A stretch of DNA of 44,358 bases, taken from contig NZ_RHOG01000022.1 of NCBI RefSeq assembly GCF_003946405.1, forward strand, positions 1-44,358. The letters are read 5' to 3'. Below are positions 1-44,358 of this stretch, in pieces. The DNA comes from Lacticaseibacillus yichunensis (GTDB taxonomy: Bacteria > Bacillota > Bacilli > Lactobacillales > Lactobacillaceae). The position numbers and the translations under genes were made by a program. Below the pieces are notes generated by a model. That model ran no database searches. It was not told where the DNA came from and saw only the letters and a program-made list of their open reading frames with translations. Each line of letters begins with the position of its first letter. Within the stretch, counting starts at the first letter, position 1.

Positions 1-121
1 CCTCTGCATTCATTATACGACAGTAACGGAACGGTTCCCATGAAAACAAGGCACTTACAAATATTCAGTATCCACTATAAAGGCGAAGTCACACAGGCTC
101 GGAATTGAATTTCAGCCACCC

Positions 122-1108
122 ATGACGAACGAGTACGATTCAGATGGCACACAGTCTAGTGAGACGATCCTGAAGGTCGTCAGGGGACAGAAACTCACCC
201 CAGAAGACGTTCTTAGGGCGCATGGATACGACCCAGAACAATGGCGTATTTCAAATGCGACTTCCAACTATTGGAAGCAGACGCCCGAGGCAACCCTGTA
301 TCAGAGTAAGATTCGGCTGGCACCAAAGGGCGGACTACAGCCCAAGGAACTGTCGGTGATGCTCAATGAAGATGTCACACCGATCAGAGTAACTAATATC
401 AAAGCGGGACGCCATAACTTGGTGATTCCGCTTTTTGATTTACACTTCGGTATCACGACATTGGAGATGTTAAGGCCCAGGCTTAACGATCTGATTGAGA
501 TTATTGGGCGAGGCTACAAGCACGTTGTCATTGAGTTAGGCGGCGACTTGCTTCATTCCGACTTCATGGCGACTACCCAGACGGTCAAAGGCACTCAGCT
601 TGACCACGCGGACACCGTAAAGGCGTGGAGCGAGGCCAAACAGTTTATTGGTGCAATCATACAGGCGTGTCTGCAAAACGCCGCACACGTCTCAATACGA
701 GCAATTGGGGGAAATCATGATTTTGACATGCAATGGGCATTCGTTGATGGCCTGAGTGATCGCTATCCGCAAGTTAGTGTATACAATACCATTGAGTATC
801 GGCAAGCGTTCAGACTTGATCACGTTGGCATTATGATGGCCCACGGCGATACGGCGCTGCGCAAGTTGCCAATGCTATTTGCAACAGAGCATTCAGACAT
901 ATGGGCAAATTCTACATGGCGCGAGGTACATTACGGCCATTTCCATCATGAGGTAGTCGACGACGATAGTGGTGTGATTCTTAGACAGATGGGCACACCC
1001 AAGCCGTCAGACAACTACGAGAAGAAGAACGGCTACACCATGAGCCATAAGTCGTGGAAGGTGTTTGAATACGATGAGAGCAGATTGCGGGTGACGTACG
1101 ATGTCTAA
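122..1108 (+). CDS. Phage metallophosphoesterase (calcineurin-like)
   Basis: A 328-residue protein with the complete motif series of the calcineurin-like metallophosphoesterase fold: DLHFG near residue 106, GGDLLHSD near 140, GGNHDFD near 196, MMAHGD near 239 and YGHFHHE near 272. These residues bind two metal ions, so a phosphodiesterase or nuclease activity on DNA or RNA is expected; the substrate is not visible. It lies at the left edge of the prophage late region, a few genes before the HNH gene and the terminase, where such enzymes often occur in siphophages of lactic acid bacteria. The frame is open from position 44, but no ATG, GTG or TTG codon with a ribosome site occurs before 122. 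The ribosome site at 122 itself is weak, so the start is the least certain part. Confidence 0.85.
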   Translation: MTNEYDSDGTQSSETILKVVRGQKLTPEDVLRAHGYDPEQWRISNATSNYWKQTPEATLYQSKIRLAPKGGLQPKELSVMLNEDVTPIRVTNIKAGRHNLVIPLFDLHFGITTLEMLRPRLNDLIEIIGRGYKHVVIELGGDLLHSDFMATTQTVKGTQLDHADTVKAWSEAKQFIGAIIQACLQNAAHVSIRAIGGNHDFDMQWAFVDGLSDRYPQVSVYNTIEYRQAFRLDHVGIMMAHGDTALRKLPMLFATEHSDIWANSTWREVHYGHFHHEVVDDDSGVILRQMGTPKPSDNYEKKNGYTMSHKSWKVFEYDESRLRVTYDV

Positions 1109-1190
1109 TCGTATGATCCGAACTGACTACGGCTACGTCAGCGGCATAGAGCGATCAATCATTGAGAAACTATCGAGGGAAGAGAAACAC

Positions 1191-1427
1191 ATGCACGCAA
1201 TCATTTATACCAAACCAAACTGTGCCAAGTGTCGCATGACATCCAACCTGCTGTCTCGTGCCATGCCAGTCCAAACAATCATGGCTGACGAACAAGACTA
1301 TGCACGTTTCCGCAAGCAAGGCTACAAGTCTATGCCAGTCGTTACCGTGTACAAGCCAGATGGCACGCGCGATCAATGGTGCGACATGAGGACAGACAAG
1401 ATCAACCAATACAAGGAGGCTGACTAA
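1191..1427 (+). CDS. Glutaredoxin/NrdH-like thioredoxin-fold protein
   Basis: A 78-residue protein beginning MHAIIYTKPNCAKC, with the CxxC redox motif CAKC after the first beta strand and the cis-proline motif SMPVV later. This is the layout of NrdH-type glutaredoxins, small dithiol reductants that serve ribonucleotide reductase or other phage enzymes. An in-frame ATG at 1101 would add 30 residues and overlap the preceding gene by 8 bases. I chose 1191 because a GAGGGAAGAG ribosome site precedes it and because the domain begins there. The next gene starts one base after its stop codon, so the two are probably co-translated. The fold assignment is firm; the partner enzyme is unknown. Confidence 0.75.
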   Translation: MHAIIYTKPNCAKCRMTSNLLSRAMPVQTIMADEQDYARFRKQGYKSMPVVTVYKPDGTRDQWCDMRTDKINQYKEAD

Positions 1428-1428
1428 C

Positions 1429-1593
1429 ATGTACTACTTCGTACTACTGCTGACGCTGATCTTCGTGCTGGCCAAGCTGTTCGGCTTGATCGCATGGAGT
1501 TGGTTACTGGTGTTCGTGCCGCTGATTGCTTGGATCATCTGGATAGTATTCTGGATCGGACTAATTGTCGTCACCGGATTACATGAGGAGTGA
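1429..1593 (+). CDS. Very small phage membrane protein
   Basis: A 54-codon gene starting MYYFVLLLTLIF and ending TGLHEE. It is almost entirely hydrophobic, with two predicted membrane segments (about residues 3-22 and 24-50) and several tryptophans. An AAGGAGG ribosome site lies 8-9 bases before the ATG. It is packed between the stop of the glutaredoxin-like gene (one-base gap) and the start of the HNH gene, whose ribosome site lies inside its last codons. That tight packing and good ribosome site support it as real despite its size. I do not recognise the family and assign no function. Confidence 0.6.
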   Translation: MYYFVLLLTLIFVLAKLFGLIAWSWLLVFVPLIAWIIWIVFWIGLIVVTGLHEE

Positions 1594-1598
1594 CGGCC

Positions 1599-2411
1599 AT
1601 GCCCATGCAAAAGCTGTCCTTCATCAATGGTAAGCCAACGCTTGTGCCAGTCAACCAACGCACGCGGCAATCATCCGACCGCCAATATAATCAGCGTAGG
1701 GCGGACGCCGACAGCGATTACCTGAGCTTCTATCACTCCGCTGCGTGGCTGCATACTCGCAAGCAAGTGCTGATGCGCGACAACTACCTTTGCCAGCGAT
1801 GTGGATTGGAAGCCACGCTGGTTGACCACGTCATCCCCAGCGAAGACGATTGGGAAGACAGACTGAACGTGGACAATCTGGAGGCCCTTTGCAAAGACTG
1901 CCACTACTGGAAGACACGCAGGGAGAATGCTAAGCGGAAGAAGGGAGAGCGACGTGCGATGCGCATCAATGTCATTGCTGGTTATCCCGCAAGTGGGAAG
2001 ACAACATATGTGAGAGATCATTGTGGAAGTCATGACTTGATCTATGACTATGATGCGCTGATGGCGGCGCTCACTGGACAACCGGCGCACACTCACAATA
2101 TAAACGCCCATGACTATGTGCAACTCATCTATGAGATGATGCTTCGTAAGCTCAAGGCAGAGCAGACATTCGACAATGTGTGGATCATCCTGACTTATCC
2201 AGACGACAAGCTCGACAGTCTGCTGGTGAACAGAGATGTTCATCACATTCGATTGACAACATCAAGAGAGATTTGCGTTGCGCGTTTGCGGGAACAAGGA
2301 CGACTCGATGCGATGGAAGCAATCAACAAGGTTGACCAACTTTTGGCCGACGGAAAGTTTGCCGGCTATTCGGCGGGTGGGGATACCCCCCTCGGTTTTG
2401 TCGGGGGTTAG
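1599..2411 (+). CDS. HNH endonuclease fused to a P-loop kinase-like domain
   Basis: About 270 residues with two domains. The first, about residues 25-110, is an HNH nuclease with two zinc cysteine pairs (CQRCG and CKDCH) around a DHVIP motif, then N and LCKDCH in the usual order. The second, about residues 120-245, opens with the Walker A motif GYPASGKTT followed by a YDYDAL acidic motif, like small nucleoside or polynucleotide kinases. HNH proteins next to the terminase genes help cos cleavage and packaging in HK97-like phages, and that is the likely role here. ATG 1599 is preferred to GTG 1590 because GAGGAG lies eight bases upstream. The C-terminus is a short Gly-rich tail encoded by a G/C-run region. 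The role of the kinase-like half is unknown. Confidence 0.8.
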   Translation: MPMQKLSFINGKPTLVPVNQRTRQSSDRQYNQRRADADSDYLSFYHSAAWLHTRKQVLMRDNYLCQRCGLEATLVDHVIPSEDDWEDRLNVDNLEALCKDCHYWKTRRENAKRKKGERRAMRINVIAGYPASGKTTYVRDHCGSHDLIYDYDALMAALTGQPAHTHNINAHDYVQLIYEMMLRKLKAEQTFDNVWIILTYPDDKLDSLLVNRDVHHIRLTTSREICVARLREQGRLDAMEAINKVDQLLADGKFAGYSAGGDTPLGFVGG

Positions 2412-2523
2412 GTCTGTTCGGTCTCTTGAACGGCCGTCCTATTTTTCTCGTCCCATTTTCTATCCATTTTATAGGCTAAAGTGGAGTGCTGCACCCTATT
2501 TATGAAAAAGGGGGTGACGTGGT
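2412..2523 (+). other. Noncoding gap before terS; possible cos region
   Basis: No gene fits here. Just before it, inside the end of the HNH/P-loop gene, runs of G and C (2379-2407) can form competing hairpins (GGGG/CCCC and CCCCC/GGGGG). The gap ends with the ribosome site GGGGGTGAC of the small terminase gene. In cos-type HK97-like phages the cohesive-end site usually lies close to the HNH and terS genes, so this is a reasonable place for it. No cos sequence can be proven from the sequence alone. Confidence 0.25.
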
Positions 2524-2979
2524 ATGGCAGGAAAATATAAAGTTTTGAGCCAAAGCAAGGGCAATCTGACTAAGCTCCAGCAGGAAGCCAAGGTACAAGC
2601 GGAGTTCCTGGCGGCAGACGGATTGCCGGAATTGCAGAAGACGCCACCAAGTCATCTCGACCCCCTGGCGAAGCAAGAATATCGCCGCATAGTGGAGAGC
2701 ATTGGCCAACTTCCGCTGCGAAACCTCGACCGTGGGGAGCTGGAGAATTATTGCACGTGGTATTCGGTATATAAAAACACATCAACGCGGATGAAGCAGG
2801 CCATGGCGGTGGGGGATGAAGAGCAATACTTTGCTTATGTGGGTATCCTGAACAAGGCGACCGCCGCAATTAAAGGATTAGCGAGTGACCTCGGTTTATC
2901 CGTGAACAGCCGCATGGCAATGAATATGCCTAAGACTGAGGAACAGAAACGGAAGTCACTCAAGGAGGTGTTCGGATGA
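2524..2979 (+). CDS. terS: Terminase small subunit (P27 family)
   Basis: A 151-residue protein recognisable as the P27-type small terminase. It has a basic, glutamine-rich N-terminus, the HLDPLAKQEYRRI segment, the LGLSVNSRMAMN segment that ends the helical region, and a Lys-rich tail. In the packaging motor the small subunit binds the cos or pac site and delivers DNA to the large subunit. The stop codon overlaps the next start (ATGA at 2976-2979), which couples translation to the large subunit. The ribosome site GGGGGTGAC precedes the ATG. Confidence 0.9.
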   Translation: MAGKYKVLSQSKGNLTKLQQEAKVQAEFLAADGLPELQKTPPSHLDPLAKQEYRRIVESIGQLPLRNLDRGELENYCTWYSVYKNTSTRMKQAMAVGDEEQYFAYVGILNKATAAIKGLASDLGLSVNSRMAMNMPKTEEQKRKSLKEVFG

Positions 2980-4682
2980 CATTCAAAGACCCGTTGCCGT
3001 CATTTGTGGGGCGGGTGCTGAGTGGGGAGCTGCTGACATCGAAGGCAGTCCTTCAAGCCGTCCAACGCCACAAAGAAGACTTGAAACGGACCGACTGGCG
3101 TTGGATCTATGACGCCGAGTTGGCTGGCAAGGCCGTCGCATTCATGGAGATGCTGCCCGAGCCTAAGACTGGCAAGCCGACACCGCTCGCGCCGTTCCAG
3201 AAGTTCATCATTGGCAGCTTATATGGCTGGGTAGACAAGGACGACAACACCGTGCGCCGGTTCACTGACGCGTTTATTTCTATGGCTCGGAAAAACGGGA
3301 AGAGTTTGCTCATTTCTGGCGTCATCACCTATGAGTTTCTGTTCGGCAAAAATCCTGAGCGCAAGCGGCAACTATACACCGCCGCGAACGACCGCAAGCA
3401 GGCCGGCATCGTGTTCGGCATGGTCAAGGACCGCATCAAAGCGTTGTGCCGCAAAGATTCTGATATTAATCAGATGGTTAAGATCACTCGCGATGAGATC
3501 GTTAATCTCGACGATGGCTCGATTATCCGCTCATTCTCGCGTGACGCTGGCCTGGTCGATGGCTATGAGCCACACGTTGCCGTTGTGGATGAATATGCCA
3601 ACGCCAAGACAACCGATATGCTCGAGACGCTCGCGTCTGGCCAACTGTTGTTGCCTAGTTACCTCACGTTCATCATCTCCACCGCTGGGTTTGACATGAA
3701 CGTGCCCATGTACACGCAGAATTATCCCTATGCGAAGAAGGTGCTGGCTGGGGATGAGACAAACGACCGCTACTTTGCGTTTATCGCGGAGATGGACGGC
3801 ATCGAAGAGGTCGATGACCCTGTGCTATGGATCAAAGCAAACCCGTTGCTGGACGTCCCCGCGTTGCATGACCAGATAACCGATTATCTAACTGGCAGGC
3901 TCAAGGCCGCTCGCGCTGATGGCACAATTAACTCAAAGCTAATCAAAAATTGGAACATCTGGCGGCAAGCAACCGAAGACAGCTATATCGACACCGAAGT
4001 CTGGAGTAACTCACAAGGCGATGCGCCAAGCATCCACGGTGCACGTGCGTGGCTCGGCATTGACGTTGGCCGCGTGGGCGATTTGTTCGCCATCACGTGG
4101 CTCATCCCACAAGAGGGCAGTTGGTGGCTCGACGGTTATGCATTCGTTGGTAGCCGCGATGGCATCGACAACAAGCAGAAGACTGACCGCATCGACTACA
4201 TCGGCGCGGCAAACGCTGGTGAAGCAGAGGTGTCAACGCTGGAGTCTGGCATTATCGACAACGACCGCGTTTATGAGTGGCTCGCAGGCTTCATCGAAGA
4301 CAATGAGCTTGACGTTCAAGGAATTATGTATGATCCGTATCAATTTGGCCCATTGCTGACCATGATTGAGAAGAATCATCCCGAGTGGCCAATGGTCGAA
4401 GTTAGGCAGGGCACACTCACACTGTCCATGCCGACCAAGCAATTCAGAATGGACTTAATCTCTGGCAAGATAAAGCACTCCGCAAACCGCATCATGCGTG
4501 CGGCCGCAATGAATGCCGTGCTGATGAGTGACAACAACGGTGTGCGCATCAACAAGAACCGCTACACGAACAAGATTGACATGCTGGACGCGGCGCTGGA
4601 TGCCTACGCCGTGGCATTCCGCACTGACATTGATGATTATCTGGACGATGACCGCGTGTTTAGCGATGACTTCGGCTTCTAG
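2976..4682 (+). CDS. terL: Terminase large subunit
   Basis: A 568-residue protein of normal length for the P27-associated large terminase family. The ATPase half has the Walker A-like motif ARKNGKS near residue 110 and the Walker B motif VAVVDEY near residue 203. The nuclease half has an RNase H-type acidic start (GIDVGRVGDL near residue 363), a central MYDPYQF aspartate and a final DMLDAALDAYA motif near residue 540. It translocates DNA into the prohead and cuts concatemers at cos. It overlaps the small subunit gene by four bases and is followed closely by DUF1056 and portal genes. Confidence 0.96.
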   Translation: MTFKDPLPSFVGRVLSGELLTSKAVLQAVQRHKEDLKRTDWRWIYDAELAGKAVAFMEMLPEPKTGKPTPLAPFQKFIIGSLYGWVDKDDNTVRRFTDAFISMARKNGKSLLISGVITYEFLFGKNPERKRQLYTAANDRKQAGIVFGMVKDRIKALCRKDSDINQMVKITRDEIVNLDDGSIIRSFSRDAGLVDGYEPHVAVVDEYANAKTTDMLETLASGQLLLPSYLTFIISTAGFDMNVPMYTQNYPYAKKVLAGDETNDRYFAFIAEMDGIEEVDDPVLWIKANPLLDVPALHDQITDYLTGRLKAARADGTINSKLIKNWNIWRQATEDSYIDTEVWSNSQGDAPSIHGARAWLGIDVGRVGDLFAITWLIPQEGSWWLDGYAFVGSRDGIDNKQKTDRIDYIGAANAGEAEVSTLESGIIDNDRVYEWLAGFIEDNELDVQGIMYDPYQFGPLLTMIEKNHPEWPMVEVRQGTLTLSMPTKQFRMDLISGKIKHSANRIMRAAAMNAVLMSDNNGVRINKNRYTNKIDMLDAALDAYAVAFRTDIDDYLDDDRVFSDDFGF

Positions 4683-4693
4683 GGGGATGAATA

Positions 4694-4876
4694 ATGGCAA
4701 ATTTAATCAAATTAATCGTCCTAAACGCGCCGGCAATCGTCCTGATTGCTGGTTTTTTATTGCTCGCGGCGGCAGGCTTTTCGGTGAGTTTGACAGTGGG
4801 GTTGGCCGTTTCTGGCCTATTGATGGTCATTTTGGCCGTTATCTTGATGATTCCTGACGGGAAAGGAGGTGATTAA
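4694..4876 (+). CDS. DUF1056-type small phage membrane protein
   Basis: A 60-residue protein with two hydrophobic segments (about residues 8-28 and 32-54) ending in the polar tail DGKGGD. Small two-helix proteins of the DUF1056 family commonly sit between the large terminase and portal genes in phages of lactic acid bacteria; position and size match, and the family name is my inference from that. The function is not established. A GGGGGATGA ribosome site precedes ATG 4694, and the stop codon directly abuts the TTG start of the portal gene. Confidence 0.7.
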   Translation: MANLIKLIVLNAPAIVLIAGFLLLAAAGFSVSLTVGLAVSGLLMVILAVILMIPDGKGGD

Positions 4877-6118
4877 TTGAGACTATTTAGAAGTTTGGAC
4901 TATGCAACTGATGCAGACCCAAATTGGGCTGGCTCACTGCTTGCAGATGGGACACTGCCGTCATTCCGTGGTGGTTATGTGGGCATCAGTGCGCTTCGCA
5001 ACAGTGACGTGCTGACCGCCGTGTCCATCATTGCGGGGGATGTGGCACGGTTCCCCATGATTGTGGAAGACAAGGCAAAAGAGACCATCGTGCCGCTCGA
5101 AAATGTCGAATATCTGCTGAACACAAAGGTCAATGGCCGGCTATCTGCTTATCAGTGGCGCTTTGCGATGACTGTGAACGCCATTTTGACCGGCAACTCA
5201 TATTCCCGCATCGTGCGCGACCCGCTGACCAATGAACCGTCAATGCTCGAGTTTTATGCGCCGTCGCAGACTGAGGTCGACACAACAGACCCGAATCACG
5301 TTGTCTATCGCTTCACGCCATATAACAGCGGATACACCATCGTTTGTCAGCAAGAAGACGTTCTTCATTGGAAGTTCTTCAGCTATGACACATTCACTGG
5401 CCGTTCGCCGCTTCTATCGCTCGGCGATGAGATTAAACTGCAAGAGCAGGGCATTGGGACGCTCAAGTCATTCTTTGGCGGGGGCCTCAAGGGGTCAGTG
5501 CTCAAGGCTAAAGGCAAGTTGTCTGCTGATGCTCGCAAGAAGATGCGTGAAGACTTTGAACGCGCCCAATCTGGAGCCGCCTCGGGTGCACCAGTGGTGG
5601 TAGATGACACCGTGGAGTATCAACCGCTCGAAGTGGACACCAGCGTGCTGAACCTCATCACATCGAACAATTATTCCACCTCACAGATTGCAAAAGCCTT
5701 GCGCGTGCCAGCTTATCGACTGGCGCAAAACAGCCCGAACCAGTCCGTTAAGCAGTTGTCTGATGACTACATCGTCAACGATATGCCGTTCTATTTTGAG
5801 CCAATCACCACCGAGGCCGAGATGAAGCTGCTTGATGATGAGCAGCGACACAAATTCAAGATTGAGTTTGACACGTCCAAGGTGTCGGGGCCGAGCGTGC
5901 AAGACGTGGCGTCAATGAAGACCAACGGCATCATCGTCGGTAACGAGGCGCGCCAGAAGCTCGGCATGAAGTCGATTGATAACCCCGACATGAATCGGCT
6001 CGAGAGCAATCTCAACACTATTTGGCTCGACCAACGTGCAGCCTATCAAGCCGCTAAGGCGGCAACGAAAGGAGGTGATGCACATGAAGGAAATTCGCAT
6101 GATGACAACGCCGATTGA
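4877..6118 (+). CDS. Portal protein (HK97 family)
   Basis: A 413-residue protein with hallmarks of HK97-type portals: the opening SALRNSDVLTAVSIIAGDVA, the WRFAMTVNAILTGNSY segment, the SPLLSLG motif and the VPAYRLA...NQSVKQL region. It forms the dodecameric ring at the capsid vertex through which DNA enters and leaves. It starts at TTG, supported by a near-perfect AAAGGAGGTGAT ribosome site placed over the end of the previous gene. The 3' end overlaps the protease gene by 35 bases, and a second strong ribosome site for the protease lies within the portal coding sequence. Confidence 0.95.
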   Translation: MRLFRSLDYATDADPNWAGSLLADGTLPSFRGGYVGISALRNSDVLTAVSIIAGDVARFPMIVEDKAKETIVPLENVEYLLNTKVNGRLSAYQWRFAMTVNAILTGNSYSRIVRDPLTNEPSMLEFYAPSQTEVDTTDPNHVVYRFTPYNSGYTIVCQQEDVLHWKFFSYDTFTGRSPLLSLGDEIKLQEQGIGTLKSFFGGGLKGSVLKAKGKLSADARKKMREDFERAQSGAASGAPVVVDDTVEYQPLEVDTSVLNLITSNNYSTSQIAKALRVPAYRLAQNSPNQSVKQLSDDYIVNDMPFYFEPITTEAEMKLLDDEQRHKFKIEFDTSKVSGPSVQDVASMKTNGIIVGNEARQKLGMKSIDNPDMNRLESNLNTIWLDQRAAYQAAKAATKGGDAHEGNSHDDNAD

Positions 6119-6707
6119 GCTGCGTGATGCCGAAGAAGGCAAATCGCAGGCCATCACCGGCTATGCGCTGAAGTTTAATCGTCAATCTGACCCGCTCGGC
6201 TACGGCGACTATCGGTTCCGCGAGACCATCGACCCGCACGCACTCGACAATGCCGACCTGTCTAACGTGGTTGCGTTGTTTAACCATGACCAGTCGCAAG
6301 TGTTAGGCCGCACGGGCATTAATCTCACATTGACCGTGGATGAAGTTGGCTTGCGTTATGAGCTGACACCGCTTGACACGCAGCTTAGCCACGATCTGGT
6401 GGAGAATATCCGCTCCGGTGTTGTCTCGCAGTCCAGCTTCGCTTTCACAATCCCAGATGACACCGACGCTGACAAGTGGACACGTGACGGGGATGCTGAG
6501 GCACCTTATAACCGGCTCATCCGGTCAATCGACCACATTTATGACGTGTCTCCGGTGACTACGCCAGCCTATCCTGACACAGAGGTCAAGGTGGGTGCAC
6601 GATCACTCGAAGAGATCAACAAACTTGACCAGCCGCCGAAGTGGCAAGAAGACCGCGATGCACTGGTCAAGCAGTTAAAACGTGAACAAATCACTGAAGG
6701 CCTATAA
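6084..6707 (+). CDS. Prohead/head maturation protease (HK97 gp4-like)
   Basis: A 207-residue U35-family serine protease. Diagnostic segments are the start with GYALKFNRQS, FNHDQSQVLGRT with the catalytic histidine, the serine region GVVSQSSFAF, and VSPVTTPAYPDTEV near the end of the domain. It cleaves the delta domain of the capsid protein during maturation. ATG 6084 is chosen because GGAGGTGATGCAC precedes it; upstream in-frame ATGs would lie deep inside the portal gene without a ribosome site. The next gene, the capsid protein, begins 31 bases after its stop. Confidence 0.92.
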   Translation: MKEIRMMTTPIELRDAEEGKSQAITGYALKFNRQSDPLGYGDYRFRETIDPHALDNADLSNVVALFNHDQSQVLGRTGINLTLTVDEVGLRYELTPLDTQLSHDLVENIRSGVVSQSSFAFTIPDDTDADKWTRDGDAEAPYNRLIRSIDHIYDVSPVTTPAYPDTEVKVGARSLEEINKLDQPPKWQEDRDALVKQLKREQITEGL

Positions 6708-6738
6708 AGGGGCCTTTTTTAATTAGGAGGAAACAAGT

Positions 6739-7896
6739 ATGACTTTAGACGAAAAGCTCGCCGCACTGCGTAAACAGCTCGACGAAAAGCGGGCGGCACT
6801 GCCTGCTATGAAGGAAGAAGTGCGCTCGTTGGCTGAAAAGGCCGAGAGCGAAGAAGATTTTAAGGCGGCACAAGACAAGCGTTCTGCTGTCGAAGCCGCA
6901 GAGAAGGAAATTAATGACATGGAAGGCAAGCGCTCTTTGTACGAAATGGCGCTAAAGGGTGAACAAGTACCGGCGAAGGTGGCACCAGCGACTGAAGACC
7001 GCCGTAAGGAAGTTAATGACTTCATCCGCGCAAAGGACTTGAGCAAGTCTATGACTATTAGTCTGCGTGAAGACGCCGTTGTGTCCGAGACAGCAGCTGA
7101 CAATGGCATCAAGTCTGCGGACAATACGCTGACTATTCCCATTGCCCAAACTTATGTGCCACAACGCGAACTTGAGACCGTTAGCGACCTCAAGCCATTC
7201 ACGCACGTAATCGCGGCAAAAACAGCTAGCGGCACATATCCAATTCTGAAAAATGTGGATGGCGTGCTTCACGAAGTTGCTGAGCTGGAAAAAAATCCGG
7301 CACTGGCCAAGCCAGAATTCTCCAAAGTTGACTGGAAGATTGGCACCTATCGTGGCTCCATTCCTATCTCTCAGGAAGACATCGACGACAGTGCCGCTGA
7401 CTTAGTTGGCATCGTTGCCGAAAATGGCCGCCAGTTGAAGCGAAGCACCGCCAATAGTGTCATTTTGGCAGCATTCAAGACGCTCACCGCGAAGACAGTC
7501 TCCACCGTTGATGACCTCAAGCATATCATTAACATCGACCTCGACCCGGCTTATAACCGCGCATTGATCGCATCTCAGACTTTCTACAACTTCTTGGACA
7601 CCATCAAGGATGGCAACGGCCGTCATCTGCTGCACGATGACATCACCAGCGCTTCCGGCAAGTCTATCTTGGGGATGCCAGTTGTTGTTGTGTCTGACAA
7701 GTCCTTTGGTGCTGGCAATGCGTTCTTGGGTGATGTCAGCCGCGCCATTCTGTTCGCTGACCGGGCCGATCTCGACATTCAGTGGGTGGACAATGATGTC
7801 TATGGCAAGTACCTGCGCGCTGGGATGCGGTTTGGCGTTGCGGTTGCTGACAAGAATGCCGGTTTCTTCTTGACCTATGTTGACCCAAAAGCGTAA
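6739..7896 (+). CDS. Major capsid protein (HK97 gp5 family), unshifted product
   Basis: A 385-residue HK97-fold capsid subunit. Residues 1 to about 100 are a charged coiled coil (the delta, scaffold-like domain), and the shell domain follows, with LTIPIAQTYVPQ, the GSIPISQEDIDDSAAD segment and a C-terminal AVADKNAGFFLTYVDPKA. The gene has an AGGAGG ribosome site. The zero-frame stop TAA lies two codons after a CCCAAAA heptamer, so a fraction of ribosomes should shift and make the longer form described separately. The prohead protease just upstream is expected to remove the delta domain. Confidence 0.95.
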   Translation: MTLDEKLAALRKQLDEKRAALPAMKEEVRSLAEKAESEEDFKAAQDKRSAVEAAEKEINDMEGKRSLYEMALKGEQVPAKVAPATEDRRKEVNDFIRAKDLSKSMTISLREDAVVSETAADNGIKSADNTLTIPIAQTYVPQRELETVSDLKPFTHVIAAKTASGTYPILKNVDGVLHEVAELEKNPALAKPEFSKVDWKIGTYRGSIPISQEDIDDSAADLVGIVAENGRQLKRSTANSVILAAFKTLTAKTVSTVDDLKHIINIDLDPAYNRALIASQTFYNFLDTIKDGNGRHLLHDDITSASGKSILGMPVVVVSDKSFGAGNAFLGDVSRAILFADRADLDIQWVDNDVYGKYLRAGMRFGVAVADKNAGFFLTYVDPKA

Positions 7897-8081
7897 CGCC
7901 GTCCGAGAATGACGGCGGCGACACCACCACAACTCCGGATACGTTCGACCCCGCTGGCAGTGTGAAGCCGACTGACGCCCAGACCGTGGCCGACATCACG
8001 GCGTGGCTTGACGCCCAAGGCATCGACCACACCGGCAAGACGCTGAAGGCTGACCTGTTGGCACTTGTGCCGGCTGAATAA
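6739..8081 (+). CDS. Major capsid protein, -1 frameshift product with HeH/LEM-like C-terminal extension
   Basis: A -1 shift at 7884-7890 after codon 384 would add 63 residues and give a 447-residue protein. The added part begins SVTPSENDGGDTTTTPD, an acidic threonine-rich linker, and continues with VADITAWLDAQGIDHTGKT and LKADLLALV, which resembles the short HeH/LEM helix-extension-helix domain. The extension frame is open to TAA 8079-8081 and has no start codon or ribosome site of its own, while its amino-acid sequence is clearly domain-like. Phage A2 of L. casei is known to make a second essential head protein in this way. Shift frequency cannot be judged from the sequence. Confidence 0.85.
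7884..7917 (+). promoter_or_regulatory. -1 ribosomal frameshift signal in capsid gene
   Basis: The slippery heptamer C CCA AAA (7884-7890) is in register with the capsid frame. After a 6-base spacer, a 7-bp perfect hairpin follows: arms 7897-7903 (CGCCGTC) and 7911-7917 (GACGGCG), loop CGAGAAT. Heptamer, spacer length and stem meet the standard requirements for programmed -1 frameshifting, and the -1 frame encodes a plausible domain. Confidence 0.88.
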
Positions 8082-8092
8082 GGAGGCGCGCC

Positions 8093-8440
8093 ATGGCTGA
8101 ACAACTGAACACCGATCCACTGACCGAAGACCAATTTGCGGTGCTGAAAATGTACTGCAAGGTCGACAACACGGTGGAGGACGACCTGCTGATGCAACTT
8201 GTCCATGATGCTGGATCAGAGATTGCCACGGCCATCCGCTTCGGCTCAACGCCGGAAGACTTCCTGACACCCACCGCCACCCGCGACCGTTTTTTTGCGG
8301 CCATGATGCGGCAAGTGAAGGAAGAATACGATTATCGCGGCGAAGGCGCCGAGGTGATGCGTTATCCCCTGCTAACGCCGGTCGCTGGCATCGTGAACCA
8401 GCTTCGCACTGAAACGGGTGATGCAGATGCGAACGACTAA
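8093..8440 (+). CDS. Head-tail connector protein (HK97 gp6-like)
   Basis: A 115-residue mostly helical protein. The segment TEDQFAVLKMYCKVDNTVEDDLLMQLVHDAGSEI, given here only by its ends (TEDQF to GSEI), matches the N-terminal pattern of gp6-like adaptor proteins that bind the portal and prolong the DNA channel. It follows the capsid extension by 11 bases with an AGGAGG ribosome site. Position (first gene after capsid, before the head closure gene) supports the call. Confidence 0.8.
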   Translation: MAEQLNTDPLTEDQFAVLKMYCKVDNTVEDDLLMQLVHDAGSEIATAIRFGSTPEDFLTPTATRDRFFAAMMRQVKEEYDYRGEGAEVMRYPLLTPVAGIVNQLRTETGDADAND

Positions 8441-8774
8441 TATGCGAGAACGCATTACCTTTGTGTCACTTACACCGGCCGAGGTGAATGGCGTCATCGT
8501 GCCGGACAACCCGACTGACCAGATGACTGTGTGGGCGGAGGTACCCAAGGTTCCGTTGCGTGAGGCGAACGATCCGCAAACGACACTCGGCGTGCGGACA
8601 GAGAAGCCGACATTCATCATCCGCTTCTTGACTGACAGTAACATCGACCCATCGTGGTGTATCCGGTGGCATGGCGTGCTATATGACATCACGGGACTTG
8701 ACCCGGATTATCAGCGGCGCGACATCACCACCATCACCACGGCGAAGAGGAAGGTGAAGCCCCGTGTCAGTTAA
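8427..8774 (+). CDS. Phage head closure protein
   Basis: A protein of about 115 residues starting MRTTNMRERITFVSL. It has the small beta-rich layout of SPP1 gp16/HK97 gp7-type stopper proteins: RERITF at the start, an EV.K....E motif, conversion to a TFIIRF strand, the WCIRWHGVLYDI strand pair and a basic C-terminal tail. The start is uncertain: GTG 8418, ATG 8421, ATG 8427 and ATG 8442 are all in frame. ATG 8427 has GGTGA upstream and is my choice. It overlaps both neighbours by about 10-14 bases, as expected in this compact head-tail block. Confidence 0.75.
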   Translation: MRTTNMRERITFVSLTPAEVNGVIVPDNPTDQMTVWAEVPKVPLREANDPQTTLGVRTEKPTFIIRFLTDSNIDPSWCIRWHGVLYDITGLDPDYQRRDITTITTAKRKVKPRVS

Positions 8775-9144
8775 GACGACTGGAATTGATGAGTTGCAGG
8801 CTAAACTGCTGGCGCTCGACCTAGGCATCCAAGCAAATGCGCGCAAGGCCGTGAAGGACGGTGCCGAGGTGTTTGCTAAGGCACTGTCCGAGAATACGCC
8901 GGAATACACGGACGGCCCTGGCGCTGATGCTGTCCATTTAGCCGACCACGTGGCGCTGGGCGCGGTGACGGACAAGACTGGCGACATCTCTGTGGACGTT
9001 GGCTATGACAAAGAGACGGGCGGATATGCGCACTTCCCAAACTCAGGGACAAGCAAGCAATCCCCACAACACTTTATTGAGGCCACCGAAGAGAAAACGC
9101 GCGATGCTGTGATTGCAGCAATGCTCAAGCATCTGGAGGTGTGA
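8764..9144 (+). CDS. HK97 gp10-like head-tail/tail completion protein
   Basis: A 126-residue protein with the gp10-like pattern: a helix with ARKAVKDGAEVFAKAL, then ENTPEYTDGPG, the SVDVGYD strand and the YAHFPNSGTSKQSPQHFI motif, which is the most diagnostic stretch of the family. It starts at GTG 8764, overlapping the head closure gene by 11 bases. Members of this family take part in joining or completing the tail. Confidence in the family is good; the exact structural position is inferred from gene order. Confidence 0.82.
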   Translation: MSVKTTGIDELQAKLLALDLGIQANARKAVKDGAEVFAKALSENTPEYTDGPGADAVHLADHVALGAVTDKTGDISVDVGYDKETGGYAHFPNSGTSKQSPQHFIEATEEKTRDAVIAAMLKHLEV

Positions 9145-9145
9145 C

Positions 9146-9556
9146 ATGAACGAATTCACAGTTAAATCCATTCTGGGCGCACTCAAAGAGACTCTCGATG
9201 AGATGCGCGGGCAACCATTGGGCAACAGCTTGTCTGGCATCTTCACCACGACGCCGCCATATGACGAGCTTCAGACCACGCCGGATGAGATGGCACCGTT
9301 TATGCGGGTGACCATGTTGCCTGGGGACGCTGCCGATTATGCGGACGATGCGCGCGTCGCTGAATATCCACGTGTCCAAGTTGATGCCTGGCTTCCCGTG
9401 ACCACTGATTATGCTGACCTACAAAGCCAGATCTACGCGGTGATGCACGCGGCAGGCTGGGAACGCGACTACAAGGACGCCTACGTGGATGTCGACACGC
9501 CGAGTCTGCGGATGATCATTGGTTATTACGAATATCAAGGACTGCCGCTGGGGTAG
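9146..9556 (+). CDS. Tail terminator-type protein (DUF806-like)
   Basis: A 136-residue protein beginning MNEFTVKSILGALKETLDE. It lies directly before the major tail protein, where the tail terminator (tail completion) gene sits in siphophages, and it resembles the DUF806 family found at this place in lactobacillus phages. ATG 9146 is chosen because GGAGGTGTGAC lies immediately upstream; a longer in-frame start at 9113 has no ribosome site. The tail terminator caps the tail tube and joins it to the head. Confidence 0.7.
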   Translation: MNEFTVKSILGALKETLDEMRGQPLGNSLSGIFTTTPPYDELQTTPDEMAPFMRVTMLPGDAADYADDARVAEYPRVQVDAWLPVTTDYADLQSQIYAVMHAAGWERDYKDAYVDVDTPSLRMIIGYYEYQGLPLG

Positions 9557-9583
9557 TCCTTTTTTAATATAAAGGAGAACGAA

Positions 9584-10183
9584 ATGACAAAAGTTAAATT
9601 TGGTGTTTCCCACGCCGAATACGGGGTCGTTAAAGGTGACCTTGTTGCGGACGAGACCAAGAAGTTGCCTGGCATGACCAGCGCAACGCTGGAAATTACT
9701 GCTGAGGTTAAGACGCTCGCGGCTGATGACGGCCCATATGTGACCGTTTCTGGCGGCATCAGCGAAGCCAAGCTGTCGCTGGAAAACTACGACATTGGCC
9801 CCGATGCGCAGAAGGACTTCTACGGCATTGAGACCGTGGGCGGCGTTGCCCTCTATAACAAGAGCCTTGTGCCGAACGACATTGCCTTCTTGCTTAAGAC
9901 TCGCGATGAAGAAGGCAAAGGAATCTGGGTCGCCGTCCTCAAGGCTAAGTTCACTTTGCCTGGTATTGACGTCAAGACGGTTGACGGCACGCCTGACCCG
10001 ACTGCCGACAAGATCGAAGGCACTGCGGCCCCACGTGGTGACTCCGACACCGGCAACATGATCTTGATTGGCCGCGAGTCCGATCCAGACTTCAACTTCG
10101 AGCAGTTCCACAAGTGCGTGTTTCCGAAGACTTCTGACGAAGCTGAGATTACTGTGACGCCTGCTAGCGGCGTTCAAGGCTAA
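9584..10183 (+). CDS. Major tail protein
   Basis: A 199-residue protein of the phi13/TP901-1 major tail protein type: N-terminal VKFGVSHAEYGV, a long acidic beta-rich middle with SLENYDIGPDAQKDFYGIE, and a C-terminal NFEQFHKCVFPKT. It polymerises into the tail tube around the tape measure protein. An AAAGGAG ribosome site precedes the ATG, and as expected it lies between the terminator gene and the tail chaperones. I looked for a frameshifted C-terminal extension in the 70 bases after the stop and found none. Confidence 0.88.
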   Translation: MTKVKFGVSHAEYGVVKGDLVADETKKLPGMTSATLEITAEVKTLAADDGPYVTVSGGISEAKLSLENYDIGPDAQKDFYGIETVGGVALYNKSLVPNDIAFLLKTRDEEGKGIWVAVLKAKFTLPGIDVKTVDGTPDPTADKIEGTAAPRGDSDTGNMILIGRESDPDFNFEQFHKCVFPKTSDEAEITVTPASGVQG

Positions 10184-10253
10184 TCACTGACAGTTTGTCG
10201 CCTGTGAAATAAACAGTACTGCGAGCCGGCAGGGCGGCGCTTAGGAGGAAAAC

Positions 10254-10667
10254 ATGGCATACGAAATCGAACTTGAGATTGATGGCAAACTGAATAAATT
10301 TGTCCGCAACGATGAACCACATTTGCGCGACATCAACAACGCAACCAAACTCCAACGCAATTGGCTTCAGCAAATGTCGCGCGACGACGGCGCAACTAAC
10401 CAAGACATCGACGAGGAAGAGCAATTGCTCGCGAAGTTTGCGGTCGACTTCTTCCACGGGCAATTCACCAAGGATGAAGTCATCGACGGCGCGACTAAGG
10501 ACGCGGTGAACAACATCTATGTCACCGTTAGCGGCATTCTGGCAGCCGGGCAGGAAGAACCGTCGGGTGACGCCGAACCAAAAAAATCACCACGGCGGAC
10601 GTCGACAAAGCCCTCCGCCAGCTTGACCGATTCTACAACGCTCGCCGCGAAGAAGGCTACACATTAG
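10254..10667 (+). CDS. Tail assembly chaperone (gpG-like), unshifted product
   Basis: A 137-residue helical acidic protein beginning MAYEIELEIDGKLNKF. It lies between the major tail protein and the tape measure gene, the fixed place of the lambda gpG-type chaperone, which binds the tape measure protein during tail assembly. An AGGAGG ribosome site lies 6 bases before the ATG. Past the heptamer at 10580-10586 the zero frame becomes a basic, Ser/Thr-rich, low-complexity stretch, which suggests that only the part up to about residue 111 is functionally conserved. Confidence 0.85.
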   Translation: MAYEIELEIDGKLNKFVRNDEPHLRDINNATKLQRNWLQQMSRDDGATNQDIDEEEQLLAKFAVDFFHGQFTKDEVIDGATKDAVNNIYVTVSGILAAGQEEPSGDAEPKKSPRRTSTKPSASLTDSTTLAAKKATH

Positions 10668-10813
10668 CTGACGTGGACGAGATGACGCTGGATGATATGG
10701 CGCGTTTCTCCGAGCTGAACAAGCTCATTGGCACTAAGGAGCAAGAGCCGGTTCTCGAGACCACCATTGACAAGGCGTTTCCATTTTTATTCGCAGGGAA
10801 AGGAGGTAAATAA
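10254..10813 (+). CDS. Tail assembly chaperone G-T -1 frameshift fusion
   Basis: A -1 shift at 10580-10586 joins the first 111 residues of the gpG-like protein to 75 residues in the overlapping frame, giving about 186 residues. The T part reads ITTADVDKALRQLDRFYNA, then EEGYTLADVDEMTLDDMARF, and ends in the phenylalanine-rich AFPFLFAGKGGK. This helical composition, and a stop (10811-10813) that overlaps the tape measure ATG by one base, are typical of the T domain of G-T proteins. The T frame has no start codon of its own near the junction. Confidence 0.87.
10580..10619 (+). promoter_or_regulatory. -1 ribosomal frameshift signal between tail chaperone frames
   Basis: The slippery heptamer A AAA AAA (10580-10586) is in register with the G frame. 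A 7-base spacer is followed by a perfect 6-bp hairpin with arms GGCGGA (10594-10599) and TCCGCC (10614-10619) and a 14-base loop. The -1 frame is open to the tape measure gene. Confidence 0.85.
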
Positions 10814-13800
10814 TGTCAGGAAACTTGGGACATATTGCGTCCACGATTAGTCTGAATATCGACCCGTTCCAGGCGTCTGCAAAGGCGCTCGGCTCGACCA
10901 TTAAGGCCACGCAAGCCGAATTGAAGGCCCTCGATGCCACGTCTAAAGGCAATGAGACGACCGTCAACGGGATGAAGGCATCCTATGAAGCAACTGCGCG
11001 CCAGATGAAGAATTACGAGGCACAGCTCGCTCGGCAAAAAGCCACCTATGACAAGCTGTCCGGCGCGACCGCCAAGACTGACAAAGAGCAGCAGACGCTC
11101 AACGCTCGCACGGCTAACGCTGCCAGTGCCTACAATAAGACGTCCGCACAGATAGAAGCACTCCGCAACAAGATGAACACACTGAACAAGTCCATCTTGC
11201 TTCAGCAGTCTGGTTGGACTAAGGCTGGCGAAGGCCTGGAGAAATTCTCCACGCTATCTGGCAAGATCGGCAACGGCCTGACAAACGTTGGCTCGAAGCT
11301 GACCATGGGTGTCACAGCACCGATCGTTGCGGGACTGGGCACAGCAGTCAAGTCTGCCATCAGCTTCAGCTCGCAGATTGACGCCATTGGGCCGCTGCTG
11401 ACAAACGGCGCGGCCGTTACAAAGAAATATCGCGACTCTCTCGACCAAATGTCGGCGTCAAGCCTCAAGTGGGCTGGACAATACGGAATCTCCACTGATG
11501 AGATCAATGACGCGCTGTCTGAGATGGTCAAGCGTGGCTTCAGTGCAAATCAAGTGCTCGGCTCGATGCCGTCCATTCTTGACGCGACAGTGGCCTCTGG
11601 TGAGCCCCTGGAAGACGTCATGCAAGCCACCGCGTCCATCATGGAGCAGTTTGGCCTGAAGTCTAACACCACGGCTGGCCAATTGAAGAACACGCAGGCC
11701 GTCACGGATGAGCTGACCTATGCAGCCAACGCTACTGCTGCCGGCTTTGGTGATATGTCACTAGCCATGAGCTATGTTGGCCCTGTCGCTAAGTCTGTTG
11801 GCATGAGTGTCTCAGACACGGCGGCGGCTGTCGGTGAGCTGTCTAACCAGGGAATTGAGGGCCAGAAGGCCGGCACTAACTTACGTGGCATTCTGACCGC
11901 GCTCATCAATCCATCTGGTGCGGTCGCGCAGAAGATTAAGTCCCTCGGCATGGACGCTGGTTATCTCAAAAAGAATGCGGGTGATATGCCGAAGATTATC
12001 GAATACTTCACGGCATCACTTGCTGGCATGACCAAGCAACAGAAGGCCTCCGCACTGGCGGCCATCTTCGGCCGGCAGAACCAAGCAGCGTTTAGCGCGA
12101 TGATGGCGGCTGGGACGACCACGCTTCGCAACCTCACTAAAGAGACTGAGAATAGCGCCGGCGCCACAAAGAAGGTTGCTGACCAGCTCAATGACACGCA
12201 GGCGAACAAGGTCAAGCGATTCCAGCAGTCAATCAAGGCACTGGGCATCTCGTTTGGTCAACAGTTGCTTCCTACACTCGCACCGATCGTGGACGATGCG
12301 ACCAAACTCATTCAGAAGTTCTCCGCGATGGACGCACAGACGCAGAAGAGCATCATCAAGTGGGCACTGCTTGCCGCCGCCGCTGGCCCTGTTGCTGGCG
12401 CACTCGGCAAGGTGATGAAGGTGACCAGTGGTGTCACGGGCGGGCTTGCTAAGACCGCCTTGGGCATTGGACGTGCAGTAACTGCCGCTAAAGCCGGCGG
12501 CACTGGCATGGAAGTTCTTAAGTCAGCATTCTCGAAGACCGCGCTCGAAGCCGTCAAGGCCGGTGGCGCGATGGAGACTGCTGCGGGCGGTGGCACAAGC
12601 CTTGTAGCATCACTCGCGCCAGCCGTGCCGGTAGTGTCTGCACTCGCAGTCGCCGTTGGTGCCGGCATTGCCGTGTGGGAGCTATGGGGAAAGGAAGCCG
12701 TAGCCTCTGCACAGCGCACGCAGAAGTGGGGTTCCGACATCGGAGCGTCCGCATCTAAGGCGGCCGGTTCGATGCAACAAGCCTCCGGTCAAATCAGCGG
12801 CGCGCTTGACAACACGAACCAGTCCACGCAGACGAACGCCAAGCAAATCGCGGCTGGCTTCGATGCTATGACTAAAGCGGCGCAGAAGGCCTCTGATGAG
12901 TCTGCTAAAGCGGCAAAGAAGCTGGCGGCGACACTCGGCGGCGACTCCGCAGACCAATTGCTCGCGGCAACAGCTAAAGAAGAGGCGGCTGACAAAAAAC
13001 GCATTGCGCAACTGCAGTCTAACGCTGCCAAAGCTAAGGCCATCACAGCGGCGGCCGCTAAAGGTCAAGAGGCGCTGACTGCTGACCAGCTTCAAATCAT
13101 CAAGAACCTTCAACAGGACAGCGCGACCGAAGCCGTGAAGTCTCTGTCACTGGGTGGTAAAGCGGAAAACAACGTCATCAAAGCCGTGCTCGGTCAGCGT
13201 ACAAACATGACCAAGGAGCAGGCGGCGGAGCAGTTGCAAGAAGTCCACACCGCTCAAATGCAGGAGATCAAAGAATATGGCAACAAGCAACGCGAGATCA
13301 ATGACAACGACCAGCTAACCACCAAACAACGCAATGCGGCGCTGGCTGGCCTTGAGAATGACTTGCAGTCTAAGTTGAAGTCCATTCGCCTCGGCGCCAT
13401 TCAAGCGATGAAGCAGCAGGGCATGAGCCAAGACGAGATTATCAAGAACCTCTATGATAATTTTGGCTTCTACAACGGCGCGGCTGAAGACCTACTGACT
13501 GAATATCAGCAGAACATGTCCAAGACGGTCGTCAGCAACAAACAGTTTGCGGCCTCCATTACTAACGACATGGACGCCGCGACTAAGAAGGCTGGCAACG
13601 ATTGGAACAAGCTGGTGCTCGACCCGAAGACTGGCAAAGTCAAGACTAACCTCGATGAGGTACTGACAAAAACGGCATCCACCAAGAAGGGATGGGCGGC
13701 GCTGGAGTTTGACCTCAAGAACGCTAAAATCACCAGCAACGCCAAGCAAACTATCGTGGAAGCGATGGCCGCCAGCAAGCAATGGAAGACAATGCCTGAC

Positions 13801-15168
13801 TGGGAGAAGAATGCGGTCATTCGGATGCAAGGCCGTAGTGAGCTTGCTGACGTCATGGAGAAGTTCAAGAGCTGGAACAAGCTGACACTCAAAGAGCAAC
13901 GGGCAATCGTTAACGGCGACTACACCGCGCTTGCCGACAGTCTCATCAAGGCCGGCGATTGGAATAAGATGACGATCGATGAAAAGCAGGCCGTTGTGAA
14001 CGACAGGGCCACGCCGCCACTGATTGACTCGTTAATCCAAGGCAAGAAGTGGAACAGCCTCACATGGACTGAGAAAAAGGCCATCGTTGATGCTAAGGGT
14101 GCCGCTGATGTGGGCTTGCTATATCTCAAATATGGTCAGTTCGCAAAGCTCGATGACACGACGAAAAAGGCCGTGTTCAAGGACGAAGGCTTCTTGAAGC
14201 AGGTCGCCAACGACTCCATCAAATATCACAACTTTGCCACCTTGCCTGATAGCATCAAGAAAGCGCTGATGAATGACAAGGACTTGCGGCAGAAGTTAAT
14301 TGATTCCGGCCAGCTTGTGGATGACTTCAATAAAAACCATAACCCGACGGAAAAAAAGCCGACTGCTGACACCGGAATCTTCAATCACAAGATGCTGAAA
14401 GCAACTGACAATACGAACAAATTCAAGAAGCAGGACGTGGGCAAGACCAAGATGCCAACCGCTGCCGACCACGCATCGCCTGACATCAACCGCGCAACTA
14501 AGGCCGCGAAGGCATGGCAAGGTCAAGGCATGGGAAGCACTAAGACAGCTAAGGGTAAGGATAACGCATCCAGCGCGCTGACAGCCGCAAAGAAATCATG
14601 GACGGCATTTGGCGGCAACGAGACCATCACCAAGACGTTTAACTTTGTGGCGAATATATCAGATAAAATTCGCAAGCTGCTCCATCTCAAAAACGGCACA
14701 ACAAACTTCGCTGGCGGCCTTGCGATGGTCAACGATGCGCCCGGCCAGACTTATCGTGAAGCCATCATCCACAAGGCAACCAACACGGTAAGTTATTTTG
14801 AGGACCGAAACGTCATCACACCGCTGGCCAAAGGTGATGCAGTCGTTCCTGCCGCTAAAGCCGCGGCGCTCTACAACATTCCGCAGTTTGCCAATGGCAC
14901 GCCAAACTATTCGGCCACGATCAACGAGATAAATGCGATGCAGATGACCACCGGCAACTCAACGCCAACCGTTAACGTAGCGGCCACGGACAACTCGGCT
15001 GTAGTCGCTGGCCTGAGCACACTCGCCATCTTGCTGAAGCAACTGCTCGACAAGGATATCGACATCTATATGGACAAAAAACGAGTTGCGGCGGTAATCA
15101 ATCCTGAACTGGTAAAAATCAATCAACGGAACGAAAGCGTTAAGAAGAGGGGGATGGGAATTGTATGA
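10813..15168 (+). CDS. Tail tape measure protein
   Basis: A 1451-residue protein. The first 130 residues are coiled-coil rich (ATQAELKALDATSKGN, KNYEAQLARQKATYDKLSG). The TP901-type tape measure core follows at about 190-480 (YGISTDEINDALSEMVKRGF, GTNLRGILTALINPSG, AAIFGRQNQAAFSAM). Hydrophobic segments lie near residues 515-530 and 605-625. A block of six 30-residue repeats occupies about 991-1167. The C-terminal region has NGTTNFAGG, EAIIH and VPAAKAAALY. The protein sets tail length and is probably injected with the DNA. It is translationally coupled to the G-T frame (TAATG) and overlaps the Dit gene by four bases. An AAAGGAGG ribosome site precedes ATG 10813. Confidence 0.95.
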   Translation: MSGNLGHIASTISLNIDPFQASAKALGSTIKATQAELKALDATSKGNETTVNGMKASYEATARQMKNYEAQLARQKATYDKLSGATAKTDKEQQTLNARTANAASAYNKTSAQIEALRNKMNTLNKSILLQQSGWTKAGEGLEKFSTLSGKIGNGLTNVGSKLTMGVTAPIVAGLGTAVKSAISFSSQIDAIGPLLTNGAAVTKKYRDSLDQMSASSLKWAGQYGISTDEINDALSEMVKRGFSANQVLGSMPSILDATVASGEPLEDVMQATASIMEQFGLKSNTTAGQLKNTQAVTDELTYAANATAAGFGDMSLAMSYVGPVAKSVGMSVSDTAAAVGELSNQGIEGQKAGTNLRGILTALINPSGAVAQKIKSLGMDAGYLKKNAGDMPKIIEYFTASLAGMTKQQKASALAAIFGRQNQAAFSAMMAAGTTTLRNLTKETENSAGATKKVADQLNDTQANKVKRFQQSIKALGISFGQQLLPTLAPIVDDATKLIQKFSAMDAQTQKSIIKWALLAAAAGPVAGALGKVMKVTSGVTGGLAKTALGIGRAVTAAKAGGTGMEVLKSAFSKTALEAVKAGGAMETAAGGGTSLVASLAPAVPVVSALAVAVGAGIAVWELWGKEAVASAQRTQKWGSDIGASASKAAGSMQQASGQISGALDNTNQSTQTNAKQIAAGFDAMTKAAQKASDESAKAAKKLAATLGGDSADQLLAATAKEEAADKKRIAQLQSNAAKAKAITAAAAKGQEALTADQLQIIKNLQQDSATEAVKSLSLGGKAENNVIKAVLGQRTNMTKEQAAEQLQEVHTAQMQEIKEYGNKQREINDNDQLTTKQRNAALAGLENDLQSKLKSIRLGAIQAMKQQGMSQDEIIKNLYDNFGFYNGAAEDLLTEYQQNMSKTVVSNKQFAASITNDMDAATKKAGNDWNKLVLDPKTGKVKTNLDEVLTKTASTKKGWAALEFDLKNAKITSNAKQTIVEAMAASKQWKTMPDWEKNAVIRMQGRSELADVMEKFKSWNKLTLKEQRAIVNGDYTALADSLIKAGDWNKMTIDEKQAVVNDRATPPLIDSLIQGKKWNSLTWTEKKAIVDAKGAADVGLLYLKYGQFAKLDDTTKKAVFKDEGFLKQVANDSIKYHNFATLPDSIKKALMNDKDLRQKLIDSGQLVDDFNKNHNPTEKKPTADTGIFNHKMLKATDNTNKFKKQDVGKTKMPTAADHASPDINRATKAAKAWQGQGMGSTKTAKGKDNASSALTAAKKSWTAFGGNETITKTFNFVANISDKIRKLLHLKNGTTNFAGGLAMVNDAPGQTYREAIIHKATNTVSYFEDRNVITPLAKGDAVVPAAKAAALYNIPQFANGTPNYSATINEINAMQMTTGNSTPTVNVAATDNSAVVAGLSTLAILLKQLLDKDIDIYMDKKRVAAVINPELVKINQRNESVKKRGMGIV
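13783..14313 (+). repeat. Six tandem 30-residue repeats inside the tape measure gene
   Basis: Residues about 991-1167 of the tape measure protein contain six units of 29-31 residues. They start WKTMPDWEKNAVI, WNKLTLKEQRAIV, WNKMTIDEKQAVV, WNSLTWTEKKAIV, FAKLDDTTKKAVF and FATLPDSIKKALM. The shared pattern is an aromatic residue, then [LM]-[TPD], two or three variable residues, a charged pair, A and two hydrophobic residues. The units differ in sequence, so this is an old, diverged duplication. Confidence 0.8.
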
Positions 15169-16676
15169 TCTCGTTTAAGTTTAACGATTATGATTTTTCA
15201 AAATTAGTTGTTGTCGAGACGCTGTCCATGCCGTTTCTCAGTAAGGAAGCGACGTTGACACCAGTCGGACGCGCAGACGGCTCGTTGTTCAATTATTCGC
15301 GGCACCTAGCGAACAAGATTGAACTGGGCTGTCACCTCGTGTCTGACCTATCTCGTACAAACGTAGCACATACACGTGACGCTATCCTGGCACAGCTTGA
15401 CACAGACGCGCCGGCGCGACTGGTTTTCTCAAACGACCCGTCGCGCTATTTTAGTGCTATTTTTGACGGCGACCAAACTTATGAAGCTCGCTATGCAAAC
15501 TTCACAGACATCACACTGACGTTCACCGGTCCTGATGGCTTGGCCCACGCTGTTACGCCAAAGACATTCACATCACCAACTGATACAACGGTGGTGAAGA
15601 ATGTGGGCACAGCGAAGGCGTGGCCGGTGCTTGAAGCACAAATGCAAAGCGACAATGGCTTTGTTGGCTTCATCAATCCGAACACGGGTGGAGTGCTTCA
15701 GTTTGGAAAATTGGAAGAAGTCGATAAGATACCAGCGCCAAGCTCGGATAAGGCCATTGCGTTTAGTATGGAGACTAAGCCCGCCGGCGCTACCGAAAAC
15801 ACAGGCTTCATGCAATACGCCTACAACCTCAACGACACCAGCACACCCAACAAGTTTGATGGCGCAATGGTTTACGGCAATCTCAACGGGGACAAGAACT
15901 CGGCCTCACCTGGTTTCATTGCTCAGGACTGGGGTGCTTGTTGGCTAGGCCCATCGCTCCACGCCGACATCGTTGGCAATTATGATGACGATCAGACCGG
16001 TTCCTTTAACTTCTCGAACCGGTACCGTATTCCAACGGTCACAACACGGATGTTCCGTATTGAGACCACACTTGAGAGCGCCGGATACGGTGTGATGACG
16101 TGCATTCTGCGGTCGTCCACGATCAAAAAGAACGACGCATGGATGGATATGAATGTGAACGGCCGTCAGGTCAAGTCAGTTAGTATCAATCTCAAGAAGT
16201 TGCCACTAGACTTCTGTGAGCTTGAGATGCAGCGGCGTGGCGACACGGCAACGTTCATCCTGAACACAGTCAAATCTGGAACCACCCTTCAAATTGGCGG
16301 CATGTCCGTAAAGTACTCATTTTCGATTGAGGATTTCGGTCAGGTTCCAATCGATGCAATGACCGTCTGGTTCTCCGGCTACCGGAGCGTAGATTACTTC
16401 CCGATGGGTGTGTTCTGGTCGAACTGTTCTTTCACTTGGATAAACGCTGCGGCCGACATCGATATTCCGAATACGTTTTCAGCTGGGGACGTTCTGACTG
16501 TCGACACCGGCACCCATTCTGTAATGCTTAACGGTGCGCCAAGCTCGCTGTTCACCATCGGCAATCAATGGGACAAGTTTGGGATCACTGAACCGGAAAC
16601 AGATATTCAGACGGTTGTCTCTGACTGGGCCACTCAGCCTGTCACTATTATCACGTTGGAGGAGGCGTTCGATTAA
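15165..16676 (+). CDS. Distal tail protein (Dit), enlarged, with probable carbohydrate-binding insertion
   Basis: A 503-residue protein, about twice the length of a minimal Dit (about 250). Residues 1 to about 160 look like the Dit belt domain (TLSMPFLSKEATLTPVGRADG, FTDITLTFTGPDG). The C-terminal part (LTVDTGTHSVMLNG to the end) resembles the galectin-like portion. Between them, about residues 190-420, lies a beta-rich insertion with a tryptophan-rich DWGACWLGPSLHADI segment. It resembles the carbohydrate-binding inserts of 'evolved Dit' proteins known in L. casei phages such as J-1. Dit forms the hub between tail tube and baseplate; the insert probably binds wall polysaccharide. The gene overlaps its neighbours by 4 and 1 bases. 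Confidence 0.82.
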   Translation: MISFKFNDYDFSKLVVVETLSMPFLSKEATLTPVGRADGSLFNYSRHLANKIELGCHLVSDLSRTNVAHTRDAILAQLDTDAPARLVFSNDPSRYFSAIFDGDQTYEARYANFTDITLTFTGPDGLAHAVTPKTFTSPTDTTVVKNVGTAKAWPVLEAQMQSDNGFVGFINPNTGGVLQFGKLEEVDKIPAPSSDKAIAFSMETKPAGATENTGFMQYAYNLNDTSTPNKFDGAMVYGNLNGDKNSASPGFIAQDWGACWLGPSLHADIVGNYDDDQTGSFNFSNRYRIPTVTTRMFRIETTLESAGYGVMTCILRSSTIKKNDAWMDMNVNGRQVKSVSINLKKLPLDFCELEMQRRGDTATFILNTVKSGTTLQIGGMSVKYSFSIEDFGQVPIDAMTVWFSGYRSVDYFPMGVFWSNCSFTWINAAADIDIPNTFSAGDVLTVDTGTHSVMLNGAPSSLFTIGNQWDKFGITEPETDIQTVVSDWATQPVTIITLEEAFD

Positions 16677-19600
16677 TGGACTTTTACTTTTTTGACCGAA
16701 GTTTTGGCTATCTCGGCACCGCCACCACTGACGATACGCCGGGTACTGTCAAATTCGGCAACGATCAAGACGTACAAAGCGTTGAAATATCCAAACGAGT
16801 GCTGACGGCGACACTTTTTTTTGATTCTAGCCAATCCGATGACGTCGCGACTATGGCCGCCGGTGGCAACTTCTTACTATACAAAGATAACGATGGCGAA
16901 AGCGTGTTTATGGAAATCACGCACACCGAGCGGAGCCCGAAAGAGGGTACTCAGACTATTCAAGCGGAAGACGCCGGTATCGACCTGATCGATGAGACCG
17001 TGGGCGCCTACGCTGCGGACGATGCCTACACCATTGACTTCTATCTGGACGAGTTTACTTCTGATTCGGGCTGGTCGATTGGGGCCAATGAGATTCCTAA
17101 CACTGCACTCAAGCTCACATTCGACACCGAAGATGAAACCGCTCTGGCACGTATCCTCGAAGTAGCCGAGGGATTTGGCGTTGAGCTGAGCTTCAGCTTT
17201 ACGTTTGTCGATGGCGTGCTAACGAAGTTCATCGACATTCACAAGAAACGGGGGTCAGATACTGATGCCGAGCTAATCCGCGATTTCAATGTTGATGATC
17301 TGATCACAACTACTGACATTACCGGACTCTTTACCAGTGTCAAAGCAAAGGCTGACACGCATGGCACTAACGATAAACCGATCACCTTGAAGGGCCACAC
17401 GTGGCAGTCGTCTGATGGCCGTTATGTCCTGGGGTCCGATGGTATCTTGCGAGACACTGAGGCTGTAAAGCTCTGGAGTCGTGGACTGTATACGCCCGGG
17501 TTGAGTGCCGACGCGCACCACCTCCAGCGCGTTAAGACATACACGACGGGGATTGAGTCGGACATTAGCTACTCTCAGTACCCAGAGGAGATTGAGAGCA
17601 AGTCCAAGGACATCACCGCGCAGAAAAAGAAAATCACCAGCGCGAACACGCAGATTGCTAACCAGCAGAAGTACATCGCTAACAAGAACATGTACATCTC
17701 GCAGTGCAACGCCCGCATCAAGACTTACCAAGCACGAATTACTCAGTACAACGCGGACATCGCCAAGCTGAAGACTGAGTCGCAGACAGCTACAGTGGTC
17801 AAGTCAATTGCCTCAAAGCAGAAGTCGATCACTAACAACAACCGGTACATCCCCAACCAGAAGACCTATATTGCCAACGCCAACACTGCCATCAAGGGCT
17901 ATAACAAGAAGATCGCCGAGTACAAGGCGGACATCGTAAAGTACAACAAGCAGATTTCCACTGACAACGCGGATATCGCTTCGATGAACGCAGGGTCTGC
18001 TAAGCTACTGAGCAAGGTGCAAAGTAAGTTGCTTAACTTGGCACTGGCTGACCTCAAGGCGCACAATACGCCAGCCGTCTCATATGAGATTGAGGGCGCT
18101 GTGCTGCCTGATGGTGTACGCGTAGGCGATCGGGTGCACTTAGCCGACCCCGAAGAAGGCCAGTACATCGAGACACGGCTTCTAACGCTGACGCATTCTT
18201 ATTCGATGGGCACGGTTGACGCGACATTTGGCGAGTTTGTGAAGGAACAGTCGGGTATCAGTCCTGAGCTGCAGGCCATTGCGGACACACTGCGAGCGAC
18301 TATCAAGCAGACGTATACGTGGATCCGCTACGCCGATGATGACCAGGGCACTGGCATCAGTCCACTGGCGGCGGGCAAAGCGTACATCGCGATGAAGCCG
18401 AACCAAACGGACGCGGTGCCGAGCGACGATCCCGCCGACTATGTGGGACTGTGGCAAAAGGTCACTGGCGACCCCGGTAAGGACGGCGGGCAGGGGACAC
18501 CTGGGACGCCGGGGGCTGACGGTAAGACGTCGTACATTCACACAGCCTGGGCGGATAGCGTGGACGGCACGGCCAACTTCTCGACCAGCGAAGCTGGTAA
18601 TCGTCTTTACATTGGCACCGTGACAGACTTCACGGAGGCTGACCCGACAGACCCGACCGCCTACACTTGGCAGTACGTCAAGGGTGAAGTCGGACACACT
18701 GGCGCAGATGGCCAAGACGGGAAGGATGGGCTGACCAGTTACTTACACACCGCGTACGCACAGAATTCGACCGGCACGCTGGGGTTCTCCACTACCAGCG
18801 CCACTGGTGCGACATATATTGGTGTTTACTCCGACCAGACAGCGGCCGATAGTACGGTTGCCAGCAAGTACACCTGGATGCAGGCGCAGGGGCCAGCAGG
18901 CAAGGACATCACTAGTTTTGCCAAAGGTACCGCCCTTCCGTCTACAGTTGGTCCTGCAAACAGTCAATTTTGGCTCACAAATGCAGACGGCCAAGCTACG
19001 GCGGTCTATGTCAGCAATGGTACTTCCTGGGTAGCAACGCCGATAACAGCTTCTATGATTGTCGCCGCCACTTTTAAGGGCATGAATTTTGAGGGGGTCA
19101 CGTTCACTGGCTCGAGCTTTTCCACCAGCAATTCTTATAAGGCGGATGGATCGGACACTTTCACGAGCGGAGCTACGATCACCAATACCCAGACCCTAGA
19201 CAGCCACGGCTACAAGTCCTTGACTAAGGGCGCCATCATGGGGAGCACCGTTGCGGGCAGCTACACTGGGACCACGACCATTGATAACGCCGGACGCCTC
19301 ATTGCAAGATCTGACTTCTCCAGCGGTGACTGGTCTGAGATGCGCGTGGACCCTGTCAATTCCTCATTCACCGCCACCAACAGTTTTGGCCAGCTCGGTC
19401 AGCTGGGTGCCTGGGATCTACAAGCCCTCAACGATTCTGGCAAATTGCTATGGCAGGGCGGTATGTGGATGCTGGAGACTCAATCTATTACACCTTCCAA
19501 GCCGCTTAGCGACTGTCTCAACGGCTGGATCATCCTATGGTCTCGCTACACCAATGGAGCAACAAGTGACGCGCAGTTCGTGGCGTCGTTTGTGCCCAAG

Positions 19601-19774
19601 TACTACGCACAAATGTACTCGGGCAAAGGGATGAACTTCCCACTATCCACATTCTCAACGAATAAAACGGTCACAAAGATGTTGCTGATCACCGACACGA
19701 AAATCACCGGACACGCGACAAACGGGGTTGATCCACAAAACGAGTTTGCGCTGCGTGCGGTGCTGGCAAACTAG
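16676..19774 (+). CDS. Tail-associated baseplate protein (Tal/prophage endopeptidase tail type) with receptor-binding modules
   Basis: A 1032-residue protein. Residues 1 to about 300 look like the hub domain of gp27/Tal proteins. Residues about 305-445 form a long Asn/Lys/Ile-rich coiled coil made of two related halves. The hub-like part resumes (EGAVLPDGVRVGDRVHL, ATFGEFVKEQSG). From about residue 600 there are collagen-like Gly-X-Y stretches (GDPGKDGGQGTPGTPG, GHTGADGQDGKDG) alternating with two copies of an 80-residue module (TSYIHTAWADS / TSYLHTAYAQN ... YIG ... YTW). The C-terminal third resembles a host-recognition tip. It starts at ATG 16676, overlapping the Dit stop by one base. No catalytic peptidase motif is evident to me. 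Confidence 0.82.
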   Translation: MDFYFFDRSFGYLGTATTDDTPGTVKFGNDQDVQSVEISKRVLTATLFFDSSQSDDVATMAAGGNFLLYKDNDGESVFMEITHTERSPKEGTQTIQAEDAGIDLIDETVGAYAADDAYTIDFYLDEFTSDSGWSIGANEIPNTALKLTFDTEDETALARILEVAEGFGVELSFSFTFVDGVLTKFIDIHKKRGSDTDAELIRDFNVDDLITTTDITGLFTSVKAKADTHGTNDKPITLKGHTWQSSDGRYVLGSDGILRDTEAVKLWSRGLYTPGLSADAHHLQRVKTYTTGIESDISYSQYPEEIESKSKDITAQKKKITSANTQIANQQKYIANKNMYISQCNARIKTYQARITQYNADIAKLKTESQTATVVKSIASKQKSITNNNRYIPNQKTYIANANTAIKGYNKKIAEYKADIVKYNKQISTDNADIASMNAGSAKLLSKVQSKLLNLALADLKAHNTPAVSYEIEGAVLPDGVRVGDRVHLADPEEGQYIETRLLTLTHSYSMGTVDATFGEFVKEQSGISPELQAIADTLRATIKQTYTWIRYADDDQGTGISPLAAGKAYIAMKPNQTDAVPSDDPADYVGLWQKVTGDPGKDGGQGTPGTPGADGKTSYIHTAWADSVDGTANFSTSEAGNRLYIGTVTDFTEADPTDPTAYTWQYVKGEVGHTGADGQDGKDGLTSYLHTAYAQNSTGTLGFSTTSATGATYIGVYSDQTAADSTVASKYTWMQAQGPAGKDITSFAKGTALPSTVGPANSQFWLTNADGQATAVYVSNGTSWVATPITASMIVAATFKGMNFEGVTFTGSSFSTSNSYKADGSDTFTSGATITNTQTLDSHGYKSLTKGAIMGSTVAGSYTGTTTIDNAGRLIARSDFSSGDWSEMRVDPVNSSFTATNSFGQLGQLGAWDLQALNDSGKLLWQGGMWMLETQSITPSKPLSDCLNGWIILWSRYTNGATSDAQFVASFVPKYYAQMYSGKGMNFPLSTFSTNKTVTKMLLITDTKITGHATNGVDPQNEFALRAVLAN

Positions 19775-19785
19775 GAGGCGAAGCT

Positions 19786-20040
19786 ATGCAAGTTAGATTG
19801 GACACGGACGCAGAGGGCTATATCAACGGCTGGACGGGCGCGGAGTTTGCCGATGAGGGAGACACGATTGTCGAGGTTGATACGGACGCCATCGTCATCG
19901 GCGCAACAAAGCTGGTCGATGGGACGCTGAAGATAGATGAGGCAAAGCAAGCTGAGCTATACGCGCCAAAGCCGACTACTGAGCAGCAATTGATTGCCTC
20001 ATTAAGTTTGCGTCTAGCGCAATTGGAGGCGAAGTCATGA
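19786..20040 (+). CDS. Small tail-associated protein (DUF2977-like)
   Basis: An 84-residue acidic protein starting MQVRLDTDAEGYINGW and ending in a short coiled coil (EQQLIASLSLRLAQLEAKS). It lies 11 bases after the Tal gene with an AGGAGG ribosome site and overlaps the XkdX gene by four bases (ATGA). Small proteins of the DUF2977 type occupy this place in phages of lactobacilli and streptococci; the assignment is by resemblance and position. Function unknown; association with the tail tip is likely. Confidence 0.6.
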   Translation: MQVRLDTDAEGYINGWTGAEFADEGDTIVEVDTDAIVIGATKLVDGTLKIDEAKQAELYAPKPTTEQQLIASLSLRLAQLEAKS

Positions 20041-20171
20041 GCAACTATGACCAGTGTGTACTATTTAACAGCTGGGGGATTGACCTAGCGCCATACGTGC
20101 CAGCGATGATAACGGCTGATGAGTACAAGCAGATAACCGGTAATGACTACGCCGCTGGGGCAAACGCCTAG
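20037..20171 (+). CDS. XkdX family protein
   Basis: A 44-residue protein. The ending YVPAMITADEYKQITGNDY carries the XkdX signature (Y-V, then ITxxEYxxITGxDY). It starts at ATG 20037 within the overlapping ATGA of the preceding gene, so it is coupled to it, and stops at TAG 20169-20171. XkdX proteins are found next to the baseplate genes of many Gram-positive siphophages and PBSX-like elements. Their function is not known. Confidence 0.85.
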   Translation: MSNYDQCVLFNSWGIDLAPYVPAMITADEYKQITGNDYAAGANA

Positions 20172-20199
20172 CGGTATTTTTGTGGAAGGAAGTGAGAAA

Positions 20200-20493
20200 G
20201 TGACATTTTTGGGATACACGATTGGTGACTGGGCGGAGTTCATATCAGTCATCGGGGTGGGTGTGAGCGCAGGCAGTTGGCTGTTCAAAAAGATTGCCTT
20301 AGACCCATTGCGTTCTGATATTCAAGTGCTTTCAGAGACGATTAATCGTCAGCTCAAGCTGCACGAACAGTCACTGGCAGATTTGGGACAACATCTGAGG
20401 ACACACGATGACGAGCTCGGTAGCCATTCGGTTAGAATCACTCGATTAGAAGACCATGTAGGCATTAAAGGAGAAGATAACCATGAAGATTAA
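20200..20493 (+). CDS. Phage membrane protein with coiled-coil tail, before holin
   Basis: A 97-residue protein with an N-terminal hydrophobic segment (IGDWAEFISVIGVGVSAGSW) followed by a helical, heptad-like region (LSETINRQLKLHEQSLADL). GTG 20200 is chosen because AAGGAAG lies 10-12 bases upstream; GTG 20182 is an in-frame alternative. Its 3' end overlaps the holin start by 11 bases. One membrane helix plus coiled coil in the lysis cassette suggests a holin-associated or haemolysin XhlA-like accessory, but the topology differs from XhlA and I do not name it. Confidence 0.7.
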   Translation: MTFLGYTIGDWAEFISVIGVGVSAGSWLFKKIALDPLRSDIQVLSETINRQLKLHEQSLADLGQHLRTHDDELGSHSVRITRLEDHVGIKGEDNHED

Positions 20494-20764
20494 TTGGAAA
20501 GTACGAGTATTGAGCGTCAAATTCTGGCTGGCCCTAGTGCCGGCTATTTTATTGCTTGCGCAAGCTGTGGCTGCGCCTTTTGGATACAAGTGGGACTTCG
20601 CCAATCTTGGTACACAGCTGACTGGCATCGTCAACGCTGTATTCGCGGTGCTGTCAATTCTTGGGGTTGTGACTGATCCGACGACCGCGGGCGTGTCCGA
20701 CAGCTCTCAGGCTTTGACCTACACCACACCAAAGAAGGGGGACGGTAGCAATGGTCAAGTATGA
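20483..20764 (+). CDS. Holin, phi LC3 family
   Basis: A 93-residue protein starting [20 protein letters not shown]. It has two membrane segments (about residues 13-32 and 44-63) and the family-typical ending [18 protein letters not shown] followed by a polar Lys/Gly tail. Holins of this family permeabilise the membrane at the end of the lytic cycle so the endolysin can reach the wall. An AAAGGAG ribosome site precedes the ATG. The gene overlaps its upstream neighbour by 11 bases and the endolysin by 14 bases. Confidence 0.93.
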
Positions 20765-21554
20765 CAGTACCTATGCGCTGGCGACTAACGCTGGCAGCTC
20801 GGCGAAGGCGGCCACGCAGTATATCATCCTGCATGACACTGGCAACGCCAACAACACCGGCACCAACAGCGCCGTGAACGAGGCCGTCTACATGAAGTCC
20901 CACTGGCAGTATGCCTATACACACGCCATTGCTGGGTGGGACCGTGTTTATCTGATCGGCGAGCCTGGTTACGTAGCATATGGGGCTGGAAGTCCGGCAA
21001 ACGAACAAAGCCCGTTTCAGATCGAGCTTGCCCGCTACGCTGATCACGATAAGGCCATCGCGGCCTATCAGAACTGGATCGCGGCGGCCGTCTACTACGC
21101 AGACAAGTACGGCATCCCACGGACACTTGACGGCTCAGGTAACGGCATCAAGTCGCACAAGTGGGTGAGTGACAATCTTTGGGGTGACCACCAAGACCCA
21201 TACGCTTACCTAACCAGCATTGGCATCAGCAAGACGCAGCTCGCGGCTGACTTAAAGGCGGGCAAGGCCGCCAGTAAAACTGCCGCGCCAAAGTTCGACA
21301 TGAAGGACTATTGGACAGTGGCGGAGCTGGAAGCGCGCAACTCAGGGCTGGCGGAGATCATCGCAAAAAACGTCTACGCATACACGGACTACACTTTCGC
21401 GAAGAAGATCGGACGACTGCCAAAGGGCACACGACTGTATGCGACAGCGGTGTCGAAGACAAAGCTCGGCTATCCGTATCTCAAGACGACGGTCGGCTGT
21501 ATCAGCGGCAACAAGAACGTCGTGAAGCTGATTGCGGCGGAAAAGAAGAAGTGA
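20751..21554 (+). CDS. Endolysin, N-acetylmuramoyl-L-alanine amidase
   Basis: A 267-residue endolysin. The N-terminal domain (about 1-165) is an Amidase_2 fold, with YIILHDTGN (His28, likely metal ligand), YAYTHAIAG (His58) and the [20 protein letters not shown] segment near residues 135-154. A linker rich in Ala/Lys (about 175-185) leads to a C-terminal wall-binding domain of about 80 residues containing [15 protein letters not shown] and [13 protein letters not shown]3-like in composition. No signal peptide is present, consistent with export through the holin. A G-rich ribosome site (GGGGGAC) precedes the ATG, and a terminator follows the stop. Confidence 0.93.
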
Positions 21555-21560
21555 CCCACG

Positions 21561-21592
21561 GCCTCACCCTTTGCGGGGTGGGGCTTATTTTT
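21561..21592 (+). terminator. Terminator after the lysis cassette
   Basis: A 9-bp stem with arms GCCTCACCC (21561-21569) and GGGTGGGGC (21576-21584), including one G-T pair, is followed by TTATTTTT. It ends the prophage late operon. Confidence 0.85.
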
Positions 21593-21779
21593 GTGCGACG
21601 AGCTACAGAAACTCATCGACCAGCGGAGAAGTGAGCTGTAAATTTAGCTTGGAACGTTATATTATTGCCCATATCGTGCCCTCATTTATTTACAATTGGG
21701 TTCAATTTAGAACAGTGACAAGTTTTGAAATGCCGGGAAATGGCCTTTTTGATAGATAACAATACCTAAATTTAGTCCA

Positions 21780-21907
21780 GGGTCGTATCCATGGAAATGG
21801 ACGGCTCGGTCGGGTAAGTGCCACATCGCTGGGTTAGATTCCGCGGCCGAGATTGGGTGCGAGGCAAGCCATTGAAAAACCGGAATGATCGTTGTTCCGG
21901 TTTTTTT
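21780..21907 (+). ncRNA. Candidate structured small RNA with terminator
   Basis: No reading frame of note is present, but several hairpins occur in series. TCCAT-GGAA-ATGGA lies at 21788-21801. An 8-bp stem pairs CTCGGTCG (21805-21812) with CGGCCGAG (21844-21851, one G-U pair). A 10-bp hairpin ending in seven or more T residues lies at 21876-21907. This looks like an independent small RNA or the 3' part of one, perhaps the host gene used as attachment site. It does not match tmRNA, RNase P RNA, SRP RNA or tRNA as far as I can see. Confidence 0.4.
21876..21907 (+). terminator. Rho-independent terminator
   Basis: Arms AAAACCGGAA (21876-21885) and TTCCGGTTTT (21895-21904) with a 9-base loop, followed by further T residues. 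No protein gene ends just upstream, which supports a noncoding transcript there. Confidence 0.8.
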
Positions 21908-22181
21908 ACTACGCCCGAAGATAGATGGGTGTCAAGCTTTTGGAAAAGCAAGTGGTGAGCGCGGACATTTATGAACACGGGCTAGAATGATGGAAAACTA
22001 AGCAACCTGTTTTCACGTCTTCTGCAGCTGAAGGGCGCTGTCGTTTTTCGATGTGAATGGGAGAAGTCGGTTCTCCGAACTCAGCAATAAGCAATCATGA
22101 ATAAAGTGCTACCCGCATTTTTTCCCGTTTTACAATGGGCTTCAACCCGAATGTCGGGTGGACCTGCGCACCCTTTTGAAA

Positions 22182-22190
22182 TGCTATAAT
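22182..22190 (+). promoter_or_regulatory. Extended -10 promoter of the YueI/DUF2785 operon
   Basis: TGCTATAAT is a consensus extended -10 element (TGn plus TATAAT). No good -35 element lies 16-18 bases upstream, as is usual for this class. The first in-frame ATG of the gene overlaps this box, so the true start must be further downstream. Confidence 0.65.
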
Positions 22191-22215
22191 GGAACGCGAA
22201 AGGCAGGTGGGCACG

Positions 22216-22596
22216 GTGGCAGAAGATCTGAATGAGTTTATCAAGGCGAAGGCATTGGGCCTGTCGACGATCAAGCCAGATGAAAAACGCGAATTCCTTG
22301 GCAATTTTCGCGAGCGGGTGGCGATGGCGGTCACCATCGGCCAGCTGCACGATCCCCGCATTTTTGACCTGCTCGACGAGGTGCTTACGCGGTATCCGCA
22401 ATACCGCATCTATCTTAATGGCCTGATGAACCAGGCCCTGATCACCCAATATATGCAACAAGCGCTGGCGCATGATTATCCGTTCACCATCATGGCCCAG
22501 CCGGGGATGCGGGTGAAAAAGACGCCGCTGGTCAACGATTTTGGCTGGGTCCTTGCCCATCCGACCGAAAAGATCAGCCGGCCGATCTTGCTATGA
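22216..22596 (+). CDS. YueI family protein (DUF1694), first copy
   Basis: A 126-residue soluble protein. FLGNFRERVAMAVTIGQL near the N-terminus and the central LTRYPQYRIYLNGLMN are the segments I recognise from the YueI/DUF1694 family, small cytoplasmic proteins of Firmicutes with no established function. GTG 22216 is chosen because an AGGCAGG-like ribosome site lies upstream and the ATG at 22189 overlaps the -10 box. The next gene starts 15 bases later, so they form an operon. A second family member lies at 27773-28225 on the other strand. Confidence 0.8.
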   Translation: MAEDLNEFIKAKALGLSTIKPDEKREFLGNFRERVAMAVTIGQLHDPRIFDLLDEVLTRYPQYRIYLNGLMNQALITQYMQQALAHDYPFTIMAQPGMRVKKTPLVNDFGWVLAHPTEKISRPILL

Positions 22597-22611
22597 CAGA
22601 AGGAGGCTCTT

Positions 22612-23589
22612 ATGGCAACTGAACAAGAGGCCGTGCAAACGGTCAAAGACGCGATGCAGACGCTTCGACAACAATTGCTCGATGGCAAGGTCTTCAAACA
22701 CCTGCCAGATGCGCTGGGGGAGATCTACAACGCCCGGCCGTCTTTCCAGGAGACGCCGTTCACCACGCCGGATGATGATATGCGCGCGCTTGCGCGAATT
22801 TCGTCGATCAGCAAGCGCATCAAGGGAAGCAACGATCCCAAGATCAGCGATGAAGAGTTAAGTTTTCTGATGGATCACCTGGCGAGCCTCAGTCCTGCGG
22901 TGCGAGACAAAGGCGTCTTTTTCCTGATGGGCGATCTGTTTCAGGCGGATGCCTTCACTGTTGCCCAGATCGATTGGCTGGCCACGTATCTCCAACGACC
23001 CGATGTGCTGTTTGCACACATTCTCGAGCCGCAAAATGACGCGGTCTTTCTGCGCAGTTTTGCGGTGATGTTGCTGTCCGGCCTCGTGTATGCGGACAGC
23101 CGCTATCACGTGCTGTCGGCCGAAGCGCATGAGGCGCTCACGCTGAATTTTGCCACCTACATCATCCTCGAGCGCGATGGGCGCGGCTATGTCGATCCGC
23201 AGGGGTGGGCGCACGCGTACACACATATCGGCAACCTCGCCGATGAGCTGAGTCAGGTCAAGGTGCTGAGCCGCGGGCACAAGCTCTTCCTGATGGCCAC
23301 GGTGCTGGAAGGCTGGCAGCGCATGGATGATGCCCTGGTCTTCGGTGAGGATCAGCGCATCGCAGGCTACTTGACCAACTTGGCAGTGAAGCATCAGTTT
23401 TACGCGGAGTCGCTCGTGATGTGCTTAACGAGTTGGCAAAAACGTGTGACGACCATGCGGCCACGCGAATCGGAGGCGTTTTGGAACCGCTGGTACAACC
23501 GTTTGCGCTTGCTGGAGGCGCTGATCATCCGCTCTGACATGCCAAAGGGTGTCATTGACTATTTACAAAAAATAATCGACGTCTATTAA
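22612..23589 (+). CDS. DUF2785 family protein
   Basis: A 325-residue, largely helical protein. The stretch GRGYVDPQGWAHAYTHIGNL near residue 190, and the preceding VYADSRYHVLSAEAHEAL, are characteristic of DUF2785, a family of HEAT-like helical proteins without known activity. An AAGGAGG ribosome site precedes the ATG. It is the second gene of the unit begun by the YueI gene, and a terminator follows 28 bases after its stop. The shared promoter suggests a common, still unknown, task. Confidence 0.8.
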   Translation: MATEQEAVQTVKDAMQTLRQQLLDGKVFKHLPDALGEIYNARPSFQETPFTTPDDDMRALARISSISKRIKGSNDPKISDEELSFLMDHLASLSPAVRDKGVFFLMGDLFQADAFTVAQIDWLATYLQRPDVLFAHILEPQNDAVFLRSFAVMLLSGLVYADSRYHVLSAEAHEALTLNFATYIILERDGRGYVDPQGWAHAYTHIGNLADELSQVKVLSRGHKLFLMATVLEGWQRMDDALVFGEDQRIAGYLTNLAVKHQFYAESLVMCLTSWQKRVTTMRPRESEAFWNRWYNRLRLLEALIIRSDMPKGVIDYLQKIIDVY

Positions 23590-23617
23590 TTTCATCTGAC
23601 TACGTGAAAATTTCCGC

Positions 23618-23649
23618 AACCGCATCTGATTGATTGATGTGGTTTTTTA
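23618..23649 (+). terminator. Terminator after the DUF2785 gene
   Basis: Arms AACCGCATC (23618-23626) and GATGTGGTT (23636-23644), with one G-T pair, are followed by TTTTT. Confidence 0.8.
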
Positions 23650-23731
23650 TATTCTGTTATCTTTGCATCGGGACGCCAGCTTATAAATTTTTTTGTTTGC
23701 TTAGACTTCAATGATACGCGCCCGAAAAAAC

Positions 23732-23760
23732 TAGCCAAAACTCATACTCGTCAGTATAAT
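23732..23760 (+). promoter_or_regulatory. Promoter of the Rgg/PlcR-like regulator, with leader hairpin
   Basis: A perfect TATAAT (23755-23760) has a weak -35 element TAGCCA (23732-23737) 17 bases upstream. The leader of about 60 bases contains a 6-bp hairpin, GCCTGC (23790-23795) and GCAGGC (23801-23806), upstream of the AAGGGAG ribosome site. Confidence 0.6.
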
Positions 23761-23828
23761 ATTGTTATGGAAAAGAGCGTAGGGAACGCGCCTGCCTGAT
23801 GCAGGCAACAGCTAAGGGAGTGTAAGTC

Positions 23829-24704
23829 ATGCAACGAGAACAGGGACCACTGCGGATCTTGGGGGAAAGGGTCCGCTACTATCGCAAACTCAAAGGCCTC
23901 TCGCAAGCCGAGTTGGCCAAGGATATTTGCACCCAGGCGACCATCAGCCTGATCGAAAAGCGCAACAAGGTACCGAGTATGAACATCTTGATGCGCCTGA
24001 TCGGGCGGCTGGATATCACCATGGATGATATTGTCGTCGCTAATCACGACAGCATTCAGCAATCACTCAGCGACACTGACAAGGCATTGCGCCGCGGGGC
24101 TTATCCCCAAGCCGCCGAGTTTTTGGCCAAGGTCCGTTCGGAAAAACTCACCACGGAAGAGGACAAGCGCCGGTTCAACTATTACTCGGGGATGGTGGAG
24201 CTTTTTGCTCATAAAGCCCCAGACGAGGCAATCTATTACTTCGGCCGTGTGCTGACGCCGATGTTGGTCAAGGACCGCGATCTGCTCACCATCATGGCGA
24301 CGCTGGGCCTGGGACTCGCCTATGCCGAGAAAGGGACGCATGAACGCGCACGGGTCTATATCGACCAGGCGCTGGCCCTGCTTCATGATGCGCCATTTCC
24401 GGAAGGCCGCTATCTCGATGTTGTGATCACGATCTATTGGCACATCAGTCGCGTCTTTTTCGAATTAGAAGAGTACGCCGCCGTCTTGACCAATGTGAAA
24501 ACCGGCATCGACTTTGCCACGAAACACGACAGCCTTTTTCTACTTGATGAATTGTATGCGCTCCAGGCGCGGGCGTATGATGCCCTGGCCGACAAGCGCG
24601 CAGATGAAAATTATCAGATCGCGCTTGCACTTGCGCGGGTCAACCACTCGCCGCAGCTGTTAGCGGCGCTGGAGAATGAAACGAGCCAGCGCGAACTGGC
24701 GTGA
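23829..24704 (+). CDS. Helix-turn-helix regulator with TPR-like C-terminus (Rgg/PlcR/RNPP-like)
   Basis: A 291-residue protein. Residues about 10-65 form an XRE-type helix-turn-helix (LGERVRYYRKLKGLSQAELA, then ISLIEKR and VPSMNILMRLIGRLDI). The remaining 220 residues are helical pairs resembling TPR repeats (YYFGRVLTPM, GLGLAYAEKGTHERARVYID, LYALQARAYDALADKRADE). This is the architecture of peptide-responsive regulators of the RNPP group. No peptide pheromone gene is evident next to it: the gene stands alone between two strong terminators. It may respond to a peptide encoded elsewhere or to another ligand. Target genes are unknown. Confidence 0.82.
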   Translation: MQREQGPLRILGERVRYYRKLKGLSQAELAKDICTQATISLIEKRNKVPSMNILMRLIGRLDITMDDIVVANHDSIQQSLSDTDKALRRGAYPQAAEFLAKVRSEKLTTEEDKRRFNYYSGMVELFAHKAPDEAIYYFGRVLTPMLVKDRDLLTIMATLGLGLAYAEKGTHERARVYIDQALALLHDAPFPEGRYLDVVITIYWHISRVFFELEEYAAVLTNVKTGIDFATKHDSLFLLDELYALQARAYDALADKRADENYQIALALARVNHSPQLLAALENETSQRELA

Positions 24705-24711
24705 AAGACGA

Positions 24712-24763
24712 AAGATCGCCCCACCAGACAGTTGTTGATGTCTGGTGGGGCGATCTTTTTTGT
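24712..24763 (+). terminator. Strong bidirectional-type terminator
   Basis: A perfect 19-bp stem (24712-24730 with 24739-24757) and an 8-base loop, followed by a run of T. It ends the regulator gene. Confidence 0.92.
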
Positions 24764-24787
24764 GTGGCGGGCGAGACGCAGGCTGCG

Positions 24788-25166
24788 CTCCGCACCCTTA
24801 TAGTTGGGCTTCGCGGGGCAGGTCTGAGACAGCTAGGTACGCCCGTCACTCGGGGCGAAGTGCACCCCAAGCGCCGTGCTAGCCTAGCTGCTCAGACCTA
24901 AGCGCCCCGCTCCGCACCCTTATAGTTGGGCTTCGCGGGGCAGGGGTGAGACGTCTAATTGGGACTGTCACTCGGGGCGAAGTTCGGCCCCAAGCGCCAT
25001 TCCCAAATTAGCCACTCACCCCAAAGCGCCCCGCTTCGCACCGTTTTTCCAGTTGGGCTTCGCGCAGCAGGGGCGGGTCATCTAGGCAATCTGGTCACCC
25101 GATGGTTTCACCATCGACTGCCCAGACTACGCTAGCTGCCCGCCCCTAAACGCTGCGCGACGCACC
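24788..25166. repeat. Three tandem long-hairpin units with covarying arms
   Basis: Three units of about 122-127 bases follow one another. Each starts with a shared spacer (CCGCACC...GTTGGGCTTCGC) and then a long imperfect palindrome. The outer arms are GCGGGGC/GCCCCGC in units 1 (24813, 24904) and 2 (24935, 25028) but GCGCAGC/GCTGCGC in unit 3 (25062, 25152). The second arms are GGTCTGAG/CTCAGACC, GGGGTGAG/CTCACCCC and GGGGCGGG/CCCGCCCC. Both sides change together, so pairing is kept while sequence drifts. Each apex holds a smaller hairpin. The array fills the gap between two convergent genes. Confidence 0.88.
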
Positions 25167-25167
25167 C

Positions 25168-25668
25168 TTATTTCTTTGGCGCCTGTTTCTTTGGTGCCTT
25201 GGTGGTTGCTAGGGCCGGCTTGTTGTTCAAGTCGGTGCGGACCACGAGGACGTCACATTCGGCGTTTCGAGTCACGTATTCGGTGACGCTACCGATCAAT
25301 AGCCGTTCGACCGCATTGAGCCCAGTGGCGCCGATCATGATGAGATCGATCGAGAGCTTCTTTGGCAGATCGCGGGCGATCAGTGTTTTCGGCGCGCCGT
25401 ATTCGATGCTATAGGTGACCTTTTCCAGACCGGCCTTATGTGCTTGGTCGATGTAGTCTTCCATCGTCTTTTTGGCGGTGGCAGCCACTGATTCCACCAT
25501 ATTCGTATCAAAACTCGACACGTTCGAGAACGACCGTGTGTCTACCACGTTGACAAGATCGAGTTCGCCGTCATTTCGTTTCGCGACGGCAACCGCCTTC
25601 TGGAAGGCAAGCTCGGATTCATAAGAGCCGTCGATCGCGACCAAGATATGCTTGTATTGTTGTAACAT
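25168..25668 (-). CDS. Universal stress protein UspA family
   Basis: A single-domain UspA protein of 166 residues: YKHILVAIDGSYESELAF at the N-terminus and the nucleotide-binding motif GATGLNAVERLLIGSV (G-2x-G-9x-G-S), followed by VTEYVTRNAECDVLVVR. The tail after residue 150 is a short Lys/Ala/Pro-rich extension. It probably binds ATP and acts in stress tolerance. ATG 25668 is chosen for its distance from the GGAGG ribosome site; two in-frame starts lie 6 and 9 bases upstream. A TACAAT -10 box lies just upstream of the ribosome site (25693-25688, read on this strand). The stop borders the hairpin repeat array. Confidence 0.92.
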   Translation of the reverse strand: MLQQYKHILVAIDGSYESELAFQKAVAVAKRNDGELDLVNVVDTRSFSNVSSFDTNMVESVAATAKKTMEDYIDQAHKAGLEKVTYSIEYGAPKTLIARDLPKKLSIDLIMIGATGLNAVERLLIGSVTEYVTRNAECDVLVVRTDLNNKPALATTKAPKKQAPKK

Positions 25669-25723
25669 TGCCATCACCTCCGCTTTAATTGTACTTTATT
25701 GGCGCATGAAATGAAACCAGACG

Positions 25724-26014
25724 CTATTCTTCATCGTCTTCGATCAGGTTCGGCAGGCGAAGCCCAAGCACGCCGACACTCACTGCGCCGATCAAAAGCG
25801 CGAGAATATCAACGACTGCGTTTTGCCAGATCACCGGCACCAAGGCGATCACCCCGGCGATCAAAATGAACCACGCATAGTTACGCAAAGCCTGGCCCGT
25901 TTTTTCCGACACGGTCTGGCGGGTGAGGAAGCCGTGTTTTTTATACCCAAACAGGTAAGCGGCGAGCGTAAAGAGTAAGATGGCGTACAAGACAAAGACG
26001 ATTCTGATCAGCAT
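25724..26014 (-). CDS. Small three-helix membrane protein
   Basis: A 96-residue protein beginning MLIRIVFVLYAILLFTLAAY, with three membrane segments (about residues 2-22, 45-63 and 66-85) and an acidic end LIEDDEE. A GGGAC ribosome site precedes ATG 26014; in-frame ATGs further upstream have none. A TACAAT -10 box is present upstream. It lies 55 bases before uspA in the same direction and may be partly co-transcribed with it. I do not recognise a named family. Confidence 0.7.
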   Translation of the reverse strand: MLIRIVFVLYAILLFTLAAYLFGYKKHGFLTRQTVSEKTGQALRNYAWFILIAGVIALVPVIWQNAVVDILALLIGAVSVGVLGLRLPNLIEDDEE

Positions 26015-26101
26015 AAGCGGGTCCCTTCGTGTGCATAATAATGAATCCATTGTAACAAAGCCCTGCGGCAAAACAACTGAGCGGGTGCTGTCAGGGCAAA
26101 G

Positions 26102-26123
26102 AAAAAACCGGCAAATGCCGGCC
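26102..26123 (-). terminator. Terminator of the probable 6S RNA
   Basis: Read on the minus strand: GCCGGC, ATTT, GCCGGT, then TTTTTTC. It follows the noncoding RNA candidate directly. Confidence 0.8.
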
Positions 26124-26329
26124 TAAAGTTTGCACTTTATACGAAAGCCTAGTGGTGCCGTTTTCTTCCCGTTAAGTTGAAACCCGCTTTTCAGTAGGTG
26201 GGACTAGACGACATGCACGTCAGTCATTCAGTGAAAGAACAACACGATGCCTGCCACTTCCGGTCCCAATGTGGTGAGACTGTTCGGTCAACTGATAGAT
26301 GGGAAGCGCGCACACCTTAGAACTTCCAT
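26104..26329 (-). ncRNA. ssrS: Probable 6S RNA
   Basis: A noncoding transcript of about 225 bases with its own sigma-A-type promoter and terminator, immediately downstream of rarA, a neighbourhood where 6S RNA is commonly found in Firmicutes. On the minus strand the ends pair in series: AAG with CTT, GGTG with CACC, and CTTCCC with GGGAAG. They leave a large central region in which AGTTGA can pair with TCAACT. A long closing stem, open central bubble and terminal stem are the 6S layout. Lacto-usp-type RNAs have also been described near usp genes in Lactobacillales, and this could be that class. Confidence 0.6.
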
Positions 26330-26335
26330 GACTCT

Positions 26336-26364
26336 ATGGTAGCACTGAACCGCCGATCGCGCAA
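26336..26364 (-). promoter_or_regulatory. Promoter of the probable 6S RNA
   Basis: On the minus strand: TTGCGC (26364-26359), a 17-base spacer, then TACCAT (26341-26336). Transcription should begin near 26329. Confidence 0.65.
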
Positions 26365-26421
26365 GAATCCTTGCTTCGGGGAAACCGCTTTAAACGACAG
26401 CGTGTGGGGAATGGCAGCGCT

Positions 26422-27699
26422 TCACCTGCTGCGCTTTTCCATGTCGTGCAGGCGCGTCAATTGGGCGGCCAAGGCCTGTTCATATTTGCCGGTATTTTTC
26501 GGCGCGTAGTAGTGATGGCCCACCATTGTATCCGGCAAATATTGTTGTTTGACCCAGCCGCCTGGAAAATTGTGCGGAAGCTGATAGCCGACCCCGTGGC
26601 CCAGCGCCGCGGCGCCCTTGTAATGGGCATCGCGCAGGTCGTCGGGAATACTGCCGGCGTGGCCCGCTTGAATGTCGGCGAGTGCCGCATCGATCGCGCT
26701 CATGGCACTGTTGCTTTTCGGTGCGAGGCACAGATCGATCACGGCGTTGGCGAGGGGGATGCGCCCTTCAGGCAAGCCGAGCCGCTCCGCAGATTGAATC
26801 GCGGTGAGTGTCCGACTGGCGGTCTGCGGATTGGCGAGGCCGACGTCTTCGTAGGCGATGACTAAGAGGCGCCGCAAAATGCTTGGCAGGTCGCCGATCG
26901 TGATCAGTCTTGCGAGATAATGGAGGGCCGCATCGACATCGGAGCCGCGAATCGATTTTTGAAATGCGGAAATGATATCGTAATGCGCGTCCCCGTCGGC
27001 ATCACCAGCGATGGCGCGCTGCTGGAGCGATTCGTGCATCACGGCTAGCGTCAGGTGAATCTCACCGTCCGTTTCCGGTGTGGACAACGTCGCAAGCTCT
27101 AAAGCGTTGAGGGCACTGCGCAGATCGCCGTTGGTCGCGGTGGTGAGAAACTCGCGCGCCTCGTCATCCAAGACGACCGCGTGGTTGCCGAGGCCGCGTT
27201 CCTTGTCAGCCAGTGCCCGGTCGATCGCCGCGCTGATATCCTCCGGCGTCAGCGGGAAGACTTGGAAGATCTGTGACCGCGAGCGAATGGCAGGCAAAAT
27301 ACTCATGTAAGGATTTTCGGTAGTGGCGCCGACTAACACGATGCGGCCACTTTCAAGAAGCGGTAGTAAAAAATCTTGCTTCGTTTTGTCCAGCCGATGA
27401 ATCTCGTCCAGCAGCAGGATCACGGTGCCACTCATCTTGGCTTCCTCCGCCACGATCTGAAGATCCTTTTTCGTGTCAGTGGCCGCGTTCAGCATGCGAA
27501 AGGCGTATTTGGTGGTGCCGGCGATCGCGCTGGCGATGCTGGTCTTGCCCGTGCCAGGCGGGCCATATAGAATCATTGAACTCAGGCGTTTGGCCACCAC
27601 CATTCGGCGAATGATCTGGTCGGGGCCAACAAGGTGCTGCTGGCCGACGACCTCATCCAAGTTGCGTGGCCGCATGCGATACGCGAGTGGTTGTTGCAT
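26422..27699 (-). CDS. rarA: Replication-associated recombination ATPase RarA (MgsA)
   Basis: A 425-residue clamp-loader-like AAA+ ATPase. It begins MQQPLAYRMRPRNLDEVVGQ and has Walker A GPPGTGKTS near residue 46, Walker B LLDEIHRLDK near residue 96, the sensor segment GATTENPY, and the C-terminal MgsA domain including GDLPSILRRLLVIAYEDVGLANP and GHGVGYQLPHNFPGGWV. RarA acts at stalled replication forks. Length and motifs are normal. An AAGAAGGG ribosome site precedes ATG 27699. It is transcribed alone, between a terminator upstream and the probable 6S RNA downstream. Confidence 0.96.
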   Translation of the reverse strand: MQQPLAYRMRPRNLDEVVGQQHLVGPDQIIRRMVVAKRLSSMILYGPPGTGKTSIASAIAGTTKYAFRMLNAATDTKKDLQIVAEEAKMSGTVILLLDEIHRLDKTKQDFLLPLLESGRIVLVGATTENPYMSILPAIRSRSQIFQVFPLTPEDISAAIDRALADKERGLGNHAVVLDDEAREFLTTATNGDLRSALNALELATLSTPETDGEIHLTLAVMHESLQQRAIAGDADGDAHYDIISAFQKSIRGSDVDAALHYLARLITIGDLPSILRRLLVIAYEDVGLANPQTASRTLTAIQSAERLGLPEGRIPLANAVIDLCLAPKSNSAMSAIDAALADIQAGHAGSIPDDLRDAHYKGAAALGHGVGYQLPHNFPGGWVKQQYLPDTMVGHHYYAPKNTGKYEQALAAQLTRLHDMEKRSR

Positions 27700-27715
27700 A
27701 ATATCCCTTCTTTAA

Positions 27716-27748
27716 TGAAGAAAACGCGCAGGCGACTGCCGCGCGTTT
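27716..27748 (-). terminator. Terminator of the second YueI gene
   Basis: Arms AAACGCGC (27722-27729) and GCGCGTTT (27741-27748) enclose an inner GGC/GCC pair. On the minus strand the stem is followed by TTTTCTT, just before the rarA ribosome site. Confidence 0.75.
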
Positions 27749-27772
27749 CGTGTCATGCCTTGTCAGGTTGCG

Positions 27773-28225
27773 CTAGTGCTCACCAAACAGCCGGTCAAAC
27801 AGGCTCGGTTTTTCCTTTGGCGCCTGGGCCGTCTGCTTTGGTAAAAAAATGTCGGCGTGATCGATCGCCTCGTCGCTGGTGATCAAGAGGCCGCATGCGG
27901 TGTCGTCAGTCTGGGCCGTCTCATCGGAAACCAGCGTGAATGGTAGGCCGAGCTGCGTTGCTTCTGTCATATAGGGGGCAGTGAGCTCCGCCGGCAGTTT
28001 GCCATTCAGCAGCAGTTTGAAATTCGCCTTCGCCGCATATTGTTTGAGCAGGGGCTCTACCTGCGCCAAGGTGGTCGGCTCGCGCAACGTTTGATTGTCC
28101 ACAAACAGCGCGGTGCGTTCCCGCAGCGACCCGAGGTAGTGGCGTCGTTCGTCAGGCCTGGTTTGCGGCGGACCGTACAGCGCGGAGTTGAGGTGGTCTT
28201 GCATCTGGTTTTGATCGTCTGCCAT
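27773..28225 (-). CDS. YueI family protein (DUF1694), second copy
   Basis: A 150-residue protein starting MADDQNQMQDHLNSALYG. The family segment YLGSLRERTALFVDNQTL, the central NFKLLLNGKLP and the later PFTLVSDE match the YueI/DUF1694 pattern seen in the gene at 22216. It has a longer acidic C-terminal part ending SLFDRLFGEH. ATG 28225 is chosen because AAGGAGG lies just upstream; the open frame before it has no ribosome site. It is divergent from the DUF1054 gene, sharing an intergenic promoter region of about 80 bases. Confidence 0.78.
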   Translation of the reverse strand: MADDQNQMQDHLNSALYGPPQTRPDERRHYLGSLRERTALFVDNQTLREPTTLAQVEPLLKQYAAKANFKLLLNGKLPAELTAPYMTEATQLGLPFTLVSDETAQTDDTACGLLITSDEAIDHADIFLPKQTAQAPKEKPSLFDRLFGEH

Positions 28226-28307
28226 CGGATCCTCCTTGGGGGCTGTTATCGAATGCTCAAAAGGGCTAACATAGGTCCTATCTAGTATAGCAGAAAGGGT
28301 GAACGCC

Positions 28308-28910
28308 GTGTTTACAACGGCTGACTTTACCATCTTTGAGGACCCCACTTTGGCCGGGCGGTTAGGAAAAATTCGCACGTTGCTCGATCCTAAATTCGTG
28401 ATCGCCGGCCAAACGCTGGCGAATCAGCTCGCCGCAGTGGGCCTGCCGATGCAGACCGTGCATCTGGCCAAGCATCTACGGCGGCATAATAATCCGCCGC
28501 CGGATACGTGGTTGGCACTGGCGACAAGCACCCGCGGGTATAAGATGCAGCCGCACATCGAGGTGGGGCTGTGGGATGATCGCCTGTTTGTGTGGCTGGC
28601 GCTGCTTCAGGAAAGCAAGGCCACCGGCGTGCAATTCGACCTTGCGCGCCTTGGCGCGCAGGCGGACCGCTTGCCGACGCCGTTTGAGCTTTCCGGAGAT
28701 CACACGCAAAAAGCGGTGTTGCCCCTTGACGCGACGAATTTTGCCAAATTCAGCCAGCGCTATGCGACCACGCAAAAAGGGGAGCTGCTGATCGGGCAGA
28801 CGTATCTTGCGACAGATCCGTTGTTCGCCGAACCGGATGAGTTGTGGGCCGATATTCAGCGACGAGTGGGGATGCTGGCGCCGCTTTACGCCGGGTTGTT
28901 AGACGCATAG
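28308..28910 (+). CDS. DUF1054 family protein (YktB-like)
   Basis: A 200-residue protein. FTTADFTIFEDPTLAGRLGK at the start, TRGYKMQPHIEVGLWDDRLF in the middle and HTQKAVLPLDA match the DUF1054/UPF0637 (YktB) family, which has a known fold but no settled activity. GTG 28308 is preferred to GTG 28299 because AAAGGGTG is then at normal spacing and because homologues start near this point. It is followed 10 bases later by the TMEM175-like gene, with an AGGAGGG ribosome site between them, so the two are an operon. Confidence 0.82.
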   Translation: MFTTADFTIFEDPTLAGRLGKIRTLLDPKFVIAGQTLANQLAAVGLPMQTVHLAKHLRRHNNPPPDTWLALATSTRGYKMQPHIEVGLWDDRLFVWLALLQESKATGVQFDLARLGAQADRLPTPFELSGDHTQKAVLPLDATNFAKFSQRYATTQKGELLIGQTYLATDPLFAEPDELWADIQRRVGMLAPLYAGLLDA

Positions 28911-28920
28911 GAGGGCACAC

Positions 28921-29934
28921 ATGGAAAAATTAAAGAACAGGCTGGACGCCTTCAGTGATGCGATCATCGCGATCATCATCACGATCATGGTGTTGAATAT
29001 TCCGCCGGTCATGCATGATTCCTGGGCAAATTATCTGCAGTTGGGCAAAGCGGTCGGCATTTTCCTGGTGAGTTTTATTTTCGTGGCCAATATGTGGTAT
29101 CAACATGGGACCGCGTTTTCCGAGATCGAGACGATGACGTACCGCATCCTGATTCTCGATATGGCGTTCTTGGCACTGCTGGCGCTGATGCCGCTGTTCA
29201 CGAACATGATGGCGCTGCACACGACGCGCGTGTCGGTGATGCTGTATGGCGGGCTGCAGGTCGCGGTCAATTTCCTGTTTCGCTATCTCGCCAAGGCAAT
29301 CGTCCATTTGCAATACACGGAAAAATCCGAGATGCAAAAGGTCTACACCAAGATCTACGGCACCGCCAACCGCTACTTGGATTTGATGAGTTTGGCAATG
29401 TTGGTCGTCGCCTTTTTCCTGCCGGATTTTGCAGTCATTTTTTACTTGGCGTATCCGATTCTGATGTTTTTGCTCAACAGTCAGGCGCGCCAGCAGATGT
29501 ACGATGTGGCGACTTTGCCTACCGACCAGCAGGCGGATTTTGTTTCGTTGACAGCCGATGGGGTGCGGGATTTTCGCAAGGCCTGGCGTGAAGCCTCAGG
29601 GCGCACGAACGGGTCGCTGCCCAGTCGCCAGCCCAGGACGACAGGCGGACAGGCACCTGGCCAGGGCTCACGCACGACGACTGCAGATCACAATACGCCG
29701 GTTGAAAAGCGTGGGGCGGATGCTGGCGACCCAGATGCGTTCAATTTACATCAATGGCTAGACACGAGCGTTGATCCGCGCTGGCGCCATCAGGTCGAGC
29801 GGCGCTTTGATCACATGTCGCCGACCCAGCAGGCCCAATTTGAACAGAAAATGGGCAAGTGGTTCGAGTTGCAAAAAGCGGCGCGGGACCAGCGGCTGCA
29901 GGCGTCCAAGGATGACCAAAAACCGCGCGACTAA
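28921..29934 (+). CDS. TMEM175 family potassium channel-like protein with long polar tail
   Basis: A 337-residue protein. The first 20 residues carry the TMEM175 signature RLDAFSDAIIAIIITIMVL (the RxxxFSD motif lining the pore). About six membrane helices follow up to residue 190 (GIFLVSFIFVANMWYQH, ILDMAFLALLALMPLF, YLDLMSLAMLVVAFFLP). Bacterial members form tetrameric potassium-permeable channels. Unlike minimal members of about 200 residues, it has a polar, Gly/Thr/Gln-rich linker and a C-terminal amphipathic region (WLDTSVDPRWRHQVERRFDH), about 130 residues in all, whose role is unknown. Confidence 0.85.
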   Translation: MEKLKNRLDAFSDAIIAIIITIMVLNIPPVMHDSWANYLQLGKAVGIFLVSFIFVANMWYQHGTAFSEIETMTYRILILDMAFLALLALMPLFTNMMALHTTRVSVMLYGGLQVAVNFLFRYLAKAIVHLQYTEKSEMQKVYTKIYGTANRYLDLMSLAMLVVAFFLPDFAVIFYLAYPILMFLLNSQARQQMYDVATLPTDQQADFVSLTADGVRDFRKAWREASGRTNGSLPSRQPRTTGGQAPGQGSRTTTADHNTPVEKRGADAGDPDAFNLHQWLDTSVDPRWRHQVERRFDHMSPTQQAQFEQKMGKWFELQKAARDQRLQASKDDQKPRD

Positions 29935-29975
29935 GAAGAGCTGTTTTGGAGCGCCGTATGTCGGGTTTGGCAAAA

Positions 29976-30021
29976 CGCAAAAAAGAGGTTGAGACTGGGG
30001 ATGTCTCAACCTCTTTTGCGT
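29976..30021. terminator. Bidirectional terminator between convergent genes
   Basis: A 15-bp stem (29981-29995 with 30003-30017) flanked by A and T runs on both sides. It serves the TMEM175-like gene on plus and the isochorismatase gene on minus. Confidence 0.9.
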
Positions 30022-30055
30022 CTCATCACGGGTTGCGAAACGCGCGCGACCGGTG

Positions 30056-30676
30056 TTATTCCAATGAGATAAAGTCGCCGGCCCCAAGTAGGAGCTGGAC
30101 AAAATCTGGCACGGTCGCCGTGCGATTCCAGTCGCGCTGCCATTCACACGCCAACTGGGCATTGGTGGTCAGCTCCGCGCCGGCTTGGGCGATGCGCGAC
30201 AGGGCCGTTTCGTGCGCCACAACGGAGGTTCCGCCGACCGCATCGACAACGGGATGGACATAATAGCCTTCACGCAAGGCGTCTAGCGCGGGAAAGGTGA
30301 GGCAGGCTTCCGTCCACAAGGCGGCCATGATGAGGTGCTTGCGGCCAGTTTTTTTGACGGCTTCAACAAAGTCTTGATCTTGCCACGCATTGATGCTGGT
30401 GCGGTCGATCGTTGGCGTGTCTTCGAGCAGTTTTTTCAACTGGGGCACGGTGTCCTTGTTCCGGCCGGTGGCGACGTTGACGGTCGACAAAATGATCGGT
30501 ACTTGATACACTTGCGCAAGTTTCACGGTCATCTCGATATTGTTGATCAAGGTCGGATGGTCGATCGAGCGAATCGAGCTGATCTGGGTCGGCTGATAAT
30601 CGATCACGAGCAGCGCACTGTTTTCCGGCGTCAGCAGGCGGTCTTCAAAGGGATCTCTTCGCGGATAGCTGGTCAT
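30056..30676 (-). CDS. Isochorismatase family hydrolase (YcaC-like)
   Basis: A 206-residue cysteine hydrolase. LVIDYQ carries the catalytic aspartate near residue 26, and ALWTEACLTFPALDAL carries the nucleophilic cysteine near residue 120. The overall pattern, with DRTSINAWQDQDF and GGTSVVAHETAL, is that of YcaC-type members, whose natural substrates are mostly unknown. ATG 30676 is chosen because GGAGGAGAT lies upstream. A TATAAT box reads on this strand at 30725-30720. It is transcribed alone and away from the helix-turn-helix gene. Confidence 0.88.
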   Translation of the reverse strand: MTSYPRRDPFEDRLLTPENSALLVIDYQPTQISSIRSIDHPTLINNIEMTVKLAQVYQVPIILSTVNVATGRNKDTVPQLKKLLEDTPTIDRTSINAWQDQDFVEAVKKTGRKHLIMAALWTEACLTFPALDALREGYYVHPVVDAVGGTSVVAHETALSRIAQAGAELTTNAQLACEWQRDWNRTATVPDFVQLLLGAGDFISLE

Positions 30677-30780
30677 CTGAAATCTCCTCCCTAAAAAACG
30701 TAATCTATTAGACAAGATGATTATAAAACGGAGACGGCGAAAGCGGTAACAATATGCTTTGCCGGACGAGGAGGCCTACC

Positions 30781-31092
30781 ATGGCAGTGACGCTCAAATA
30801 CTTGGTCGAACACGGCGTCACCCGCGCCGAACTTGCCAGGCAGATCGGCTTGGCCCCAACCACGGTGACGCGTGTGCTTCGGCAGCAGCGAACGACGGAC
30901 TTGACGAAGCGGAAGGTCAAGTCCTATTTGCGGCAACTAAAAAAAGGCACACGCCAAATGCCACCTGGACTTGAGTTATCCGTCCAGAAAAGAATAGCGC
31001 TGGGGACAGCGATCGCAGTCGGAGGGAAAACACCTTTGGCCACCATCGGACTTCCCGCGCAAGTTAGCAAACAGGGGACGTTTTTTTTTTAG
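30781..31092 (+). CDS. Helix-turn-helix protein ending in a T10 tract (short form)
   Basis: A 103-residue protein. Residues 3-40 form a small helix-turn-helix (LVEHGVTRAELARQIGLAPTTVTRVLRQQ), given here in part as ELARQIGLAPTTVTRVL. The rest is basic (KRKVKSYLRQLKKGTRQ). A GAGGAGG ribosome site precedes ATG 30781. The gene ends ACG TTT TTT TTT TAG, and the next 600 bases in the -1 frame encode a DUF3800-like domain with no start codon at its beginning. The short product may be one of two forms, or the gene may be broken. Confidence 0.6.
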   Translation: MAVTLKYLVEHGVTRAELARQIGLAPTTVTRVLRQQRTTDLTKRKVKSYLRQLKKGTRQMPPGLELSVQKRIALGTAIAVGGKTPLATIGLPAQVSKQGTFFF

Positions 31093-31703
31093 ACGAAGCC
31101 TTTACCGACCCGACCCAAATGTTGGTCTCGCTCACCGCTTGGGCAGAAGGCGCCCGGTTCAGTCAGCCCTTGACGGAAGGTCTCAATCCCGCCGGTTGGT
31201 ATCCGGGTTCTGAATCGAAGGCACGTGTCGCCAGTCCGCAGCGGTTGAATAAGGTGCTCGGTCAAGTCGGTCGATCGATGAAAGCCCAACTTCTGTGGTT
31301 GCCTCTCCGGACGTTTCAGCTGGCAAGCGGCAAGCAAGATCCACTTTACCCCTACCTGATCGCGATTCTCGCACGCGTTCTCGCCATCAACGCATCGTCT
31401 TTTACAGTCGTCCTCGATCAGCGTTCCGATATCCGAGCAGAACATCTGACCACAGATCTTGAGCATCTAGCCGACTTCATCTATGTTGAAACAGGCCGGC
31501 GCGTGACACTGCAGGGTCTGCTCATGGATTCAAAGAAAAGTTTGGGCGTGCAGACCGCCGACTTCTTGGCCTTTGGTGGGATGCATCTCCTGATTCCGGC
31601 GCTTGCGGCATTCAATATCAGACGCTTGGAGTATGAGACCTTGATTGGGGAGCCCATTTACCAACGTTACGCGCGGCTGCATCGTGAGTTTGCCGAGCGG
31701 TGA
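30781..31703 (+). CDS. HTH-DUF3800-like fusion, reachable by slippage at the T10 tract (or a frameshifted gene)
   Basis: One extra T (11 instead of 10 at 31081-31090), or a -1 shift there, joins the helix-turn-helix part to a second part beginning FLDEAFTDPTQM, for a total of about 307 residues. The second part has acidic residues at FLDEA, VVLDQRSD and GVQTADFLAFGG, the spacing and endings expected for the RNase H-like DUF3800 family. The domain's first acidic motif lies before any possible start codon (first ATG at 31119), so the two parts were designed to be read together. A real frameshift mutation or a sequencing error in the homopolymer would look the same. Confidence 0.6.
31081..31090 (+). 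other. T10 homopolymer tract, candidate slippage site
   Basis: Ten T residues at the end of the short helix-turn-helix frame. In the zero frame they lead to TAG; adding one T restores a frame through the DUF3800-like domain. Runs of this length are prone to transcriptional and replication slippage. Confidence 0.7.
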
Positions 31704-31741
31704 GGGTTTGGCGTCGGGGTTCTTCGGTGGGGGATGTTTGC

Positions 31742-31782
31742 AAAAAATGCCAGGTCTCGAATTTGAGACTTGGCATTTTTAG
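31742..31782 (+). terminator. Terminator after the DUF3800-like region
   Basis: Arms with AAAAATGCCA and TGGCATTTTT and an inner GGTCTC/GAGACT pairing around loop GAATTT. It can work on both strands. Confidence 0.88.
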
Positions 31783-31835
31783 TGTTTCGGGTACCTGGAT
31801 TGAATGCAACTTTCCCCTTTTTTGGAAGCGAAGAA

Positions 31836-31868
31836 AACGCCAACCGGCAAATTTCGTCAGTTGGCGCC
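31836..31868 (-). terminator. Terminator of the small membrane protein gene
   Basis: On the minus strand: CGCCAAC, a 15-base loop, GTTGGCG, then TTTTCTTC. It lies about 55 bases after the stop at 31921. Confidence 0.7.
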
Positions 31869-31920
31869 TAAAGACACACTAAAGAGGCCTCGAGAGGCGT
31901 TGTGAGCGCGTGCGAAAAGC

Positions 31921-32196
31921 TTAACTTTTGTCCTCGGCGCGTTCGCCCACCAGTTCCCCATAGCGGAAGCACATCGCGCAACATCCGCCGGCGATGATCA
32001 CCCAGCTGCTTTGATCGGTGGCCATGCCATGGTTCCAGTACGCGAGGTAACACGCGGCCAGCAATAAGACGAAGACGGCCCGCAGCATGGCGCGTCGGGC
32101 CGCATGGACGACGCGGGAGGTGGTCAGCCCGCTGTAAAAGCCGATCGCCAGTGTCAACGTTGCGAGCATCAATGTCGCAGTGTCTGGCCCAGTCAT
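31921..32196 (-). CDS. Small membrane protein of unknown function
   Basis: A 91-residue protein with three hydrophobic segments (about residues 6-24, 37-54 and 62-78, the last with IIAGGCCAMCF) and an acidic end VGERAEDKS. ATG 32196 has a weak AGGGCAG ribosome site; an in-frame TTG lies two codons upstream. It begins about 16 bases after the stop of the gene at 32213, so the two form an operon. No family recognised. Confidence 0.65.
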   Translation of the reverse strand: MTGPDTATLMLATLTLAIGFYSGLTTSRVVHAARRAMLRAVFVLLLAACYLAYWNHGMATDQSSWVIIAGGCCAMCFRYGELVGERAEDKS

Positions 32197-32212
32197 TCCC
32201 AAGCTGCCCTGT

Positions 32213-32551
32213 TCACAGCGGAATTTTCCCAGTATCGATCAGTTGGCGCATCGTGGTCTGGACATGCATCAGGGTGCGATGCGCGTCGGCTTTGAACGAC
32301 GCGATCTGCGCCTGTTCCACAAGTTCGGCACCAGCGTAAATGACGGCGCCGTTGATATCCGTCACCTGAAAGCCCGTGGGTGTCCAGGCCGCGGTCAGAT
32401 AGCCGCCTTCGATCGCCTCGTCTAGTAGCTCCTGCATCCAGTTGCGAAGGCCCGCACCGATCACATCGTCTTCGCTGGGCTGTTCGCCGCGTGCCTGCGC
32501 CTTGTCGACCAAGGTCGCGACCGCCGCCATTGTTTCCGGAATCTCATGCAT
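32213..32551 (-). CDS. Small protein of unknown function
   Basis: A 112-residue soluble protein beginning MHEIPETMAAVATLVDKAQA, containing LLDEAIEGGYLTAAWTPTGF and ending in a helical segment (HRTLMHVQTTMRQLIDTGK). ATG 32551 has the ribosome site AAAGGAGAG at good spacing; an in-frame start six codons upstream is less likely. It is first in a two-gene unit with the small membrane protein. I cannot assign a family. Confidence 0.65.
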   Translation of the reverse strand: MHEIPETMAAVATLVDKAQARGEQPSEDDVIGAGLRNWMQELLDEAIEGGYLTAAWTPTGFQVTDINGAVIYAGAELVEQAQIASFKADAHRTLMHVQTTMRQLIDTGKIPL

Positions 32552-32731
32552 GTTTGTCTCTCCTTTCACTCACAGCGGCAGTGTAGCACAAACCCGCCGC
32601 GCCGTCTGCTTTGGCGCCTCAACGCTGGGATGACTTTGATTAAAAAATAGTGGCGCGCGTGGCTGATGGATGGCTGGATATAAGAAATACCGGAAATGTT
32701 TTTAGCGGAGAAAATTATAAAATAATTAGAG

Positions 32732-32765
32732 TTGAGTCCAAAAGTTGCCTGCACTCAGGTATAAT
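32732..32765 (+). promoter_or_regulatory. Promoter of the DUF2187-like gene
   Basis: A perfect TATAAT at 32760-32765. The -35 element is unclear: TCCAAA lies 17 bases upstream, and TTGAGT (32732-32737) is 22 bases away. The leader to ATG 32864 is about 90 bases, GC-rich and able to fold. Confidence 0.5.
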
Positions 32766-32863
32766 GGAGACAATGGTGCTCGCCACGATGGGGGGCCAAG
32801 CTGCGGAAGCCGACGTCGCGGACCGCGGCCGGACTGGGCGACGGACAATGAAGGGAGTCTGTG

Positions 32864-33127
32864 ATGGCAAGACCACAACAGCACTGGGAATTGTTCGAAG
32901 AAAATGAGGTCAACGCGCAGTTTCATGAAGGACAGGTGATGCGTTTTCGCTCTGCGTTGCTCGATGGCAAGCAGGCGCAAGGCGTGATCACGAAGCGTTA
33001 TAAAAATTCCTGCATGATTGATTTTTCCGCGTGCCCAAAGATCTCACAAGCCGCAAAAGAGGAATTGAATTCAAAGATTGTGATCAGTTATCAGGCGTTG
33101 GAGCCGCTGACTGGGACGGACGACTAA
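32864..33127 (+). CDS. DUF2187-like small protein
   Basis: An 87-residue protein beginning MARPQQHWELFEENEVN. The core, from GQVMRFRSALLDGKQAQGVI to KRYKNSCMIDFSACP and then KIVISYQALEPL, follows the DUF2187 pattern: a short beta-barrel (KOW/SH3-like) with K.Y.NS..VD. Such proteins are small and cytoplasmic, with no known activity. An AAGGGAG ribosome site supports ATG 32864 over GTG 32861. A terminator begins at its stop codon, so it is a single-gene unit. Confidence 0.65.
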   Translation: MARPQQHWELFEENEVNAQFHEGQVMRFRSALLDGKQAQGVITKRYKNSCMIDFSACPKISQAAKEELNSKIVISYQALEPLTGTDD

Positions 33128-33157
33128 AAAAGCTGGGCAGAGGCCCGGCTTTTTTGC
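33127..33157 (+). terminator. Terminator after the DUF2187-like gene
   Basis: Stem AAAAAAGCTGGGC with GCCCGGCTTTTTT and loop AGAG, one G-T pair. Confidence 0.92.
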
Positions 33158-33445
33158 GCGTGGGGTGGGGCGGTGACTGATTATTTTCGGAGTCGGGCCG
33201 CGGGCACTTCGAACAACTTAATACAAAATGGCGTAACCGCTAACAATTCGACCAATCGGGGGATGGGCCGCATGCGAGCAGGTTGACTGTCCGCATCGGA
33301 ACTTAGCGGGCGGTGCGCGGGAAAACTGTTATCTGGCGCGCACATCGCCTAATTGCCCCTTGCGCCGGCTGCATTCTAGTGCCACAATGAATCAGAACAA
33401 AATAACGGCCGACAGAGAGCGGCCATTTTGGAGGCAAAATTGAAT
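33158..33445. other. Noncoding stretch upstream of the MFS gene with a leader hairpin
   Basis: About 290 bases without a convincing gene. The last part contains the hairpin GGCCG (33407-33411) and CGGCC (33420-33424), followed by ATTTT and then the GGAGG ribosome site. The T run is short, so it is more likely a leader structure than a full terminator. No promoter stood out. Confidence 0.4.
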
Positions 33446-34687
33446 ATGAATCAAGCAGAAGTGCACACTGTTGACGGCGCCACTCACGAGCAGAAACTCG
33501 TGATCGCGTCCACCGCGTCAGGGTTTTCGCTGGAGAATATGGACATCATGTTTCTCTCGTTTTCCCTGACCCCAATCATCGCCGAACTCCACATCTCAAG
33601 TGGGGCGGCTGGTTTGATTGGCTCGATCACCAACATCGGGATGTTAGTCGGCGGGGCACTTTTTGGTTTGCTCGGGGATAAATACGGGCGGGTCAAAACG
33701 TTCTCGCACACCATCTTGATCTTTGCGATCGCCACCGCGGCCATGGCGTTTGCCAACAACCTATGGGCGATCTACTTCCTGCGTTTTCTGGCCGGCATCG
33801 GGGCTGGCGGGGAGTATGGCGTGGGTATCGCGCTGATCGCGGAAAGCTTTGACAAGCACCAGATCGGGCGGATGACCTCTGTTGCGGCGATCGGCGGCCA
33901 GATTGGGGCAATCATCGCTGCGTTAGCCGCGTCCTTCATCATTCCGCGGTGGGGCTGGCACGCACTGTTTTTGCTGGGGGTCTTCCCAGTGATCTTGACC
34001 TTCTTTGTTCGCCGTCACCTCAAGGAATCCGATGATTTTCTGGCGGCGCGGGCCGAGGCAAAAGTCAAACATGAAAAAGTCAGTTTCGCCGCACTGTTTG
34101 CCACGCCGCATCTGGCTACTCAGACGCTGGGTCTGATGGTGATGACCATTGTCCAGATTGCCGGCTACTTCGGCCTGATGAACTGGCTGCCTGTGATCGT
34201 TCAAAAGCAGCAGGGCCTGTCTGTTTCCGGGTCTGCGCTGTGGATGATCGCCACGATCGTTGGGATGTGCCTTGGCATGGTGGTCTTCGGCAACATTTTG
34301 GATAAGATCGGCCCACGTTGGGCGTTTGGCCTGTTTCTTTTGGCCAGTGCCATGATCGTGTTTGCCATCACGCTGGCGCGCTCTGCCACGGTTCTGGTCT
34401 TCATCGGCGCCATCGTCGGCTTTTGCTCCAACGGGATGTTTGGCGGCTATGGCGCGGTCATCAGCCAGCTCTATCCTGCGCGGATCCGCAGCACGGCCAA
34501 CAATGTTATCATGAACGTCGGGCGGGCAATCGGCGGGTTCTCCTCGGTGGTCATTGGCCTTCTGATGGACCGCTACAACTTGATGGTCACCATGGGCTTC
34601 CTGTCCGCACTGTACCTGATCAGCTTCATCGTGATGCTCTCCTTGCCGGGGCTGCGCACCTTGAGCAAGCAGGCAAAAGCGGCGTAA
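33446..34687 (+). CDS. Major facilitator superfamily transporter
   Basis: A 413-residue protein with 12 membrane segments. MFS motif A between helices 2 and 3 is present as GLLGDKYGRVKTF, and a second copy in the middle reads GNILDKIGPRWAFG. YGVGIALIAESFDKHQIGRM and LYPARIRSTANNVIMNVGR place it near the aromatic-acid/sugar-acid proton symporter branch. The substrate cannot be read from sequence. GGAGG lies 11 bases before ATG 33446; TTG 33440 is an alternative start. No regulator is adjacent. Confidence 0.85.
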   Translation: MNQAEVHTVDGATHEQKLVIASTASGFSLENMDIMFLSFSLTPIIAELHISSGAAGLIGSITNIGMLVGGALFGLLGDKYGRVKTFSHTILIFAIATAAMAFANNLWAIYFLRFLAGIGAGGEYGVGIALIAESFDKHQIGRMTSVAAIGGQIGAIIAALAASFIIPRWGWHALFLLGVFPVILTFFVRRHLKESDDFLAARAEAKVKHEKVSFAALFATPHLATQTLGLMVMTIVQIAGYFGLMNWLPVIVQKQQGLSVSGSALWMIATIVGMCLGMVVFGNILDKIGPRWAFGLFLLASAMIVFAITLARSATVLVFIGAIVGFCSNGMFGGYGAVISQLYPARIRSTANNVIMNVGRAIGGFSSVVIGLLMDRYNLMVTMGFLSALYLISFIVMLSLPGLRTLSKQAKAA

Positions 34688-34718
34688 GCGACGATCCAGT
34701 GTGATCGAAATTGGAAAT

Positions 34719-34769
34719 AAAACGGCGATGCTGTTCCGAAATATCGGACAGGCATCGCCGTTTTTTATT
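34719..34769. terminator. Bidirectional terminator after the MFS gene
   Basis: Arms AAAACGGCGATGC (34719-34731) and GCATCGCCGTTTT (34752-34764) around an inner CCGA/TCGG hairpin. The right flank overlaps the stop of the minus-strand gene at 34765. Confidence 0.88.
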
Positions 34770-34971
34770 CCTGACTGTCGCGTTTGGCTTCCAGTTGCGA
34801 GATCTGATCGTTCAATGCCGCGAGCTTGTCTTTGATCTCCTGCAGCGACAGGCCGCGGCCGGAGTAGCCCTTCGCCATGGCGCTGGGGTAATCATAATCT
34901 TCCAGTTGTTGGCGCTCATCGTTGAGCTTGCCGAGTTTTGTGATCAAGGCATCGTATTCGTCATCTGTCAT
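34765..34971 (-). CDS. Small coiled-coil protein
   Basis: A 68-residue, highly charged protein beginning MTDDEYDALITKLGKLNDER and ending in a helical LAALNDQISQLEAKRDSQE. It reads as two helices with heptad character separated by a short Gly/Ser-rich stretch (AKGYSGRGLS). An AAGAAGG ribosome site precedes the ATG. It overlaps the shared terminator at its 3' end. Function unknown. Confidence 0.65.
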   Translation of the reverse strand: MTDDEYDALITKLGKLNDERQQLEDYDYPSAMAKGYSGRGLSLQEIKDKLAALNDQISQLEAKRDSQE

Positions 34972-35040
34972 TGGGACACCTTCTTTGTTGTGATGACAAC
35001 AGTATACGCGGCGGTCGGATTAAAGCAAGGGTGGGTGTCC

Positions 35041-35493
35041 TCAGCTCCGCAACACAGGCACTTTGTATTTATCAAACCAGCTCTGCTTGAGCGTGCGCTC
35101 GGCCGCAAAAACGATGCGTCGGCTCGGATCACTGGTGACATGCCAATTTTGCCCGGCATAATAGCTGCGCACCGCCGTCGCATCGGCGCTACTCTTGGCG
35201 ATCAAGATCATAAACTTGATGCCCGTATCATTGGTGAATGTCGCGGCGCTGGTCAGGTCGCCGCCGACCTGACTGGCGAGCTTTGCCAACGCGTTTTCAT
35301 CGAGCGCCTGCTGGTTGCTGATCGGCAGGCCAAGGTCTTTGATCGCGGCCATCATGCTGGCGGGTGTGGCGGTCTGCGTCGAGGTTGTGCTACTGGTGCT
35401 GGTGGTCGTCGTAGTCTGCGGTTGGCTGCAGGCGGTCAGCAGCAGTAACGGGATGAAGGCCAACGCAAGGGCCTTCTTGAATGTTTTTTTCAT
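35041..35493 (-). CDS. Lipoprotein of unknown function
   Basis: A 150-residue protein with a lipoprotein signal peptide: MKKTFKKALALAFIPLLLL then the lipobox LTAC, so it is probably anchored through Cys22 after cleavage. A Thr/Ser-rich linker (about residues 25-45) is followed by a compact domain of about 100 residues (MMAAIKDLGLPISNQQAL, FMILIAKSSADATAVRSYYA). An AGGAC ribosome site is present. The extracellular domain is not one I can name. Confidence 0.8.
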   Translation of the reverse strand: MKKTFKKALALAFIPLLLLTACSQPQTTTTTSTSSTTSTQTATPASMMAAIKDLGLPISNQQALDENALAKLASQVGGDLTSAATFTNDTGIKFMILIAKSSADATAVRSYYAGQNWHVTSDPSRRIVFAAERTLKQSWFDKYKVPVLRS

Positions 35494-35574
35494 AAGTCCT
35501 CCAAATTACTGATTTTCATGAGTATATAAAAAATATGCCCTGTCTGCATCAGTCGAAAGATGGACGCGAGCTGA

Positions 35575-35997
35575 TCAATGGCGGTCGACCTCGTTTCCAG
35601 AGACGTCCTTCGGCAATCCCAATGCGGCGTCCTCTGCCGGGGTCGGGATGTGCTGGCCACCTGCCGAGAGCCGCTGCTGTTCGTGGGCGATTTTAGCGGT
35701 CAAAAAGGCGAGCGTCTCCTGCATCTCGGCGAGCTGGTCGACTACTTGTGCGCGTGTCTTGGTCAAAAGCGCGATCATCTCGGTTGTTTCCATGCCAGCG
35801 AAAATTGTTTGAATCTGCTCGACGGACAGACCCGCGCGACGATACAACACGATGCGGTCCAGCGCTGCAAGGTCTTCCTGGGTGTAATCTCTGTCGCCGC
35901 GGCTGTCACGCCCCGGATGGAGCAGGCCTTTTCGCTCATAAAAGCGCAGTGAATAGGTGGTGAGGCCGTATTTTGCAGCCATTTCTTGAATTCGCAT
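35575..35997 (-). CDS. MerR family transcriptional regulator
   Basis: A 140-residue regulator. The N-terminal winged helix (MRIQEMAAKYGLTTYSLRFY, then ERKGLLHP and DYTQEDLAALDRIVLYR) is typical of MerR proteins, followed by a coiled-coil dimerisation helix (AQVVDQLAEMQETLAFL). No metal-binding cysteines are present in the C-terminus, so a drug or stress ligand is more likely than a metal. It is divergent from the DHA2 transporter, with a MerR-type promoter in between (see 36017-36047), and presumably controls that gene. An AAGGAG ribosome site precedes the ATG. Confidence 0.9.
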   Translation of the reverse strand: MRIQEMAAKYGLTTYSLRFYERKGLLHPGRDSRGDRDYTQEDLAALDRIVLYRRAGLSVEQIQTIFAGMETTEMIALLTKTRAQVVDQLAEMQETLAFLTAKIAHEQQRLSAGGQHIPTPAEDAALGLPKDVSGNEVDRH

Positions 35998-36016
35998 TTT
36001 TTCTCCTTCTCATCGC

Positions 36017-36047
36017 TTGACTTACACCTAGTGTAACCGCGTAAGGT
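36017..36047 (+). promoter_or_regulatory. MerR-type promoter and operator of the DHA2 transporter gene
   Basis: -35 TTGACT (36017-36022) and -10-like TAAGGT (36042-36047) are separated by 19 bases, the overlong spacing typical of MerR-activated promoters. The spacer contains the palindrome TTACAC-CTA-GTGTAA (36022-36036), the expected site for the divergent regulator. Confidence 0.82.
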
Positions 36048-36075
36048 TGTGCTTGCAACTATGAGGAGGGACAGC

Positions 36076-37545
36076 ATGGACACAAAAAAACAAAATATCG
36101 CGATGCACGCATTTGCGCTATCGAATGTGATGGTCGGCTTGGAATCGACCATCGTGGCAACCGTCATTCCGGCAATCGTTGATGACCTCAGTGGGATTCG
36201 GCTGATGAGCTGGGTGCTGACGGCCTATTTTCTGATGATGGCGGTCACAGCCCCGCTTTGGACCAAACTCGCGGAACGGTTTGGCACCAAGCCACTGATC
36301 TTGATCGGGACAGGAATTTTTGTGCTTGCCTCATTGACTGAGGGCCTCGCCGTCAACATGTACATGCTGATCGGCGCGCGCCTGGCGATGGGCATCGGCG
36401 CTGGCGCGATGGTGCAACTGCCATATGTGATCTACAGCACGCAACTGCCCACCGCGCAACGCGTGAAGCAGGTCGGCAATGCCAATGCGGCGTATTCGAT
36501 CGCATCTGCAGTCGGGCCGTTGATCGGTGGCTGGATCGCGGATAGTTTGGGCTGGCGCTGGGTCTTTTTTATAAATATTCCGATCGGCTTGTTCATGATG
36601 TGGCTGATCAGTCGCAACTACCAGGAGTCGTTCACGCCAAACCGCCAGGCAATCGATTATCGTGGGGCATCGACCTTAGCCACGACGATCATTGCACTGA
36701 TGCTGATGATTCAGGCACTCGGCGCACAGACGCCGAATCTGGGACTGGTCGGTGCGACGGCCGTGATCACGGTGGTCGTTGGCGTGTTCTTCTTTTGGAC
36801 CGAGCATCGCGCCGTTGATCCAATCATTCCGTTGGGGCTGTTTCGCAATTGGTCCTACATGGCAAAAAACGTGCTGATGTTTTGCCAATACGGGGTCTTA
36901 AGTTTCGTCAACAGCTACATTCCAATGTGGGGCCAGGGGGTCTACGGACTGACGGCCCTGGCAGGTGGGTTTTTACTGGTGCCATCATCCGTCATGCTGG
37001 CCGTCGGGACCCGGCTTAACGCCCCGCTGCTGGCACGCCGCTCGGAAAAATCGGTGGTACGGCGCTGGAGCTTGGTGATGTTCGCGGCGGTGCTGATTTT
37101 GGCTTTTATCTGGCAAACTAGCAGCGTGGGGTTCTTAGTCGTGGCGGGGGCCTTGTTTGGCCTCGGCGCGGGGGTCGTGACGAGCACCGCCCAAGTCGCG
37201 GTCCAGGACGCGGTGCCAAAGCGTCAAGTGGGTTCGGCCACCGCGCTGAACGCCTTGATCCGGACGATTGGCTCCACCCTGGTGCTGTCGATGCTGTCGC
37301 TGAGTCTCAACACCACCTTCCGCCACGCGATCGCGGCGCATTCTGGCAAAATCAAGATCAATCAGCTCAACGCGATCAGTAGCGCTGCCTCCGCTGCCAA
37401 ATTGCCGAGCCATCTGGTGCCGCTGCTCAGGACGATTCTTTTCCAAGGCTTTCATTGGCTGGCGATCTGGGCCTGCCTAATTATGGCGGTAAGCCTGCTG
37501 GTCAGTTTGCTGGATCCGTGGCGCAAGGGGGGCCTGCGCGACTAA
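36076..37545 (+). CDS. DHA2 family multidrug efflux MFS transporter
   Basis: A 489-residue protein with 14 predicted membrane segments, the size and topology of the EmrB/QacA (DHA2) branch. Motif C is clear in SAVGPLIGGWIADSLGWRWV followed by FFINIPIG, and the start has VGLESTIVATVIPAIVDDL (the D1-type motif of the family). It probably exports drugs in exchange for protons. ATG 36076 is chosen because GAGGAGGG lies just upstream. Control by the adjacent MerR protein is inferred from the operator. Confidence 0.9.
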   Translation: MDTKKQNIAMHAFALSNVMVGLESTIVATVIPAIVDDLSGIRLMSWVLTAYFLMMAVTAPLWTKLAERFGTKPLILIGTGIFVLASLTEGLAVNMYMLIGARLAMGIGAGAMVQLPYVIYSTQLPTAQRVKQVGNANAAYSIASAVGPLIGGWIADSLGWRWVFFINIPIGLFMMWLISRNYQESFTPNRQAIDYRGASTLATTIIALMLMIQALGAQTPNLGLVGATAVITVVVGVFFFWTEHRAVDPIIPLGLFRNWSYMAKNVLMFCQYGVLSFVNSYIPMWGQGVYGLTALAGGFLLVPSSVMLAVGTRLNAPLLARRSEKSVVRRWSLVMFAAVLILAFIWQTSSVGFLVVAGALFGLGAGVVTSTAQVAVQDAVPKRQVGSATALNALIRTIGSTLVLSMLSLSLNTTFRHAIAAHSGKIKINQLNAISSAASAAKLPSHLVPLLRTILFQGFHWLAIWACLIMAVSLLVSLLDPWRKGGLRD

Positions 37546-37772
37546 TTGGCTGGCGGAAAACTGCATGGCTGTCCAATGGGCCACGGCGATGCCGCTTTGG
37601 TGCAATTGCTGGCGACTAGGATCTGGCACGCAGACGCCGACCAATTTTCCCCGCCACGACTGGTTGCCGTGACGCGATGTCTTCATCCGCGATCCTCATC
37701 GTGGACGATTTTGCGATCTTATGTTAAACATAGTGAGGGACAATCGCCCAGAAAAAAATAAGGGATGATCGC

Positions 37773-39947
37773 ATGATCGAAGCACAGACACTACAGCTCG
37801 TGAAAAATGAACTCACGGGCATCACCAGCCGCCAGATCAGCGCGGTGCTTGAACTGATGCAAGAGGGCAACACGGTGCCATTTATTGCTCGGTATCGAAA
37901 GGAACGCACTGGCAGTCTTGACGAAGTCCAGATTCAGGCCATCGAGGCAGCCTTTCAGCGCGCGACAGCCTTGCAGGACCGCAAAGCCGCGGTACTCAAA
38001 AGTATCCAGGAGCAGGGCAAGCTCACGCCCAAGTTGACACAGCAGGTCAATGCCGCCACCAAAATGCAGGATGTGGAAGATCTCTACCTGCCATACAAAC
38101 CAAAACGCCAGACCAAAGCCATGGTCGCGCGGTCGCAGGGACTCGCGCCATTTGCGGATTGGATCAGCCGTTTTCCCACCGAGGACCTCCGCCAGCAAGC
38201 AAGGCGCTATGTGAATCCGGCCAAGAAGGTCAAGAGTGTCACAGAGGTCTTGGCTGGCGCACATGAGATCCTGGCGGAAAATTATGCGGATCAGTCCGCG
38301 CTACGCAACTGGGTCCGCACTTACACCACCAAAAACGGGAAGATCGAGGTCGCACTCAAGCCCAAGGCCAAGGCGCTTGATGAAAAAAGGGTCTACCAAC
38401 AATTTTATGACTTCAGTGCGCGGGTCAACGAGATGTCTCCGACCCGCACGCTGGCGATCAATCGGGGCGAAAAAGAAAAAATTTTGACGGTCAAGGTGAC
38501 AGTCGCCACCGGCCCTATTTTGCAACACTTGCATGAGCGACTGATTGGCCGCCACCAGCGCAGTCAGGCGACGCAGTTTGTCACAGACGCCTATGAGGAC
38601 AGCTACAAGCGGTTCATCGGTCCAGCCATCGAGCGCGATCTGCGCAATGAGTTGACGGAGACTGCCGACACCAAATCGATCGAAGTATTTGGAAAAAATC
38701 TGTACAATCTGTTGATGCAGGCACCGCTTAAAGGTCGCGTGGTGCTGGGTTTTGATCCGGCGTATCGGACCGGGTGCAAACTCGCCGTCATCGACGAAAA
38801 CGGGAAATTTCTCACCAAGGCCGTGATCTATCCATTTCCGCCTGCGCCTGCTGCCAAGCGCGCTGTGGCCCCAGCGGAGCTCACCGTCCTGCTGGAGAAG
38901 TACCATGTCACCATGATTGCAATCGGCAACGGCACCGCGAGTCGCGAATCCGAGCAGTTTGTGGCCGACACCTTGAAAAAAATTCATCGCGAGATCTTCT
39001 ACGTGATCGTCAACGAAGCGGGGGCATCCGTGTATTCCGCCAGCCAGCTGGCCCGCGACGAATTTCCTGAGCTGCAAGTTGAACAGCGCAGTGCGATCAG
39101 CATCGGCCGCCGCTTACAGGATCCGTTAGCCGAGCTTGTCAAGATCGATCCCGAATCGATCGGGGTCGGCCAATATCAACACGACCTGCCAGCAAAGGCT
39201 CTGGCCAGCGAGGTTGATGCCGTGGTCGAACGGGCCGTCAATCAGGTCGGCGTGGATCTCAATACCGCCAGTGTGCCGCTGTTGACGCGCATTTCCGGGC
39301 TGACCAAGACGACTGCGACGAATATCGTGGCCTACCGCAACGAACACGGTCGCTATACCACCCGGATGGATCTCAAAAACGTACCGCGACTTGGCCCCAA
39401 AGCCTTTGAGCAGTCGGTCGGGTTCCTGCGTATCATTGGCGGCGTTGAGCCGCTGGATAATACGGACATTCATCCAGAAAGCTATGGGGCAGCGAAGCGC
39501 TTGCTGCACGCCGCAAATCTGTCCACGGCTGATCTCGGCGATGCCGCAAAAACGGCGACGCTGACGAAGGTCGATCCGGTGCCACTTTTGGCCACGGTCG
39601 GCGCTGCGACCTTGGTGGATATTGTGGCTAGTCTCCAACATCCAGGCCGCGATCTGCGCGATCAGATGCCGGCCCCACTTTTGCGCAAGGATGTGCTGAC
39701 AATGGAGGACCTCCAGCCAGGCATGCAGTTGCAGGGCACGGTGCGGAACGTGGTTGATTTCGGCGCATTTGTCGATATCGGCGTCAAACACGACGGCTTG
39801 GTCCACATCTCGCGGCTGGCGAAAAAACATGTCCGTGATGCCAGCAGTGTCGTTGCAGTCGGCGATATTGTGACTGTTTGGATCGCCGAGGTCGATATGG
39901 TGCGTGAACGAATCGAGCTGACCATGATCGATCCGGATGAGGACTGA
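37773..39947 (+). CDS. tex: Tex family S1 RNA-binding protein
   Basis: A 724-residue Tex protein of normal length. The N-terminal helical region includes NTVPFIARYRKERTGSLDE and MQDVEDLYLPYKPKRQTKA. An YqgF/RNase H-like domain begins near VLGFDPAYRTGCKLAVID (about residue 324). Helix-hairpin-helix segments follow (LTRISGLTKTTATNIVAYR, VPRLGPKAFEQSVGFLRI), and the C-terminus is an S1 domain (GTVRNVVDFGAFVDIGVKHD). Tex binds nucleic acid and is linked to transcription-complex turnover. An AAGGGATGA ribosome site precedes the ATG. A strong terminator follows. Confidence 0.96.
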   Translation: MIEAQTLQLVKNELTGITSRQISAVLELMQEGNTVPFIARYRKERTGSLDEVQIQAIEAAFQRATALQDRKAAVLKSIQEQGKLTPKLTQQVNAATKMQDVEDLYLPYKPKRQTKAMVARSQGLAPFADWISRFPTEDLRQQARRYVNPAKKVKSVTEVLAGAHEILAENYADQSALRNWVRTYTTKNGKIEVALKPKAKALDEKRVYQQFYDFSARVNEMSPTRTLAINRGEKEKILTVKVTVATGPILQHLHERLIGRHQRSQATQFVTDAYEDSYKRFIGPAIERDLRNELTETADTKSIEVFGKNLYNLLMQAPLKGRVVLGFDPAYRTGCKLAVIDENGKFLTKAVIYPFPPAPAAKRAVAPAELTVLLEKYHVTMIAIGNGTASRESEQFVADTLKKIHREIFYVIVNEAGASVYSASQLARDEFPELQVEQRSAISIGRRLQDPLAELVKIDPESIGVGQYQHDLPAKALASEVDAVVERAVNQVGVDLNTASVPLLTRISGLTKTTATNIVAYRNEHGRYTTRMDLKNVPRLGPKAFEQSVGFLRIIGGVEPLDNTDIHPESYGAAKRLLHAANLSTADLGDAAKTATLTKVDPVPLLATVGAATLVDIVASLQHPGRDLRDQMPAPLLRKDVLTMEDLQPGMQLQGTVRNVVDFGAFVDIGVKHDGLVHISRLAKKHVRDASSVVAVGDIVTVWIAEVDMVRERIELTMIDPDED

Positions 39948-39999
39948 TCTCGAACTAGTTACCTTCGTGTGACAGGCAACCTCTCACTTTTTTCAATCA

Positions 40000-40051
40000 A
40001 AAATGGCGACATTCCGTTCGGCACAACTGCCGATCTGGATGTCGCCATTTT
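40000..40051. terminator. Bidirectional terminator between tex and the hydrolase gene
   Basis: Arms AAAATGGCGACAT (40000-40012) and ATGTCGCCATTTT (40039-40051) around a smaller inner hairpin. Confidence 0.9.
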
Positions 40052-40080
40052 CGTGTTGAGGGGCGTGAGGCGGGGTGGCC

Positions 40081-41022
40081 TTACAGGTTACGCTGCAGGA
40101 AGTCACTGATCGCGTCATGCAGATCGGCCAAGGCGGTGGCTTCGATTGGATAGTGGGAGCCATTGCGCAAGGTGGTGCGCGTGACTTGGACCTTGGTCAG
40201 CCGATCGAGGAACGGGTCGCTGAGACGCTGCGGGGTCCACCGGTCCGCATCGGGCTGAGTAAGCAAAACAGGGCAGACGGTGACATCTTCCGGTTCAATA
40301 TCTGGGGCATAGGTCATATACGTGTTCATGAAGCGCATCGAGACCCGGTTGCCGCCGGACGTGCGATCCTTGAGCAAGATCTTCAGGCAATCAGGATCAT
40401 TGACCAAGGCGGACATTTTCGATGGGATGCTCATTTTCATCTTGAAGCCGGATAAGCCGATGCTGGTCGCTATTTTCGTCAACGGAATGCCAAACGTGCC
40501 CCAGAACCAGTTGTTGGTCGTGGTCATTTGGACGTCTTTGCTGCGCTGGTCCAAAAAGGTCATGCCGATAATGCCACGGACTTTTTTATTCCGCGCCGCG
40601 ACATGGTAGGTCTCCATGCCCCCGGCGGACAGGCCATACAGGAAAATCGGCCGATCATCTTTTGCGAGCTCGCTGTCGATCAGGTCGGAGCCGCACTGAA
40701 CCCAGTCGTCATAGCTGATGATTGTGTGCGGTGCGACATCGGTGACGCCATAAGTCGGCATGTCCACAGTGATCGTTTCGTAGCCGTCCTGTGCAAGCGG
40801 GCCGCCGATGATCATCGAGATCTGCCGGCCGTTGGTGCCAACGCCATGAAATAGAATGATCTTCGCCTTTGCGTTCGGGTTGCGGAAAGTGTCCAGGTGC
40901 ACGCTATTGCCGCGCCAGTTCCATTGCTCTTCGACAGGGTGGTATGTCTCAGTATAGTGATAAGCCGCCGGTAAAAAGTCTTGCACATCGCGCCACGCTT
41001 GTTGGTTTTCATAAGTTGTCAT
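40081..41022 (-). CDS. Alpha/beta hydrolase
   Basis: A 313-residue hydrolase. The oxyanion region reads ILFHGVGTNGR, the nucleophile elbow is YGLSAGGME (Ser near residue 137), the acid is probably in LLTQPDADRWTP and the histidine in LRNGSHYPIE. The set fits the serine-hydrolase triad of esterases and lipases in this fold. No signal peptide is present. ATG 41022 is preferred because GGAGG then has an 8-base spacing; an in-frame ATG lies two codons upstream. The substrate is unknown. The Crp/Fnr-like gene follows upstream on the same strand. Confidence 0.85.
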   Translation of the reverse strand: MTTYENQQAWRDVQDFLPAAYHYTETYHPVEEQWNWRGNSVHLDTFRNPNAKAKIILFHGVGTNGRQISMIIGGPLAQDGYETITVDMPTYGVTDVAPHTIISYDDWVQCGSDLIDSELAKDDRPIFLYGLSAGGMETYHVAARNKKVRGIIGMTFLDQRSKDVQMTTTNNWFWGTFGIPLTKIATSIGLSGFKMKMSIPSKMSALVNDPDCLKILLKDRTSGGNRVSMRFMNTYMTYAPDIEPEDVTVCPVLLTQPDADRWTPQRLSDPFLDRLTKVQVTRTTLRNGSHYPIEATALADLHDAISDFLQRNL

Positions 41023-41090
41023 TGTCATGACCTCCATCTATTTGATGAACTTAGAATACCAAGGGGTGGGGCGCGGCGCGTTGATCTATG

Positions 41091-41681
41091 TTAACGACTC
41101 GCCAGGTTCTTGCGGATGCGGCTCAAACTTTCTTTTGTGATGCCGATGTAGGAGGCAATCTGGTTTTGCGGAATCCGCGCTTCCGCCTTGCCAAAAAGCG
41201 CCCGGAATTCCTGATAGCGGGCCGCCGCATCCAAATTTTGAAAACCGTATTCGCGCCGCATCTTGTAGCGCAGGGTGTCCTCAAGCACCGCGATGTACAG
41301 TTGCGTCAAGGCCGGGTCCGCCATCAAAATGGGTTTCATTTGCGCAGCCGCAAACCGCAAACAATGGAGGTCCTCGATCGCACTAAAGCTTTCGGTGCTG
41401 GTGGCCGAAAACAGGCTTTCGCCGATGAGGAAATCGCCCTCCAACATAAAGTTTTTCACGATCAGATGGCCTTGCTCATCGACCGCCGAGGAGCGCGCAA
41501 GCCCGTCCTGAATCAGATAGACCTGCTCTTGCGGCTCATCAAGCTCAAGAATGGTGCTATTGCGGGGAAAATAGACTTGATCCGCCAGCAACGCCAATTT
41601 GTGGATACTGGCAGTGGGGATGTTCGGGGCATACCGAGCCGTTGTTTGCGCGATCAGCTGTTCTTTAACTGCGATCTCCAT
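41091..41681 (-). CDS. Crp/Fnr family transcriptional regulator
   Basis: A 196-residue regulator. Residues about 20-120 form a cyclic-nucleotide-binding-like beta barrel (LELDEPQEQVYLIQDGLARS, EGDFLIGESLF), then a long dimer helix, and near the end a helix-turn-helix (RIPQNQIASYIGITKESLSR). The Fe-S cysteines of FNR are absent, and the cAMP-contacting Arg/Glu pair is not evident, so its signal is unknown. It lies upstream of the alpha/beta hydrolase gene on the same strand (gap 68 bases) and may control it. A GGAGGTCATC ribosome site precedes the ATG. Confidence 0.88.
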   Translation of the reverse strand: MEIAVKEQLIAQTTARYAPNIPTASIHKLALLADQVYFPRNSTILELDEPQEQVYLIQDGLARSSAVDEQGHLIVKNFMLEGDFLIGESLFSATSTESFSAIEDLHCLRFAAAQMKPILMADPALTQLYIAVLEDTLRYKMRREYGFQNLDAAARYQEFRALFGKAEARIPQNQIASYIGITKESLSRIRKNLASR

Positions 41682-41779
41682 GATGACCTCCTGGGAGTCT
41701 GTATTTGGGTCTCATTATATCGCGTTTGGGGGTGAGGTGGGCGATTGCGCTGCCGGAAGAAATCACACAATTAGAGGTG

Positions 41780-42790
41780 TCAGCTCAATAAATTAAATGC
41801 CTTGAGACTTTTGGCCGTATCGATCACGGTCGTTTCAGCTGGCCGGGGACGCCAATCTAGTTCGCGAATGGCCTTCTGGTTGGTGTGCGCAAATTTGCGG
41901 CCCAGCATCCCGACGATCGCGTTCACTGCAGGGGCCTTTTTGGCTGCGAGTCGCAGGAGCGTGTCTGGCAGTTGGGAAGTCCGCACGAGGCTCGCAAGGT
42001 CGGGCACATCTTTCTTCAGCATCTTGGCAATGTCGCGCATCGGAATATTTTCGGAGATCGCGTTATAGCGTTGGCCGTTTGCGGCGGGAGAGTTAACCGC
42101 CCGTATCTCCAGATCGACCAGGTCCTGGACGTCGATGATCTCAAAGCTGATCTTGGGATTTGGCGCGTGGCGGACGATCATTTGCTGAATGACTTGGACC
42201 GAGTGGGTGTTCTGCGGTTGCAGAATTGGACCAAAAATGGCGCCAGGAAGAACGGTCGTGAAGGCAGTCTGAGTTTGTGTCTTCATATAGTTCCATGCGG
42301 CTAGTTCTGCCAGGATTTTTGATCGGCAATACGCGTTAAGCTCAGGATTCGTTGGGTCCGTCCAATAAGATTCATCGATGGCCTGATTGGTCTCCGAACT
42401 TGGCGGGGTCGCGGCTGCCAGTGAGGAGGTCATTACCACATGTTTGACATGGGCTGCGGCTGCTGCCTTGAGCACGTTTAGCGTCCCATCGACGGCCGGT
42501 TTCATCACGGCCGCCTCATCATCTGGATCGTCAGCGCTCATTGGTGAAGCAATGTGTAAGACGAACTCGATATCTCGCATCGCAGCGGGCCATGCAGTTG
42601 CATCAGTCAGATCTGCGACCGCAAAACTGAGGGCGGTCGTGTCTGTGTACTGACTCAAGGCTTGTTTGAGTGTTTTCCCTTTTTCTTCTGAGCGAACGGT
42701 GGTACGCACCTGCTCGCCTCGTTTGAGTAAGGTGACGATCGCCCAGCTTGCAACGAAGCCGGTGCCACCAGTGACTAAATAATTTGCCAT
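41780..42790 (-). CDS. NAD(P)-dependent short-chain dehydrogenase (extended, DFR-like)
   Basis: A 336-residue extended SDR. It opens MANYLVTGGTGFVASWAIV, the dinucleotide-binding motif, has the VVMTSSLAA strand and the catalytic pair Tyr and Lys in NAYCRSKILAE. It resembles the dihydroflavonol-4-reductase-like/aldehyde reductase branch. The long open frame upstream of ATG 42790 is not used: AGGAGGACAATAC is at the right distance here. It is divergent from a TetR-family gene that probably regulates it; the substrate is likely an aldehyde or ketone. Confidence 0.88.
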   Translation of the reverse strand: MANYLVTGGTGFVASWAIVTLLKRGEQVRTTVRSEEKGKTLKQALSQYTDTTALSFAVADLTDATAWPAAMRDIEFVLHIASPMSADDPDDEAAVMKPAVDGTLNVLKAAAAAHVKHVVMTSSLAAATPPSSETNQAIDESYWTDPTNPELNAYCRSKILAELAAWNYMKTQTQTAFTTVLPGAIFGPILQPQNTHSVQVIQQMIVRHAPNPKISFEIIDVQDLVDLEIRAVNSPAANGQRYNAISENIPMRDIAKMLKKDVPDLASLVRTSQLPDTLLRLAAKKAPAVNAIVGMLGRKFAHTNQKAIRELDWRPRPAETTVIDTAKSLKAFNLLS

Positions 42791-42917
42791 TGTATTGTCC
42801 TCCTCATGTCTTGCGGGAAGCACGCGATGATCACGGATGGTCAGGTATTGGCCCCGAGAAAGTCGCCGCTGTGCATCGTGTGTTTTCCCTGGCTGAGAAA
42901 CATTTGTAACCTCAGCG

Positions 42918-42946
42918 TCATTAAGGTACACTGTCATCGAGTTCAA
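42918..42946 (-). promoter_or_regulatory. Candidate promoter of the SDR gene
   Basis: On the minus strand: TTGAAC (42946-42941), a 17-base spacer, then TAATGA (42923-42918). An imperfect inverted repeat (GTAACCT ... AGGTAC) overlaps the -10 region and could be the operator of the divergent TetR protein. Confidence 0.45.
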
Positions 42947-42990
42947 GACAAGCAGGTTGCCGGCATGTGTGACATAAAGGAGAAAGTGAT

Positions 42991-43614
42991 ATGGCAGCGA
43001 CGAAGCACGCGCAACAGATCAAAGAGGATTCGCAACAATATCTGACGACTGCGCTGTTGCAGCTGCTGCAGACGCATGACCTGAACGAGATCAAGGTAAC
43101 TGATCTGATCAAGCGCGCTGGCGTCAGCCGGATGGCATTTTATCGTAACTATCAGGCGCTAGAGGACATTCTTCGCGCGTATTTCGCGCCTCAGATCAAG
43201 GCGATCTTTGATGACGTGATCCGACAAGTACCATCTGAGGACAAATTGCGGGATATGGCGGCATTCTTTTCTGATTTCTATGCAGATCTAGCTTTAGCCG
43301 CAACGCGGAATTACGAATACATTATTCAGCAGATCTTCACCGACAATATGGCACGGTATTACGCGCAAGGGAGTGAGTGGGAAGATCTTGATGCCACCAA
43401 GCGCAGGTACTGGGTGACATTTATGAGCGCAGGCGTGTACGGCATTTGGCGTGAGTGGTTACTGCATGGCAAAGGGGAAAGCCTGGATGATATACACATT
43501 TTGATAGGGACACTGCAAAACGCGACAGTGGGCGCGCTGAAAGTGGGTGCACAATTCACAACCATTCTTGAAGCTAATTATCCGCACAAAAACGTGCCAG
43601 CCTCGAAAGACTGA
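42991..43614 (+). CDS. TetR family transcriptional regulator
   Basis: A 207-residue regulator. The N-terminal DNA-binding domain has EIKVTDLIKRAGVSRMAFYR and NYQALEDIL, the classical TetR helix-turn-helix with the YR-Y ending. The C-terminal helical domain (about residues 60-195) is diverse, as usual. An AAAGGAG ribosome site precedes ATG 42991. It is divergent from the SDR gene, with a 200-base intergenic region. Its last codons overlap the terminator hairpin that ends the unit. Confidence 0.9.
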   Translation: MAATKHAQQIKEDSQQYLTTALLQLLQTHDLNEIKVTDLIKRAGVSRMAFYRNYQALEDILRAYFAPQIKAIFDDVIRQVPSEDKLRDMAAFFSDFYADLALAATRNYEYIIQQIFTDNMARYYAQGSEWEDLDATKRRYWVTFMSAGVYGIWREWLLHGKGESLDDIHILIGTLQNATVGALKVGAQFTTILEANYPHKNVPASKD

Positions 43615-43626
43615 CACGTTTTTGTG
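43588..43626 (+). terminator. Terminator overlapping the end of the TetR gene
   Basis: Arms AAAAACGTG-C-CAG and CTG-A-CACGTTTTT pair with a small mismatch and a loop around CCTCGAAAGA. The left arm lies inside the last codons. Confidence 0.85.
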
Positions 43627-44016
43627 TTGCACCGCTTTGTACCAGAAAATGTCCGGTAAAGGCGTTTTGCAGCGTTTTTAATTACAGCTTCTGGTGGTAA
43701 CAAGGCAAATATTGTCAATTTGACTCAACACAAATCCAGGCACACCAAGGTATTCAAGGAAGACTTCTTGACAGAATGCTGTGAAAGTTAGCACCAATTG
43801 ATAACTTCTGCAACAGCGTGCAACATTTGAGCTGACCTGTAAATACTACTGAATGAATCGCACATTTAACCAATGTGCGATTTTTATTCAAAAATACACC
43901 AATATCTGGAGTCAACTTTTTTCAAAGCATGCGTAATTGTGGTGATTACATGATATGCTTGACGGACAAGCATCAGTAACTTCACGCTGATCGTGATCAT
44001 ACTGGAGGACAATCAA
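43615..44016. other. Noncoding AT-rich stretch at the edge of an accessory region
   Basis: About 400 bases with no convincing gene on either strand. Base composition is clearly lower in GC than the chromosomal genes to the left. One strong hairpin terminator lies within it, suggesting that a transcript or a lost gene ends there. The last 90 bases lead to the ribosome site of a 15-codon gene. Confidence 0.5.
43857..43887 (+). terminator. Terminator without a visible upstream gene
   Basis: A perfect 9-bp stem, ATCGCACAT (43857-43865) with ATGTGCGAT (43873-43881), loop TTAACCA, followed by TTTT. Confidence 0.82.
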
Positions 44017-44064
44017 ATGGGAAAGATTGAGGCAGAAGCTTCTGAAAATGTGGTGAGAGTATGA
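44017..44064 (+). CDS. 15-codon leader peptide coupled to the ATPase gene
   Basis: MGKIEAEASENVVRV, with a good GGAGG ribosome site 8 bases before its ATG. The stop TGA overlaps the ATG of the ATPase gene (ATGA at 44061-44064). The ATPase start has only a weak GTGAGAG ribosome site, so translation coupling through this peptide is likely. It may be a true leader, or the remnant of a longer first gene. Confidence 0.5.
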   Translation: MGKIEAEASENVVRV

Positions 44065-44324
44065 ACTACATCAAAGCAATCCGAATTCATGGATATAAGA
44101 AGTTTGAAAAATTTGAAGTTAAGTTTCAACCAGGACTGAATATTTTAATCGGCGAAAATTCCGCAGGAAAGTCTACGATTCTAGAAGCAATCGAAATTGT
44201 CCTAAATCAAGCAACCTTCAAATACGATTATTCGCAATTAGAATCGTTGCTCAACAAAACTATGATTGAAACGTTTCTAACTAGTGGCTGTTCAACTAGG
44301 CCACCATATTCTTGGTGCTGGTAG
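44061..44324 (+). pseudogene. OLD/SMC-like ATPase, truncated after about 75 residues
   Basis: The first 75 residues are the N-terminal lobe of an ABC-type ATPase of the OLD/SMC/RecF sort: MNYIKAIRIHGYKKFEKFEV, Walker A IGENSAGKST and ILEAIEIVLNQ. In whole proteins this is followed by a signature motif and often a TOPRIM nuclease domain, as in OLD and Gabija-type defence ATPases. Here, after IESLL-type sequence (LESLLNKTMIETFL), the frame runs into 12 unrelated codons and stops at TAG 44322-44324; both other frames stop at TAACTAG immediately. The gene is disrupted or truncated by an insertion near 44270. Confidence 0.6.
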
Positions 44325-44358
44325 TAAATTTGTACCGGAAACGATAGGTTTGCCCGTC

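Follow-up and report, generated by a model that had tools for sequence, protein, structure and literature searches.

A strand-specific structured repeat family, present as a tandem array beside usp in Lacticaseibacillus yichunensis, recurs across the genus and in other families of the Lactobacillales

Three long hairpins stand in tandem downstream of a universal stress protein gene of Lacticaseibacillus yichunensis, and the locus raises the question of whether they are an isolated curiosity or copies of an element whose fold is kept, and of what kind such an element would be. We analysed a stretch of 44,358 nt (contig NZ_RHOG01000022.1; hereafter the window), in which the array consists of three head-to-tail units of 122–127 nt at 24800–25170 with start-to-start spacings of 122 and 127. 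Along the minus strand, usp (25168–25677; PF00582) comes first, its TAA stop codon overlapping the 5′ edge of the array, and is followed by the three units, a shortened last unit read by eye, and the terminator-like hairpin of the convergent plus-strand gene. In the reading direction, the first unit after the stop codon (25047–25170, start approximate) carries a perfect apical hairpin and scored 107.0 bits over 25049–25170 with R1, a covariance model built from 42 units; the second (24922–25046) and third (24800–24922) scored 122.3 and 131.4 bits, respectively. In the shortened fourth unit, at about 24770–24799 on the same strand, the unit start is closed as a small hairpin. The convergent neighbour is a plus-strand regulator gene (23829–24704; HTH_3, with RNPP_C below its cut-off), which is followed by a perfect 20-nt inverted repeat and a T run on its own strand (24711–24758), a hairpin outside the repeat family. 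A 15-nt tandem repeat was also seen at the 3′ end of usp (25171–25199), within the part that encodes its Lys/Pro-bearing C-terminal tail.

The initial annotation, which numbered the units in the opposite direction, had described three tandem long hairpins with compensated arms, and this description was borne out by the direct repeats, by the folds and by the arms in the sequence. The arms GCGGGGC/GCCCCGC in its units 1 and 2 and GCGCAGC/GCTGCGC in its unit 3 are paired in the window, as are GGTCTGAG/CTCAGACC, GGGGTGAG/CTCACCCC and GGGGCGGG/CCCGCCCC. All three units folded better than 200 of 200 shuffles on either strand, with z-scores, in the same numbering, of −5.5, −4.7 and −8.6 on the plus strand and −7.0, −7.0 and −11.0 on the minus strand, the latter being the better fold by about 10–13 kcal/mol per unit. 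The apex of its unit 3 is as it was described, but on the minus strand, which folds better, units 1 and 2 have as their apex CGCTTGGGG..CCCCGAGTG with a short loop between, and not CACTCGGGGCGAAGTG.

These hairpins are far from alone. At least 54 BLAST matches to the window array were found in its own genome (among the best 40 of 132 candidates), and R1 detected at least 150 units there, with compensated arms, so that neither outcome that would have refuted the initial annotation, a lone copy or uncompensated copies, was observed; the R1 counts are lower bounds because default filters missed the middle unit of the window in one search and found it in another. A profile search of 99 stretches around R1 matches, which together with the window cover 619 kb, yielded 248 units, of which 216 exceed 105 nt; they form 111 arrays of 1–6 units, none with mixed strands and none overlapping a gene, as called by codon usage, by more than 80 nt. 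Within arrays the units abut directly, without cassette genes in between. Partial units lie at the 3′ end of their array in 30 of 34 cases and never at the 5′ end, and decayed full units are rare (8 of 214 weaker than −60 kcal/mol). Array neighbours are rarely twins (17 of 101 at 90% identity or more); adjacent units have a median identity of 0.667 and a mean of 0.712, against 0.656 and 0.663 for units of different arrays, and for 135 of 172 units the nearest relative lies in another array. The arms of helices 2 and 3 fall into a few recurrent block types that are variously combined; there are also units whose arms belong to two types and do not pair, as if recombined. One six-unit array (L088:2461–3193) contains several near-identical units that reflect recent expansion on the spot; the corresponding locus of the sister species yielded one unit.

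The family extends well beyond this genome. In a first sample, R1 matched 24 of 41 genomes and 2 of 15 genera, and within the genus 28 of 30 species matched, with from 1 to at least 118 matches per genome. The sister species Lacticaseibacillus mingshuiensis (99% Usp identity and about 92–93% DNA identity at the usp locus) has at least 150 units by R1, and a model built from units of three further genomes, for which we infer the label 'casei group' from the occurrence of such units on L. paracasei plasmids, found at least 150 units in one 2.99-Mb genome. Across the order, at least 13 of 246 genomes matched at E ≤ 1e-5 among the best 14 candidates per genome, a search in which misses say little: the own genome, G043, one from another genus of the same family and ten from families f2, f3, f5 and f9, so that 11 of the 13 lie outside Lacticaseibacillus. 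With weak E-values of 2e-7 and 4.5e-7, respectively, the single f3 and g40 matches may be due to chance. All three of the loci checked from the order-wide matches showed tandem periods of 119–125 nt, 34 of the 39 matches had a CG-N-YUUAG-type bulge by pattern, and most ended CTGC...C(G/A)ACT-like by eye. The structured repeat family is thus real and genus-wide and reaches other families of the order. The window array had no match in plasmids or phages; the casei-group query matched 14 plasmid records (9 from Pediococcus and 5 from Lacticaseibacillus, about one unit each) and no phage, and units of two other families matched no plasmid. Three of the 14 records were inspected, and unannotated units were seen on plasmid records L270, L271 and L272 of L. 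paracasei (between PTS genes) and Pediococcus acidilactici.

Each unit forms a single long hairpin on one strand, composed of a 4-bp base, an internal loop, a 7–8-bp helix, a bulge of 4 nt (mostly YUUA) confined to the 5′ side, a second 7–8-bp helix and a long upper stem. In 148 distinct units of the own genome, aligned by fitting to the model and therefore leaning towards its structure, 97.0% of the pair cells were standard pairs against 80.5% after shuffling, 1034 cells were changed on both sides against 302, 30 of the 41 pairs had two-sided changes, and sliding the partners cut pairing to 33–41%. Because of this test, chance is excluded as the source of the window hairpins. Alignments fitted in the same way gave 92.0% standard pairs against 63.4% shuffled for 96 distinct units of other species of the genus, and 88.5% against 55.6% for 36 distinct units of other genera, with two-sided changes in 38 of 41 pairs. 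None of 500 shuffles reached the covariation score in any of the three fitted alignments, and slid structures were far lower, but 88 of 500 shuffles attained the observed value for one of five measures, further pair types, in the other-genera alignment. The layout of 4-bp base, internal loop, 7–8-bp helix, 4-nt bulge on the 5′ side and second helix also emerged from two alignments that were built independently of the model and folded de novo, one of G020 units (47 pairs, 29 with two-sided change) and one of units from species of a further family of the Lactobacillales (24 of 34 pairs two-sided). An unfitted alignment over all groups recovered 20 pairs of the lower part only, 17 of them two-sided, the upper stem remaining unaligned. 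The same fold thus occurs with other letters in many relatives, and the repeat family is therefore kept for its shape, which gives strong support to the earlier proposal that the fold rather than the sequence is conserved.

With respect to genes, the arrays are placed much like intergenic space in general. The gene pairs flanking 107 arrays were tandem in 69, convergent in 22 and divergent in 16 cases, resembling the 222, 65 and 75 among 362 background gaps of the same stretches. Relative to the upstream and downstream gene, 111 arrays were oriented opposite/opposite in 41 cases, same/same in 28, same/opposite in 22 and opposite/same in 16, with 4 incomplete, so array orientation is near random. 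A replication-strand bias in G043 (71 of 119 arrays among the matches listed, p 0.04, with the origin assumed at base 1) was too weak to serve as evidence. In L023, L040, L042, L045, L094, L119 and L125 the 5′ array edge comes right after a T run, TTTTTGAT then TCAGGG (TCATGG in L045), and this shared TTTTTGAT-TCAGGG junction is a possible preferred insertion context.

Comparison between species separates the loci from the units that occupy them. We placed 37 of the 111 arrays within 406 kb of L. mingshuiensis; 34 of these loci have units in both species, and at the other three no unit was detected in L. mingshuiensis but remnants were. Unit number often differs, the usp array having three units in the window and two in the sister species. 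Among 74 units, 44 had a same-locus match of 80% or more and 42 matched better elsewhere in the searched 406 kb, so that between the sister species loci stay while units change. Mean identity is 65–82% within species and 35–65% between them, except for the close pairs G000/G041 (67%) and G005/G043 (79%), and of 135 sampled units, 134 were most closely related to a unit of their own species or of that species' close partner; a unit tree gave clean clades for only two of six groups tested. At two of three sites compared in the casei group, units were found in all alignable species (five and four), and at the third, two of five species had no units or a remnant. Over larger distances, homologues of 67 array-adjacent genes of distant species (some loci overlap) lie in the own stretches; 34 of them adjoin an array there, 12 of these with the same side and orientation. 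The array is reversed in a distant species at two gene pairs (L227/L207 and L234 against L046; L232 against L013), which suggests independent insertion.

The account that we prefer, at about even confidence, is that the family is a non-autonomous, mobile-repeat-like element that spreads via a folded single strand; among the four roles proposed in the initial annotation, non-autonomous mobile repeats fit best. High copy number, species-wise identity, exchange of units between loci, near-random orientation, reversed arrays and a strand-specific fold all speak for it. A unit would be copied or inserted by way of its folded single strand, as RNA or ssDNA; new units would enter mainly at arrays already present, old ones would be lost through truncation and unit deletion, and each species would homogenise its own version; at the usp locus the array would be transcribed, as a by-product, as a structured 3′ UTR of usp. 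Some observations fit this account less well. No clean empty site or target duplication was seen among the 37 loci mapped in L. mingshuiensis, and the 3′ edges of own arrays are truncated. As a partner, the Y1 transposase was rejected, its presence being out of step with copy number: Y1_Tnp (PF01797), the sole transposase family scanned, occurs in 13 of 30 genomes of the genus and is absent from the copy-rich G006, G011, G001 and G014 (at least 118, 113, 61 and 76 R1 matches, respectively). The positions shared within the casei group and the 12 of 67 genes that keep side and orientation show slow turnover of sites, and constraint in place together with the rarity of decayed units is not expected of inert insertions. 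That clean clades were limited to two of the six groups in the unit tree also speaks against it. Ectopic gene conversion could produce the same homogenisation.

Strand-specific constraint in place is the odd part for a mobile repeat, and it keeps in play the main rival, a functional structured RNA that the host selects where it stands, acting either in cis within UTRs or as a processed RNA of the array, which we consider possible but hold only tentatively. We compared 24 orthologous pairs with an own unit in alignment A2, taking stems from the consensus structure; an earlier test of 31 pairs was biased in that stems came from each unit's own MFE fold. Substitutions were found at 70 of 1965 stem positions (3.6%) and 111 of 1018 loop positions (10.9%), a threefold difference in favour of stems. 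One-sided changes that break a pair were depleted (29 against 75.9 under scattered substitutions), those leaving a G-U pair were not (54 against 52.8), and two-sided changes kept pairing in 10 cases against 1.4 and broke it in 2 against 1.4; these counts take each orthologous pair in both directions and are to be halved for events, and the test favours good pairing in that the own units came from the best-scoring 150 and the pairs were 86% identical or more. Conserved G-U pairs (at one position in 145 of 148 own units) and a compensatory covariation that exceeds the shuffled and slid controls point the same way. Moreover, where the upstream gene is on the same strand (50 arrays), the array begins −4 to +3 nt from the stop codon in 28 cases, sometimes completing the codon, which could reflect target preference or selection. 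On the other hand, the 41 arrays antisense to both neighbours fold no worse than the rest, fold energy showing no significant difference by gene context, and the units match no Rfam family. If the repeats are both selected for their fold where they stand and subject to continual shuffling of units among fixed chromosomal arrays, they may be not inert repeats but an abundant noncoding element of a new class: an ancient structured nucleic acid, strand-specific and probably RNA, that reaches as many as hundreds of copies in a genome and occurs in several Lactobacillales families. We advance this proposal with caution.

A double-stranded DNA element, such as a cruciform or a protein-binding palindrome of the REP/BIME type, would account for long intergenic palindromes with near-random orientation to genes, but a cruciform extrudes on both strands and should be indifferent to strand. 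In 148 of 148 own units, 26 of 26 casei-group units, 12 of 12 G020 units and 94 of 96 mixed units the model strand gave the more stable fold of the two strands, the complement of the own units being weaker by 12.6 (RNA parameters) or 9.2 (DNA parameters) kcal/mol on average. Where the commonest pair type is Watson-Crick, G-U exceeded C-A by 183 to 45 in own units, 204 to 34 in alignment A3 and 21 to 1 in alignment A5; in own units the excess, summed by hand, is uneven (16:11 in helix 2, 53:25 in helix 3 and 114:9 in the rest). Because the fold is asymmetric between strands, a folded single strand, RNA or ssDNA, fits better than a double-stranded cruciform, and the cruciform role suggested at first is improbable.

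Compensation might also arise without selection if template-switch correction made one arm of the inverted repeat copy the other, which would explain both the two-sided changes and the slow stems; such copying should, however, erase G-U pairs and internal loops, of which specific ones are conserved, and G-U-leaving changes occurred at the scattered rate while pair-breaking ones were depleted, so that we regard this explanation as very unlikely. The fourth proposed role, a transcription terminator or insulator, was suggested by the position of the window copy between convergent genes, but we give it hardly any credence, as no T run follows the units at the 3′ edges of own arrays (by eye), convergent pairs flank 22 of 107 arrays, close to their share of the background gaps (65 of 362), and the plus-strand gene has its own terminator-like hairpin.

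On present evidence, Lacticaseibacillus genomes, including those of the food-used L. casei/paracasei group, thus carry an abundant component for which there is neither an Rfam family nor a description that we could find. Since the 41-pair fold is kept at mean between-species identities down to 35%, the family is a rich natural resource for studying how folds are conserved, and it opens to experiment the question of how structured repeats can spread and be exchanged when no transposase is apparent. Genome assembly, rep-PCR typing and the annotation of UTRs in these bacteria may likewise be disturbed by the repeats.

We also compared the family with known systems. Rfam 15 gave no match on the window, and relaxed searches with the window array and 19 of 24 other loci gave nothing reaching a gathering score; the matches below the cut-offs were miRNA-type or other families and were dismissed, including MIR1888 at 46.7 of 72 bits on an L246 unit. 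Separately, L268:452–772 resembles the Enterococcus sRNA EF1368_EF1369 far under its gathering score (63.7 of 730 bits). A literature search, in which subscription journals were thinly covered, found no published description, and lactobacilli are absent from the accessible part of PMC3733652. Judging from these searches, the family is apparently without a name, and we place it in none of the named repeat families, ERIC, bcr and BOX being compared by description.

Integron attC sites (VCRs) are similar in length and likewise keep a one-strand fold while their sequence varies, with core ends RYYYAAC and GTTRRRY; own units do end GCCCAAC (complement GTTGGGC), but this end is not kept in casei-group or G020 units and the units abut without cassette genes, so identity with attC was dropped. 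REPIN ends are a short conserved palindrome with a GTAG-type tag, whereas in our alignments no such tag was seen by eye at the unit ends, and arm sequences vary. ERIC elements resemble the present units, by description only, in length and in their single long stem-loop, but dense head-to-tail arrays of unlike units are not known to be typical of them. The accessible text of PMC2267715 gives ERIC as 127 bp with one long stem-loop; Lactobacillus johnsonii is represented there by a single family, Lac-1, tabulated as type G, which differs in its model length of 231 against about 125 here. The bcr1–bcr18 repeats of the Bacillus cereus group are also Gram-positive structured repeats, interspersed and partly MITE-like, some with conserved secondary structure, and 84 of 165 and 62 of 155 copies are transcribed; compared by description, they belong to another genus, and tandem arrays are not mentioned in the part of the source available (PMC3446304). 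BOX, RUP and SPRITE of pneumococcus, structured repeats of another lactic acid bacterium, insert slowly at present and are transcribed as UTR extensions according to the available portion of PMC3049150; by description, BOX is built of boxA, boxB and boxC modules, whereas here the whole hairpin is the tandem unit. REPIN and REP/BIME repeats with their RAYT (TnpA-REP) differ in having two highly conserved REP ends and a Y1 transposase, where our arms vary and Y1_Tnp is missing from copy-rich species, and are alike in their many intergenic hairpins, compensatory arm changes, tandem clusters and insertion into or next to existing copies, as the accessible part of PMC3116915 describes for REPs.
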